Part shown: one piece after another, positions 1 through 49,127 of the stretch
How the letters are laid out: the number at the start of each line of letters is the position of its first letter
How positions within the stretch are numbered: position 1 is the first letter of the stretch
Assembly: GCA_017443845.1 (NCBI GenBank)
Contig: JAFSXX010000028.1
Location: 1 to 49,127, forward strand
Reading direction: 5' to 3'
Length of the DNA stretch: 49,127 bases
Source: Bacteroidales bacterium
GTDB lineage: Bacteria > Bacteroidota > Bacteroidia > Bacteroidales > UBA932
The notes under the pieces: generated by a model
What the model was told of the DNA's origin: nothing
Database searches by the model: none
What the model saw: the letters and a program-made list of their open reading frames with translations, nothing else
Made by a program: the position numbers and the translations under genes

Positions 1-110
1 ACGCATAAAATTTTGAAAATCCAAATATACTTCGATTTACTATTCTTTCGCTAAAGTGGCTTTAATCAATTACTTATAAAACTATTTTTGAATATTATTG
101 TTCTTGAAAA

Positions 111-163
111 TGGAGTCCTATGCTCCACGGAAAACCGCCTCCTACATACGTAGAAGGCGGTTT
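111..163 (-). terminator. Tandem hairpins downstream of the FISUMP lipoprotein gene
   Basis: Arms 132-140 and 155-163 are perfect 9-base complements (AAACCGCCT / AGGCGGTTT), extended inside by CTAC/GTAG around a four-base loop. Read on the minus strand the stem ends in four T residues, about 40 bases past the lipoprotein stop. A second small hairpin (111-115 with 123-127) follows. This fits an intrinsic terminator for the minus-strand gene, although the T tract is short. The rest of 1-201 is AT-rich and I see no gene in it. Confidence 0.55.
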
Positions 164-201
164 GCTATTAAAAAGTGACTACCCTTCAAGCGGCAGGCAG
201 G

Positions 202-1548
202 TTAATTCTGGAAAGGACGCACGGAGTACTCGAGAGTACGGCTGAAGTAGTCCAGGACGAGATCTCCGCTGCTACTGAAATAGAAGACCCACGCGCTGTA
301 ACTATCGTACTCCGTAGAAGACCAGTAGAAGCCGATGTACTGCGCAGGCAGGAATAGGAAACCGGAGTCAGCCTGGACCACTGTCCCTTGCTGGCCGTGA
401 ACCGTCAGCCAGGTAAAAGTGCAGTTGGCATTTATCAGCGCAAACTGATCTTTGGTCGGCAGCGTTACACCCTGAGCGTTGACTGCATCAAATGTGTATA
501 GCGCCCCGAGTTGCTCCGGCTTGGTGCAATTGTAATTGCAGGTGTACCATTTGCCGTAGGAAGCGAACGTTTCCGAAAAACCGCTGCCTTCAACCTTGCC
601 GAGCGTCACGGTGATGCCGCCGCCCACGGGAACCCACTTGCCCTTGTTGGGCGTGCCGTATTTGTTGACCGCATATATGTTGCTGGCGGCGGGAAGTTTC
701 ACGGCGCTGTGGCTGGTAAGGGTTTTGCCGCTAACGAAATAGTCCGCACGGGTGTTGTCAGCGACCTTTTTCTTGGCGAAGTAATACGCGTTGGCCTCTA
801 CCGCCTCAGTGCCATTCAAACGATAGGAGCGGTAGCCGGTATTGAGTTTTCCGCTGAACAGGTAGCCGCCGCTGTAGGCATAGCCCGTCATATCGTCGCC
901 CGCAGTCTTATCGGAGGTTTCCGTAATAGTCCCGTCTGCTGCAATGGAGGCCACGCCCGTGGGGATGACGGCATCCGTGCCCAGCAGACAGGCCTCATCC
1001 ACGGCCTCGGCATCCTCCACGAAGAACTGCACGTAGCCTTCGGGAATCACCATATTGAAAGCCCCGGACACCTTGTTGTCGGCAACGGTGTAATCGAGCG
1101 TCGCCGTGAGGTAGTAGGCGTAGTAGGTTTCGCTGAAGGTAAAGCTGGTGCCGCTGGCCGACACCGTAGCGTCGCTGCCGAAGGGCAGGAAAACCGCCCG
1201 CATCGTACCATTGTCGCCATTCTTCAGGCCGAGGGCTCCGGGAGTAATCGCGGCTCCGTCGTATTCGGAAGAGTTCCAGGTCAAAAACGCTTCGTCGAAG
1301 GTCATCTTCAGGTGCTTCGGCGCAGCCACGTTGTCAAAGAACACGAAAATCGCATCGCCGTCCTCCCAGTCGTGCTTGACGGCCTTGGTGGCATCCGGAT
1401 GAGTGGCGGTGAGGTTGAACGAGATGGGGGCTGTCTGCACGGTTTCATTAATAATCTCAGGAACGTCGGTTTCGGGGGCAAGAGTCTCCTTTCCGCAGGA
1501 TACGAGCGAGGCAGCGGCCGCAAGCATAAGAATCAAATACTTTTTCAT
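202..1548 (-). CDS. Surface lipoprotein with fimbrillin-like N-terminus and C-terminal FISUMP domain
   Basis: The 448-residue product has a lipoprotein signal with lipobox SLVSC (Cys18), so it should be exported and lipidated. Residues 40-250 form a beta-rich domain that begins with a W-x2-GD-x2-x-VFFDN motif near residue 61. Similar motifs lie at the same place in the lipoproteins at 10502-12004 and 24651-27206. The last 150 residues carry the signature of the Fibrobacter succinogenes major paralogous (FISUMP) domain: LPTKDQF near 365, FYWSSTEYDS, and the terminal YSVRPF. FISUMP proteins are abundant in Bacteroidota and their biochemical role is unknown. The gene follows a 47-codon ORF after 12 bases, and the Shine-Dalgarno AGGAGGA overlaps the stop codon of that ORF, suggesting translational coupling. 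Confidence 0.85.
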   Translation of the reverse strand: MKKYLILMLAAAASLVSCGKETLAPETDVPEIINETVQTAPISFNLTATHPDATKAVKHDWEDGDAIFVFFDNVAAPKHLKMTFDEAFLTWNSSEYDGAAITPGALGLKNGDNGTMRAVFLPFGSDATVSASGTSFTFSETYYAYYLTATLDYTVADNKVSGAFNMVIPEGYVQFFVEDAEAVDEACLLGTDAVIPTGVASIAADGTITETSDKTAGDDMTGYAYSGGYLFSGKLNTGYRSYRLNGTEAVEANAYYFAKKKVADNTRADYFVSGKTLTSHSAVKLPAASNIYAVNKYGTPNKGKWVPVGGGITVTLGKVEGSGFSETFASYGKWYTCNYNCTKPEQLGALYTFDAVNAQGVTLPTKDQFALINANCTFTWLTVHGQQGTVVQADSGFLFLPAQYIGFYWSSTEYDSYSAWVFYFSSSGDLVLDYFSRTLEYSVRPFQN

Positions 1549-1560
1549 AGCGCTGTCCTC

Positions 1561-1704
1561 CTACCACTCTTCTTCTGTGTTAAACCCGTTGTATGTCGGA
1601 ACTCCATTCGTCCCCGTTCCGCTCTGGCAAATGACGCCTTTCTGCATCACCTCGAAGTCCAGCGTCGAGGGTGCAAGGTATGTTAGTTTGCGTTCTGAGT
1701 TCAT
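1561..1704 (-). CDS. Short 47-residue protein paired with the downstream lipoprotein
   Basis: The ORF begins MNSERKLTYLAPSTLDFEV and ends GFNTEEEW. It matches the short ORF at 12016-12156 in layout: a Y-x2-P motif near residues 9-12, an IC-x-SG motif near 25-29, and a GFN-x-E motif near the C-terminus. Its TAG stop runs directly into the Shine-Dalgarno of the next gene (TAGGAGGACAGCGCTATG), the same junction as in the second pair. Short proteins of this general type sit next to fimbrillin-like and surface lipoprotein genes in many Bacteroidales, with no known function. There is no signal peptide. The coding call rests on the paired conservation inside the window. Confidence 0.7.
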   Translation of the reverse strand: MNSERKLTYLAPSTLDFEVMQKGVICQSGTGTNGVPTYNGFNTEEEW

Positions 1705-1725
1705 GTAAACAAGGATTTAGCAGAG

Positions 1726-1733
1726 CAAATATA
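1726..1733 (-). promoter_or_regulatory. Candidate -7 box for the short ORF and FISUMP lipoprotein
   Basis: On the minus strand this reads TATATTTG, an exact TAnnTTTG match to the Bacteroidota -7 element, 22 bases before the ATG at 1704. No TTG lies at the usual distance upstream, so the support is partial. Positions 1734-1876 hold no gene that I can support. Confidence 0.45.
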
Positions 1734-1876
1734 CACACTTTCAATGAGATGGCCAAACGAAACCCCCGGCAGGGACGTTTAAACAAAGGGAAAAAGAAAT
1801 CCCTCGGAGTAACCGAGGGAGAGAGTTATTTTAACATTTATAATGAGCCAATAGCCAGGAATAACTGTCATTATCC

Positions 1877-2441
1877 CTATATTCGACTAATAAGATCTTG
1901 TGGTGTAAGATCATGCATAAGAGAGACTGCGAACCACTTTTTACCGAGATCTTTCAAAGATGCGCCGAAATGATAGACCCTATTATCGATGATCAGGAAT
2001 CTATCGTGAGCTTTATTGAATGGCTGAACGCTGATGGGAGCTTATTGGGCATTGTGCTTGTTAATGTCCAGTTGGAATTGAGACGTAATCTGCTTCGTGT
2101 AGATAGTTGCTTTTACCGAGGAGTCCCGCTTATCAAGCATAGTAAGCACGCTCTCATCTACGTAGTTGTCAATTAGAGCAATCTCCGTCTTCGCGCTCTT
2201 GATAAGTATGGTCTGTCTCCAGTTGCTTGAATTCTATTCGGTCTAGCCTTTGGAAAACCTGAGCATTGGAGAGCAGGAAATGACGCATTGCGACAAAAGC
2301 ATTCATAATCTTGATGCTGATCGCTACGGCTTCTTCACTGTGTAATACAGACGAAAGCATAGCAACTCCTTGTTCAGAGAAAGCAAATGGCTTTGTCGGA
2401 GAGAATCTCAAGGTGTTAAGGCGGTCGCAATTTGCGACCAC
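1877..2441 (-). pseudogene. Decayed ORF6N-domain protein gene (internal deletion, frameshift, in-frame stop)
   Basis: Two reading frames on the minus strand together give most of an ORF6N-domain protein. The upstream piece (2441-2169) has the family core FAFSEQGVAMLSSVL and FVAMRHFL. The downstream piece, in another frame from about 2200 to 1877, reads ILIKSAKTEIALIDNYVDES, then KATIYTKQI and AHDRFLIIDNRVYHFGASLK, the usual C-terminal half. The join after QLETDH skips about 35-40 residues present in intact relatives and shifts frame. In the C-terminal half, HNAQ is followed by TAA where relatives have Tyr. The N-terminal DNA-binding start is also missing. Intact members are putative DNA-binding proteins found in Bacteroidota accessory and phage-like regions. 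This copy should not give a working product. Confidence 0.85.
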
Positions 2442-2579
2442 CTTGTCAACCGAAATCAGGGAAGGTCATAAGGACGATGTTTTTCATCACTATTTTCTTT
2501 ATACTGCACAAAAAAAGCGAATTTTATGCAGTACGTAAATTATTTTGAATAAAAATGATTGCCTACTCGCCCAGATCCA

Positions 2580-2693
2580 TCGGGGCATGTGAGAGGTCTC
2601 GCGGCGCCATCCCGCGGCAAGCTGCACCACCGCGACGGCGAACCCCGCCAGCCCGAACACAGGGACTTCGACGAGGTGGTGAAGTTCTTCTAG
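2580..2693 (+). other. Possible C-terminal gene remnant between the pseudogene and CPBP protease
   Basis: One plus-strand frame is open here, is GC-rich like the real genes of the window, and ends in DFDEVVKFF before TAG at 2691. There is no plausible start, and the sequence just upstream (2450-2560) is AT-rich. It could be the tail of a lost gene, but I do not recognise a family. Nothing else supportable is seen in 2442-2697. Confidence 0.25.
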
Positions 2694-2697
2694 TGAT

Positions 2698-3573
2698 TCA
2701 GAGCACCGAGGTGAATAACCTCTCCCGGCTCACATACCTGTCATAGAGGAACAGGCACAGATCGGCGGCGAGCATCACCAGAATGCCCGCAACTCCGGTG
2801 CATCCCGCCAGGAACTCATTGTAACCGGTCACATAGATAATGGTAAGTCCCGCCACGGCGTTCAAGGTACCGTGCATTATCGCCGATACTATCACCGAAC
2901 GCGACTTGAGGCGGACATACTGCAATATCGGCGTAAGGGCGACACACATCGCAACCATCATAAAGACTCCTGCCACCGGGTTGGAGGGATAGTTATGTCC
3001 CATAAGGATAAGGGGAGCGTGCCAGAAGCCCCAGATCACTCCGATCATCACCGAAGCCGTCAGGAACCTTGCCCCCTTGAACTGCCTCAGCAGCCATCCC
3101 CGCCATCCGATCTCCTCGCCGAAGGAGAACAAGGCATTGAAGGTAATGCCCGTGAACAGGCCGGAAACGACGGTAATGGCACCCGTCAGAAAAGGAGTCA
3201 CCTCCACTGTGGGCATCGCCGCACCCAACTGGGAGGTCACCGCAGCCATCATCTCATTCGAAGTCGAGAATCCGATTCCCGGCATAAGGCACGAAACAGC
3301 AAGCGCCAGGATCGAGATGACGGGCATCAGCAGCCACCCGAAGAACCACCAGAAATTGACCTTCCAACGGATTCCGCAATTGCTGAAGAGTTTCTCGCGG
3401 TTTAATAGTTGCATTATGACCACAGTCAGCAACGGCACGAACATACACGCCGATGCGAACAACTGCCCGTATATTGATTCATACTCTCCCCCGCACAGGC
3501 GGAAGATTGCGGCAAAGGACCAGATCAGGGCAAACGCGAGGGCTGTGAAGACAGCGATATTTTTCTTATTCAT
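2698..3573 (-). CDS. CPBP family intramembrane glutamic endopeptidase
   Basis: This is a hydrophobic protein of 291 residues with about eight predicted membrane spans. The CPBP (CAAX protease / bacteriocin-processing) motifs are present: EEIGWRG (the EExxxR motif, residues 153-158 when counted from this ATG), then GFWHAP with its conserved His, and a later IMHGTLNA. Members cleave within or near the membrane; in bacteria they act in bacteriocin self-protection, prenyl-protein processing or signalling, and this substrate cannot be named. I prefer ATG at 3573 over the in-frame GTG at 3582. The gene has its own promoter at 3597-3626 and stands alone, divergent from the M14 peptidase gene. Confidence 0.88.
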   Translation of the reverse strand: MNKKNIAVFTALAFALIWSFAAIFRLCGGEYESIYGQLFASACMFVPLLTVVIMQLLNREKLFSNCGIRWKVNFWWFFGWLLMPVISILALAVSCLMPGIGFSTSNEMMAAVTSQLGAAMPTVEVTPFLTGAITVVSGLFTGITFNALFSFGEEIGWRGWLLRQFKGARFLTASVMIGVIWGFWHAPLILMGHNYPSNPVAGVFMMVAMCVALTPILQYVRLKSRSVIVSAIMHGTLNAVAGLTIIYVTGYNEFLAGCTGVAGILVMLAADLCLFLYDRYVSRERLFTSVL

Positions 3574-3596
3574 CGGGAACACATATTAAGTTTCTG

Positions 3597-3626
3597 CAAA
3601 TTTAATAAAATTTTATCGAAAAACAA
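3597..3626 (-). promoter_or_regulatory. Promoter of the CPBP protease gene
   Basis: On the minus strand a TTG at 3624-3626 is followed after 19 bases by TAAATTTG at 3597-3604, a full match to the Bacteroidota -33/-7 consensus. The predicted transcription start lies about 17 bases before the ATG at 3573. Confidence 0.7.
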
Positions 3627-3677
3627 TAACACAATTCTCACAACAAATATGTATGGATATTTTTTAACCAAAGTTCT

Positions 3678-3685
3678 TATATTTG
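3678..3685 (+). promoter_or_regulatory. -7 box of the M14 carboxypeptidase gene
   Basis: TATATTTG matches the Bacteroidota -7 consensus exactly and lies 40 bases before the ATG at 3725. No clear TTG is found upstream. Confidence 0.55.
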
Positions 3686-3724
3686 TGTTTGCCAAAAAAA
3701 GGATATTCTAATTTGAGAAACGAT

Positions 3725-6271
3725 ATGAACAGGTTCAAATCAATTCTTCTTGCATCTGCGGCAGCCCTCACCCTCTTTGGCGCTGCTACTGAAACCTACG
3801 CCCAGCCGGGCAAACCCTCCGGCGTTCCCTCACCCACTTCATCGGTGGAATACTACCTTCCGGTACAGAATGCGAAATATAACAAGAACATCAAGTCCCC
3901 CCAGGAGTTCTTCGGCTTCGAACTCGACGAGCGAATCGCCGACTGGGGCGATATCACCCGATATGTGGACTATCTAGCGGAGAAATCCGACCGCGTCTCG
4001 GTAAAGAAGTTCGGATACACCTTCGAGAAACGCCAGTTCCTCCAGGTCTGCATCACATCCCCGCGCAACCAGAAGCGCCTCGACCAGATCCGCAAGGACC
4101 ACCTCAAGGTCCTCGACCCCACCCAGGCCGACAAGGTTGATCTTGACAAGATGCCGCTTATAGTTGACCTCCGCGCCACGATCCACGGCAACGAGATCTC
4201 CGGCGCACAGGGCCTCATCCCGGTAATGTTCTACTATGCCGCAGTCGATGACAAGGCGGTGGCAGAGATGCTCGAGAACACCGTCATCCTATTCGTTCCC
4301 GCGCAGAACCCCGACGGAATGAGCCGCTTCGCTATGTGGGTGAATACGAATTCCAGCATTAATCACTTCCTCGACCGCCAGAGCCGCGAATACAGCGAGG
4401 TAGGCCCCAGTTCGAGGTTCAACCACTATTGGATGGACACCAACCGCGACTGGCTCACAGCCCAGTTCCCCGAAGGCCAGAACCTTGTGAAGATGTATGA
4501 GTACTGGATGCCCAACGTGCTGCTCGACCTCCACGAGATGGGCGGCTTCCGCAACGGTCTCTACTACTTCAGCCCCGGCGATCCCAACCGTACCTACAAA
4601 TATATCCCCCAGGAGAACCAGGACCTCACCAAGGCCATAAGCCAGACCACCGGCCGCTATCTCGACTCCATCGGAGTGGCATACTACACCGGCCGCGGAT
4701 ACGATGACTTCTTCATCGGCAAGGGAGCCTGCTACGGCGACATCCAGGGTTCGGTCTGCATCCTTCACGAACTCTCCGCGACCCGCGGCCACATCCGCGA
4801 CTTCGAGAAGCACGGTATCCACAACTTCGGTGAGACCGTCCGTTGGCACAGCCTCTCGGCTGTCGCCGTCCTCAACGGTTCCATCGAGAATGCCAAGGCT
4901 CTCAAGGAGTATCAGAAGAACTTCTACGCCAACGCTGCAAAGGCCGCTGCGGCAGACCCCGGCAAGGGTTATGTATTCGATGCGCGCGGCAACCGCGGAA
5001 TCGCGTTCAACTTCGTAGAGAACCTTCTCCTCCACGAGATCGAGGTCTATCCCGTCAAGGGCCAGGAGGGCAAGTACTTCGTACCTTTCAACCAGAAACA
5101 CTACTACAAGATCAAGGGTATCTTCGAGGATATCACGGAATATCAGGACGACAAATTCTACGATATCTCCACCTGGTCGCCCGCCCGCGCCTACAACCTC
5201 AACTACGAGGTGGTGGCCGAGGCTCCCGCAGTGGACAAAGAGATCACCGAGGCCGTCTTCCCGCAGGGCGCAGTCAAGGGCGGAACCAGCACCATCGGCT
5301 ATGCATTCGCTCCCGCTGAGTACTACACTCCCTATATGATCGCCGCTCTCCAGAAGAAGGGCGTCAACCTCCAGGTTGCCACAATGCCTTTCGCATATAA
5401 GCACAAAGCCTCGAAGATCGATGTCACGATGCCCGCAGGTACCATCATCGTACCGGTGGAGGGACAGATCTTCTCCGGCCAGGAACTCTTCAACTTCGTC
5501 GATGAACTGGCAAAGAAATGCGCAGTCGATGTAATCGGCCTGCAGACCGAGAAGCGCAAGGGATTCAACATCGCAGACGTCACCCGCGTACCTGTCCGCA
5601 AGACCCGCACCGCCCTCATCACCGACACAGGCGCTGCCACCCAGCTCGGCTCCATCTGGTATATGCTCGACTACCGCTTCGCTATGAACCACTCGCTGGT
5701 CGATTTCAAGAAATTCAACGGCAAGGAGTTCAAGATCGACAACTATGACGCAATCGTCTTCGTCGGCAACGTCAACGGCCAGTTCGAGGGAGAATCCAGC
5801 ACCAGGCTCACCAACTGGATCGAGAACGGCGGTACCCTCATTATGATAGGCGGATCGCACTATCTCGTAAGGCGCATCGGCAACGACAGCGTCAAGGGCG
5901 ATGTCGGCAAGGCTGATAACGGCAAGGGAGGCGGCGTCAGCGGCCTTGTCCTCAATGCGGAAATCAGCCACGACAGTCCCCTTACCTGGGGATATGACCA
6001 GGACAACATCGACGTCTTCCAGAACAACTCCACTGTCTGGAGCGTGGACAACGGAGCCGAGGTCGTTATGAAGTATGCTTCAGAGCCCTACCGTTCGGGT
6101 TATGTCACCAAGGAGCAGCTTGCCAAGTTCGCAGGCTCCCCCATCGTGGCCACCAAGCGTATGGGTAAGGGATGCATCATCTACATCCACAACGACTTCA
6201 CCTACCGTTCATACTGGTTCGGTACCAACCATATCCTCACCAACGCCATCCTCTTCGGAAACCTGATCTAG
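3725..6271 (+). CDS. Secreted M14 family zinc carboxypeptidase-like protein
   Basis: From ATG 3725 the product has 848 residues. A signal peptide (MNRFKSILLASAAALTLFGA) ends near Ala26-Gln27, so the protein is exported. The M14 catalytic domain spans about residues 60-400: the first zinc pair is in TIHGNEISG (His154, Glu157), then NPDG near 196, the second zinc His in LLDLHEMGG (His270), and a likely catalytic Glu in CILHELSATRG (about 349). The remaining 450 residues include a glutamine-amidotransferase-like alpha/beta region (FVGNVNGQFEG, GGTLIMIGG), as in other long Bacteroidota M14 proteins. The likely role is removal of C-terminal residues from peptides in the periplasm or outside the cell. 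Codon use is GC-rich and typical of the window. Confidence 0.9.
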   Translation: MNRFKSILLASAAALTLFGAATETYAQPGKPSGVPSPTSSVEYYLPVQNAKYNKNIKSPQEFFGFELDERIADWGDITRYVDYLAEKSDRVSVKKFGYTFEKRQFLQVCITSPRNQKRLDQIRKDHLKVLDPTQADKVDLDKMPLIVDLRATIHGNEISGAQGLIPVMFYYAAVDDKAVAEMLENTVILFVPAQNPDGMSRFAMWVNTNSSINHFLDRQSREYSEVGPSSRFNHYWMDTNRDWLTAQFPEGQNLVKMYEYWMPNVLLDLHEMGGFRNGLYYFSPGDPNRTYKYIPQENQDLTKAISQTTGRYLDSIGVAYYTGRGYDDFFIGKGACYGDIQGSVCILHELSATRGHIRDFEKHGIHNFGETVRWHSLSAVAVLNGSIENAKALKEYQKNFYANAAKAAAADPGKGYVFDARGNRGIAFNFVENLLLHEIEVYPVKGQEGKYFVPFNQKHYYKIKGIFEDITEYQDDKFYDISTWSPARAYNLNYEVVAEAPAVDKEITEAVFPQGAVKGGTSTIGYAFAPAEYYTPYMIAALQKKGVNLQVATMPFAYKHKASKIDVTMPAGTIIVPVEGQIFSGQELFNFVDELAKKCAVDVIGLQTEKRKGFNIADVTRVPVRKTRTALITDTGAATQLGSIWYMLDYRFAMNHSLVDFKKFNGKEFKIDNYDAIVFVGNVNGQFEGESSTRLTNWIENGGTLIMIGGSHYLVRRIGNDSVKGDVGKADNGKGGGVSGLVLNAEISHDSPLTWGYDQDNIDVFQNNSTVWSVDNGAEVVMKYASEPYRSGYVTKEQLAKFAGSPIVATKRMGKGCIIYIHNDFTYRSYWFGTNHILTNAILFGNLI

Positions 6272-6296
6272 GAGGCGTCAAAGGCAATCAGAAACA

Positions 6297-7694
6297 TTGG
6301 CGCGACAGTCCAAGGACATACTGCTGGCCAAGATAAGGAACGGAGAGCGGCTCTCGTCTGCAGAGCAGCTCTCCCTTACCTTTACTCTGAGCATCCCCGC
6401 GATGCTGGCGCAGTTCTCCACCGTGATGATGCAATATATAGACGCATCGATGGTGGGGCACCTTGGTGCGAACCAGTCGGCCTCCATAGGAATCGTCTCC
6501 ACCAGTACCTGGATTTTCGGAGGTTTCTGCATGGCGGCGACCTCCGGCTTTTCGGTACAGGTGGCGCATCTTATCGGGGCCAATGAATTCTCCCGCGCCC
6601 GCAGCGTGCTCCGCCAGGCCCTCAGCTGCGTCCTTATCTTCGTGGCGGCGCTCTCCCTGATCGGAGTGGCAATATCCGGTCCCCTGCCCCGCTGGCTCGG
6701 AGGCGGGGAGGAGATATGCGCCGATGCATCCGGTTATTTCCTGATCTACTCACTCTTCCTTCCCTTCATGCAGATAGGGTGGACCTGTGGCGCCATGCTC
6801 CAGGCCTCCGGAAACATGAAGACCCCCGCCATCCTCAACATCCTGATGTGCGTGATGGACGTGGTCTTCAATTATATCTTCATCTATACCCTGAAAATGG
6901 GAGTGCGGGGCGCGGCACTTGGCACTGGCCTGGCCGAGGCTGTCACCGCGGCCCTGATGCTGCACGCAGTCACGGTCCGCTCCCCCGAGCTCAACCTGAA
7001 TCACGAACGGGGCTCCTTCAGGCCGCAGAAAGAGTGCATCCGCACCGCCCTCGGCATCTCCTCCCCGATGTGGCTGCAGAACCTCATAATGCGCGGCGCA
7101 TACGTGGCGAGCACCGTCATCGTCGCCCCGCTCGGAGCCATCGCCATAGCAGCCAACGCTTTCGCAGTGACTGCCGAGAGTTTCTGCTATATGCCGGGAT
7201 ACGGCCTTGAGGAGGCGGCCACGACCCTTGTGGGACAGAGCCGCGGGGCGGGACGCAAGGATATCGCCCGCCGCTTCGGCTATATCACGACGGGAATGGG
7301 CTCGCTCACGATGACCTTCCTGGCAGTTCTGATGTATGCCTTCGCGCCCCAGTTGATGGGGCTTCTCTCGAGCGATGCGGAGGTCGTAGCCCTCGGCGCC
7401 CGCGTGCTCCGCATCGAGGCCTTCGCTGAGACCCTCTACGGAGCCTCGATAGTGGCTTACGGAGCCTTCGTGGGAGCGGGCGACACTCTCGTCCCGAGCA
7501 TTATGAACTTTATGAGCATGTGGGTCGTGCGTATCGGCCTCGCCCTCTGGCTCACCCCGATCTACGGTCTGGTGGGCTACTGGATCGCGATGTGTATCGA
7601 GCTGAACTTCCGCGGCATCATATTCCTCATCCGCCTGAAGGGGAAGAGGTGGCTCTCCAAATCTTTTGCAATAAACGTTAATCTCCAACAATAA
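6297..7694 (+). CDS. MATE family multidrug/toxin efflux transporter
   Basis: The 465-residue integral membrane protein has the two six-helix halves of MATE antiporters. The first begins at FTLSIPAMLAQFSTVMMQYI with the characteristic D-x-S-MVG-x-LG pattern, and the second at SSPMWLQNLIMRGAYVAS. MATE proteins export organic cations or other small molecules using Na+ or H+ gradients; the substrate cannot be inferred. The start is TTG at 6297, because the next ATG would delete the first helix. A Shine-Dalgarno-like AGGAGG overlaps the stop of the upstream peptidase gene, 22 bases before the start. The gene ends one base before patB and is probably co-transcribed with it. Confidence 0.9.
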   Translation: MARQSKDILLAKIRNGERLSSAEQLSLTFTLSIPAMLAQFSTVMMQYIDASMVGHLGANQSASIGIVSTSTWIFGGFCMAATSGFSVQVAHLIGANEFSRARSVLRQALSCVLIFVAALSLIGVAISGPLPRWLGGGEEICADASGYFLIYSLFLPFMQIGWTCGAMLQASGNMKTPAILNILMCVMDVVFNYIFIYTLKMGVRGAALGTGLAEAVTAALMLHAVTVRSPELNLNHERGSFRPQKECIRTALGISSPMWLQNLIMRGAYVASTVIVAPLGAIAIAANAFAVTAESFCYMPGYGLEEAATTLVGQSRGAGRKDIARRFGYITTGMGSLTMTFLAVLMYAFAPQLMGLLSSDAEVVALGARVLRIEAFAETLYGASIVAYGAFVGAGDTLVPSIMNFMSMWVVRIGLALWLTPIYGLVGYWIAMCIELNFRGIIFLIRLKGKRWLSKSFAINVNLQQ

Positions 7695-7695
7695 T

Positions 7696-8877
7696 ATGGA
7701 ATACTCTTTCGACAAGGTTATCGACCGCCGCGGGAGCGGCTGCATCAAATGGGACTACAATCCCGAAGTGCTCCCGATGTGGGTGGCGGATATGGATTTC
7801 GAGACGCCTCCGTTCATAATGGAGGCGCTCCGAAGGCGCCTGGAACACGGCATTTTCGGATATACGATGGTACAGCCGGAATATTATGAGGCCATCATAA
7901 ACTGGTTCGGCAAGCGCCGCGGCTGGAGTGTCGACAAGTCGTGGATAATATACACCACCGGCGTCATCCCCGCCCTCTCGGCCGTCATCAAGGCCTTCAC
8001 ATCCCCGGGCGACAAGGTGCTCATCAACACTCCATCGTACAACCACTTCTACTCTTCGATACGCAACAACGGCTGCGAAGTAGCGGCCTCCCCCCTGCGC
8101 TATTCCAAGGAGGGCGATACACTCCGCTACGGAATAGACTGGGAGGACCTCGATGCCAAGCTGGCCGACCCGAAGGTGAAGGTATTCCTCTTCTGCAACC
8201 CGCAGAACCCCACCGGGCGTATCTGGAATGCCGATGAACTCGCCAAAGTGGGCGAAATCTGCCGCAGGCACGGAAAGCCTGTCATCTCCGACGAGATCCA
8301 TTGCGAGATCGAGATGCCCGGGTACACCTTCGTCCCCTTCGCCTCGGTCAATCCCGAAAACTGCGCCTGCAGCGTCACGCTGAATTCCTGCTCGAAATCC
8401 TTCAATCTCGCGGGACTCCAGATCGCCAACATCATCAGCCCCGACGAAAAGTGGCGCAAGGCCATCGACAGGGCCATCAACGTCAACGAGAACTGCGACG
8501 TCAATCCTTTCGGCCCGGTGGCCCTCCAGGCCTGCTACAGCGACGAAGGTGCTGCCTGGCTCAAGGAGATGTGCGCCTATGTCCACGGCAACTACAAACT
8601 GCTTAAAGAGACGCTCGCCGCCGAGCTCCCGGGATTTACGGCATCGGAGCTCCAGGGCACATACCTCGCCTGGGTGGACTGCCACAGGCTCATCAACCGC
8701 GGCATCTCCTCCAAGGAGATTGAGGAGCAGCTCAAGGAGGTCGAGAAGGTCTGGATAATGGCCGGGGAGACCTACGGCGACGGCAACTTCATCCGCATAA
8801 ACCTCGCAGCCCCGCGCTCGATGTTCGAGGAGGGGCTGCAGAGGATTATTTCGGGCCTCAAGAGGCTCGCGAGGTAG
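7696..8877 (+). CDS. PatB/MalY-type cysteine-S-conjugate beta-lyase (PLP-dependent)
   Basis: This is a fold-type I aminotransferase-like protein of 393 residues. The N-terminal block ending in LPMWVADMDFETPP is typical of the MalY/PatB subgroup. PLP-site features are NPQNPTGR near 169-175, ISDEIH (Asp199) and the Schiff-base lysine in SCSKSFNLAG (Lys234). The family cleaves C-S bonds of cystathionine or cysteine conjugates to pyruvate, ammonia and a thiol, and acts in the cytosol. The gene follows the MATE exporter almost without a gap and ends two bases from the convergent TrpB2 gene. Exact substrate is unknown. Confidence 0.9.
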   Translation: MEYSFDKVIDRRGSGCIKWDYNPEVLPMWVADMDFETPPFIMEALRRRLEHGIFGYTMVQPEYYEAIINWFGKRRGWSVDKSWIIYTTGVIPALSAVIKAFTSPGDKVLINTPSYNHFYSSIRNNGCEVAASPLRYSKEGDTLRYGIDWEDLDAKLADPKVKVFLFCNPQNPTGRIWNADELAKVGEICRRHGKPVISDEIHCEIEMPGYTFVPFASVNPENCACSVTLNSCSKSFNLAGLQIANIISPDEKWRKAIDRAINVNENCDVNPFGPVALQACYSDEGAAWLKEMCAYVHGNYKLLKETLAAELPGFTASELQGTYLAWVDCHRLINRGISSKEIEEQLKEVEKVWIMAGETYGDGNFIRINLAAPRSMFEEGLQRIISGLKRLAR

Positions 8878-8879
8878 TC

Positions 8880-10250
8880 TTATTCCACTTTAGGAAGTTT
8901 CGCCAGGCTCTCGGCGATCTGTTCGTCGGTGGGAATCTGGTCGGTCATCGTGCCGTCGTTGTATTTCTGGTATGCAACGAGGTCGAAGTAGCCGGTTCCG
9001 GTGAGACCGAAGACGATGGTCTTCTCCTCGCCCGTCTCCTTGCACTTGAGGGCCTCGTCGATGGCTACGCGGATGGCGTGGCTGCTCTCAGGTGCGGGAA
9101 GGGTTCCCTCGACGCGTGCGAAGAGGGTCGCAGCCTCGAAGACGGAGGTCTGCTCGACGGCGCGCGCCTCGAAGAGGCCGTCGTGGTAGAGCTGCGAGAG
9201 GATGGTGCTCATTCCGTGGAAACGGAGTCCGCCCGCGTGGTTGGGCGAGGGCATGAACTGGCTTCCGAGGGTGTACATCTTCGCAAGCGGGCAGATCATT
9301 CCGGTATCGCAGAAGTCGTAGGCGAATTTGCCGCGGGTGAAGCTCGGGCAGGATGCCGGTTCCACAGCTATGATGCGGTAGTCAGCCTCGCCGCGGAGTT
9401 TCTCGCCGATGAAGGGCGATGCGAGTCCGCCGAGATTCGATCCGCCGCCGGCGCAGCCTATGATGATGTCGGGCTTGATGCCATATTTGTCGAGCGCCGC
9501 CTTGGTCTCCAGACCGATTATGGTTTGGTGAAGGAGCACCTGGTTGAGCACGGAGCCCAGTTCGTAGCGGTAGCCTTCCTGCGATACCGCGGCCTCTACG
9601 GCCTCGGAGATGGCGCAGCCGAGGGAGCCGGTGGTGTCGGGGAATTCGGCCAGGATCTTGCGGCCTACGTTGGTCGTATTGCTGGGCGAAGGGGTCACCT
9701 TGGCGCCGTATGTGCGCATCACTTCGCGGCGGAAGGGTTTCTGCTCGTAGGAGCACTTCACCATATAGACCTGGCAGTCGAGGTCGAAGTATGAGCAGGC
9801 CATGCTCAGGGCGGTTCCCCACTGACCTGCACCCGTTTCGGTAGTCACGCCCTTGAGGCCCTGCTTCTTGGCATAGTAGGCCTGGGCTATGGCGGAGTTG
9901 AGTTTGTGGCTGCCCGAGGTGTTGTTTCCTTCGAACTTGTAGTAGATCTTGGCAGGCGTTCCGAGAGCTTTCTCGAGGAAGTATGCCCTTACCAGCGGGG
10001 AGGGACGGTACATCTTGTAGAAGTTGAGCACCTCTTCGGGGATATCGACGAAGCGGGTGTCATTGTCGAGTTCCTGGGCCACGAGTTCCTTGCAGAAGAT
10101 GGGCTCGAGTTCCTCGGCTTTGAGCGGCTGAAGGGTGCCGGGATTAAGCAGGGGGGCCGGTTTGTTTTTCATGTCCGCGCGGACGTTGTACCATTGCGTG
10201 GGGATCTCATTTTCGTTCAAATAGATCTTGTAGGGAATTTTCTTGTCCAT
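8880..10250 (-). CDS. TrpB2-type tryptophan synthase beta-like protein
   Basis: The 456-residue product belongs to the TrpB2 (TrpB-like, PLP-dependent) group, recognisable from the long N-terminal extension and from RPSPLVRA near 82-89. The PLP lysine is Lys116 in NNTSGSHKLNSA, and the glycine-rich phosphate loop is GCAGGGSNLGG. The family makes tryptophan from indole and serine. TrpB2 enzymes usually work without a TrpA partner, and none is near here. The gene is monocistronic, with an unusually long leader (10251-10437) holding a 38-codon ORF and a strong terminator hairpin, so expression is probably controlled by premature termination. Confidence 0.9.
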   Translation of the reverse strand: MDKKIPYKIYLNENEIPTQWYNVRADMKNKPAPLLNPGTLQPLKAEELEPIFCKELVAQELDNDTRFVDIPEEVLNFYKMYRPSPLVRAYFLEKALGTPAKIYYKFEGNNTSGSHKLNSAIAQAYYAKKQGLKGVTTETGAGQWGTALSMACSYFDLDCQVYMVKCSYEQKPFRREVMRTYGAKVTPSPSNTTNVGRKILAEFPDTTGSLGCAISEAVEAAVSQEGYRYELGSVLNQVLLHQTIIGLETKAALDKYGIKPDIIIGCAGGGSNLGGLASPFIGEKLRGEADYRIIAVEPASCPSFTRGKFAYDFCDTGMICPLAKMYTLGSQFMPSPNHAGGLRFHGMSTILSQLYHDGLFEARAVEQTSVFEAATLFARVEGTLPAPESSHAIRVAIDEALKCKETGEEKTIVFGLTGTGYFDLVAYQKYNDGTMTDQIPTDEQIAESLAKLPKVE

Positions 10251-10287
10251 TGTTTAGGGAATTAATGGTTATTAAATGGTTTCGTTT

Positions 10288-10404
10288 TTAATCAAAAAAA
10301 ATGAAGCTCAGCCGTTTCGGCTGAGCTTCACTGTATCTTATATACATATCGGCTGACCCCTTACGACTCTTGGAGTTGTAACAGGCGCCACCACCAATAT
10401 GCAT
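10288..10404 (-). CDS. Putative 38-residue leader peptide upstream of the TrpB2 gene
   Basis: Between the promoter at 10438-10469 and the TrpB2 start at 10250 lies an ORF beginning MHIGGGACYNSKS and ending SFIFFD. It runs through the whole terminator hairpin (10302-10330) and stops at 10288-10290, just past the U tract. A ribosome translating it would disrupt the hairpin, and a stalled ribosome would change pairing upstream. It contains no Trp codon, so it is not a classical trp leader; Gly4-6, Cys8 and Tyr9 form the densest unusual run. Translation has not been shown, and the hairpin sequence by itself may keep this frame open by chance. Confidence 0.45.
   Translation of the reverse strand: MHIGGGACYNSKSRKGSADMYIRYSEAQPKRLSFIFFD
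10294..10330 (-). terminator. Strong intrinsic terminator in the TrpB2 leader (attenuator candidate)
   Basis: Arms 10302-10314 and 10318-10330 are perfect 13-base complements (TGAAGCTCAGCCG) with a three-base centre. On the minus strand they are followed at once by eight T residues (10294-10301). It lies between the promoter and the structural gene, where a constitutive terminator would silence TrpB2. A second copy of the left-arm core (TCAGCCG on the minus strand, at 10350-10356) could pair with the right arm instead and serve as an antiterminator. Confidence 0.8.
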
Positions 10405-10437
10405 TGCTTGTAAACATTGTCTTTTTGTTTTCGGTGT

Positions 10438-10469
10438 GCAAGGTATGTAAAAAATTATCCTGATGCAAA
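10438..10469 (-). promoter_or_regulatory. Promoter of the TrpB2 leader
   Basis: On the minus strand TTTG (10466-10469) is followed after 20 bases by TACCTTGC (10438-10445), a good fit to the Bacteroidota -33/-7 elements. Transcription would start near 10430, about 180 bases before the TrpB2 start codon. Confidence 0.7.
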
Positions 10470-10501
10470 TTTTTTATCTTCTTTTTTTCATTCTGCTGCC
10501 G

Positions 10502-12004
10502 CTAATTGTCTCCCACGACGATCATATTGGGCCACCAGATGCCGGCCGATTGCAGGATTTCGGCCGCATCGTAATAACGGCTGCGGCCCATCGGAGTGCC
10601 GTCGGGATTGGTCCTGCCCATTGAGTAGGGGTCATAGACTTCGTAGTAAAGTTTCGTCGAGGTCTGCACATATCCCTTCACGAGCAGGAAATGTCCCCAG
10701 CCTTTGTTCGCGGTATTATAGAACTTGTTGACCCGTTTGCCGGTCTGGTTGCCGTAGGTGATATAATACATATCGAGGCAGAGAAGGACGATGTTGCCCA
10801 TATTTATCTCCCAGACGACATCGTCCGTACTGGTGAACGGCTTCGTGGTATGAGCTATATTGTGGGCGTTAAAATATGCATCTATATCATTGGTATACCA
10901 CCATCCTCCGTTGTTGTAGATCTCTGCACGGGCATCTTCGACCGTCCCGGTAAATGCGTAGTTGTACCATTTAGCCGCCATTACGGAGGATGCGGGGCCG
11001 CAGTTCACCCCCGAGCAGGCGCCGGTCGATCCCTGGTCGATATACCACTCATACGGCCTTTCATAACCCATTTCCTTTTCGAAGGTTCCTTCGAGTCCCC
11101 ACTCGGCATACATTTCTCTCTTGGGTTTCTTGAGGCTCCATACCGGATCGGTAAGGGGAGGCAGGACAACGGCGTCGCGGAATGTCAGGGTCGTTGTCTT
11201 GGTAAGGGTATAGACATAATCATCCTCAATGGTTTCAGTGCCCTTGGTGTCGGTGACGACTATTTCATAAAGGTTTTCCCGGCCATTATTATACTCCATC
11301 AGCCTGCCGCTGAACGACACGCCGCCCTGATATGGCATCCCCGGGATGTCACCTCCGTAATAGCCGTTGGAGGAGCCCCATACGGGTTTACCGCGATCGT
11401 AATAACCGCCGCTTGCGCGGGATGCCAGGATCGAGGCGCAATTCATCCTGTATCGTCCCGAAGTGGCATCCGGCAGACCGCCCAGATAAAAGTGCACGAA
11501 GGTACTCAGGGTCATAGGCAAGGTGGCGGAGAGTTTTCCGCCGCTTATGGTATAGGGCACATCTTCGCCGGTCATATAATATGTATAGGGACGGTTGGGA
11601 TCGACGATATCCACGCCGAAAATCGTGGAGTAGCGGAATGTCGGCTCATAGAATGGGATAAAGCAAGCCGCCAGTCTGCCTTCACTGCGACCCAGCAGGT
11701 ACTGTTCCAGGGCAGGATTGGAGAAACTGCCCTCCCACTTGGTACCGTTGAACACAAGGGTGGCATAGCAAGGCGATTCGTTGTTCTCTTCCATATTCAC
11801 CGACAGGTAATTGTCGAAAATCACATATATCTTGTCTCCTGTCTCCCAGGAAGACTTGACCGCCCTTGTACCGGGGAGATCTGAATCGACGTTTACGTCA
11901 AAGTCAAGATGGCGGAGCGAAGCTTCCGGCTCCTCGATGGAGCAGGCCGCCGCAGTGAACAGGAGCGCTACCGCGCCGATCAGAAACAATAATCTCTTTT
12001 TCAT
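10502..12004 (-). CDS. Surface lipoprotein with C-terminal papain-like (C39-like) cysteine peptidase domain
   Basis: The 500-residue product has a lipoprotein signal (lipobox TAAAC, Cys21). Residues 30-280 resemble the N-terminal half of the lipoprotein at 202-1548, including W-x2-GD-x2-YVIFDN near 53 and a GGKLSATLPMTL stretch near 155. The C-terminal 190 residues look like a papain-fold peptidase of the C39-like group. The nucleophile is predicted as Cys335 in GVNCGPASSVMA, with His438 in GWGHFLLVKGY and Asp458 in YYEVYDPYS. Lipidated and exported, it would act at the cell surface; the substrate is unknown. It sits 11 bases after a 46-codon ORF, with AGGAGGTGGCGCT before the ATG. Confidence 0.8.
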   Translation of the reverse strand: MKKRLLFLIGAVALLFTAAACSIEEPEASLRHLDFDVNVDSDLPGTRAVKSSWETGDKIYVIFDNYLSVNMEENNESPCYATLVFNGTKWEGSFSNPALEQYLLGRSEGRLAACFIPFYEPTFRYSTIFGVDIVDPNRPYTYYMTGEDVPYTISGGKLSATLPMTLSTFVHFYLGGLPDATSGRYRMNCASILASRASGGYYDRGKPVWGSSNGYYGGDIPGMPYQGGVSFSGRLMEYNNGRENLYEIVVTDTKGTETIEDDYVYTLTKTTTLTFRDAVVLPPLTDPVWSLKKPKREMYAEWGLEGTFEKEMGYERPYEWYIDQGSTGACSGVNCGPASSVMAAKWYNYAFTGTVEDARAEIYNNGGWWYTNDIDAYFNAHNIAHTTKPFTSTDDVVWEINMGNIVLLCLDMYYITYGNQTGKRVNKFYNTANKGWGHFLLVKGYVQTSTKLYYEVYDPYSMGRTNPDGTPMGRSRYYDAAEILQSAGIWWPNMIVVGDN

Positions 12005-12015
12005 AGCGCCACCTC

Positions 12016-12156
12016 CTAAAAACTATGTTCCGGATTAAAGCCGGGGAATGGTATTTCCATCCCGGAAGGGTCAACACCGCTGGCGCAGATGGCGCCCCAG
12101 GTGCTGGTGTCGATAATCTCCGCGACAGGGAGAATATAGGTTTGCTTAAGTTCCAT
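12016..12156 (-). CDS. Short 46-residue protein paired with the peptidase lipoprotein
   Basis: The ORF starts MELKQTYILPVAEIIDTSTW and ends PFPGFNPEHSF. It aligns with the 47-residue ORF at 1561-1704: Y-x2-P, then (V/A)IC-x-SG, then GFN-x-E near the end. The stop TAG overlaps the Shine-Dalgarno of the lipoprotein gene, and the sequence GCGCTATGAAAAA at the junction is identical in both pairs. No signal peptide or membrane span is visible, and function is unknown. Conserved pairing with two related lipoproteins argues that it is a real gene. Confidence 0.7.
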   Translation of the reverse strand: MELKQTYILPVAEIIDTSTWGAICASGVDPSGMEIPFPGFNPEHSF

Positions 12157-12178
12157 ATTGCAAGAGTTCAGCTATTGC

Positions 12179-12211
12179 TTGCAATTTAGCAAAAAATTAT
12201 CAGTAACTTGC
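12179..12211 (+). promoter_or_regulatory. Promoter of asnA
   Basis: TTG at 12179-12181 is followed after 22 bases by TAACTTGC (12204-12211). Transcription would start near 12218, which excludes the in-frame TTG at 12208 as a start codon and supports ATG 12235. A minus-strand TAAATTGC (12181-12188) overlaps it and may serve the divergent short ORF. Confidence 0.55.
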
Positions 12212-12234
12212 ATGCGTCTATAAAAACAATCCAA

Positions 12235-13272
12235 ATGTCCCTGTTCATCCCTCCCCGATATGAGAATCTCCTGGGTTCCGCCGAGAATACCGAAAAGGCC
12301 ATCAAGGCCGTAAAAGATATGTTCCAGGTCAACCTGTCTGCCCAACTGGCTCTGCTTCGCGTAACAGCGCCGATGGTCGTGCTTTCGGGCACCGGCATCA
12401 ACGACGATCTCAACGGCACCGAGAGGCCTGTCCGCTTCCCGATAAAGGATTTGTCCGACAGCAGCGCAGAGGTTGTCCATTCCCTCGCAAAATGGAAAAG
12501 GATGAAGCTCGCCGAGCTGGGCACTCCCGCAGGCCGCGGCATTTATACAGATATGAATGCGTTGCGGCCCGACGAGGAGCTGGACAATCTCCATTCCATT
12601 TATGTGGACCAATGGGACTGGGAGCGGGTGATCTCGCCCGGGGAGAGGAACATCGAGTTCCTCAAAAAGATTGTCAGGCGCATTTATGAAGCCATCAAGG
12701 TGACCGAGAACAAACTGTATGTAGAGTTTCCCCAGATTGTGCCCCAGTTGCCGGAGGAGATATTTTTCATCCACTCCCAGCAGCTGCTGGAACTCTATCC
12801 GGGGCTTTCGGCCAAGGAACGCGAAGTGGAGATCACGCGCAGGCATAAGGCCGTCTTTATAATAGGTATCGGCGGAGAGCTCAGCGACGGTACGATCCAC
12901 GACGGCCGCGCGGCCGATTACGACGACTGGAGCACTCCCAACGGCGAGGGCTACAACGGGCTCAACGGCGATATCCTGCTTTGGAATCCGGTGCTCGAAA
13001 CGGCATTCGAGGTTTCGAGTATGGGCATACGCGTCGACAAGGCCGCACTGCATCGCCAGCTCGCCATCCGCCACCAGGAAGAGAAGGCTTCCCTCCTCTT
13101 CCACCGCAAACTCCTCTGCGGCGAATTGCCCCAGACCATCGGCGGCGGTATCGGCCAGTCCCGGCTATGTATGTATCTGCTGCGGAAAGCCCATATTGGC
13201 GAGATCCAGAGCAGCATCTGGCCGGAGGAGATGCGCATCGCCTGCCGCGAAGCCGGTATCCAATTAGTGTAG
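12235..13272 (+). CDS. asnA: Aspartate-ammonia ligase (asparagine synthetase A)
   Basis: The 345-residue protein is a class II aminoacyl-tRNA-synthetase-like asparagine synthetase. It converts aspartate, ammonia and ATP to asparagine in the cytosol. Diagnostic blocks are VTAPMVVLSGTGINDDLNG, VRFPIKDL, EVVHSLAKWKR and IYVDQWDWE, and the C-terminal motif 3 region is GGGIGQSRLCMYLL. ATG 12235 gives the N-terminus MSLFIPPRYENLL, like other Bacteroidota AsnA proteins. It is monocistronic with its own promoter, and adds to the many ammonia/glutamine genes of this window. Confidence 0.95.
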   Translation: MSLFIPPRYENLLGSAENTEKAIKAVKDMFQVNLSAQLALLRVTAPMVVLSGTGINDDLNGTERPVRFPIKDLSDSSAEVVHSLAKWKRMKLAELGTPAGRGIYTDMNALRPDEELDNLHSIYVDQWDWERVISPGERNIEFLKKIVRRIYEAIKVTENKLYVEFPQIVPQLPEEIFFIHSQQLLELYPGLSAKEREVEITRRHKAVFIIGIGGELSDGTIHDGRAADYDDWSTPNGEGYNGLNGDILLWNPVLETAFEVSSMGIRVDKAALHRQLAIRHQEEKASLLFHRKLLCGELPQTIGGGIGQSRLCMYLLRKAHIGEIQSSIWPEEMRIACREAGIQLV

Positions 13273-13292
13273 CACCTTGTCACAATTTTTAG

Positions 13293-13300
13293 TAATTTTG
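13293..13300 (+). promoter_or_regulatory. -7 box of the tandem serine hydrolase gene
   Basis: TAATTTTG fits the TAnnTTTG element and lies 20 bases before the ATG at 13321. The nearest upstream TTG is only 13 bases away, so only the -7 part is supported. Confidence 0.45.
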
Positions 13301-13320
13301 AGGAAATCAAAAGTTTTCTC

Positions 13321-15639
13321 ATGAAAAAGTATTTATATGCGTTAATGATGCTCATCTCCGGCATCCTCGCGATGGCGACATCCCATGATGCCGCTGCAAG
13401 GCGCCTGAGCGACAAGGAAATAGAAACCGCCATCAAAGCCTATATGGACGAGTGCCGCACCAACGGAATGGCGGTCGTGATGGTAAGGGGCGACAATATC
13501 GTTTACCAGAATGCATTCGGCTGGAGGGACAAAGAGGCCGGAGATCCGCTGGAAATCGACGATCTTTTCAAAATCGCATCCATCTCCAAGTCCTTCTCGG
13601 CCGTATCCATCCTCCAGTTGGTGGACCAGGGCAAACTCTCCCTCGAGGATGACGTAAGCGACCTGATAGGATTCGAGGTACGCCATCCACTCTGGCCTGA
13701 GATTCCCGTAACGCTCAAGATGCTGCTCTCGCACACCTCCGGGATGAAAGACGGCAACGGCAACTCCAGTTACTGGACTCCCGACTGGGTAGATCCCGCC
13801 AAGACTCCTCGCGACAAGCAGATAAAATATGCCTGGTACAAATACGCCCCCGGGCAGGGATACAACTACTGCAACCGCGGCTTCAACATGCTCGGGCGCA
13901 TCATCGAAAGGGCCAGCGGCGAGAGATTCGACGATTATGTACGCCATCACGTCCTCGACCGTGTCGGCGTAGGAATGGCCGGGTATAACGTGGACTCGCT
14001 CGACGCCTCGCGGCTTGTCGCCAAATATTCATACAACAGGGCGAAAGATACCCTCATCCGCACCAAGCCTTACGTGCGCATAAATGAGATAAAGGTTGCG
14101 GACGGAACTTACAAGATCGGTCTCGACGGCAATTACTGGTCCCCGACCGGAGGTATGAAGATCTCCGCGCCGGACCTCGCTAAATGGATGATGTGCCTGC
14201 GCGACAGCTGCATCACCGCTTCGGGCGACAGGCTGATCTCAGCGGAAAGCTACAGGAAACTCTTCACCCCCGTCACGCCCGCCGATCCCGGCACCAATTA
14301 CTGCCTGGGAGTGCGCACGGAGACCCGCTTCATCCACGGAAAGAAACTTCAGGGCCACACCGGATCGCTCCACGGCCTCAAGAGCTGTATGTTCTACTGC
14401 CCCGACGAGGACTGGGGATTTGTCTGCCTCTGCTCGAGCACCAAGCCCGACAAGATCAACGAGGTTTACGAAATCTACTACAAGACCGTCAACCTGCTCT
14501 ACAGCCAGTATATCAGGCCCATAACCGAAACCGACCTCGAGCGTGAGCTTACTGAAGTCATGGACAGGCGCGATGTCACATCGATGAACGTGGCGGTAGT
14601 CAAGGGCGGCAAGCTCATCTACGCCAACGCCCTAGGCACCAAGGACCTCGAGAGCGGCATACCCTCCTCGACAGGCGATATCTACCGCATCGCTTCCATA
14701 TCGAAGTCTTTCTCCGGAGCATCTATTATGCAGCTCGTGGAAGAGGGTAAAATCACCCTCGACGACGATGTCAGCGACATCCTCGGATTCGCGGTGCGCA
14801 ACCCCAAATTCCCCGACGTGCCGATAACCGTAAGAATGCTGCTGTCCCACACCTCCAGCATCGTTGACAACAGCAAGGTGGCCTACACCCGTTCCCTCGA
14901 CGGTACGATCATCCCCGGTACGGCTGAGCCTGATACGATTGCCTGCTGCTACTCATCGCATAAGCCGGGAACACATTATCAGTACTCCAACAGGGGTATC
15001 AACCTTGCCGGAGCCGTTATCGAGAAGGTATCCGGCGAGCGCTTCGACAACTATGTCCAAAAACATATCCTCCGCCCGCTGGGCATCAAGGATGCGGGCT
15101 TCAATGTGGATTCGCTCAAACGCTACCGCTTCGCGACCCTGTACAATGTGCGTGGCGGAAAATTCATCCCCCAGCCCGGAGCATACCGCCGCCCGGATGC
15201 ATTTGACAACTACCGCCTTGGCATCGACACCCCTGCCTTCTCCCCTGCCGGCGGAATGAAAATCTCGATCCTGGGTCTCGCGGAATGGATGATTACCCTG
15301 CAGAATGGAGGAGTCGGTTCAAACGGGAAGAGGATCCTCTCGGAGGAGAGCGTCGAAAGGATGTTCCAGAAGGAGGCCCCTGATGCCGATAATGATGTAT
15401 TCGGCAAAGAGTATGGCCTCACCGTGACAACCAGCCCGCTGCTGCTCGGATTCCCGATGAGAGGCCACACCGGAGGCGCATACGGACTTAGAAGCTGCCT
15501 GTTCTACAGTCCTGAACATGACTTCGGCATAGTGGTATTCTGCTCCAGCGTCGATGGTGCGGACGGCCCTCACGGCGGCGGCTCCGCCGCCTTCTGCGAG
15601 GCCGCTGAAGTACTTTACAATTCCCTGATTAAGAAATAA
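13321..15639 (+). CDS. Exported protein with two tandem beta-lactamase-family serine hydrolase domains
   Basis: The 772-residue protein has a signal peptide (MKKYLYALMMLISGILAMAT) and two complete serine hydrolase domains of the class C beta-lactamase / penicillin-binding type. Domain 1 (about 30-395) has the SxxK motif SISK (Ser87, Lys90), YCN (Tyr183-Asn185) and HTG (346-348). Domain 2 (about 400-770) has SISK (Ser459, Lys462), YSN (555-557) and HTG (716-718). Both sets of catalytic residues look intact, so both halves may be active. Family members act as D-amino-acid peptidases, esterases or muropeptide hydrolases in the periplasm or outside the cell; true beta-lactamase activity should not be assumed. 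The fusion probably arose by duplication. Confidence 0.9.
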   Translation: MKKYLYALMMLISGILAMATSHDAAARRLSDKEIETAIKAYMDECRTNGMAVVMVRGDNIVYQNAFGWRDKEAGDPLEIDDLFKIASISKSFSAVSILQLVDQGKLSLEDDVSDLIGFEVRHPLWPEIPVTLKMLLSHTSGMKDGNGNSSYWTPDWVDPAKTPRDKQIKYAWYKYAPGQGYNYCNRGFNMLGRIIERASGERFDDYVRHHVLDRVGVGMAGYNVDSLDASRLVAKYSYNRAKDTLIRTKPYVRINEIKVADGTYKIGLDGNYWSPTGGMKISAPDLAKWMMCLRDSCITASGDRLISAESYRKLFTPVTPADPGTNYCLGVRTETRFIHGKKLQGHTGSLHGLKSCMFYCPDEDWGFVCLCSSTKPDKINEVYEIYYKTVNLLYSQYIRPITETDLERELTEVMDRRDVTSMNVAVVKGGKLIYANALGTKDLESGIPSSTGDIYRIASISKSFSGASIMQLVEEGKITLDDDVSDILGFAVRNPKFPDVPITVRMLLSHTSSIVDNSKVAYTRSLDGTIIPGTAEPDTIACCYSSHKPGTHYQYSNRGINLAGAVIEKVSGERFDNYVQKHILRPLGIKDAGFNVDSLKRYRFATLYNVRGGKFIPQPGAYRRPDAFDNYRLGIDTPAFSPAGGMKISILGLAEWMITLQNGGVGSNGKRILSEESVERMFQKEAPDADNDVFGKEYGLTVTTSPLLLGFPMRGHTGGAYGLRSCLFYSPEHDFGIVVFCSSVDGADGPHGGGSAAFCEAAEVLYNSLIKK

Positions 15640-15803
15640 TTAAGGTTTCTTACAGCTTTATATCATCAGAGGTTGTCGTAACTATCTGCAACATACTGAA
15701 TTGTCAAACCATTATCAATAGAGGCTACGATACGGAACGTTTTTACTCCTACGTATCAGGGCGAAGTAATCAAGGATGAACTTATTGCCAGGGTAATCTA
15801 TTG
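15640..15803 (+). other. Gene-free stretch with a possible short coding remnant
   Basis: No complete gene is seen. One plus-strand frame reads TIRNVFTPTYQGEVIKDEL and ends in VIYC before a TAA at about 15804-15806, with a stop shortly upstream and no start. It may be the tail of a lost gene, but I cannot name a family. Confidence 0.2.
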
Positions 15804-16541
15804 CTAATGGCTGATGAATTTGCCGATTTTCAGCATTTGATTAACGGTTTGCCTAATCTGTTTCCTTAGTTGTTCGCTTGAATATGGTGCCACTTCATTT
15901 GAATCCTGTGCATAATAAGCCACCGTATTACTCAAAGCATCCAGAACTATAAAGAATACATTATAATGTAATTCTACTATATACTTTTTCGTTCTGAAAG
16001 AAAAAAAATGTTTGCTTGTTTCAATAACGCTATCAGTATATATCAAGATACCATATCTGTTCCCGGATTCCAGAATATTACTCCTGATATGTTCAGGGAG
16101 AAGCGTGGAGAAAAGAACAACATCTTTGTCCAGATTGGTAAGCCTGTAAAAATCATTATCAAATAGTCTGTCGTTATCAGAGGGGATAAAAGCATTGACA
16201 ATAAAAGACTCTTGCGTCAATTGAAGCAAGGAATCATAAAACAAATCATACAGAGGACCGGCCGGAACCTCTGAAATGCTCCTTTCATCGCAATAGCGTA
16301 TATCAACGACCGGCTCGAACAGGGCTATTCCTTCTGAATATGCAGGTACATTTCCCGACGAGTAATAATACAAAGTCTGGCAACCTGACAGCAATATAGA
16401 AGTAAATAACAGAGCGTGGCAATGTATCTTTCGTAAGCAATGTAGCCCACATTGCTTACGAAGGTGAGTTTTTGAAGAGGTTGGTGAGCAATTGGAAGTA
16501 TTTTGCTCACCGGAAGCACGGAATAAAGAGATTATCGACAA
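15804..16541 (-). CDS. Hypothetical lipoprotein, AT-richer than its neighbours
   Basis: The ORF has 245 codons. A lipobox (SILLSGC) sits around residues 50-55, so the first 35 residues are probably not translated or the true start is a non-ATG codon near 16430; there is no other ATG in frame before the signal. The mature part has no family I recognise. It contains aromatic-rich strands (TLYYYSSG, ELHYNVFFIVLDAL) and a C-terminal amphipathic helix (SEQLRKQIRQTVNQML). Base composition and codon use are clearly more AT-rich than in the flanking genes, which suggests recent acquisition. The predicted N-terminal part coincides with a 14-bp inverted repeat. Confidence 0.55.
   Translation of the reverse strand: MSIISLFRASGEQNTSNCSPTSSKTHLRKQCGLHCLRKIHCHALLFTSILLSGCQTLYYYSSGNVPAYSEGIALFEPVVDIRYCDERSISEVPAGPLYDLFYDSLLQLTQESFIVNAFIPSDNDRLFDNDFYRLTNLDKDVVLFSTLLPEHIRSNILESGNRYGILIYTDSVIETSKHFFSFRTKKYIVELHYNVFFIVLDALSNTVAYYAQDSNEVAPYSSEQLRKQIRQTVNQMLKIGKFISH
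16430..16462. repeat. 14-bp perfect inverted repeat
   Basis: TTCGTAAGCAATGT (16430-16443) and its exact complement (16449-16462) flank five bases, AGCCC. It lies at the edge of the AT-rich lipoprotein gene, downstream of the minus-strand glutamine synthetase gene. It could end the long minus-strand transcript, although no T tract follows, or be a boundary of inserted DNA. Confidence 0.7.
16483..16511. repeat. 9-bp inverted repeat next to the 14-bp one
   Basis: GGTGAGCAA (16483-16491) pairs with TTGCTCACC (16503-16511) around an 11-base loop. It lies 74 bases beyond the stop of the glutamine synthetase gene on the minus strand. Together the two hairpins probably mark the end of the purA-carAB-glutamine synthetase transcript. 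Confidence 0.55.
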
Positions 16542-16584
16542 AATGGCTGAAACTAATGATACGAGACTCTATCCCTTTTGATAC

Positions 16585-18759
16585 TCAACTGATAAACAGC
16601 ATCTCCCGATACTTGGGCAGCGGCCAGAGGCTGTTGTCCACAATCTCCTCGAGGTCATCGATAAGTTTGCGCAGGGCGGGGAACATATCGGCCACCTCGT
16701 GGTATGCGACTGCCTTTTCGTACTCGCTGGCAATCTTATTGGCCCTCTTGCGAGCCTCGACCATCTCAAATACGCGGGAGTTGATCTCTTCCAGGTCGCG
16801 GTTGATGCGCTGAATGGTCTCCATCTCCATCCGGCAGCCGTCGGCATTGCCGCAGGCCTCCTTTGATAGCTGGATAATCTTCAGGAGGCGGGTCTTGTAC
16901 TCCAGGGCGGCCGGGGCGATATGGTTGATTGCCATACGGGCCATTACCCTCGACTCGATCTGAACCTTCTTTGTATAGGTCTCCCACTTCACCTCGTTGC
17001 GGGAATGAAGCTCCGCGAGGGAATAGACACCCGTGCGGGTGAACATTGCCACCGAGGAGGGCGAGAGGAACTCCTTGATCATCTCCGGGACGCTCGTCTG
17101 GACATCCAGACCGCGGCGCTGAGCCTCAACCTTCCAGGCCTCATCGTAGCCGTTGCCGTCGAAGCAGACCACTTCCAGAACGGAGGCGATTATGGGTTTT
17201 AGCACATCCATTATGGCGACATTGCGCTTTTTGCCCTTGGCGAGCTCCTTGTCCAAAGCCTCCTTGAAATCGAGCAGCTGCTCTGCCACGGCGGCGTTGA
17301 GAGTTGTGAGAGCTCCTGAACAGTTGGCGCTTGAACCAACCGCACGGAACTCGAAACGATTACCGGTGAAAGCGAACGGAGAGGTTCTGTTGCGGTCGGT
17401 GTTGTCCACGAATATCTCGGGAATCTCCACTAGGCCCACATTCCTGCCCTTCTTTCCCGCTATCTCGATGGGAGTGCCGGAAGGCAGTTCCAGAAGTTTG
17501 TGGAGCACGTCGGTCATCGTCCTGCCCAGAAAGGCCGAGATTATGGCTGGCGGAGCCTCGTTGCCGCCGAGACGGTGGGCATTGGTCGCCGATGCGATGG
17601 AAGCCTTCATCAGGCCGTTATGGCGCTGGACGGCAGCCAGCACATTGACGAAGAATGTGACGAACATAAGGTTGCCGTCAGCATCCTTTCCAGGTGCCAG
17701 AAGTTGCTTTCCGGTATCGGTTCCGAGCGACCAGTTGTTGTGCTTGCCCGAGCCGTTTACTCCGTCAAAAGGCTTCTCGTGAAGCAGGACCACAAATCCG
17801 TGCTTGCGGGCGATGCGGTCCATCAGGGTCATCACCATCTGGTTCTGGTCGTTGGCCAGGTTGGCCTCGCCGTATATCGGAGCAAGCTCGAACTGGTTGG
17901 GAGCCACCTCGTTGTGGCGAGTCTTGATGGGGATGCCAAGTTTGTGGCCGGCAATCTCCAGATCGCGCATGAATTCCGCCACGCGCGAAGGAATAGCTGC
18001 GAAATAGTGGTCCTCAAGCTGCTGGTTCTTGGAAGAATTATGCCCGAACAGCGTGCGCCCAGTAATCATCAGGTCGGGGCGGGCCGAATAGAGGGATTCG
18101 TCTATCAGGAAATACTCCTGCTCCCATCCCAGATATGCGAAAATTTTCTTCGCCTTGGGATCGAACATGTTGACTATGGGTAGCGCTGCATCCGAAACGG
18201 CCTTCAGAGAGCGTTTGAGAGGGGTTTTATAGTCCAGCGCCTCACCAGTATAGGAGATGAATACGGTCGGGATACAAAGCGTATCGTCCTGGATAAAGAC
18301 GGGCGAAGTAGGATCCCAGGCGGTATAGCCGCGCGCCTCGAAAGTGGCGCGGATACCTCCGTTGGGGAACGACGACGCGTCAGGCTCCTGCTGCGCGAGC
18401 GCCTTGCCGTCGAAAGACTCGATCACACCGCCGTTGCCGTCATACTCGATGAGTGAATCATGCTTTTCCGCGGTCCCCTCGGTAAGGGGCTGGAACCAGT
18501 GGGTCACGTGGGTGACGTGATTCTCAAGCGCCCACTCCTTCATTCCGAGGGCCACTCCGTCGGCCGTCTTGCGGTCGAGCGGTTTGCCTTTGTCAATGCA
18601 GTCCAGCAGATTCTTGAGAGTGGAGGCGTCAAGATACTTTTTCATCTTGGCCCTGTCGAAAACAAGTTCCCCGAAATAGTTGGAAGGGAGCGCATCGGGG
18701 CGCTCGGCGGGGATAGCCTTCTTCTCAAAACATTCTTTTACCAGGTCGAAACGGTTCAT
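16585..18759 (-). CDS. glnN: Glutamine synthetase type III
   Basis: At 724 residues this is a type III glutamine synthetase, the large form typical of Bacteroidota, and not the 470-residue GlnA. The catalytic half carries LGWEQEYFLID near 248-258, RHNEVAPNQFELAP, GSGKHNNWSLGTD and EFRAVGSSAN. A long C-terminal helical extension (MARMAINHIAPAALEYKTRL onwards) is also characteristic. The enzyme joins ammonia to glutamate with ATP in the cytosol. The start lies six bases after the carB stop, so it is the last gene of the purA-carA-carB operon. Its product, glutamine, is the substrate of CarA just upstream in the same transcript. Confidence 0.95.
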   Translation of the reverse strand: MNRFDLVKECFEKKAIPAERPDALPSNYFGELVFDRAKMKKYLDASTLKNLLDCIDKGKPLDRKTADGVALGMKEWALENHVTHVTHWFQPLTEGTAEKHDSLIEYDGNGGVIESFDGKALAQQEPDASSFPNGGIRATFEARGYTAWDPTSPVFIQDDTLCIPTVFISYTGEALDYKTPLKRSLKAVSDAALPIVNMFDPKAKKIFAYLGWEQEYFLIDESLYSARPDLMITGRTLFGHNSSKNQQLEDHYFAAIPSRVAEFMRDLEIAGHKLGIPIKTRHNEVAPNQFELAPIYGEANLANDQNQMVMTLMDRIARKHGFVVLLHEKPFDGVNGSGKHNNWSLGTDTGKQLLAPGKDADGNLMFVTFFVNVLAAVQRHNGLMKASIASATNAHRLGGNEAPPAIISAFLGRTMTDVLHKLLELPSGTPIEIAGKKGRNVGLVEIPEIFVDNTDRNRTSPFAFTGNRFEFRAVGSSANCSGALTTLNAAVAEQLLDFKEALDKELAKGKKRNVAIMDVLKPIIASVLEVVCFDGNGYDEAWKVEAQRRGLDVQTSVPEMIKEFLSPSSVAMFTRTGVYSLAELHSRNEVKWETYTKKVQIESRVMARMAINHIAPAALEYKTRLLKIIQLSKEACGNADGCRMEMETIQRINRDLEEINSRVFEMVEARKRANKIASEYEKAVAYHEVADMFPALRKLIDDLEEIVDNSLWPLPKYREMLFIS

Positions 18760-18765
18760 AATGGT

Positions 18766-21700
18766 CTAATACTCCTCCCAGGAGTTGATGGAAAGGCCTT
18801 CGAGACCTACCGTGCATATCGCATAGATGTAGGCCCTCGCAAGGCGGGAATTAGTAATGAGAGGTATATTGTGGTCCACTGCCGTGCGGCGGATCTTGTA
18901 TCCGTTGCTGAGCTCGCGGGCCGAATGGTTCTTGGGTATGTTGATGACCAGGTCTATCTTCTGGCTGCTGAGATAATCGATGACGTTGGGCTCCACCTCG
19001 GCATCGGGCCAGTGGAGCAGTTCGGCCTTGACGTCGTGCTCCTCCAGGAATTTGGCGGTGCCTCCGGTAGCGTAGAGCTTATATCCGTTGGCCACGAGCA
19101 TCTCGCAGGCCTCCAGCAATTCCACCTTGGAATATGCCGGACCGGAGGATATGAGGATGCCCTTCTCCTTGGAGGGGATGCGGTGCCCCACCGAGAGCAT
19201 ACTCTTGAGCAGCGCCTCGTGGTAATTGTCGCCGATGCAGGCCACCTCGCCGGTGGATGCCATATCGACGCCAAGCACGGGGTCGGCCTTCAGCAGGCGG
19301 GCGAAGGAGAACTGGGAGCACTTGACGCCCACATAGTCGATGTCGGCGAAGGTCTTTCCGAAGGGTTCCACCTCGCGGCCCAGCATAATCTCGGTCGCCA
19401 TTCCTATCAGGTTGAACTTGGTGATCTTCGAGACGAAGGGGAAGCTGCGCGAAGCGCGCAGGTTGCACTCAATGACCTTCAAGGCATTCTCCTTGGCCAG
19501 GAACTGGATGTTGAAGGGGCCGGAGATATTGAGGGCGGCGGCCAGTTTCTCAGAGATACGCCTTATGCCGCGGATAGTCTCGTAATAGAGTTTCTGGGCC
19601 GGGAAGACCACAGTCGCGTCGCCCGAGTGGACTCCGGCGAACTCGATATGCTCGCTGATGGCGTAGCACTTGATGACGCCGTTCTGGGCCACTGCGTCGA
19701 TCTCCACCTCCTTGGTCCTCTGCATAAACTCCGTGACGACCACCGGATGCTCCTGGCTTACCACGGCTGCATTGTTCAGGGCGTTCTCGAGTTCATCGGC
19801 GCTCGAAACCACGCGCATCGCGGCTCCGGAAAGGACATACGAAGGCCTGATCATCACCGGAAGGCCCACCTCCTCGACGAAATTGTAGATGTCGCCTATG
19901 CTGGTAAGCTCCCTCCAGCGGGGCTGGTCGATGCCCAATGAGTCGCAGAGCTGTGAGAACTTCTGGCGGTCCTCAGCCATATCGATCGACTTGGCCGGGG
20001 TGCCGAGGATGTTGACTCCGCGCTTGTCGAGCAGCAGGGCCAGGTTGTTGGGGATCTGGCCGCCCGTCGAGACGACCACGCCCAGAGGCGCTTCCATATC
20101 GCAGATATCCAGCACCCTCTCGAGGGTGAGTTCGTCGAAGAAGAGGCGGTCGCAGACGTCGTAGTCGGTACTGACGGTCTCCGGGTTGTAGTTTATCATT
20201 ATGGCCCGGTAACCCATCTCCTGAATCTTCTTGACAGCCGTAACGCCGCACCAGTCGAACTCGACGCTGCTGCCGATGCGGTATGCGCCGCTTCCGAGCA
20301 CCACCACCGACTTGCCGTCACGCTCGAAAACCACATCGTTCTCATCGCCGTTATAGGTGATGTAGAGGTAGTTGGTCATCGCCGGGTACTCTCCCGCCAG
20401 GGTGTCGATCTGCTTGACGCACGGCAGGATGCCCATCTCCTTGCGGCGGCGGCGGATGATGTCGGCCTTCTCGTGGGGATCGACATCCTTGCCGCGGAAG
20501 ATGGTGCTACCGATCTGGTAATCGGAGAAGCCCATCTGCTTGGCCCCGCGGAGGAGCTCCGCATCAAGTTCGTCGACCGACTCGAGGGCGCGGATGCGGT
20601 CGCGGTATTTATGGATGTTCTCGAGCCTGTAGAGGAACCATTTGTCGATCTTGGTGATATCGTGCAGACGGTCCACCGAATAGCCCTCATCGAAGGCCTG
20701 GGCTATGGCGAATATGCGTTTGTCGGTAGGATGGATCAATTCCGAATCGATGTCCGCTATGCGGATGGAATTGCATACGAAACCGTGCATCCCCTGCCCC
20801 ACCATCCTGAGGCCCTTCTGGATAGCCTCCTCGAAGGTGCGGCCGATGGACATCACCTCGCCGACGGACTTCATGGAGGAGCCGATGAGTTTGGAGACGC
20901 CTTCGAACTTGCCGAGGTCCCAGCGCGGGATCTTGCAGACCACATAGTCGAGGGCCGGCTCGAAGCACGAAGAGGTCACGCGCGTGACGGCGTTGGGAAT
21001 CTCGTCGAGGCCGAGGCCGAGGCCCAATTTTGCAGCCACGAATGCCAGGGGGTATCCGGTCGCCTTGGATGCGAGGGCAGAAGAACGGCTCAGGCGGGCA
21101 TTGACCTCGATGACACGGTAATCGTCGGAATTGGGGTCGAGGGCATACTGGACGTTGCACTCGCCGATGATGCCCACGTGGCGGATTATCTTGATGGCTA
21201 TCTGGCGCAGCTTATGGTACTCGTGGTCGGAAAGGGTCTGCGAGGGAGCCACGACGATGCTCTCTCCGGTATGGATACCGAGCGGGTCGAAGTTTTCCAT
21301 ATTACAGACGGTGATGCAGTTGTCGTAGCAGTCGCGCACCACTTCGTACTCAATCTCCTTCCACCCCTTGAGGGACTCCTCGATGAGGATCTGGGGCGAA
21401 TATGTGAATGCCGTGGAGGCCAGTTTCACCAGTTCTTCGTCGTTGAAGCAGAATCCCGAGCCGAGACCGCCGAGGGTATATGCGGCTCGCACGATAACGG
21501 GATAGCCTATCTCCTTGACCACGGTGAGGGCCTCGGAGATGGAGCTGACAGCCTCGCTGCGCGGGGTCTTGACATCTATCGAGCGCAGCATATCGGCGAA
21601 GAGTTCGCGGTCCTCGGTGTTGATGATGGCCTCGACCGGGGTGCCGAGCACCTTGACGCCATATTTCTTGAGGATGCCCGAGGTGTGGAGCTCGACTCCG

Positions 21701-21984
21701 CAGTTGAGGGCGGTCTGTCCGCCGAATGCCAGCATTATGGCATCGGGCTTCTCCTTGATGATGACCTTCTCCACGAAGTACGGGGTGATGGGAAGGAAAT
21801 AGACCACGTCCGCGATGCCCTCGGATGTCTGCACCGTAGCGATGTTGGGATTTATCAGGATGGTATATTTCCCCTCCTCGCGAAGGGCCTTGAGGGCCTG
21901 CGAGCCCGAGTAGTCGAATTCGCCCGACTGGCCTATCTTGAGGGCTCCCGAGCCCAGCAAAAGTATCCTATCTGCCTTTTCCAT
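18766..21984 (-). CDS. carB: Carbamoyl-phosphate synthase large subunit
   Basis: The 1072-residue protein has the usual full length. Two homologous ATP-grasp halves are visible, beginning ILLLGSGALKIGQSGEFDYS (residues 7-26) and VVVLGSGAYRIGSSVEFDW (near 560), followed by an MGS-like allosteric domain at the C-terminus (ILISSGPAYSKVELLEACEM to the end). It makes carbamoyl phosphate from bicarbonate, ATP and ammonia channelled from CarA, for pyrimidine and arginine synthesis. It overlaps the end of carA by 17 bases and is followed by the glutamine synthetase gene. Confidence 0.97.
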   Translation of the reverse strand: MEKADRILLLGSGALKIGQSGEFDYSGSQALKALREEGKYTILINPNIATVQTSEGIADVVYFLPITPYFVEKVIIKEKPDAIMLAFGGQTALNCGVELHTSGILKKYGVKVLGTPVEAIINTEDRELFADMLRSIDVKTPRSEAVSSISEALTVVKEIGYPVIVRAAYTLGGLGSGFCFNDEELVKLASTAFTYSPQILIEESLKGWKEIEYEVVRDCYDNCITVCNMENFDPLGIHTGESIVVAPSQTLSDHEYHKLRQIAIKIIRHVGIIGECNVQYALDPNSDDYRVIEVNARLSRSSALASKATGYPLAFVAAKLGLGLGLDEIPNAVTRVTSSCFEPALDYVVCKIPRWDLGKFEGVSKLIGSSMKSVGEVMSIGRTFEEAIQKGLRMVGQGMHGFVCNSIRIADIDSELIHPTDKRIFAIAQAFDEGYSVDRLHDITKIDKWFLYRLENIHKYRDRIRALESVDELDAELLRGAKQMGFSDYQIGSTIFRGKDVDPHEKADIIRRRRKEMGILPCVKQIDTLAGEYPAMTNYLYITYNGDENDVVFERDGKSVVVLGSGAYRIGSSVEFDWCGVTAVKKIQEMGYRAIMINYNPETVSTDYDVCDRLFFDELTLERVLDICDMEAPLGVVVSTGGQIPNNLALLLDKRGVNILGTPAKSIDMAEDRQKFSQLCDSLGIDQPRWRELTSIGDIYNFVEEVGLPVMIRPSYVLSGAAMRVVSSADELENALNNAAVVSQEHPVVVTEFMQRTKEVEIDAVAQNGVIKCYAISEHIEFAGVHSGDATVVFPAQKLYYETIRGIRRISEKLAAALNISGPFNIQFLAKENALKVIECNLRASRSFPFVSKITKFNLIGMATEIMLGREVEPFGKTFADIDYVGVKCSQFSFARLLKADPVLGVDMASTGEVACIGDNYHEALLKSMLSVGHRIPSKEKGILISSGPAYSKVELLEACEMLVANGYKLYATGGTAKFLEEHDVKAELLHWPDAEVEPNVIDYLSSQKIDLVINIPKNHSARELSNGYKIRRTAVDHNIPLITNSRLARAYIYAICTVGLEGLSINSWEEY

Positions 21985-23050
21985 AATTTACCATTGAGTT
22001 GAAGAAGGTTGCAAAAAGATCTTCGGTGTCCACCGGGCCGCTGGAGGCCTCGGGATGGAACTGGGTGGAGAAGAAGGGCTTCGTCTTGTGGCGGATGCCC
22101 TCGTTGGTGCCGTCGTTCAGGTTCTTGAACATCGGTTCCCAGTCGGAGGGCAGGGTCTTCTCGTCCACCGCGAACCCGTGGTTCTGAGAGGTGATGAAGC
22201 ACTTATGCGTGCCGGGCACGATGACAGGCTGGTTGTGGCCGCGGTGGCCGTATTTGAGCTTGTAGGTCTTCGCTCCGGCGGCAAGGGCCAGTATCTGATG
22301 GCCGAGGCAGATACCCATAATGGGTTTGTCCTGTGTCAGGGCCTTGCGGGTATGCTCTATCGTGGCCAGGCACATAGCGGGGTCGCCAGGACCGTTGGAA
22401 AGGAAGAGCCCGTCGTATTCCTCTTTGGTGAAATCGTAATCCCAGGGCACCACCTCGACGGTGACATCGTGCTTGAGCAGGCAGCGGATAATATTGTTCT
22501 TCTTGCCGCAATCCACCAGGACCACCTTGTAGCGCCCCTCTCCTACTGTGAAAGGCTTGTCGGTGGCCACCTGGGCCACGAGATTCTCCTTGTTGGGATC
22601 ATAGTAGGGAACCTCCACGCCGTCGAAGATAATGCGTCCCAGCATAGAACCGCACTCGCGCAGTTTCTTGGTGAGGGCGCGGGTGTCGATGCCGTAGAGG
22701 CCGGGCACGTCCCAGTGGCGGAGCCACGAGCCGAGACTGAACTTGGAGTCCCAGTGGCTGTAATTCTCCGAATAATTGGTGATCACAAGCGCGGTGCACT
22801 GTATCTTCTCCGACTCGTAGAAACGGGCGATGCCGTTGACCGTATCCTCGCCGGGAACTCCGTAGTTGCCTATCATCGGGGAGGTCGGGACAAGTATCTG
22901 CCCTTTGTAAGAGGGGTCGGTGAGACTCTCGGGATAGCCGGTCATCGCAGTGTAGAAGACCAGCTCGCCTGCCACCGATTTCTCGCAGCCGAACGACCAT
23001 CCCTCGTAGCGGGTGCCGTCCTCAAGCTCCAGTATTGCCTTTTTAGCCAT
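21968..23050 (-). CDS. carA: Carbamoyl-phosphate synthase small subunit
   Basis: The product has 360 residues. The N-terminal CarA-specific domain (LELEDGTRYEGWSFG; ELVFYTAMTGYPESLTDPSY) is followed by a class I glutamine amidotransferase domain with the nucleophile in GICLGHQ and the catalytic His in TQFHPEASSGP. It releases ammonia from glutamine for CarB. It starts five bases after purA ends and overlaps carB, so all three genes are expected on one mRNA. Confidence 0.97.
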   Translation of the reverse strand: MAKKAILELEDGTRYEGWSFGCEKSVAGELVFYTAMTGYPESLTDPSYKGQILVPTSPMIGNYGVPGEDTVNGIARFYESEKIQCTALVITNYSENYSHWDSKFSLGSWLRHWDVPGLYGIDTRALTKKLRECGSMLGRIIFDGVEVPYYDPNKENLVAQVATDKPFTVGEGRYKVVLVDCGKKNNIIRCLLKHDVTVEVVPWDYDFTKEEYDGLFLSNGPGDPAMCLATIEHTRKALTQDKPIMGICLGHQILALAAGAKTYKLKYGHRGHNQPVIVPGTHKCFITSQNHGFAVDEKTLPSDWEPMFKNLNDGTNEGIRHKTKPFFSTQFHPEASSGPVDTEDLFATFFNSMVNYGKGR

Positions 23051-23055
23051 AGATT

Positions 23056-24348
23056 TTATCTGAATATTGTGGCCTCGCGGTCGGGTCCGAGGGAAATGAC
23101 CTTCACCGGCACGCCGAGGTATTTTTCCATGAATGCAATGTAATCCCTGAACTCCGAGGGAAGCGCATCCTCGCTGCGGATGCCGCTGAGGTCACACTTC
23201 CACCCTTTGAATTCGGTATAGACCGGCTCTACGGGCTGCGAGATGTCGAAGGGCAGTTCGAGGGTCTCGCGGCCGCCCACCTTGTACGAAGTGCAGACCT
23301 TGATGGAATCGAAACTGTCGAGGCAGTCGGCCTTCATCATAATGAGGTCGGTCACGCCGTCGATTATCACCGCATAGCGCAGGGCCACCAGGTCGAGCCA
23401 GCCGCAGCGGCGCGGACGGCCCGTGACGGCGCCGAATTCGTGGCCGACTTCGCGGAGTTTGTCTCCCGTGGCGTCAAAGAGTTCTGTGGGGAAAGGACCG
23501 CTGCCCACGCGGGTGCAGTATGCCTTGAAGATGCCATATACGTGTCCGATCTGCTGCGGAGCCACGCCCAGGCCCAGGCAGGCGCCCGAGCAGGTTGTGG
23601 TCGAAGAGGTTACGAAGGGATATGAGCCGTAGTCGATGTCGAGCATAGTGCCCTGCGCCCCTTCGGCCAGCACGGAGCCGTTTGCAAGCGACTCGTGGAT
23701 ATAGTACTCGCAGTTGACCAGAGGGAACTCGCGCACCTTCGCGACGGCTTCGAAGAAGAGATTCTCCTCCTCTTCGAGAGAGCCTGTCAGAGGAGCTGCG
23801 ACGGAAGCCTTCCAGTCGTACCCCAGGGCCTCGAGCTCTTTTATGTGGCGGGCCTTGAGGGCCTCGTATCTCGCCTTGAAATCAGGGGATTCGATATCGC
23901 CCACGCGAAGGCCGTGGCGGCTCACCTTGTCGGTGTAGCAGGGGCCTATTCCCTTCTGGGTGGAGCCTATCTTGCCCTTGCCGGCCGCAGCTTCATTGGC
24001 GGCATCCAGCAGACGGTGGGTAGGCAGGATGATGTTGGCCTTGCGGCCTATCACCAGGCGTTCCCCGACGGGCACTCCGGCAGCTCTGAGCTCACCGCAC
24101 TCGCGCACGAAGGCGATGGGGTCGAATACGACTCCGTTGCCTATGATATTTACCGTCCCCTCCCTGAAAATACCCGAGGGAATGGAACGGAGCACATAAC
24201 TCTTGCCGTTGAAATGGAGGGAATGGCCGGCGTTGGGACCTCCCTGGAAACGGGCAACCTTATCATATCTCTCGGCCAGCACATCGACAATCTTCCCCTT
24301 GCCCTCGTCTCCCCATTGGAGTCCCAAAACTACATCTACTTTATTCAT
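23056..24348 (-). CDS. purA: Adenylosuccinate synthase
   Basis: The 430-residue protein begins VDVVLGLQWGDEGKGKIVDV, the conserved GTP/IMP P-loop of PurA. It also has FQGGPNAGHS with the catalytic His, STQKGIGPCY, and VTGRPRRCGWLDLVALRYA. It links aspartate to IMP using GTP, the first committed step to AMP. First gene of the minus-strand operon with carAB and the glutamine synthetase; the set links aspartate and glutamine nitrogen to purine, pyrimidine and arginine synthesis. A promoter and an operator-like dyad lie about 75-105 bases upstream of the start codon. Confidence 0.97.
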   Translation of the reverse strand: MNKVDVVLGLQWGDEGKGKIVDVLAERYDKVARFQGGPNAGHSLHFNGKSYVLRSIPSGIFREGTVNIIGNGVVFDPIAFVRECGELRAAGVPVGERLVIGRKANIILPTHRLLDAANEAAAGKGKIGSTQKGIGPCYTDKVSRHGLRVGDIESPDFKARYEALKARHIKELEALGYDWKASVAAPLTGSLEEEENLFFEAVAKVREFPLVNCEYYIHESLANGSVLAEGAQGTMLDIDYGSYPFVTSSTTTCSGACLGLGVAPQQIGHVYGIFKAYCTRVGSGPFPTELFDATGDKLREVGHEFGAVTGRPRRCGWLDLVALRYAVIIDGVTDLIMMKADCLDSFDSIKVCTSYKVGGRETLELPFDISQPVEPVYTEFKGWKCDLSGIRSEDALPSEFRDYIAFMEKYLGVPVKVISLGPDREATIFR

Positions 24349-24420
24349 CGTTCTAAGACATTAAGAAAACCGCTCCCCGCAGAGGCTGTGTGATATATGC
24401 TCTTCGGTGATCGGTTCATT

Positions 24421-24453
24421 GCAGACAGTATTCTTATACAGTCTGCAAAAATA
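24421..24453 (-). promoter_or_regulatory. purA operon promoter (-7) with overlapping dyad
   Basis: On the minus strand TATTTTTG (24446-24453) fits the -7 element. Directly after it lies an 11-base inverted repeat (24421-24431 with 24436-24446, one mismatch, loop TCTT on the plus strand) that would cover the transcription start. A dyad there is a plausible operator, or the first hairpin of the mRNA. No -33 TTG is seen at the usual distance. Confidence 0.5.
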
Positions 24454-24493
24454 ATAAAAAACCTTGTTAAAAGAAAGGCGTGGCAGCAATTAT

Positions 24494-24622
24494 CTACCAG
24501 TTCCAGGACCCTCCGTCGGAGGGGTCTTCGTTGCCGGCGGTGGGATTGGATGCCGAAAGAAGCAGGAAGGGAGAAATCTTTACCGTCTCAATCACCGGAG
24601 TTTCATACAGTGTCTTTTCCAT
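24494..24622 (-). CDS. Short 42-residue protein downstream of the carbohydrate-binding lipoprotein
   Basis: The ORF starts MEKTLYETPVIETVKI and ends EDPSDGGSWNW. It follows the general plan of the short ORFs at 1561-1704 and 12016-12156 (Y-x2-P near the N-terminus, a small-residue centre with LSAS, and an acidic tail ending in Trp), but lacks the IC-x-SG motif. It has a plausible ribosome-binding site (AAGGATATG) and begins 28 bases after the lipoprotein stop. Here it lies downstream of its lipoprotein partner, not upstream. No other gene lies in 24349-24493. Confidence 0.55.
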   Translation of the reverse strand: MEKTLYETPVIETVKISPFLLLSASNPTAGNEDPSDGGSWNW

Positions 24623-24650
24623 AATCATATCCTTTTATTGAAACGTCAGG

Positions 24651-27206
24651 TCAGAACGGTCCGAAAGGGGAACCGCTCCCCACGGATGTCACCTTTGAGG
24701 TGACGGTGAATTCCTTCATTGTCTCACCCCCCTCGAGGGTGCCGGCACCATACCAGTTCTCCCACGAATCGGAACAGCCCGTCAGGGTGCCGCCCTTCTT
24801 GAAGACGAAATTGCCGCCAGCTATTTCGGGACAGCTGACTATCAGTATCGACCCCCTGGAGCTCAAATTCCTGGGAATCACATAACTGAACAAGGTGGTG
24901 GAGCCGTCGCTCCTGCAAAGCGAGACTACCTCATCCTTCAGCGCTCCGGAATTGCTGAACAATACGGTATATTGCATGGACAAACTCTTATTGGGCCTTA
25001 CGGCGCCGCCGGCAAAGCCGAGCAATATGCCGCCGTTGACCGTAAAATCATTGCCGTTGTCGGTATCGAACGCCTCTTCGGGCGTGGAACTGCCGCTAGA
25101 AAGGGCGATGCCTCCGTTGATGACAATCTTCCCGTTGGAATCGAGGCCGTCGTTGTTGGAAGCGTAGCAGAGAAGCTTTCCGCCGTTGATGGTGAAGCTC
25201 TTTGCGGCATTGACGGCATCGTCGTAGGCATACGAGCGGATCTCCCCGCCGTTGATGACGAAAGAGGACTTGCTCTCGATGCCTTCCGAACCCTCGCTAT
25301 TGCCGGTGACATTCACTGTTATAGAGCCTCCGTTGACAGTCAGATCGCCGTCGACCTTGATCCCCTTGGGCGAGCTGGTCACGTTCCTATTGTATTCATA
25401 CCGGGCTCCCGCGGTGGCGATATCCACCGTTCCCCCGTCGAATACCGCGGTGCGGTCCACGCTGATACCCTTGCCTCCGTCGCCGGTGCTACGCGCGATG
25501 ATGGTGCCGCCGCTCATATGGAAGAGGCTGTCCACCTTGAGGCAGCAGGAGCCGACCGCTTCACGCGCCGAGCTGTCGTACGTTCCGCCGCCGGTGGTGC
25601 CCAACTCGAGTTTGCCGCCGGTCATTTCGAAACAGCCGTCAGTGCTGACGGCCTTGCCCGCGACGCTGCTCACGTGGGAGTAGATAAGGCCGCCCGTGAT
25701 CTTTATTCCGATTCCGTCGGAAGCGTCGCCCTTGGCCTTGATGCCGTTGTCGGCGGCATCGGTCACCGCCAGGGTCACTCCGGGACGGGTATAGAGATAT
25801 TCGTCGGTCGAGATGCCGTGCTTGCTGTTGCCCTTGGCCACAAGGACTCCCGAGCCGCTGAAAATCAGCGACCCTTCGGCAAAGAAACATCCCTTGCGGT
25901 CCTCCGTCGAGGAGGTCCCGCCGCCCAGATAGACATAGTCCGCCACATACGACGGAGCGTCGGCGATGCGGTTTGTGGTACCGGGCGCCAGATGCACGAA
26001 AACGCGCTTGTGGCACTGGCTGTTGATGGCCGGCCCCCGCTTAGAGGTAATATCGGCCCCGGAGAGCGTCAGCTTGAACTTCTTGTCGCCATAGACCTTG
26101 AGCGATCCGTCGGTGGCGGTGCCCTTGAGGATTATCTCCACATTCTTGACGCTCTTGGTGAGCATATCCACAGTGACGTGGGCGCCGTTTGTGGTTATGT
26201 TGATATTCTTGTTGGTGGTCGCCACGCTGGCCGAAGTGCCGTTATATACGATGCTTACGGTATTGTTGAAGGTATTGGCCTCCCAGAAAAAATCGGCGTC
26301 GGTACCGACGGCATCGAGGGCGGCGTCAGTGGCTTTCTCGCCGTCGTACGGCTCGACCGTTATTATGTTCTCATCCACGGTGCCCGCTCCCGTCACATCG
26401 GTGACGGTATAGACCTTCGCCCTCTCGAAGGAGAGCGACTCCTGGGTGAACTTGGTCATCGTCGAGCCGTCGGTATATTCGACGGTCATCGTGATGCCCA
26501 GCTCGAAGACGTGGGGCATCAGGGCTACGAAAAAAGAGGTCGTATCGGAGGTTGAGAGCCGGACGCCCTCTCCGCAGTCGAGCACTATCTTCTTGATGGG
26601 TGCCCCATCATCGTCGGCGGTGCCCGTAAGTGTCGCCGAAAGCGACGGGACGTCGATGGTGACGGGACCGGAAAGGACGTCGTGGTTGTTGCCCGAGAGG
26701 GTGACCGATTTTACCGTCTTGGAGCCCGCCATCCTGAAGTTGATGAACGAGCAAAGGTTCATCATCCTGAAGGAGTCGCCGCTGCCGGAGGCCAGCAGTA
26801 TATTGGCTCCGACACCGTAACTGCCTTCAAGATACTCCTGTTCGCCCGGGAAGGTGGTCGAAACGGTGCTGTCGGCAGAATAAGCCGCCCGGGCGTCGTA
26901 GGGATAGAGCAATACGGTATAATCGGTAGCAAAGGTGGCCGTTCCCTCCGAAACACGGGTCAGGGGGCCCTGCGCATCTCCGGTCGAGCCGTCGAAGCGC
27001 CAGCAGGAATTGGCATCGGAAAGGCGGAAAACGGAGAGCAGGTCGCCCTCTGTCCAGACCGTCTTCATCTCATCCAAAAGCTGCACCCTGGTGCAGGATT
27101 CCGCGGTGACCCGGATGACATCCGTCGGAAGGCTTTCGGGCCCCTTTTCACACGCAGAAATGGCCAGCAATGCAATTGCTGACAGAAGAAGTAAACCTCG
27201 CTTCAT
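24651..27206 (-). CDS. Large surface lipoprotein with carbohydrate-binding (Cthe_2159-like) beta-helix repeats
   Basis: From ATG 27206 the product has 851 residues with lipobox AISAC (Cys19). Residues 25-310 form a fimbrillin-like domain with the W-TEGD-LLSVF motif near 51-60, matching the other two lipoproteins of the window. From about 330 onward comes the carbohydrate-binding domain known from Cthe_2159-like proteins, with GSLKVYGDKKFKLTLSGADI, KRGPAINSQ and HGISTDEYL. It continues in beta-helix repeats of the type FVINGGEIRS, FTINGGKLLC and IVINGGIALS. Known relatives bind acidic plant polysaccharides such as polygalacturonate; that ligand is not proven here. An in-frame start upstream at 27335 would spoil the signal peptide and is rejected. 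Confidence 0.88.
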   Translation of the reverse strand: MKRGLLLLSAIALLAISACEKGPESLPTDVIRVTAESCTRVQLLDEMKTVWTEGDLLSVFRLSDANSCWRFDGSTGDAQGPLTRVSEGTATFATDYTVLLYPYDARAAYSADSTVSTTFPGEQEYLEGSYGVGANILLASGSGDSFRMMNLCSFINFRMAGSKTVKSVTLSGNNHDVLSGPVTIDVPSLSATLTGTADDDGAPIKKIVLDCGEGVRLSTSDTTSFFVALMPHVFELGITMTVEYTDGSTMTKFTQESLSFERAKVYTVTDVTGAGTVDENIITVEPYDGEKATDAALDAVGTDADFFWEANTFNNTVSIVYNGTSASVATTNKNINITTNGAHVTVDMLTKSVKNVEIILKGTATDGSLKVYGDKKFKLTLSGADITSKRGPAINSQCHKRVFVHLAPGTTNRIADAPSYVADYVYLGGGTSSTEDRKGCFFAEGSLIFSGSGVLVAKGNSKHGISTDEYLYTRPGVTLAVTDAADNGIKAKGDASDGIGIKITGGLIYSHVSSVAGKAVSTDGCFEMTGGKLELGTTGGGTYDSSAREAVGSCCLKVDSLFHMSGGTIIARSTGDGGKGISVDRTAVFDGGTVDIATAGARYEYNRNVTSSPKGIKVDGDLTVNGGSITVNVTGNSEGSEGIESKSSFVINGGEIRSYAYDDAVNAAKSFTINGGKLLCYASNNDGLDSNGKIVINGGIALSSGSSTPEEAFDTDNGNDFTVNGGILLGFAGGAVRPNKSLSMQYTVLFSNSGALKDEVVSLCRSDGSTTLFSYVIPRNLSSRGSILIVSCPEIAGGNFVFKKGGTLTGCSDSWENWYGAGTLEGGETMKEFTVTSKVTSVGSGSPFGPF

Positions 27207-27246
27207 AATATAGAGATGCCCGATCCCGGTCGGGCATGACAAGCAA

Positions 27247-27879
27247 CTATTTGTCTTCCTCCTTGCTGCCGGAGAAGAAACGCCAGTGGAAGATAAGCAG
27301 ATAGATGGCGCCGCAGGTGATGCAACTGTCGGCAAAATTGAATATCGGCCTGAAGAAGATGACGTGGCGGCCGCCCCAGAAAGGCACCCACGAGGGAAGG
27401 TCAGTGTCGATCAGGGGGAAATAGAGCATATCCACCACCTTGCCCTGCAGGAAGGGGGCATAGCCGCCTCCGGGAGGGAAAAGCTGCGCCACCTCGGTAA
27501 AGGTGCTCTCGGAGAAAACAAGGCCGTAGAAGAGTGAATCCACTATGTTGCCCAGTGCTCCGCACATAATTGCCGCAAGGCCTACAAGGACGCCCCAGGG
27601 AGTCTCCGGCTTCTTGAGGAGACGCCTCATATAGATCAGGATAATCGCCACGAGGACGATCCTGAAAATACTGAGCAGATACTTGCCGATCTGGCCTCCG
27701 AACTGCATTCCGAAGGCCATGCCGTTGTTCTCTATGAAATAGATCTGGAACCAGTCACCCAGCACGTGGATGCTCTGTCCGATAGTCATATTGGTCTTGA
27801 CCAGGATCTTGATGACCTGGTCGATGACAAGGAGAAGGACGACGAAGATGGAAATCCTGGTGCCGCGGGAAAGCTTCAT
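27247..27879 (-). CDS. lspA: Lipoprotein signal peptidase
   Basis: The 210-residue inner membrane aspartic protease has four predicted spans. The family motifs are present: VLLLVIDQVIKILV at the N-terminus, ENNGMAFGM, and the two catalytic aspartates in GNIVDSLFYG and FNFADSCITCG. It cleaves signal peptides of lipidated prolipoproteins, which the several lipoproteins of this window need. It is slightly longer than usual because of an insertion between the aspartates. It starts six bases after the DksA-like gene; the order ileS - regulator - lspA is the common one. Confidence 0.95.
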   Translation of the reverse strand: MKLSRGTRISIFVVLLLVIDQVIKILVKTNMTIGQSIHVLGDWFQIYFIENNGMAFGMQFGGQIGKYLLSIFRIVLVAIILIYMRRLLKKPETPWGVLVGLAAIMCGALGNIVDSLFYGLVFSESTFTEVAQLFPPGGGYAPFLQGKVVDMLYFPLIDTDLPSWVPFWGGRHVIFFRPIFNFADSCITCGAIYLLIFHWRFFSGSKEEDK

Positions 27880-27885
27880 CGCCTG

Positions 27886-28284
27886 TTACTTGCTGGTCAT
27901 ATTCTTGCCCTCGACACTGAGCGTAGCGTGGGGCACGAGTTTGAGCCTCTCCTTGGGAATGAGTTTGCCGGTTACGCGGCAGATGCCGTAAGTCTTGTTC
28001 TCGATGCGTACAAGGGCGGCTTCGAGGTTCTGGATGAACTTGTACTGACGGGACGCGAGCTGGCTGGCCTCCTCCTTCGAGAGGGCCGACGCTCCTTCCT
28101 CGAGCACTTTGAAAGTGGGGGAAGTGTCCTCGGTATCGTTACTTGCGCGGTGGTTGACCGCATCCTTGAGCATATTGTATTCGCTGCGCGCCTGCTCGAG
28201 TTTTTCGAGAATCAGCTGCTTGAATTCCTGCAGCTCCTCGTCGCTGTAACGGACTTTCTCCTGGGTTTCTTTGTTCTGCTCCAT
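27886..28284 (-). CDS. DksA/TraR family protein with incomplete zinc finger
   Basis: The 132-residue protein has an N-terminal coiled coil (YSDEELQEFKQLILEKLEQA) and a C-terminal DksA/TraR-type finger (YGICRVTGKLIPKERL, then LVPHATLSVE). Only one of the four usual zinc-binding cysteines is left, as in other Bacteroidota members. Family proteins bind the secondary channel of RNA polymerase and modulate initiation with ppGpp; this role is inferred. It lies between ileS and lspA in one operon. Confidence 0.85.
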   Translation of the reverse strand: MEQNKETQEKVRYSDEELQEFKQLILEKLEQARSEYNMLKDAVNHRASNDTEDTSPTFKVLEEGASALSKEEASQLASRQYKFIQNLEAALVRIENKTYGICRVTGKLIPKERLKLVPHATLSVEGKNMTSK

Positions 28285-28332
28285 ATCTTTTTCGCTTTTA
28301 GTTCTTCAAAGTTACAAAAAAGGAATCGGAAA

Positions 28333-31713
<3,381 letters not shown>

Positions 31714-31725
31714 TTATTTTTGAAT

Positions 31726-31755
31726 TTGCAAAGATACGATTATTCACTAATTTTG
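31726..31755 (+). promoter_or_regulatory. cvpA promoter overlapping the divergent ileS -7 box
   Basis: Plus strand: TTG at 31726-31728, 19 bases, then TAATTTTG at 31748-31755, a full consensus match 22 bases before the cvpA ATG. Minus strand: TATCTTTG (31729-31736), an exact -7 box for ileS, lies inside the same stretch. The two promoters must compete for polymerase. Confidence 0.7.
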
Positions 31756-31777
31756 AAACCCGCAAGATACACATAAA

Positions 31778-32263
31778 ATGGGAACTATCGATATAATAAT
31801 CCTCGTCTGCCTGTTGCCTTCGCTCTACTTCGGTCTCAAGAACGGCCTCGTCAAGCAGATTATCTCCTTCGCAGTAATATATCTGGGAATCACCCTCTCG
31901 CTCAAGTTCTCGGGCTTGGTCGAACCACTGGTGCAGCAATATCTCCACATAGAGGGCTTCTGGGCCAAGTTCATCGCCTTTGTCGCCATCTTCGCGGCGG
32001 TGGCCCTCGTCCTCTCCCTGCTCGGCAATATCATCGACAAAGCCATCAAGGCGGGGGCGACCGGATTCCTCAACAGGGTGCTCGGGCTGCTTCTCTCGGT
32101 TTTCATCTTCGTCCTGCTGACCGCTCTGCTGGTCTATATGGTCGATGCCCTCAACCAGGCCACCGACCTCATCCCGAAAGAGAAACTCGCTGAGTCAAAG
32201 CTATATCCGTTTATGCTGGATATCGCAAAAACGTTTTTTCCGTATTTGAAATCACTTTTCTAA
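31778..32263 (+). CDS. cvpA: CvpA family inner membrane protein
   Basis: The 161-residue membrane protein has four predicted spans and the CvpA family start (IDIIILVCLLPSLYFGLKNG). E. coli CvpA was named for a requirement in colicin V production and is linked to envelope stress tolerance. Here it is the first plus-strand gene before a double-glycine peptide export cluster of the colicin V type. A weak terminator (32288-32311) separates them, so joint function is only suggested by position. Confidence 0.85.
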   Translation: MGTIDIIILVCLLPSLYFGLKNGLVKQIISFAVIYLGITLSLKFSGLVEPLVQQYLHIEGFWAKFIAFVAIFAAVALVLSLLGNIIDKAIKAGATGFLNRVLGLLLSVFIFVLLTALLVYMVDALNQATDLIPKEKLAESKLYPFMLDIAKTFFPYLKSLF

Positions 32264-32268
32264 AAAAA

Positions 32269-32311
32269 CGGTTTACGACAAAACCGGACAATTTTTCAGA
32301 AATTGTTTTTT
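32269..32311 (+). terminator. Terminator-like hairpins after cvpA
   Basis: Two small hairpins follow the stop: CGGTTT/AAACCG (32269-32274 and 32281-32286) and ACAATTT/AAATTGT (32288-32294 and 32300-32306). The second runs into a tract of T residues (to 32311). The stems are short, so termination is probably partial. Confidence 0.45.
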
Positions 32312-32376
32312 GAGCATACGTTTTTCGCGTTTCGCCCCTTTCTTTGCCTCCGGAACCACAAACGGAGGAAGAACCG

Positions 32377-32523
32377 ATGAAACGCGAAAATGAGGCATTG
32401 CCGCTCTCCGAACTCGAAGTTACGGTAGAAGGGCTGCTCCCTAAACAGAGCGGAGCTGCCAGGGGTGCCTACTTTATCCTGATGATTCTGCTTATCATCC
32501 TCTTCGTGGCGGTTATTGCGTGA
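32377..32523 (+). CDS. 48-residue single-span membrane protein at the head of the peptide export cluster
   Basis: The ORF has a good ribosome-binding site (GGAGGAAGAACCG before ATG). Residues 1-30 are hydrophilic (MKRENEALPLSELEVTVEGL) and residues 31-48 form one hydrophobic span (AYFILMILLIILFVAVIA) ending at the stop. Two readings are possible. The cytoplasmic part and span look like the N-terminus of the HlyD-type adaptors that accompany peptidase-ABC exporters in Bacteroidota, cut off after the span. Alternatively it is a small immunity or accessory protein, which in bacteriocin clusters is often a tiny membrane protein. It ends 57 bases before the exporter gene. Confidence 0.6.
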   Translation: MKRENEALPLSELEVTVEGLLPKQSGAARGAYFILMILLIILFVAVIA

Positions 32524-32580
32524 GTTCGGGGGAGCAGTGCAGTTGACATTGTGCCGGGTGGAGCTCCCCTTTATTGAAGG

Positions 32581-34695
32581 ATGAAGATGAAGACAGATAT
32601 CAGACAGCACGACATTTCCGACTGCGCGGCGGCGGTAATCTGCTCGGTGGCGCGCCACTATGGGAGGGATATCCCCCTCACGGTCATACGCGAGGCCTCG
32701 GGCACCAGCTCGCTGGGAACCTCCGTGAAAGGGGTGATCGACGCCTGCACGCAACTGGGGTTCAAGGCCGGAGGATACAGATCCCCCGAAAAGGACTTCG
32801 CCCCGCTGCGGAAGCTGGGATACCCCATCGTGCTGCATATCATAAACCGGCGGGGAGACCTCCATTTCGTGGTCCTTTACGGCCTCAAGGGAGGCAAGGC
32901 CACCATAATGGATCCCGCTCCCGGCCGCCACTTGAAGATTTCCGAAGCCGAACTCCGCGAAATGTGGACCGGCTACCTGATAGTCATAACCCCGGATCCG
33001 GGCAAGGCATCCTTTTCAAAACGCCCAGTTTCACCTCTGAAACAACTTGTTACTATTCTTGCTTCTATCAAATCTCATGATTTTCCCCTCGCCCTGCTCG
33101 GATCCTTTTTCTCGATTTTCACCGGAATCGTCACCGCGGTTTTCCTGCAGAAGACGATCGATACCATACTGCCCGGAGGCGACCCCGCAGCCCTCGCCAG
33201 GGCCGTAGGGCTTATGGCAGCGCTGGCCGTATGCGGACTCGGGGTATCCTATCTGAGGGCTATCTACGCCCTGCGCACCGGACTCAAGATCGACGGCACC
33301 CTGATCCTGGGATATCTCAGGAGCCTGTTCAAACTCCCGGCCGGATTCTTCGCCCACCGGGGAGCCGGCGAACTCAACTCGAGGATAGCCGACGCCGTCA
33401 AGGTGAGGGCATTCCTCACCGAAGGCGTGACCTCGGCCCTCACCGGAGCCTTTATGCTCTGCGCCTCCTTCGCCCTGATGTTCCATTACAACTGGAAACT
33501 CGCCCTCTTCGCCGCGGCCTTCATACCGTTCTATGTACTGCTCTTCGCAATCTCCGACCAGGTGAACCGGAAGGTCAAGCGGGAGGTCATCGAGAGCGCC
33601 GCATCGTTCGAGGAGAAGAGCGTGGAGTGCATCTCCTCGATCCGCACCCTCAAGTATTTCGACCGGCGCGGCAGCGGCTACCTCAACCTCGAGAGGCGCT
33701 ACGCCGAACTCAGCGGCAACATCTACAGGGGCGGACGGTGGCTCGACATATTCGCGACGGCCGGAGAGGGGCTCAACACAGCGATGCTCCTCAGCGTGCT
33801 GGCCTTCGGATCGGGCCTCGTAATGAAAGGCAGCCTCTCGGCCGGCGAGCTGGTCTCCTTCTACTCCCTTATGGCCTATTTCTCCTCCCCTCTCGGGCAG
33901 CTGGCCGCCATCAGCGACGGCTACAACGAGGCGAAGATCTCGCTCGAAAGGCTCAGGGACATAACTACCCTCGACCCCGAGGGTGAGGGCTGCATCAGGG
34001 TTCCCCTCGATGACGCCGGAGACCTGGAATTCAGGAATGTGGATTTCTCATATCCCGGAGCGCCGCCCCTGCTCGAGAAGTTCAGCGCCGTCTTCCCCGC
34101 CGGCAAGATAACAGCCATCCGGGGTGAGAGCGGATGCGGAAAGAGCTCGCTCGCCGCCCTGCTGATGCGGGACTATCCGGTCCGGGCGGGAAAGATACTC
34201 GCAGGAGGCACCGACATCTCGATAATCGACCTCCCCCAGTGGCGCAGCCACATCACCATAGTACCGCAGGAGCCTTCGCTGATGAACGCATCGATCCTCG
34301 ACAACATCACCGGGGGCAGCGCCGAGCCCGACTTGAAGCGTGTCGCAGGGCTCCTCGACGAACTGGGGATGAAGGAGTTCGTCACCTCGCTCCCCACCGG
34401 ATTGCTGACCGTGATAGGAGAACGCGGGGCCCTGCTCTCCGGAGGCCAGAGGCAGAGGATAGCCCTCGCCAGGGCTCTCTACCTCGAACCGCGGATCCTC
34501 ATAATGGACGAGGCCACCTCCTCGCTCGACGAGGAGTCGCAGGGCTATATCCTCAAGAAGGCGCAGGCCTTCAGGGATGAGGGAGGAACAGTGATAATGA
34601 TAACCCACCGCAGCGACAATGCGGCCATTGCAGACTATATAATAAATATGGATGAGTGCGCACTCACCGGGCTGAAGGCGGAGGCCCATACCTGA
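32581..34695 (+). CDS. C39 peptidase-containing ABC exporter for double-glycine leader peptides
   Basis: The 704-residue protein has three parts. Residues 1-140 are a C39 peptidase: Gln9 and Cys15 in RQHDISDCAAAVIC, His95 in DLHFVVLYG, and Asp111 in IMDPAPG. Residues 155-460 are the membrane domain. Residues 480-704 are the ATPase: Walker A GESGCGKSS (Lys521), signature LSGGQRQR (619-626), Walker B ILIMDE and the H-loop His676. Such proteins cut the leader after Gly-Gly and export the mature peptide through the inner membrane. The usual Gly after the catalytic Cys is Ala here. The gene lies directly before two genes for double-glycine peptides and before the outer membrane channel and adaptor. 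Confidence 0.93.
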   Translation: MKMKTDIRQHDISDCAAAVICSVARHYGRDIPLTVIREASGTSSLGTSVKGVIDACTQLGFKAGGYRSPEKDFAPLRKLGYPIVLHIINRRGDLHFVVLYGLKGGKATIMDPAPGRHLKISEAELREMWTGYLIVITPDPGKASFSKRPVSPLKQLVTILASIKSHDFPLALLGSFFSIFTGIVTAVFLQKTIDTILPGGDPAALARAVGLMAALAVCGLGVSYLRAIYALRTGLKIDGTLILGYLRSLFKLPAGFFAHRGAGELNSRIADAVKVRAFLTEGVTSALTGAFMLCASFALMFHYNWKLALFAAAFIPFYVLLFAISDQVNRKVKREVIESAASFEEKSVECISSIRTLKYFDRRGSGYLNLERRYAELSGNIYRGGRWLDIFATAGEGLNTAMLLSVLAFGSGLVMKGSLSAGELVSFYSLMAYFSSPLGQLAAISDGYNEAKISLERLRDITTLDPEGEGCIRVPLDDAGDLEFRNVDFSYPGAPPLLEKFSAVFPAGKITAIRGESGCGKSSLAALLMRDYPVRAGKILAGGTDISIIDLPQWRSHITIVPQEPSLMNASILDNITGGSAEPDLKRVAGLLDELGMKEFVTSLPTGLLTVIGERGALLSGGQRQRIALARALYLEPRILIMDEATSSLDEESQGYILKKAQAFRDEGGTVIMITHRSDNAAIADYIINMDECALTGLKAEAHT

Positions 34696-34727
34696 ATTCC
34701 GCCATAACCATCTAAAACAAAACACCT

Positions 34728-34916
34728 ATGGAAGAAAAAATGTTGAAGGATTCGGGGTTGTTGGAAATGACTTCTTCCGAACTGTATCTGAGGGGCGGTG
34801 CAAGTGCCCTTGAAACGATCTTCGCCAAGATCAAGTATGTCGTTAACTTCATCGCCGACTATGTCCCCAAGTTCCTCAAGGGAATCGCGGACGGATTCGG
34901 AGTCAAGATATTCTAG
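34728..34916 (+). CDS. Double-glycine leader peptide A (bacteriocin-like precursor)
   Basis: The 62-residue precursor has a leader of 24 residues ending ELYLRGG, with the classical spacing of hydrophobic and acidic residues (SGLLEMTSSELYLRGG). The predicted mature peptide of 38 residues, ASALETIFAK to DGFGVKIF, has no cysteine, a net charge near +2, an amphipathic helical pattern, and a GxxxG motif (GIADG) near its C-terminus. It lies 32 bases after the C39 exporter gene and 12 bases before a second such gene. Class IIb bacteriocin subunits have this size, charge and motif; activity is not shown. A signalling peptide is the alternative. Confidence 0.85.
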   Translation: MEEKMLKDSGLLEMTSSELYLRGGASALETIFAKIKYVVNFIADYVPKFLKGIADGFGVKIF

Positions 34917-34928
34917 GAGGGGCGGTAT

Positions 34929-35099
34929 ATGAAAGAGATCAAGAACCTCGGACTCGTAGCCGTCAGCGCCAATGAGGCCGCGGCCGTTTTCGGCGGCGTC
35001 GACAAGGGAGCTCAGGAGACCCTCTACATCATCGGTTACGTCATCGGCGTCATCGCCAAGGTATTCACCAGCATCTTCTCCCTCATTACGAGGAAGTAG
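34929..35099 (+). CDS. Double-glycine leader peptide B (bacteriocin-like precursor)
   Basis: The 56-residue precursor has a 23-residue leader, with VSANEAAAVFGG at its end, that resembles the leader of peptide A (GL-x2-x-S-x2-E...GG). The predicted mature part has 33 residues, VDKGAQETLY to SLITRK. It is very hydrophobic in the middle, has no cysteine, a net charge near +2 with a basic tail, and carries GYVIG, a GxxxG motif inside the hydrophobic helix. The Shine-Dalgarno GGAGGGGCGG directly overlaps the stop of peptide A. The next gene (TolC-like) starts nine bases after its stop. The pairing of two different short cationic peptides in one operon suggests they act together. Confidence 0.85.
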   Translation: MKEIKNLGLVAVSANEAAAVFGGVDKGAQETLYIIGYVIGVIAKVFTSIFSLITRK

Positions 35100-35108
35100 C
35101 CTGACGCT

Positions 35109-36407
35109 ATGAGGGGATTCATCCTGGCAGCGGTCCTCGCCGCGCTGCTGCCGTCCGCCGCATCCGGGCCGTTTACGCTCGAAGAGTGCATCAGGATGGC
35201 ACTGGGCAGCGACCGTTCCCTGCGGCAGCGGGAGGCGGCCCTGTCGGAAAGCCGGACAGAAAGGGCGCTTTCCATCCTGGACTGGATTCCCGAAATCAGC
35301 GTAGGAGCCGGCAATGATTTCAACTGGGGGCGCTCCGTGGATATGCAGGAACTCCTGATAGTGGACAACCGGATGACCCTGACCACCTCGTTCACCGCGA
35401 ATGCTTCGGTTTCGCTCACCAAACTCGCCCTCAACCCTTTGCGCGGAGAGGGCCTCAGGCTGGACGAAGAAGATGCATCCCTCGCCCTGGAACTGGCCCG
35501 CAGGCAGCTCGCCGCCGATGTTACGGGATGCTTCCTGCAGGTTCTGCTCTGCCGCCAGGCGTGCGGTATCTGCGAGGGCAACAGCGCGGAAATGGAGGCT
35601 GCCCTCGCCGAAGCCAGGGCGAGGGTCGAAGCCGGGGAAATGGCTCCCGGGGAACTCTCCGGGATGGAGGCCCAACTCTGCAGGGAACGCTCCGCAGCCG
35701 TCGAAGCCGCCAACCGGTTGAAACTTGCCGGACTCACACTTTGCGATTATCTGGATCTGCCGCCGGAGGAGGAACTTCAACTCCTTCCTCCGACGGAAGA
35801 TTCCTTACCCCGCATCGACTGGAAACGGGTTTTGGACTATTCCAGCGGCGACGATCCCGGGATATCCGCCGCCAGGAACGGCGTCGAGCGCGGCAAAAAC
35901 AGCATTAAACTGGCCTGGGCCGCTTTCCTGCCACAGATCACACTCTCGGGAGGATGCGGGACATATTACGGCAACACCGGAAACGGAAGTTTCGGCCGGC
36001 AGCTCTCGAACAATATCAACCCTTACGCCTCAGTCACCCTGTCGATTCCACTGACCGGAGGCTCGGCCAATGCCAGGGCGCTCTCTCAGGCGAAGACGGA
36101 ACTCCGGAGCAGGATCCTGGAGATGGAGAAAGTCCGCATAAAGAGCGCCTCCGACCTCAGGAGCGAGCTGGCCGAGGCCGACAATCTCTACGCCAGCCAC
36201 GCCGCGGCCAAAGGGAGCCTCGAGGCGGCATTGCGTGCCGAGGCGGATGCCGCGCTCCGGTTCAGGGCCGGGGAGATTTCGGGAAGCGATTATCTCTCTG
36301 CCAGGAACGCACGGCTTAAGGCCCAGGCGGAGCTGCTTCAGGCCAGATACCGCTACCTGCTGAAGCTCAAAATCCTGGAATACCGCTACGGCATAAAGAG
36401 CTATTGA
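35109..36407 (+). CDS. TolC family outer membrane channel protein
   Basis: The 432-residue protein has a signal peptide (MRGFILAAVLAALLPSAASG) and the two repeated OEP halves of TolC-like channels. Conserved features are LEECIRMALGSDRSLRQREA near residue 25, long alpha-helical coiled-coil stretches (EAALAEARARVEAGEMAPGE), a beta region ASVTLSIPL near 310, and a second helix-turn FRAGEISGSDYLSARN near the end. It would form the outer membrane exit of a tripartite exporter with the C39 ABC protein and the adaptor encoded next, one base after its stop. Confidence 0.9.
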   Translation: MRGFILAAVLAALLPSAASGPFTLEECIRMALGSDRSLRQREAALSESRTERALSILDWIPEISVGAGNDFNWGRSVDMQELLIVDNRMTLTTSFTANASVSLTKLALNPLRGEGLRLDEEDASLALELARRQLAADVTGCFLQVLLCRQACGICEGNSAEMEAALAEARARVEAGEMAPGELSGMEAQLCRERSAAVEAANRLKLAGLTLCDYLDLPPEEELQLLPPTEDSLPRIDWKRVLDYSSGDDPGISAARNGVERGKNSIKLAWAAFLPQITLSGGCGTYYGNTGNGSFGRQLSNNINPYASVTLSIPLTGGSANARALSQAKTELRSRILEMEKVRIKSASDLRSELAEADNLYASHAAAKGSLEAALRAEADAALRFRAGEISGSDYLSARNARLKAQAELLQARYRYLLKLKILEYRYGIKSY

Positions 36408-36408
36408 T

Positions 36409-37587
36409 ATGAAAAGGAAAAAGGGAATCATTATGTGCATCATAGGCGGCGGAATCCTCCTTGCGCTGCTGCTTTCAAGCGGAAAGAGAGATAAGGCCTG
36501 CGAGGTGGAGGTAGCGGCGGTAAAGCGCGGCGACATATCGGAGAGCATCCCCTGCGGAGGCAAGATTCGTCCCGTGAGAGAGGTCGAGATGGCAGCGGAG
36601 GTATCGGGCGAGATAGTCTGGCTGCCCGTCAGCGACGGCGACCCCGTGAAGCGGGGCCAGGTGCTGCTCAAGATAAGGCAGGATGCCTATCTGGCCGCCC
36701 TCGAGAGTGCGAGAGCCTCGCTCGGGATGCTCAGGGCCGAACTCGCCCAGCAGGAGAGCCGAGCCTCGCTCGCACGGATCGAGCTGGAGAGGGTCAGGGA
36801 CCTTGTCTCCGGAGAGGCAGCGCCCAGGAGCCGCCTGGAGAAGGCCGAAGCCGAGAAATCGATAGCCGACGCCCAGCTCGAGGCCGCCCGGTGCGCAGTA
36901 GAACGGGGCGAGGCGGCGGTAAAGGAGGCGGAAGACAATCTCGCACGCACGGTAATTGTCGCCCCTATGGACGGCAACGTCTCGCATCTGGCGGTCAAGA
37001 CCGGCGAGCGGATAGTCGGGACCAGCCAGATGGCCGGTACTCCAATAATGCGGATAACCGACTTCTCCCAGATGGAACTGGTGGTCAATGTGGGAGAAAA
37101 CGACGCGGTCCGGATTCACGAAGGGGACAGCGCAGAGGTCTCCCTGGAGGCCTACGGAGGGCGCAAATTCAGCGGAATCGTGACAAAAATCGCCAATTCC
37201 GCCAAATTTATTGACGGAAGCTTCGGGCAAGTTACTAACTTTGAGGTCCGGATTGCAATGCTGAATGAATCCTATGCCGACCTGCTCGGGAGCGACAGGT
37301 TCCCCGTCAGGCCCGGAATGTCCGCAACCGCGGCCATAAGGACCTCCGAGGCCTCGGGAATCCTCAGGGTTCCAGCCCAGAGCCTCTTCACCTCCCGTGG
37401 AAGCGAGGCGGTATGGAGGGTGGAAAACGGCAGGGTTTATTCGACGGCGGTCCGGACCTCGATCCAGGACCTCGACTACACCGGCGTAACCGAAGGGCTG
37501 AGGGAGGGAGACCTCGTGGTCATCGCCCCCGCCCAGGCAGTAAGCGGAGGGCTTGAGGATGGCGGCAAAGTAAAGATCAAGAATTGA
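36409..37587 (+). CDS. Periplasmic adaptor (HlyD/MacA-like membrane fusion protein)
   Basis: The 392-residue protein has an N-terminal membrane anchor (GIIMCIIGGGILLALLLSSG). It then has the adaptor domains: a lipoyl half-motif VSGEIVWLPVSDGDPVKRGQ near 65-84, a coiled-coil hairpin (about 90-180), the second lipoyl half APMDGNVSHLAVKTGERI, and beta-barrel and membrane-proximal regions to the end. It resembles MacA/RND-type adaptors more than the HlyD proteins usual with C39 exporters. The 3'-end overlaps the start region of tsaB by four bases from the TTG. It should link the ABC exporter to the TolC-like channel. Confidence 0.9.
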   Translation: MKRKKGIIMCIIGGGILLALLLSSGKRDKACEVEVAAVKRGDISESIPCGGKIRPVREVEMAAEVSGEIVWLPVSDGDPVKRGQVLLKIRQDAYLAALESARASLGMLRAELAQQESRASLARIELERVRDLVSGEAAPRSRLEKAEAEKSIADAQLEAARCAVERGEAAVKEAEDNLARTVIVAPMDGNVSHLAVKTGERIVGTSQMAGTPIMRITDFSQMELVVNVGENDAVRIHEGDSAEVSLEAYGGRKFSGIVTKIANSAKFIDGSFGQVTNFEVRIAMLNESYADLLGSDRFPVRPGMSATAAIRTSEASGILRVPAQSLFTSRGSEAVWRVENGRVYSTAVRTSIQDLDYTGVTEGLREGDLVVIAPAQAVSGGLEDGGKVKIKN

Positions 37588-37595
37588 AAAAGACG

Positions 37596-38276
37596 ATGGA
37601 ACACCCCGTAATACTTATGATGGAAACCAGCACCGAATGGTGCTCGGTGGCAATCTCCTCCGGAGAGAAGATAATAGCGCGCCGGATAACCGAGACCGGA
37701 AAGCAACACGCCTCCCTCCTAGCCCCCTTTGTGGACGAGGCCCTCAAAGAGGCGGGCCTGAAGGCCTCCGAATGCGACGCCGTAGCCGTAAGCGAAGGGC
37801 CTGGTTCATATACCGGGCTCAGAGTCGGGGTCTCCACCGCCAAGGGGCTCTGCTTCGGCGCCGGAATCCCCCTGCTTGCCGTAGGCACACTCAAGGTACT
37901 CGCGATGCAGGGAGCAGGCAAGGCCGATTTCATCGTCCCGATGATAGACGCCCGCAGGATGGAGGTTTACTGCGCCGTCTTTACAGGCGACGGCACGCAG
38001 AAGAGCGATACCGAAGCCAGAATCCTGGACGCCTCGAGTTTCACCGACCTTCTCGAAACTGGGAAAGTCCTCTTCTTAGGCGACGGGGCTGCCAAATTCA
38101 GCCAGGTCTGCAACCATCCCAACGCCATATTCGAGCAGTGCTGTCCCGTCGCGGACGCGATGCTCCTGCCCGCCCTCGAGGAGTACAAAAAGAAAGAGTT
38201 CAAAGACATTGCGTACTTTGAACCCTTCTATCTCAAGGAATTCGTTGCCGGAATCAGCAAGAAATCCGTCTTATAG
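37596..38276 (+). CDS. tsaB: tRNA threonylcarbamoyladenosine biosynthesis protein TsaB
   Basis: From ATG 37596 the product has 226 residues and the ASKHA fold of TsaB: ILMMETSTEWCSVAISSG at the N-terminus, then HASLLAPFVDEAL, SEGPGSYTGLRVGVSTAKGL, and MIDARRMEVYCAVF. It is the non-catalytic partner of TsaD in making t6A37 on ANN-decoding tRNAs. It starts eight bases after the adaptor stop, so transcription from the peptide export operon probably runs into this essential gene. It overlaps the convergent TlpA-like gene by six bases. Confidence 0.93.
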   Translation: MEHPVILMMETSTEWCSVAISSGEKIIARRITETGKQHASLLAPFVDEALKEAGLKASECDAVAVSEGPGSYTGLRVGVSTAKGLCFGAGIPLLAVGTLKVLAMQGAGKADFIVPMIDARRMEVYCAVFTGDGTQKSDTEARILDASSFTDLLETGKVLFLGDGAAKFSQVCNHPNAIFEQCCPVADAMLLPALEEYKKKEFKDIAYFEPFYLKEFVAGISKKSVL

Positions 38277-39404
38277 GCACTTCTTCACCAGAGCCTCAAG
38301 CTCGTTCTCGCCAAAGACATCGCGTGCGGGGATATTGCCTTCGCGGTCGATGACAAAAAGAGTGGGCAGCTGTCCGATATTATAAGCGGAACGGGCCGGA
38401 GACCCGGCGCCCAATCCGTCGTTCACGCATATCCAGGGGAGTTCCTGGGAGCGTACGGTCGATGCCCAGAGAGCCTTGTCCACATCGAGGGATACCTGAT
38501 AAATCTCGAGGCCCGCCTGATGATATTTGGCATAGAGGTCCTTCAGGGTCTGGTTGAACATCTTCTGGTTGGCATCGGTGGCGGTCCAGAACGAGAGGAT
38601 TATCACCTTGCCGTCGAGGTCCGAGAGGATCCTGTCCTTACCCTCGACATCGGGCAGATTGAGCTCCGGATAATTGATAGACTGCATCCGGCCGATCTTC
38701 TGGCTGAGGTCGAACGCCGTCTCGCGGCGGCTGATCTCATCGCCCAGAGCCACCACATACTGCGACTTGGGATAGACCGTCTGGAGCGAATCGTAGAGCT
38801 GCTTGAAGAGGATCACGTCGGTATGCTCATTGAATACCGGAAGCTGCTCGTTGAACCTCTGGAACGGGATGATGGCGGAAGTTATCGACTTGCTGTTGTC
38901 CATTATCTGCTTCATCGCCGCACGCTTGTAATCGACATAGCGGCGGCTCATGGCCTCTGCCAGCTGGCGGTAGAGTCCGGGGTCGGAGGTAACTGCCATC
39001 CTGTCGGCATAGCCTTCCATATCGACCTTAGCTGCATAGAAGGCCTCATCGACCTGCTTCAGCAGGGCGGATTCCTGCGAACCGGAGACCTCGTAATCGT
39101 AGGAATTGGCCTTGAGGGTGACTTTGTCGCCCGGCAGCAGCACGAGGGCAGCAACCTGGCGGTCGCCGTCAAAGAGATAGTAGAAGGTGGGAGTCTCGCC
39201 GGGAAGGTTGACCTTGCAGTTGAAACTGCCGTCCTTGCCGGGAGCGATCGTATCCACGGGAACAAGGTTGTTGAGATCGAGCCTCTTGAGAACCAGGCAG
39301 GTATCGCCCAGACCTTCCGCCGTGCCGGAAAGCGTAGCCACAGGCGACTTGGCGCAGGAGGCGGCCATCAGCAGGACGGAGGCGATCAATGCTAATCTTT
39401 TCAT
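38271..39404 (-). CDS. TlpA/AhpC-like lipoprotein lacking the redox cysteines
   Basis: The 377-residue lipoprotein (lipobox MAASC, Cys17) has a DUF4369-like N-terminal domain (about 22-130), a helical linker, and a C-terminal thioredoxin fold (about 240-377) with the cis-Pro loop in GQLPTLFVIDREG. At the position of the usual WCxxC it reads FWTATDANQ: Asp277 and Gln280 replace both cysteines. It therefore cannot act as a thiol-disulphide oxidoreductase in the usual way and may be a binding or chaperone protein of the cell envelope. It is the last gene of the minus-strand cluster starting at 43289, five bases after the HIT gene. Confidence 0.88.
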   Translation of the reverse strand: MKRLALIASVLLMAASCAKSPVATLSGTAEGLGDTCLVLKRLDLNNLVPVDTIAPGKDGSFNCKVNLPGETPTFYYLFDGDRQVAALVLLPGDKVTLKANSYDYEVSGSQESALLKQVDEAFYAAKVDMEGYADRMAVTSDPGLYRQLAEAMSRRYVDYKRAAMKQIMDNSKSITSAIIPFQRFNEQLPVFNEHTDVILFKQLYDSLQTVYPKSQYVVALGDEISRRETAFDLSQKIGRMQSINYPELNLPDVEGKDRILSDLDGKVIILSFWTATDANQKMFNQTLKDLYAKYHQAGLEIYQVSLDVDKALWASTVRSQELPWICVNDGLGAGSPARSAYNIGQLPTLFVIDREGNIPARDVFGENELEALVKKCL

Positions 39405-39409
39405 CTTGG

Positions 39410-39811
39410 TCAGAGTTTTTCGAATTCGGAGGCGATGGCGGAGGCTATCTCCTTGAAACGCTCCGGGGTGAGTTCGAGTTTCTTCTTGCGGAAATCGAGG
39501 TCCGCCTCGCTCTGGAGGGGAACCAGATGGATATGCGTGTGGGGCACTTCCATTCCGAGTACGGCGACTCCGATGCGTTTGCAGGGAATGGCCTTTTTCT
39601 GGGCCTTCGCCACTTTGCGGGCGAATGCCGTCAGGGCCGCGTAATCGGCGTAGTCGAGGTCGAAGATATAATCGACTTCCTTCTTGGGGACTACCAGGGT
39701 ATGCCCCTCGGCCAGCGGGCTGATATCGAGGAACGCATAGCAGAGGTCATTCTCCGCCACTTTGTACGAAGGAATCTCGCCCTTGATGATTTTGGTGAAT
39801 ATCGATGCCAT
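39410..39811 (-). CDS. HIT family hydrolase
   Basis: The 133-residue protein has the N-terminal block IFTKIIKGEIPSYKVAE and the histidine triad HTHIHLVPL near 94-102, typical of Hint-type nucleoside phosphoramidases. The cellular substrate is not known. It starts two bases before the greA stop and is co-transcribed with greA. Confidence 0.93.
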   Translation of the reverse strand: MASIFTKIIKGEIPSYKVAENDLCYAFLDISPLAEGHTLVVPKKEVDYIFDLDYADYAALTAFARKVAKAQKKAIPCKRIGVAVLGMEVPHTHIHLVPLQSEADLDFRKKKLELTPERFKEIASAIASEFEKL

Positions 39812-39813
39812 AA

Positions 39814-40284
39814 TCAGATGGATATGTTCAAGACTTCGAATTTGAGAAGGCCTGCGGGCACGTTGACCTCAACGATATCGCCCTTCCTGTGCCCCATCAG
39901 CGCCTTGCCGATGGGAGTGGTGGCGGCGAGCTTGCCCTCCTTGAAGTTGGCCTCGCTCTCGCCCACAATGGTATACTCGACTACGGTACCCTTGTTGAGA
40001 TTCTTGAGAGTCACCTTGTTGAGCATCTGGATGACGTCGGTATTGATCTTCGACTCGTCGATGACCTTGGCATTGATGAGCTTCTCCTGGAGCTTGGAGA
40101 TCTTGAGTTCGAGGAGACCCTGGGCCTCTCGCGCCGCATCGTACTCCGCATTCTCGGAGAGGTCGCCCTTGTCGCGCGCCTCAGCTATCTGTGCCGATAT
40201 CACGGGACGCTGCGCGATGAGTTTGCTCAATTCGTCCCTCAAATTGTCCAACCCTTCCTGGGTTACATACACGATTTCTGCCAT
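39814..40284 (-). CDS. greA: Transcription elongation factor GreA
   Basis: From ATG 40284 the protein has 156 residues. The N-terminal coiled coil (VTQEGLDNLRDELSKLIAQR) carries the acidic tip GDLSENAEYDAAREAQ. The C-terminal FKBP-like domain has TVVEYTIVGESEAN and ATTPIGKALMGHRKGD. GreA inserts in the secondary channel of RNA polymerase and stimulates transcript cleavage in backtracked complexes. A longer frame exists upstream but would include the promoter, so ATG 40284 is chosen. Confidence 0.95.
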   Translation of the reverse strand: MAEIVYVTQEGLDNLRDELSKLIAQRPVISAQIAEARDKGDLSENAEYDAAREAQGLLELKISKLQEKLINAKVIDESKINTDVIQMLNKVTLKNLNKGTVVEYTIVGESEANFKEGKLAATTPIGKALMGHRKGDIVEVNVPAGLLKFEVLNISI

Positions 40285-40351
40285 AAGTATAAAAATTAGA
40301 AAGAATCCCGCCTGCGGGACCCTTTCAGAATAAACATATTGATTGCGAGTG

Positions 40352-40380
40352 CAAATATACAAATTTTTTCAATAACCAAA
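40352..40380 (-). promoter_or_regulatory. Internal promoter for greA
   Basis: On the minus strand TTTG (40377-40380) is followed after 17 bases by TATATTTG (40352-40359). It lies at the end of ribF, about 70 bases before the greA ATG. A GC-rich hairpin (TCCCGC/GCGGGA, 40306-40319) lies between promoter and gene and could partly stop transcripts arriving from ribF. Confidence 0.5.
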
Positions 40381-41265
40381 TCCTGCCGCGCGCGCCGCCT
40401 CCTCATCCCTGGCCAGCTGCGCGGAGAGTTCTTCCAGCGATGCGAAGCGTCTCTCGTCCCTCAGCCGACCGAGGAATCTCACGGTTATGTCGAGGCCGTA
40501 GATATCCTCGTCGAAGTCGAGGATGTGGGTCTCTATCGTCTTTCCTCTGCCATCCGCGAGGGTGGGACGCGTACCGATGTTGCAGATGCCCCTGTATTTT
40601 TCGCCTTGCACCTCGACACCTACGAAATATACGCCTCCCGCAGGAACGAGTTTCAGTGGTTCATAAAGGGCCATATTGGCTGTAGGATAGCCTATCTTCC
40701 GGCCAATCCGGGCTCCTGCCACCACTACTCCCGTCAGAGGATAGTTGTACCCCAGCAGCGAAGCGGCCTCCTCCACTGCTCCCGTCTCTATCAGGGAACG
40801 GATCATGGTCGAGCTGACATTGCGTCCGCCCGGAGCGTGAAGGTCATCGACGAATATGGGCTCTATGCCGGAGAGGCGGAGAGTCTCGGCCATTTCTTCG
40901 GCCGAGGCGAAGGCATCGCAGCCCAGCCTGTGGTCGTGGCCCAAAATCAGGGCTTCCGCTCCGAAGCGGTCCCGCAGATACTTCCCTATAAACTCCGCGG
41001 CCTTGAGTCTCGCAAAATCGCGGGTAAATGGCAAGACCTCGAAACGGTTTACCCCCAGCCTCATGCAAAGCTCCCGCTTTTCGCCCATCGAAGTAAGCAG
41101 GCGGAGCGTATCTGCGTCCTGCTGGAGCACGTTGCGCGGATGGGGCCAGAAGGTCACCACCAGGGATTCTGCGGAGCGCTTTTCCGCCTCCCCGACAAGC
41201 CTCTCGAGAACTGCGCGGTGTCCGAGGTGTACTCCGTCGAAGAATCCTGTAGCGACTACTGCCAT
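40369..41265 (-). CDS. ribF: Bifunctional riboflavin kinase / FAD synthetase
   Basis: The 298-residue protein starts VVATGFFDGVHLGHRAVLER, the nucleotidyltransferase (FAD synthetase) motif with GxHxGH. It continues with LILGHDHRLG and STMIRSLIETG, then the riboflavin kinase domain with IGYPTANMALY and GICNIGTRPT. It makes FMN and then FAD from riboflavin. It overlaps xseB by 10 bases. Confidence 0.95.
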   Translation of the reverse strand: MAVVATGFFDGVHLGHRAVLERLVGEAEKRSAESLVVTFWPHPRNVLQQDADTLRLLTSMGEKRELCMRLGVNRFEVLPFTRDFARLKAAEFIGKYLRDRFGAEALILGHDHRLGCDAFASAEEMAETLRLSGIEPIFVDDLHAPGGRNVSSTMIRSLIETGAVEEAASLLGYNYPLTGVVVAGARIGRKIGYPTANMALYEPLKLVPAGGVYFVGVEVQGEKYRGICNIGTRPTLADGRGKTIETHILDFDEDIYGLDITVRFLGRLRDERRFASLEELSAQLARDEEAARAAGFGY

Positions 41266-41450
41266 TGCTTCAAAAGTTTTTCTATCTCCTCGGAGTTGCC
41301 GCGGACATAGTCACGGCACCATTTGATCATTTCGAGCGCCTTTTCGATATCGGCGCGGAGCGAGGTGAGATCCCTCTCCGGATCCTCTATCTTCTCCACC
41401 AACTTCTCCAGCTCGGCGAAGACCTCTTCGTATTTCTGTTCTTTATCCAT
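41256..41450 (-). CDS. xseB: Exodeoxyribonuclease VII small subunit
   Basis: A 64-residue helical protein (from ATG 41450) with the XseB pattern YEEVFAELEKLVEKIEDPER. It assembles with XseA into the single-strand-specific exonuclease VII. Its start lies inside the end of xseA and its end inside ribF, so translation of the three is coupled. Confidence 0.92.
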   Translation of the reverse strand: MDKEQKYEEVFAELEKLVEKIEDPERDLTSLRADIEKALEMIKWCRDYVRGNSEEIEKLLKQWQ

Positions 41451-42639
41451 TATTATAGACAATATCATCTACCGTTACACTTAAAACTGCATCACTCATC
41501 ATCAAAGTGAGTTTTTCACCCTTTTCAACAGAGGATGCGACAATGGCTTTATGACCATCTTTAAGGACTAAAGCATAGCCTTTGGCAAGGGTGCGGGCGG
41601 GGTCGGCGGACTGAACCCTGAGTTCCAGTTTGTCAAGGACTGCGAGCGATTCCGACACACGATGCCTTACCGCGGATTCCATACGCAGTACAAGGTTATC
41701 GAAGGCAGATAGGGCAGCTGCCGCTTTTCCCTTTACGGCGAACTGGAGCCGGGACGAAAGGGTTTCGAGGTTCAGGTCCTCCTGGGCGATGATATCCACC
41801 AGATAATCGGCCAGGGCGGTCGGGGTCTTGACATTAGCGTAGGCCACCATATCCACTACGTGGTAGTCGTGGTCGTGGCCGATTCCGGTGAGGACCGGAA
41901 TCGGGAACTGGGCCACATTGACGGCCAGGTCGTAATCGTCGAAACATACAAGGTCCATCGCCCCTCCGCCTCCGCGCAGGATGAGAAGCGCGTCAAACTC
42001 GCAGGAGCGCGCCGCCACGGCCTCCATCGCCGCAACGATGGAAGCGGGAGCCTCAGCGCCCTGCATCAAGGCCGGAAACAACTCCGTATGGAAACTGAAG
42101 CCGTATTCATTCTCGTGCAGATGGCGCATAAAATCGCGGTAACCGGCCGCGGTCTCGGCCGAAATCACGGCGAAGCGTCTCGGCAGCAACGGCAGCGAAA
42201 GAGTGGAATTCATATCCATCATTCCCTCCTTCTGCAACCGTTCGACAGTCCGGCGCCGCTGGAGTTCCAGCCCTCCGAGAGTGAACGACGGGTCTATATC
42301 GGTAATGATCAGCGAGAGCGAGTACAATTCGGAATATTGCACCCTGGCCTGCACCAGCACATTCATTCCCACCTGCAGGTCCTGCCCCGTCTCACTGATG
42401 AAATAGGGCTTCAGGACCCTCCACGACGAGGCCCATATAATGGCAGGGACCTTGGCCTTCAGGCCGCCGTTCGACTCCGTGAGGGTCAGATAGCAGTGGC
42501 CGGAGGGGTGATTCTTGATCTCGCTTATCTCGGCGCGTACCCATACCGGGCCGGGAAAACCGGTCTCGATATATTCCCTGACCATCCCGAGCAGTTCCTT
42601 CAGGCCCAGGACACTTCTCTCTCCTTCCCTTTCAGTCAT
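41443..42639 (-). CDS. xseA: Exodeoxyribonuclease VII large subunit
   Basis: The 398-residue protein has an N-terminal OB fold (VWVRAEISEIKNHPSGHCYL) and a catalytic domain with FAVISAETAAGYRDFMRHL, LLILRGGGGAMDLVCFDDY and TGIGHDHDYHVVDMVA. It acts on single-stranded DNA ends in repair. It overlaps the methyltransferase gene upstream by four bases and xseB downstream by eight. Confidence 0.95.
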   Translation of the reverse strand: MTEREGERSVLGLKELLGMVREYIETGFPGPVWVRAEISEIKNHPSGHCYLTLTESNGGLKAKVPAIIWASSWRVLKPYFISETGQDLQVGMNVLVQARVQYSELYSLSLIITDIDPSFTLGGLELQRRRTVERLQKEGMMDMNSTLSLPLLPRRFAVISAETAAGYRDFMRHLHENEYGFSFHTELFPALMQGAEAPASIVAAMEAVAARSCEFDALLILRGGGGAMDLVCFDDYDLAVNVAQFPIPVLTGIGHDHDYHVVDMVAYANVKTPTALADYLVDIIAQEDLNLETLSSRLQFAVKGKAAAALSAFDNLVLRMESAVRHRVSESLAVLDKLELRVQSADPARTLAKGYALVLKDGHKAIVASSVEKGEKLTLMMSDAVLSVTVDDIVYNNG

Positions 42640-43289
42640 AATACCCTTGCTATATTGAGTCCGTCGCGCAGGGGCAGGATGAAGTTCTCAAGCCTGCCGT
42701 CGGCTGCTACGGCCTCGTTGAAAGCTATGATTCCGCGCGACTGCGGGTCCCCTTTGGGGTGTTCCCCGTAAACCTTGCCGTCCCAGAGTACGTTGTCGGC
42801 GATGATCCAGCTGCCCTGACGCACCTTCGGTGATGCCCCGCCTGGAGAATCGCCCATCAGCAGAGCCAGGTATTCCGGATACTCCCGCTTATTGGCATCG
42901 ATATAGACTAGGTCGTAAACCTCGTCCAGGGTCGGGATGACCGCCTTGCAGTCGCCTATCAGAAGACGCGTGCGATCCTCGATCCCGGCCCTCCGGTAGC
43001 CCTCGCGGATCACATCTTCGAGTTCGTCGTTGATCTCCACGGCATCGAGGCGGCCACCCTCCGGAAGGCCGGCGGCGAGGCATACCGAGGAGTACCCGGT
43101 AAACGTGCCGAGTTCCAGGATGCGGTGCGGCCGGAGCATCCGGGAGAAGGTCTCCAGGAGCCTGCCGGCTTCGAATCCCGCCAGCATGTGCGCGAACTTG
43201 GTACGGAGGTGAGTCTGCCTCTCTATCCATTCCAGGGCCTCCCCGCGGGGAGATGAGTGCGCGATGATGTATTTTTCGAGATCATTCAT
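42636..43289 (-). CDS. Class I SAM-dependent O-methyltransferase
   Basis: The 217-residue protein matches the bacterial catechol-type O-methyltransferase family. SAM-binding motif I is ILELGTFTGYSSVCLA (about 76-91), and YDLVYIDANKREYPEYL holds the metal-binding Asp. Further on is IIADNVLWDGKVY. The substrate is unknown. It is the first gene of the minus-strand cluster running to 38271. Confidence 0.9.
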   Translation of the reverse strand: MNDLEKYIIAHSSPRGEALEWIERQTHLRTKFAHMLAGFEAGRLLETFSRMLRPHRILELGTFTGYSSVCLAAGLPEGGRLDAVEINDELEDVIREGYRRAGIEDRTRLLIGDCKAVIPTLDEVYDLVYIDANKREYPEYLALLMGDSPGGASPKVRQGSWIIADNVLWDGKVYGEHPKGDPQSRGIIAFNEAVAADGRLENFILPLRDGLNIARVL

Positions 43290-43301
43290 AACTCAATACC
43301 G

Positions 43302-43330
43302 CAAAGTTATCAAATTAATTCGTACATTTG
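43302..43330. promoter_or_regulatory. Divergent -7 boxes of the methyltransferase cluster and dnaX
   Basis: TAACTTTG on the minus strand (43302-43309) lies 13 bases before the methyltransferase ATG. TACATTTG on the plus strand (43323-43330) lies six bases before the dnaX ATG, so the dnaX leader must be nearly absent. No TTG lies at the normal distance for either. Confidence 0.5.
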
Positions 43331-43336
43331 TGAGTT

Positions 43337-45127
43337 ATGGGACAGTATATCGTATCAGCTCGAAAGTACAGGCCGGGCAGTTTCGACTCGCTCATCGGCC
43401 AGGAGAATATTGCCAGGACCCTGAAGAACTCCATCCTCAGGAACCAGCTGGCTCACGCATACCTCTTCTGCGGCCCCCGCGGCGTAGGCAAGACCAGCGC
43501 GGCGCGCATCTTCGCAAAGACCATCAACTGCTCCAACCCTTCGGCCGACATGGAGCCCTGCGGGGAGTGCGAGAGCTGCCGTTCCTTCGCAGAAGGGCGC
43601 TCCTACTGCATCCACGAGCTCGACGCGGCATCCAACAACTCGGTGGACGACATCCGTACCCTCACCGACCAGGTACGCATCCCGCCCCAGGTCGGCAAGT
43701 ACAGCGTCTATATCATCGACGAGGTCCATATGCTCTCCCAGGCCGCGTTCAACGCATTCCTCAAGACCCTTGAGGAGCCCCCGGCACACGCCATCTTCAT
43801 CCTCGCCACCACCGAGAAGCACAAGATCCTCCCTACCATCCTCTCCCGCTGCCAGACCTACGATTTCAACCGCATCAGCATCGAGAACATAGTCAAGAAC
43901 CTGCGCCACATAGCGCAGTGCGAGGAGGTCTCCATCAGCGAGGATGCGATGCACATCATCGCCCAGAAGGCCGACGGCGCCATGCGCGACGCCCTCACCC
44001 TTTTCGACCAGATGGTGGCGTTCTGCGGCAGGGAGATAACTTACGAGCAGGTAATCAAGAACCTCAACGTCCTCGATTACGCCTACTATTTCAAGCTGAC
44101 CGACAACTTCCTGCAGGGGGATTACGCTTCCGCCCTGCTCACCTTCGACGAGATACTTTCGCGCGGTTTCAGCGCGCTGCACTTCATATCGGGCCTGAGT
44201 TCCCATTTCAGGGACCTTATCGTCTGCCGCAACGGAGCCTCGCAGACCCTTCTGGAGATAGCTCCGACCGTGGCGCAGACCTATCGCGAGACCGCGCAGA
44301 AATGCCCTACCGACTTCCTGTTCGAGGCCCTCAACTGCACTACCGCATGCGAGGCGCAGTTCAAGCAGAGCGGCAACCAGAGGCTCCTGATTGAGTTCAC
44401 GCTGATGAAGCTCTGCCGCATAGTACCCGCTGCCTCGGCGGCTTTCTCCGCTACCGGAGCCCCTGTCGCTGCTGCGAAGCCCCAGGCCGCCCCGGCCAAG
44501 GCCCCGGAAGTTGCACCGGCTCAGGCGCCCGCTCCCGCTCCGACGCCAGCACCGGTTGAAGCGGCGCCCGCAGAGCCTGCCGCAACGCCCGAGGAGCCGA
44601 TACTGAAACCCGTCCAAAAGCCCGCCGCGGCCCCGGGAATGTCCATAAAGGATATGATGAAGCAGGCCGACAGACCCGCCCAGGGCGCCGGACTGAGGGG
44701 AGTGATGGCGGCAGGCGGCGAGACCGCGGCCGCAGGCGTGATCCCTGTACCCACCGCTGCTATCTCCGCGGAATCGGTCCTGGAGGCCTGGAAGAAGCTC
44801 GCCGACGCCGAATCCGCCCCGAACCTCAAGGCCACCCTGGCAAGCGTCGTCCCCTCTTTCGATGCCGACAGGATGGAGATCCGCTTCGAGGTCAAGAACT
44901 CGGCCCAGAAGGAGTGGATCGACCGCAACCGCCGGATCAAGATGGAGGAGTCGCTGCGGCACGCTCTTGGCAGTAACGCCATCCGTCTCTTTGTAGATGT
45001 AGCGGAAGTAAGGGAGAGCAACACGGCCGCCAAGCTCTATATGCCCTCCGACAGGGACGATTACCTCACGAAGAACTCCGAGGAGTTCCGCAATTTGAAG
45101 AACGATTTCGGGCTGGAGGTCAACTGA
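43337..45127 (+). CDS. dnaX: DNA polymerase III subunit gamma/tau
   Basis: The 596-residue clamp-loader ATPase has RPGSFDSLIGQENIARTLKN at the N-terminus, Walker A GPRGVGKTSAARIFAK, and a four-cysteine zinc module (NCSNPS, CGECESC). Walker B is IIDEVHMLS and the SRC motif lies in ILSRCQTYDF. Residues 370-480 are a low-complexity Ala/Pro linker, and the C-terminal 110 residues are the tau-type domain. An ATG at 43337 closely follows the -7 box. Confidence 0.95.
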   Translation: MGQYIVSARKYRPGSFDSLIGQENIARTLKNSILRNQLAHAYLFCGPRGVGKTSAARIFAKTINCSNPSADMEPCGECESCRSFAEGRSYCIHELDAASNNSVDDIRTLTDQVRIPPQVGKYSVYIIDEVHMLSQAAFNAFLKTLEEPPAHAIFILATTEKHKILPTILSRCQTYDFNRISIENIVKNLRHIAQCEEVSISEDAMHIIAQKADGAMRDALTLFDQMVAFCGREITYEQVIKNLNVLDYAYYFKLTDNFLQGDYASALLTFDEILSRGFSALHFISGLSSHFRDLIVCRNGASQTLLEIAPTVAQTYRETAQKCPTDFLFEALNCTTACEAQFKQSGNQRLLIEFTLMKLCRIVPAASAAFSATGAPVAAAKPQAAPAKAPEVAPAQAPAPAPTPAPVEAAPAEPAATPEEPILKPVQKPAAAPGMSIKDMMKQADRPAQGAGLRGVMAAGGETAAAGVIPVPTAAISAESVLEAWKKLADAESAPNLKATLASVVPSFDADRMEIRFEVKNSAQKEWIDRNRRIKMEESLRHALGSNAIRLFVDVAEVRESNTAAKLYMPSDRDDYLTKNSEEFRNLKNDFGLEVN

Positions 45128-45149
45128 CGCTCCCCCATCAGAATAAAAG

Positions 45150-45911
45150 ATGAAACTCTACTGCACTGACCTGGTCAAGAAATACGGCAAGCGCACCGTC
45201 GTAAAGGGCGTATCAATCGAAGTCGAACAAGGCGAGATCGTAGGTCTGCTCGGCCCCAACGGAGCCGGCAAGACAACGTCGTTCTATATGATAACAGGAC
45301 TCATCAAGCCCAATGCCGGCGACATCTTCCTGGACGATGTGAACATCACCAAGATGCCGATGTACCGCCGCGCCCAGATGGGAGTGGGATACCTCGCGCA
45401 GGAGGCTTCGGTGTTCCGTACAATGAGCGTCGAGGACAATATAATGTCGGTTATGGAGATGGCGGGATTCGACCGCGAGTACCGCAACGCCAGGCTCGAG
45501 GAGCTCATCGACGAGTTCGGTCTCCACAAGGTCCGCAAGAGCCACGGAGTGATGCTCTCCGGAGGCGAGCGCCGCCGCTGCGAGATTGCCCGCGCCCTGG
45601 CCATCAACCCCAAGTTCATCCTGCTCGACGAGCCGTTCGCAGGCGTGGACCCTATCGCGGTGGAGGATATCCAGCATATCATCGCCAAGCTCAAGACCAA
45701 GAACATCGGCATAATCATCACCGACCACAACGTCCACGAGACCCTGGCCATCACCGACCGCGCCTATCTGCTATACGAAGGTTCGATCCTCGAGAGCGGC
45801 ACTCCCGAGCAGCTGGCCAACAACCCCGAGGTCCGCAAGCGCTACCTCGGCCAGAACTTCGAGCTCCGCAAGGCGGTGCTTCACGAACGGGTTGAAGATT
45901 CAGAAGAATAG
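45150..45911 (+). CDS. lptB: LPS export ABC transporter ATP-binding protein LptB
   Basis: A 253-residue ATPase with Walker [21 protein letters not shown], a Q-loop in [12 protein letters not shown], signature [16 protein letters not shown] and Walker [15 protein letters not shown]. The block [20 protein letters not shown] and the helix after the Q-loop are typical of LptB. With LptFG it drives lipopolysaccharide from the inner membrane to the cell surface. It lies 22 bases after dnaX and is followed by a strong terminator. Confidence 0.94.
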
Positions 45912-46153
45912 AAGGTGCAGCCTTCGCACCCCCCTTCAGGGCAGGTAGGAACGCCTGCCCTTTTGTTTTTGCGCCAGAGGCGCATCTCCTCTTCCTTCGC
46001 GCAGGTTATGCCCCGGCGGCGGAGCTCCGCGTTATGGGAGATCTCCCCGTCGGGGAAACGGCCCCTGCGGCTGAAAAGCGCTGCCGCCCCCATTGCGAGG
46101 ACGGCAAGCACCAGCACTGCGGCCGCTATGAGGAGTGTCAGGGTCACAGGCAC
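45881..46153 (-). CDS. Small membrane protein with C-terminal cysteine motifs
   Basis: This 90-residue protein has one N-terminal span ([20 protein letters not shown]), a basic cytoplasmic region with [19 protein letters not shown], and a cysteine-rich tail (CPEGGCEGC). The type is conserved in Bacteroidales but I cannot name a function; the cysteines may bind metal. Its start overlaps the end of nadE by 10 bases, so it is co-expressed with it. Its 3'-end overlaps the end of lptB by 31 bases and contains the lptB terminator. Confidence 0.75.
45938..45970 (+). terminator. lptB terminator
   Basis: AGGGCAGG (45938-45945) pairs with CCTGCCCT (45954-45961), loop of eight bases, followed by TTTTGTTTTT on the plus strand. 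It lies 27 bases after the lptB stop and inside the convergent membrane protein gene. Confidence 0.8.
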
Positions 46154-46983
46154 TTGAATTCGGGGGCGATGGGATGGTCGCCCACCTTGAGCATCGGGGG
46201 AATCTGCATCACCTTGAAGGCGGAGGCCTTCTTAAGCCTGATAATCCGCTCTACGGTCGCGCGGTCAGCGCCCGAGGCGATAACCTCTTCCGCAGAACGC
46301 CCTTCCTCGCAAAGCGCGTGGAGGACAGGATCGAGAATCTCGTAGGGAGGCAGTGAGTCGGTATCCTTCTGGCCGGGCTTGAGTTCGGCCGAAGGGGCCT
46401 TGGTCATAGTGGAGACGGGGATAATCTCACGGTCCCGGTTTATATGGCGGGCAAGCTCATAGACCTGGAGTTTGTAGAGGTCGGCGATGACCATCATCGC
46501 TCCGGCAAGGTCGCCGTAGAGGGTGCCGTAGCCCATAAACAGTTCGCTCTTGTTGGAGGTGTTGAGCACGAGGGCGCCGCGCTTGTTGGAGTAGGCCATC
46601 AGGATGACGGCGCGGCTGCGGGCCTGGATATTCTCCTGCGCCACGCTCCACTGCCCGTCGGCGAAGAGGGGCTCGAGTTCGGCCATAAAGCTGTCGTAGA
46701 TGCGGCCTATGGGGACGATGTCGTAGGAGGCGCCGCAATTGCGGGCGAGGTCTTCGGCATCTTTGACGGAATGGGAGGTGGAGAAGCCCGAGGGCATCAG
46801 CACGCCGTGGACATTCCCCTCACCCAGGGCCTCGCAGGCCAGGGCGAAGACCACGGCGGAATCGATGCCGCCGGAGAGGCCGACCACGGCACGGCTCATT
46901 CCGCAGCCGTCGAAGTAGGCCTTGATTTTCGAAACGAGGAGGCTGTGGGCCTCCTCGATCGGAATATTTGGTTGCAATATCAT
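46144..46983 (-). CDS. nadE: NAD+ synthase
   Basis: The 279-residue protein is a stand-alone synthetase domain with the P-loop VGLSGGIDSAVVFALA (about 33-48), NIQARSRAVILMAYSN, NTSNKSELFMGYGTLYGD and the C-terminal KPGQKDTDSLPPYEIL. It amidates deamido-NAD to NAD+ using ATP. There is no glutaminase domain, so free ammonia is the expected nitrogen donor. It starts one base after prs ends, and PRPP from Prs feeds NAD synthesis. Confidence 0.93.
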   Translation of the reverse strand: MILQPNIPIEEAHSLLVSKIKAYFDGCGMSRAVVGLSGGIDSAVVFALACEALGEGNVHGVLMPSGFSTSHSVKDAEDLARNCGASYDIVPIGRIYDSFMAELEPLFADGQWSVAQENIQARSRAVILMAYSNKRGALVLNTSNKSELFMGYGTLYGDLAGAMMVIADLYKLQVYELARHINRDREIIPVSTMTKAPSAELKPGQKDTDSLPPYEILDPVLHALCEEGRSAEEVIASGADRATVERIIRLKKASAFKVMQIPPMLKVGDHPIAPEFKCL

Positions 46984-46984
46984 T

Positions 46985-47950
46985 TTAGTAGATAAATGTG
47001 CTGCTGATAGGCGAGAAATTATAGACCTTCTCGATTATATCGGCGAAGAGGTCGGCAACGCTCACCACGGTAAACTTGGAAGTATCTATGGAGGGATCGT
47101 TCTTGAGGGGGATGGTATCTGTTATGATGAACTGCTCGATGGCACTGGCCGCTATGCGCTCGTATGCCTTGCCGGAGAGGACGGGATGGGTGCAGATGGC
47201 GCGTACGCTCTTCGCTCCCTTCTCCATGAGCATATTCGCACAGGTGGTGATGGTACCGGCGGTATCGACCATATCATCGACGATAACTACATTCTTGCCC
47301 TCGACGTCTCCGATTGCGGTCATCGATCCCACCACATTCGCCCTCGCGCGGGATTTGTGGCAGATGATCATCGAAGCGTCGAGCCTCTTGGCATAGGCGT
47401 TGGCGCGCTTGGCTCCGCCCATATCGGGGGAGGCGATGGCCAGGTTGTCGAGATTGAGGTCGCTGATATACTTTATGAGCAGCGTGCTGGCATAAAGATG
47501 GTCGACCGGTATATCGAAGAAACCCTGGATCTGGTCGGCGTGAAGGTCCATCGTCATCACGCGGTCGCAGCCTGCGGCCATCAGCAGATTGGCCACCACC
47601 TTGGCTCCGATAGGTACACGGGGCTGATCCTTACGGTCCTGGCGGGCCCAGCCGAAATATGGCATAACGGCTGTCACCTTATGGGCCGACGCCCTCTTGG
47701 CGGCGTCTATCATCAGCAGAAGTTCCATCAGGTTGTCTGCCGGCGGGAAGGTTGACTGGACTATGTAAACCATCGCGCCGCGGACGCTTTCCTTATAGGA
47801 AGGCTGGAATTCGCCGTCGCTGAACTGTACCAGCTCGGAGTGGCCGAGCTCTACACCGAGGGAGGCTGCGATCTTCTCTGCGAGATAACGGGATTCACGG
47901 CATGCGAAGATCTTCAGATTGTGCTTGTGAGGTTCCTGAACGAATGACAT
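46985..47950 (-). CDS. prs: Ribose-phosphate pyrophosphokinase
   Basis: A 321-residue PRPP synthase with IFACRESRYLAEKIAASLG, the ATP-site region PYFGWARQDRKDQPR, VMTMDLHADQIQGFF and the PRPP-binding loop VVIVDDMVDTAGTI. It makes PRPP from ribose-5-phosphate and ATP for purine, pyrimidine, NAD, histidine and tryptophan synthesis. Confidence 0.96.
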   Translation of the reverse strand: MSFVQEPHKHNLKIFACRESRYLAEKIAASLGVELGHSELVQFSDGEFQPSYKESVRGAMVYIVQSTFPPADNLMELLLMIDAAKRASAHKVTAVMPYFGWARQDRKDQPRVPIGAKVVANLLMAAGCDRVMTMDLHADQIQGFFDIPVDHLYASTLLIKYISDLNLDNLAIASPDMGGAKRANAYAKRLDASMIICHKSRARANVVGSMTAIGDVEGKNVVIVDDMVDTAGTITTCANMLMEKGAKSVRAICTHPVLSGKAYERIAASAIEQFIITDTIPLKNDPSIDTSKFTVVSVADLFADIIEKVYNFSPISSTFIY

Positions 47951-47985
47951 TTTTTTATAGTATATTTTAAGTTGTTAAGAAAGGT

Positions 47986-48582
47986 TCAGAGGGTTTTGAG
48001 CACGGAGCCGATATAATCGAGTATCTCCTCGCGGCCGGTGCCGTCTTTCGATGAGCTGCGGAAGACCGGGGGAAGTTCCTCCCAGAATTCGAGCAGGCCC
48101 GCATTGTTCCTGGCCAGCTGCGACTCCAGCGCGTTGGTTCCCGATTTGTCGCATTTGGTATAGATGATGGCGAAGGGCACTCCCTCCTCCCCCAGCATCG
48201 TGAGGAATTCGAGGTCGATTTTCTGGAGGTCGTGGCGCGAATCGAGGAGGACGAAGAGCAGTACCATCTCTTCGGAGCCCAGGACATATTCGCGGATCAT
48301 CGAAGCGAGTTTCTCCCTCGCCTCTTTGCCGATCTTGGCATAGCCGTATCCCGGAAGGTCCACCAGATACCAGCTGTCGTTGATCAGGAAATGGTTTACG
48401 AGCTGGGTTTTTCCAGGCGTAGCCGATGTGTGGGCCAGTTTATTGTTGTTGCAGAGGCAGTTGATGAGGGATGACTTGCCGACGTTGGAGCGCCCGATGA
48501 AGGCGAATTCGGGAAGGCGGGCCGAGGGCCTGTCCTTGAGATGCTGGCTGCTGCCGGCAAATACAGCCTGTCTGATAATCAT
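47986..48582 (-). CDS. engB: Ribosome biogenesis GTP-binding protein EngB (YihA)
   Basis: From ATG 48582 the protein has 198 residues. The GTPase motifs are G1 FIGRSNVGKSSLINCL, G3 DLPGYGYAKIG, G4 TKCDKSG and a G5-like region near residue 165. It takes part in assembly of the large ribosomal subunit. A longer open frame upstream crosses the promoter and is rejected. It is followed by prs 35 bases later. Confidence 0.94.
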   Translation of the reverse strand: MIIRQAVFAGSSQHLKDRPSARLPEFAFIGRSNVGKSSLINCLCNNNKLAHTSATPGKTQLVNHFLINDSWYLVDLPGYGYAKIGKEAREKLASMIREYVLGSEEMVLLFVLLDSRHDLQKIDLEFLTMLGEEGVPFAIIYTKCDKSGTNALESQLARNNAGLLEFWEELPPVFRSSSKDGTGREEILDYIGSVLKTL

Positions 48583-48604
48583 CGGAGCAAATGATTTGGT
48601 TATG

Positions 48605-48612
48605 CAAAAATA
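48605..48612 (-). promoter_or_regulatory. -7 box of the engB-prs-nadE group
   Basis: On the minus strand TATTTTTG fits the -7 element, 22 bases before the engB ATG at 48582. No TTG is seen at the standard distance. Confidence 0.5.
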
Positions 48613-48669
48613 ACATTTTTCGGCGAATCCCCCAGCGGAATCTATAATTATTAGCAATGGCTGAGATAA

Positions 48670-48802
48670 GCGACCTCTTGGAATCGCAGTCGGGACACCC
48701 CCCTGAAAAGTGTGCGTCCCCGGCACACGGGGAGGGGCCCGCGGCGAAGCCGTGGGAGGGTCTTTTCAGGGGGGGTGCCCCGCGGAGATTCCGAGAGGTC
48801 GC
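48670..48802. repeat. Structured inverted-repeat element (MITE/REP-like)
   Basis: Two outer arms of 41 bases (48670-48710 and 48762-48802) are about 80 per cent complementary; CCCCCTGAAAAG and GCGACCTCT at their two ends pair perfectly. Inside are two further hairpins: TGTGC/GCACA (48711-48715 and 48723-48727) and CCCGCGGC/GCCGTGGG around GAA (48738-48756). The whole would fold into a long stem with two short arms. It lies between divergent engB and pruA. Its closed, repetitive design resembles a short non-coding dispersed repeat, but no second copy is in this window. Confidence 0.75.
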
Positions 48803-48905
48803 GAAGGTCCGTCATAAAAAGAGTCAAAAGAGAAGATTATATATTTCTTTTTTTGTAAATTAGCGGGCTGTAGAATAAATTATAAACCAATAATAGATAT
48901 TTGAT

Positions 48906-49127
48906 ATGAAAGACGCCATTTATTCATTTCCGATGCCGACCAACGAACCGGTCCTGACCTATCTTGAAGGCTCTCCGGAGCGCATCGCATTGGAGAAAGA
49001 ACTCGAAAGACAGAAATCCATAGAGCTTGACATCCCGCTTATCATCGGCGGCAAGGAGGTCCGTACGGGCAATACCGGCAAGGTCGTGATGCCCCACGAC
49101 CATCACCACGTCCTGGCCACCTACCAC
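48906..49127 (+). CDS. pruA: L-glutamate gamma-semialdehyde dehydrogenase, N-terminal part
   Basis: The first 74 codons lie in the window and the gene runs off its end. The N-terminus (FPMPTNEPVLTYLEGSPER, then IPLIIGGKEVRTGNTGKVV) is that of 1-pyrroline-5-carboxylate dehydrogenases. The enzyme oxidises glutamate semialdehyde to glutamate in proline breakdown, in line with the nitrogen theme of the window. The catalytic residues are beyond the end. Confidence 0.85.
   Translation, partial: MKDAIYSFPMPTNEPVLTYLEGSPERIALEKELERQKSIELDIPLIIGGKEVRTGNTGKVVMPHDHHHVLATYH

Follow-up and report, generated by a model that had tools for sequence, protein, structure and literature searches.

Could pairs of secreted peptides have uses other than combat between strains, or might a whole lineage keep a broad agent without immunity genes? 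Both are testable questions at a locus in a 49,127-nucleotide stretch of Bacteroidales DNA (contig JAFSXX010000028.1; "the window" below), where a two-peptide anatomy, with an encoded route across two membranes, belongs to the core that one genus and its relatives inherit. Two-peptide systems with double-glycine (GG) leaders are best known as Gram-positive weapons (PMC8538875). We consider it very probable that the locus specifies a secreted helical heterodimer, paired through GxxxG motifs, as a core trait of its hosts.

Organization of the locus

Five genes lie head to tail on the forward strand at 32581-37587: a C39 peptidase-containing ABC exporter (PCAT, 704 aa; 32581-34695; Pfam Peptidase_C39, ABC_membrane and ABC_tran), the precursors pep1 (34728-34916) and pep2 (34929-35099), a TolC-like outer-membrane channel (35109-36407; Pfam OEP, 1e-37) and a periplasmic adaptor (36409-37587; Pfam HlyD_D23 and HlyD_3). 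The gaps between these window ORFs are 32, 12, 9 and 1 bases, and no extra ORF was found between pep1, pep2 and the channel gene. The exporter carries Gln9, Cys15, His95 and Asp111, all four identical in 70 of 70 aligned homologues, that is, in those of 81 collected loci that possess every gene the alignment required. When the exporter was compared with 559 solved relatives, the best E-values fell to P-glycoprotein-type exporters through the ABC part, while whole-length matches were obtained with 4ry2, an ABC-type bacteriocin transporter (6-687), and with ComA, 8hf7 (9-692). Exporter and channel stayed below every NCBIfam cut-off shown, the channel scoring 75.6 against TIGR01844 (cut-off 225.15). 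The adaptor passed the cut-off for the RND/MacA-type model TIGR01730 (176.2 bits, cut-off 94.9); against the HlyD type I model it reached 77.5, short of the required 208.65. No convincing second locus was found in the same genome, where the other exporter matches never cover the C39 domain. The initial annotation had described a complete peptide export cluster on these grounds, and its account of the catalytic residues, of two adjoining GG precursors with mature parts of 38 and 33 residues, and of a channel and adaptor on one strand with gaps of 1-32 bases was borne out by the ORFs and by Pfam. The genes do provide a tripartite set with a cleaving exporter and its precursors; what that account missed was that the two peptides look like a single two-part system of paired GxxxG helices, the vertical inheritance of the locus as core, and the small membrane protein in front, which starts at 32377.

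This small protein, sTM (32377-32523, forward strand), has 48 aa and one C-terminal hydrophobic segment, and is a candidate immunity protein or exporter accessory. An immunity protein with a single helix is known in CbnZ, of 42 aa, according to the available text of PMC8538875. An sTM-like ORF precedes the exporter at 50 of the 81 loci, against 0/81 on the antisense strand, and was not found at the other 31 (0/13 in genus g15, 0/4 in g11). In one clade (L067, L069 and L071) sTM is deleted and both peptides are retained. Such patterns hint that the system can do without an immunity gene of its own.

Housekeeping genes border the locus on both sides. Upstream, also on the forward strand, lies a gene for a CvpA-family membrane protein (31778-32263; Pfam Colicin_V, 1e-24), for which "colicin V production" is a matter of name only. 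The downstream border is a core gene for a tRNA-modification protein of the TsaD family, which we take to be TsaB (37584-38276, forward strand; Pfam 6.7e-30); the ATG at 37596 is a likelier start than 37584. Past tsaB in the window, a thioredoxin-like gene lies on the opposite strand. An exact match to TTTG-N19-TAnnTTTG, a Bacteroidota-type promoter consensus, precedes cvpA at 31725-31755 on the forward strand, and the window holds three exact matches where 0.10 are expected. With at most one mismatch, the element occurs in the ileS-cvpA gap at 60 of the 69 loci (out of 81) for which this gap was available, against 4.5 expected from shuffles, and it is absent from the cvpA-exporter gap in 49/69. 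The element before cvpA is a putative promoter of the whole unit.

Conservation among relatives

Within the genus, loci were chosen by the exporter alone (36 and the window), while most loci outside it were picked by a peptide-profile match, so that figures for occurrence beyond the genus are skewed high, with no such bias in gene order and neighbours. The pep2 genes of L138-L140, L144, L154, L159 and L162 and the pep1 genes of L159 and L162 had weak profile matches (E 0.0004-0.05) and were accepted on position, GG and ORF size; weak matches inside ORFs over 300 aa were treated as chance. One exporter-search set fetched 10 places, one each from 10 of 12 matching genomes, and the six of these with neither flank genes nor peptides (L160, L161, L163-L166) were excluded from the 81.

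PCAT, pep1 and pep2 follow one another in this order on one strand at 77 of the 81 loci. The full pair was absent at the remaining four: L157 and L158 show no pair in their remaining 595 and 304 bases, pep2 was not found at L137, and the contig of L068 stops 149 bases past the exporter, another contig of the same genome starting with both peptides. Since 36 of the 37 genus loci fetched by the exporter alone hold both genes, L068 being the one miss, a chance pair of ORFs is excluded. The precursors are kept next to the exporter across the whole genus and also in other genera; a lack of this conservation had been named as refuting the first reading of the locus, and that refutation fails. After the adaptor comes tsaB at 71/81 loci; at 3/81 it follows pep2. 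Channel and adaptor are absent beside the peptides at three loci (L121, L124 and L125).

The exporter was present in 37 of the 40 genomes of the genus. We did not accept true loss in the other three, because G006 and G030 gave no tsaB match and the contig of G026 begins inside tsaB. Across one Bacteroidales family, eleven genera yielded the peptide pair, and in nine of the eleven the locus sits inside the housekeeping run from ileS/cvpA to tsaB. In genus g22 cvpA adjoins tsaB at 3/3 loci, an empty site, and PCAT was absent at the threshold used from 5/5 genomes tested. Samples of the order gave 6/393 matches for pep1, 4/393 for pep2 and 5/364 genomes for a wider pep1 profile (E 0.01), of which 3, 1 and 3 were family members and the remainder weak; these results are no proof of absence outside the family, because the same profiles missed the family genome G044, with a diverged pair visible by position alone (L159).

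Most bacteriocins have a patchy distribution. An accessory bacteriocin island was rejected here, since for the most part the exporter shares the phylogeny of the adjoining genes and since it occupies a single site in nine genera. Spread on plasmids found no support either, as neither window peptide had a match among 72,556 plasmid records (E 0.01). Well-supported splits of the flank tree recurred in the exporter tree in 31 of 35 cases and in the reverse direction in 35 of 40. The exporter and TsaB trees each recover the genus as a clade, whereas the joint flank tree does not. IleS distances correlate poorly with those of TsaB (r 0.24) and of the exporter (0.36), and IleS and exporter splits agree in 27/39 and 30/40 cases, less than for the joint flank. 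Summed dN/dS over close pairs was 0.135 for mature pep1 and 0.114 for mature pep2, beside 0.117 for tsaB and 0.131 for the exporter. Family-wide, mean identity was 0.30 and 0.32 for the mature peptides, 0.42 for the exporter and 0.51 for TsaB. By these comparisons the locus is core to the genus, is passed on vertically and is under purifying selection.

The precursors and their mature peptides

The pep1 precursor has 62 aa, with a leader of 24 aa, a mature predicted helix of 38 aa and GxxxG at 52-56; pep2 has 56 aa, with a leader of 23 aa, a mature predicted helix of 33 aa and GxxxG at 36-40. Both leaders end in GG, as in 78/78 pep1 and 77/77 pep2 precursors, although outside the genus the gathering profiles themselves included GG. 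Both mature peptides of the window are free of cysteine, and among relatives this holds for 70/78 pep1 and 55/77 pep2. Helices were predicted with block pLDDT values of 79-89 for pep1 (31-60) and 77-92 for pep2 (31-56). Pep1 carries a modest charge, with a median of +1 and extremes of -5 and +5.

GxxxG was present in 76/78 mature pep1 (shuffles 17.5 +/- 3.4) and in 68/77 mature pep2 (shuffles 13.7 +/- 3.2), counts to be read with the fact that the precursors were partly gathered using profiles containing the motif. The 2/78 pep1 and 9/77 pep2 that lack strict GxxxG have small-xxx-small, which says little, because shuffles give it in about 60/78 and 64/77. For this count precursors were split at the first GG, which mis-split pep1 of L153 and pep2 of L056 and left the motif result unchanged. 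GxxxG also drives helix pairing in ordinary membrane proteins. The conservation moment peaked at 100 degrees for both peptides (pep1, 75 rows, p 0.016; pep2, 76 rows, p 0.007; shuffled columns; L153, L159 and L162 omitted for pep1 and L056 for pep2), and the best 18-residue windows around the motifs gave p of about 0.001, uncorrected for the scan. Conservation thus has the periodicity of a helix, and each mature peptide shows a single conserved helix-like face with GxxxG at its centre.

The window precursors scored above no cut-off in Pfam or NCBIfam, in line with the earlier remark that the peptides resemble no described family. Among 26 pep1 and 23 pep2 members, no known family was matched by more than two; the best E-values were 0.00041 for pep1 (the AMEP412 elicitor family) and 0.0055 for pep2, and 10 of the 26 pep1 members gave family scores far under the cut-off (13.5 against 45 and 15.1 against 37). 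In the PDB, designed coiled coils (best E 0.00018) and proteins without a relation to the pair gave weak matches, which were read as helix composition.

Possible roles of the pair

The initial annotation had inferred two secreted antimicrobial or signalling peptides, a reading that is supported in part. We tentatively favor, as the most likely role, that the pair is membrane-active against other bacteria; an envelope factor or a signal is less likely. The C39 domain would cut each leader after GG, and the ABC domain would drive the 38- and 33-residue peptides outward via adaptor and channel. The two helices would then pack together much as in class IIb bacteriocins, with contact along the GxxxG faces, and the pair would insert into and permeabilize the membranes of other bacteria. 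The producers would be spared because they lack the target, and not through a dedicated immunity gene common to all. Inheritance as a core locus under purifying selection is unlike most bacteriocins and counts against this role. Further points against this explanation are that the candidate immunity gene occurs at 50 of the 81 loci and is lost while the peptides stay, that the charge of pep1 is modest, and that three loci lack an adjoining channel and adaptor.

Alternatively, the peptides would not be antibacterial but would act on the envelope or surface of their own producers, for example in cell-cell contact, matrix, or membrane or peptidoglycan upkeep, and would be read from the cvpA promoter. 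The exporter is near-universal in the genus, selection in close pairs is at the housekeeping level, the operon lies within a housekeeping run, the promoter-like element stands before cvpA and is mostly missing from the cvpA-exporter gap, no immunity gene is universal, and deletion of sTM is tolerated. However, g22, with its empty site and no PCAT at the threshold used, indicates that members of the family can do without the function, the mature peptides fall to about 30% mean identity, below TsaB, and most loci encode a channel to the outside, so that we consider an envelope role fairly unlikely. More broadly, a core-trait heterodimer that is no weapon, with two peptides serving housekeeping or social ends in Gram-negatives, is somewhat doubtful; if it were real, such systems would have several possible outcomes, of which class IIb-like bacteriocins are one. 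The empty site of g22 and the clade with sTM deleted offer natural comparisons.

That the pair is a two-part pheromone, to which the producing strain or its relatives would respond, is distinctly unlikely. Conservation of the mature sequences and export by a PCAT are as compatible with a pheromone as with a toxin, according to the accessible part of PMC7018657. But no regulator, kinase or receptor is present among the annotated genes flanking the operon in the window, the mature parts vary strongly across genera without a co-encoded partner, and a pheromone would, in our judgement, need less than two long helices whose GxxxG faces pair.

Relation to known systems

The membrane-active pair that we favor has its closest counterparts among the class IIb bacteriocins (lactococcin G, the plantaricins, carnobacteriocin XY), with which the operon shares paired short genes that are adjacent and differ, GG leaders, PCAT export, predicted helical peptides with GxxxG in each, and the absence of modification genes alongside. 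GxxxG is a hallmark of that class, in which small-residue substitutes are rare, in the sections of PMC8538875 at hand. Unlike class IIb, the Bacteroidales operon has an outer-membrane channel, an adaptor, core inheritance and no universal immunity gene, and its peptides gave no family-level match to described class IIb sequences, one of the 26 pep1 members scoring weakly with lactococcin G-beta (15.1 bits, cut-off 37). From its gene content, the operon is best described as class IIb anatomy joined to colicin V-type export, but inherited as core genes are.

With colicin V and the class II microcins it shares the C39-ABC exporter, adaptor, TolC-type channel and GG precursors; it differs in having two short peptides of 38 and 33 aa, an RND/MacA-like adaptor, its own channel gene and a chromosomal core location. 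Class II microcin cores have 60-90 aa and an adjacent immunity gene (available text of PMC10233263), whereas the mature peptides here are far shorter and no further ORF separates the precursors from the channel gene. The bacteroidetocins likewise combine a Bacteroidota host, a GG leader and PCAT. Bacteroidetocins A and B are single 42-aa peptides with four cysteines, from a cluster with a thiol oxidoreductase and a 5-TM protein and, in the portion of PMC6671954 consulted, no immunity gene described; the operon has neither of these accessory genes, and its window peptides have none of the cysteines, at least two, that mark bacteroidetocins of about 42 aa. That pep1 and pep2 are single-peptide toxins of either kind set side by side, rather than one two-part agent, is very improbable: the export set resembles that of microcin V and bacteroidetocins are secreted Bacteroidales GG peptides with no known immunity gene, but the order of the pair is constant in 77/81 loci, the GxxxG faces are matched, and the mature peptides are far below microcin size and, in the window, Cys-free.

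Cdz of Caulobacter is a Gram-negative type I secretion system with two secreted glycine-zipper partners; CdzC and CdzD have RTX-signal-like N-terminal regions and require a 3-TM immunity protein, CdzI (accessible sections of PMC5380434). The operon differs, with small GG-leader peptides and a one-helix small protein. Our literature search, whose coverage left out most subscription journals, recognized no paper on the pair or the locus, and the available portions of PMC10352776 and PMC13289728 do not describe the pair. Because class II candidates occur in Bacteroidota according to the accessible part of a commentary on IIBacFinder (PMC12648078), an automatic prediction of pep1 and pep2 may already exist.

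Organization and context of the operon

We analyzed the window, a single contig of a 2.06-Mb genome in 57 contigs, for the peptide-export cluster described in the initial annotation and found all of its genes with the expected domains on the + strand: an exporter with C39 and ABC domains (32581-34695), the precursor genes pep1 (34728-34916) and pep2 (34929-35099), a TolC-like channel with an OEP domain (35109-36407) and an adaptor with HlyD-type domains (36409-37587). A 48-aa membrane protein, sTM, is encoded before the exporter (32377-32523, +). The peptidase domain was covered by no other exporter match in this genome. The initial annotation had not recognized the two precursors as any described family, and this held up: pep1 and pep2 of the window exceeded the cut-off of no library model, while their relatives gave scattered weak matches only. 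Two of the 26 pep1 members in set A7 weakly matched the AMEP412 response-elicitor family (best E 0.00041; 13.5 bits for one member, cut-off 45), and one of the 26 weakly matched lactococcin G-beta (15.1 bits, cut-off 37). Literature searches found no published account of this locus.

The upstream neighbours are a class I tRNA synthetase, which we call IleS, a DksA/TraR-type protein, signal peptidase II and CvpA, whose 'colicin V production' name is, as far as can be told, a coincidence. TsaB-like, thioredoxin-like, HIT, GreA and riboflavin kinase/FAD synthetase genes lie downstream. A Bacteroidota-type promoter element precedes cvpA: the match is exact in the window, and 60 of 69 loci have the element there when one mismatch is allowed (4.5 expected). 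The cvpA-exporter gap contained an element in 20 of the 69 (8.7 expected), at variable positions. The element before cvpA suggests that the peptide genes are transcribed at least partly from a housekeeping promoter. Further exact promoter-like matches occur at 1726-1757 (-) and, antisense within cvpA, at 32196-32229 (-). The remaining window genes tested were mostly housekeeping; a 772-aa protein with a beta-lactamase family domain (PF00144) is encoded at 13321-15639 (+) and an 894-aa protein with Cthe_2159 carbohydrate-binding-type domains at 24651-27335 (-).

Distribution of the operon

The exporter was present in 37 of 40 genomes of the window's genus (E <= 1e-100). Two of the other three also lacked a TsaB match (G006 and G030) and in the third (G026) one contig begins inside TsaB, so these cannot be counted as real losses. 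In larger stretches from the 36 other genus genomes with the exporter and in the window, pep1 and pep2 followed the exporter in 36 of the 37 loci, in keeping with the initial annotation, whose reading implied that the precursors stay beside the exporter in related genomes. The contig of the sole locus without the pair stops 149 bases past the exporter, and both genes lie at the start of another contig of that genome.

A wider pep1 profile matched 131 of 368 genomes, which belong to 9 of the 25 genera; the two weakest matches are doubtful. Each genome gave a single match except G013, whose copy is divided between two contigs. The pep2 profile matched 84 of 398 family genomes; several weak matches inside long ORFs were taken as chance. 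The order exporter-pep1-pep2 on one strand was found in 77 of 81 loci, spanning eleven genera (g1, g2, g4, g5, g6, g11, g12, g13, g15, g18 and g21); the diverged pairs of g6 and g21 scored weakly and were accepted by position. The site lies between ileS/cvpA and tsaB in nine of the eleven. Loci of g2 and g6, and L126 and L151 of g4, still have tsaB downstream but a rearranged other flank. In genus g22 the exporter was absent from 5/5 genomes tested (E <= 1e-60) and cvpA directly adjoins tsaB in 3/3 loci, an empty site. Three profile searches of order samples (E 0.01) gave nothing convincing outside the family (6/393, 4/393 and 5/364 genomes matched, counts that include family members). Since the same profiles missed the diverged pair of G044, which is in the family, more distant versions may exist outside it.

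In three g15 loci (L121, L124 and L125), tsaB directly follows the exporter and both peptides; channel and adaptor genes are absent there, and only distant adaptors (23-27% identity) turned up elsewhere in these genomes. In L157 (g17) an adaptor-like ORF precedes the exporter on the cvpA side, a different gene order; the contig stops 595 bases past the exporter and no peptide was found in those bases.

Inheritance and selection

We compared the exporter tree with a flank tree of TsaB, the thioredoxin-like protein, HIT and GreA, using the 59 loci in which no flank gene was missing. The exporter tree recovered 31 of 35 well-supported flank-tree splits, and 35 of 40 were recovered in the reverse direction; TsaB against the other three flank genes gave 21/26 and 28/34. 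Agreement between IleS and the exporter was lower (27/39 and 30/40). The genus was monophyletic by exporter and by TsaB, but not by the joint flank or by IleS, and distances over 70 loci correlated with those of the exporter at r 0.76 for TsaB and 0.36 for IleS. IleS (28333-31695) has two forms in the genus, ~66-69% and 75-78% identical to the window's, with nearest relatives higher, and its distances agreed poorly with those of TsaB (r 0.24); replacement of the gene is possible.

We measured dN/dS between relatives in 21 pairs, of which each gene kept 18-21 once saturated values were dropped. The summed values for mature pep1 (0.135) and pep2 (0.114) were close to those of TsaB (0.117) and the exporter (0.131), indicating that the mature peptides are conserved among relatives with no sign of an arms race; IleS gave 0.063. 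Single-pair values scattered, reaching 0.41 for mature pep1. The leaders were looser than the mature parts (0.205 and 0.293). Mean identity across the family was 0.30 and 0.32 for the mature peptides versus 0.51 for TsaB. The predicted secreted parts are thus conserved between relatives, yet drift beyond TsaB across the whole family.

Shared features of the two peptides

GxxxG occurred in 76 of 78 mature pep1 sequences (shuffles 17.5, s.d. 3.4) and 68 of 77 mature pep2 sequences (13.7, s.d. 3.2); the others have small-xxx-small, a pattern frequent by chance. Class IIb peptides follow the same GxxxG rule, with AxxxA and SxxxS as exceptions (PMC8538875). In both mature peptides conservation was most strongly periodic at 100 degrees per residue, as in an alpha helix (p 0.016 for pep1 and 0.007 for pep2 against shuffled columns, rows unweighted for relatedness), and the signal was sharpest near the GxxxG motifs. 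AlphaFold2 on two-row alignments predicted helices in pep1 (residues 16-57) and pep2 (residues 26-55). The pLDDT of successive blocks was 88, 89 and 79 over pep1 31-60 and 90, 92 and 77 over pep2 31-56, lower elsewhere, and pTM was low (0.36 and 0.40). The hydrophobic positions of the pep1 leader lie one residue nearer the GG than in the canonical leader. In one subclade the pep2 leader has just ~14-15 residues.

The sequences show the genes, their order, the conserved catalytic residues, the motifs, the helix-like conservation and the core inheritance. From these we infer that the exporter would cut both precursors after the GG and hand the mature peptides to the adaptor and channel; outside the cell, the two helices would pair via the faces that carry GxxxG, with a membrane as their target. 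Antibacterial activity on membranes is the likeliest reading, at slightly under even odds; a function at the producers' own envelope or surface is less likely, and a signalling role slightly less likely still. The locus combines an anatomy like that of class IIb bacteriocins, an export route of the colicin V type and core inheritance in Bacteroidales.

sTM as a candidate immunity protein

The N-terminal half of sTM is hydrophilic and a single hydrophobic segment lies at its C-terminus. In 50 of 81 loci (antisense control 0/81) a same-strand ORF of 38-80 aa, hydrophobic in a C-terminal segment, precedes the exporter: 34/37 in g1, 11/15 in g4, 3/3 in g12, 1/2 in g18 and 1/1 in g6. None was found in the 13 loci of g15, the four of g11 or the single loci of g2, g5, g13, g17, g21 and g24. 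The size of sTM is compatible with that of CbnZ (42 aa, one helix), which is the smallest of the class IIb immunity proteins that PMC8538875 names.

In L067, L069 and L071 a common ~170-base deletion removes the entire sTM ORF and a few bases on each side, leaving no trace of it in the sequence covered; their relatives L063 and L065 keep it. Both peptides are intact and constrained in the deleted loci, suggesting that sTM is either unneeded for self-protection there or that protection is located elsewhere. Bacteroidetocins likewise have no known immunity protein (PMC6671954).

The window also encodes an Rce1/CPBP-like membrane protease (2698-3582, -), of a kind that belongs to the Abi family. 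PMC8538875 counts Abi-family proteins among the immunity proteins of class IIb, but this one lies 30 kb off the operon.
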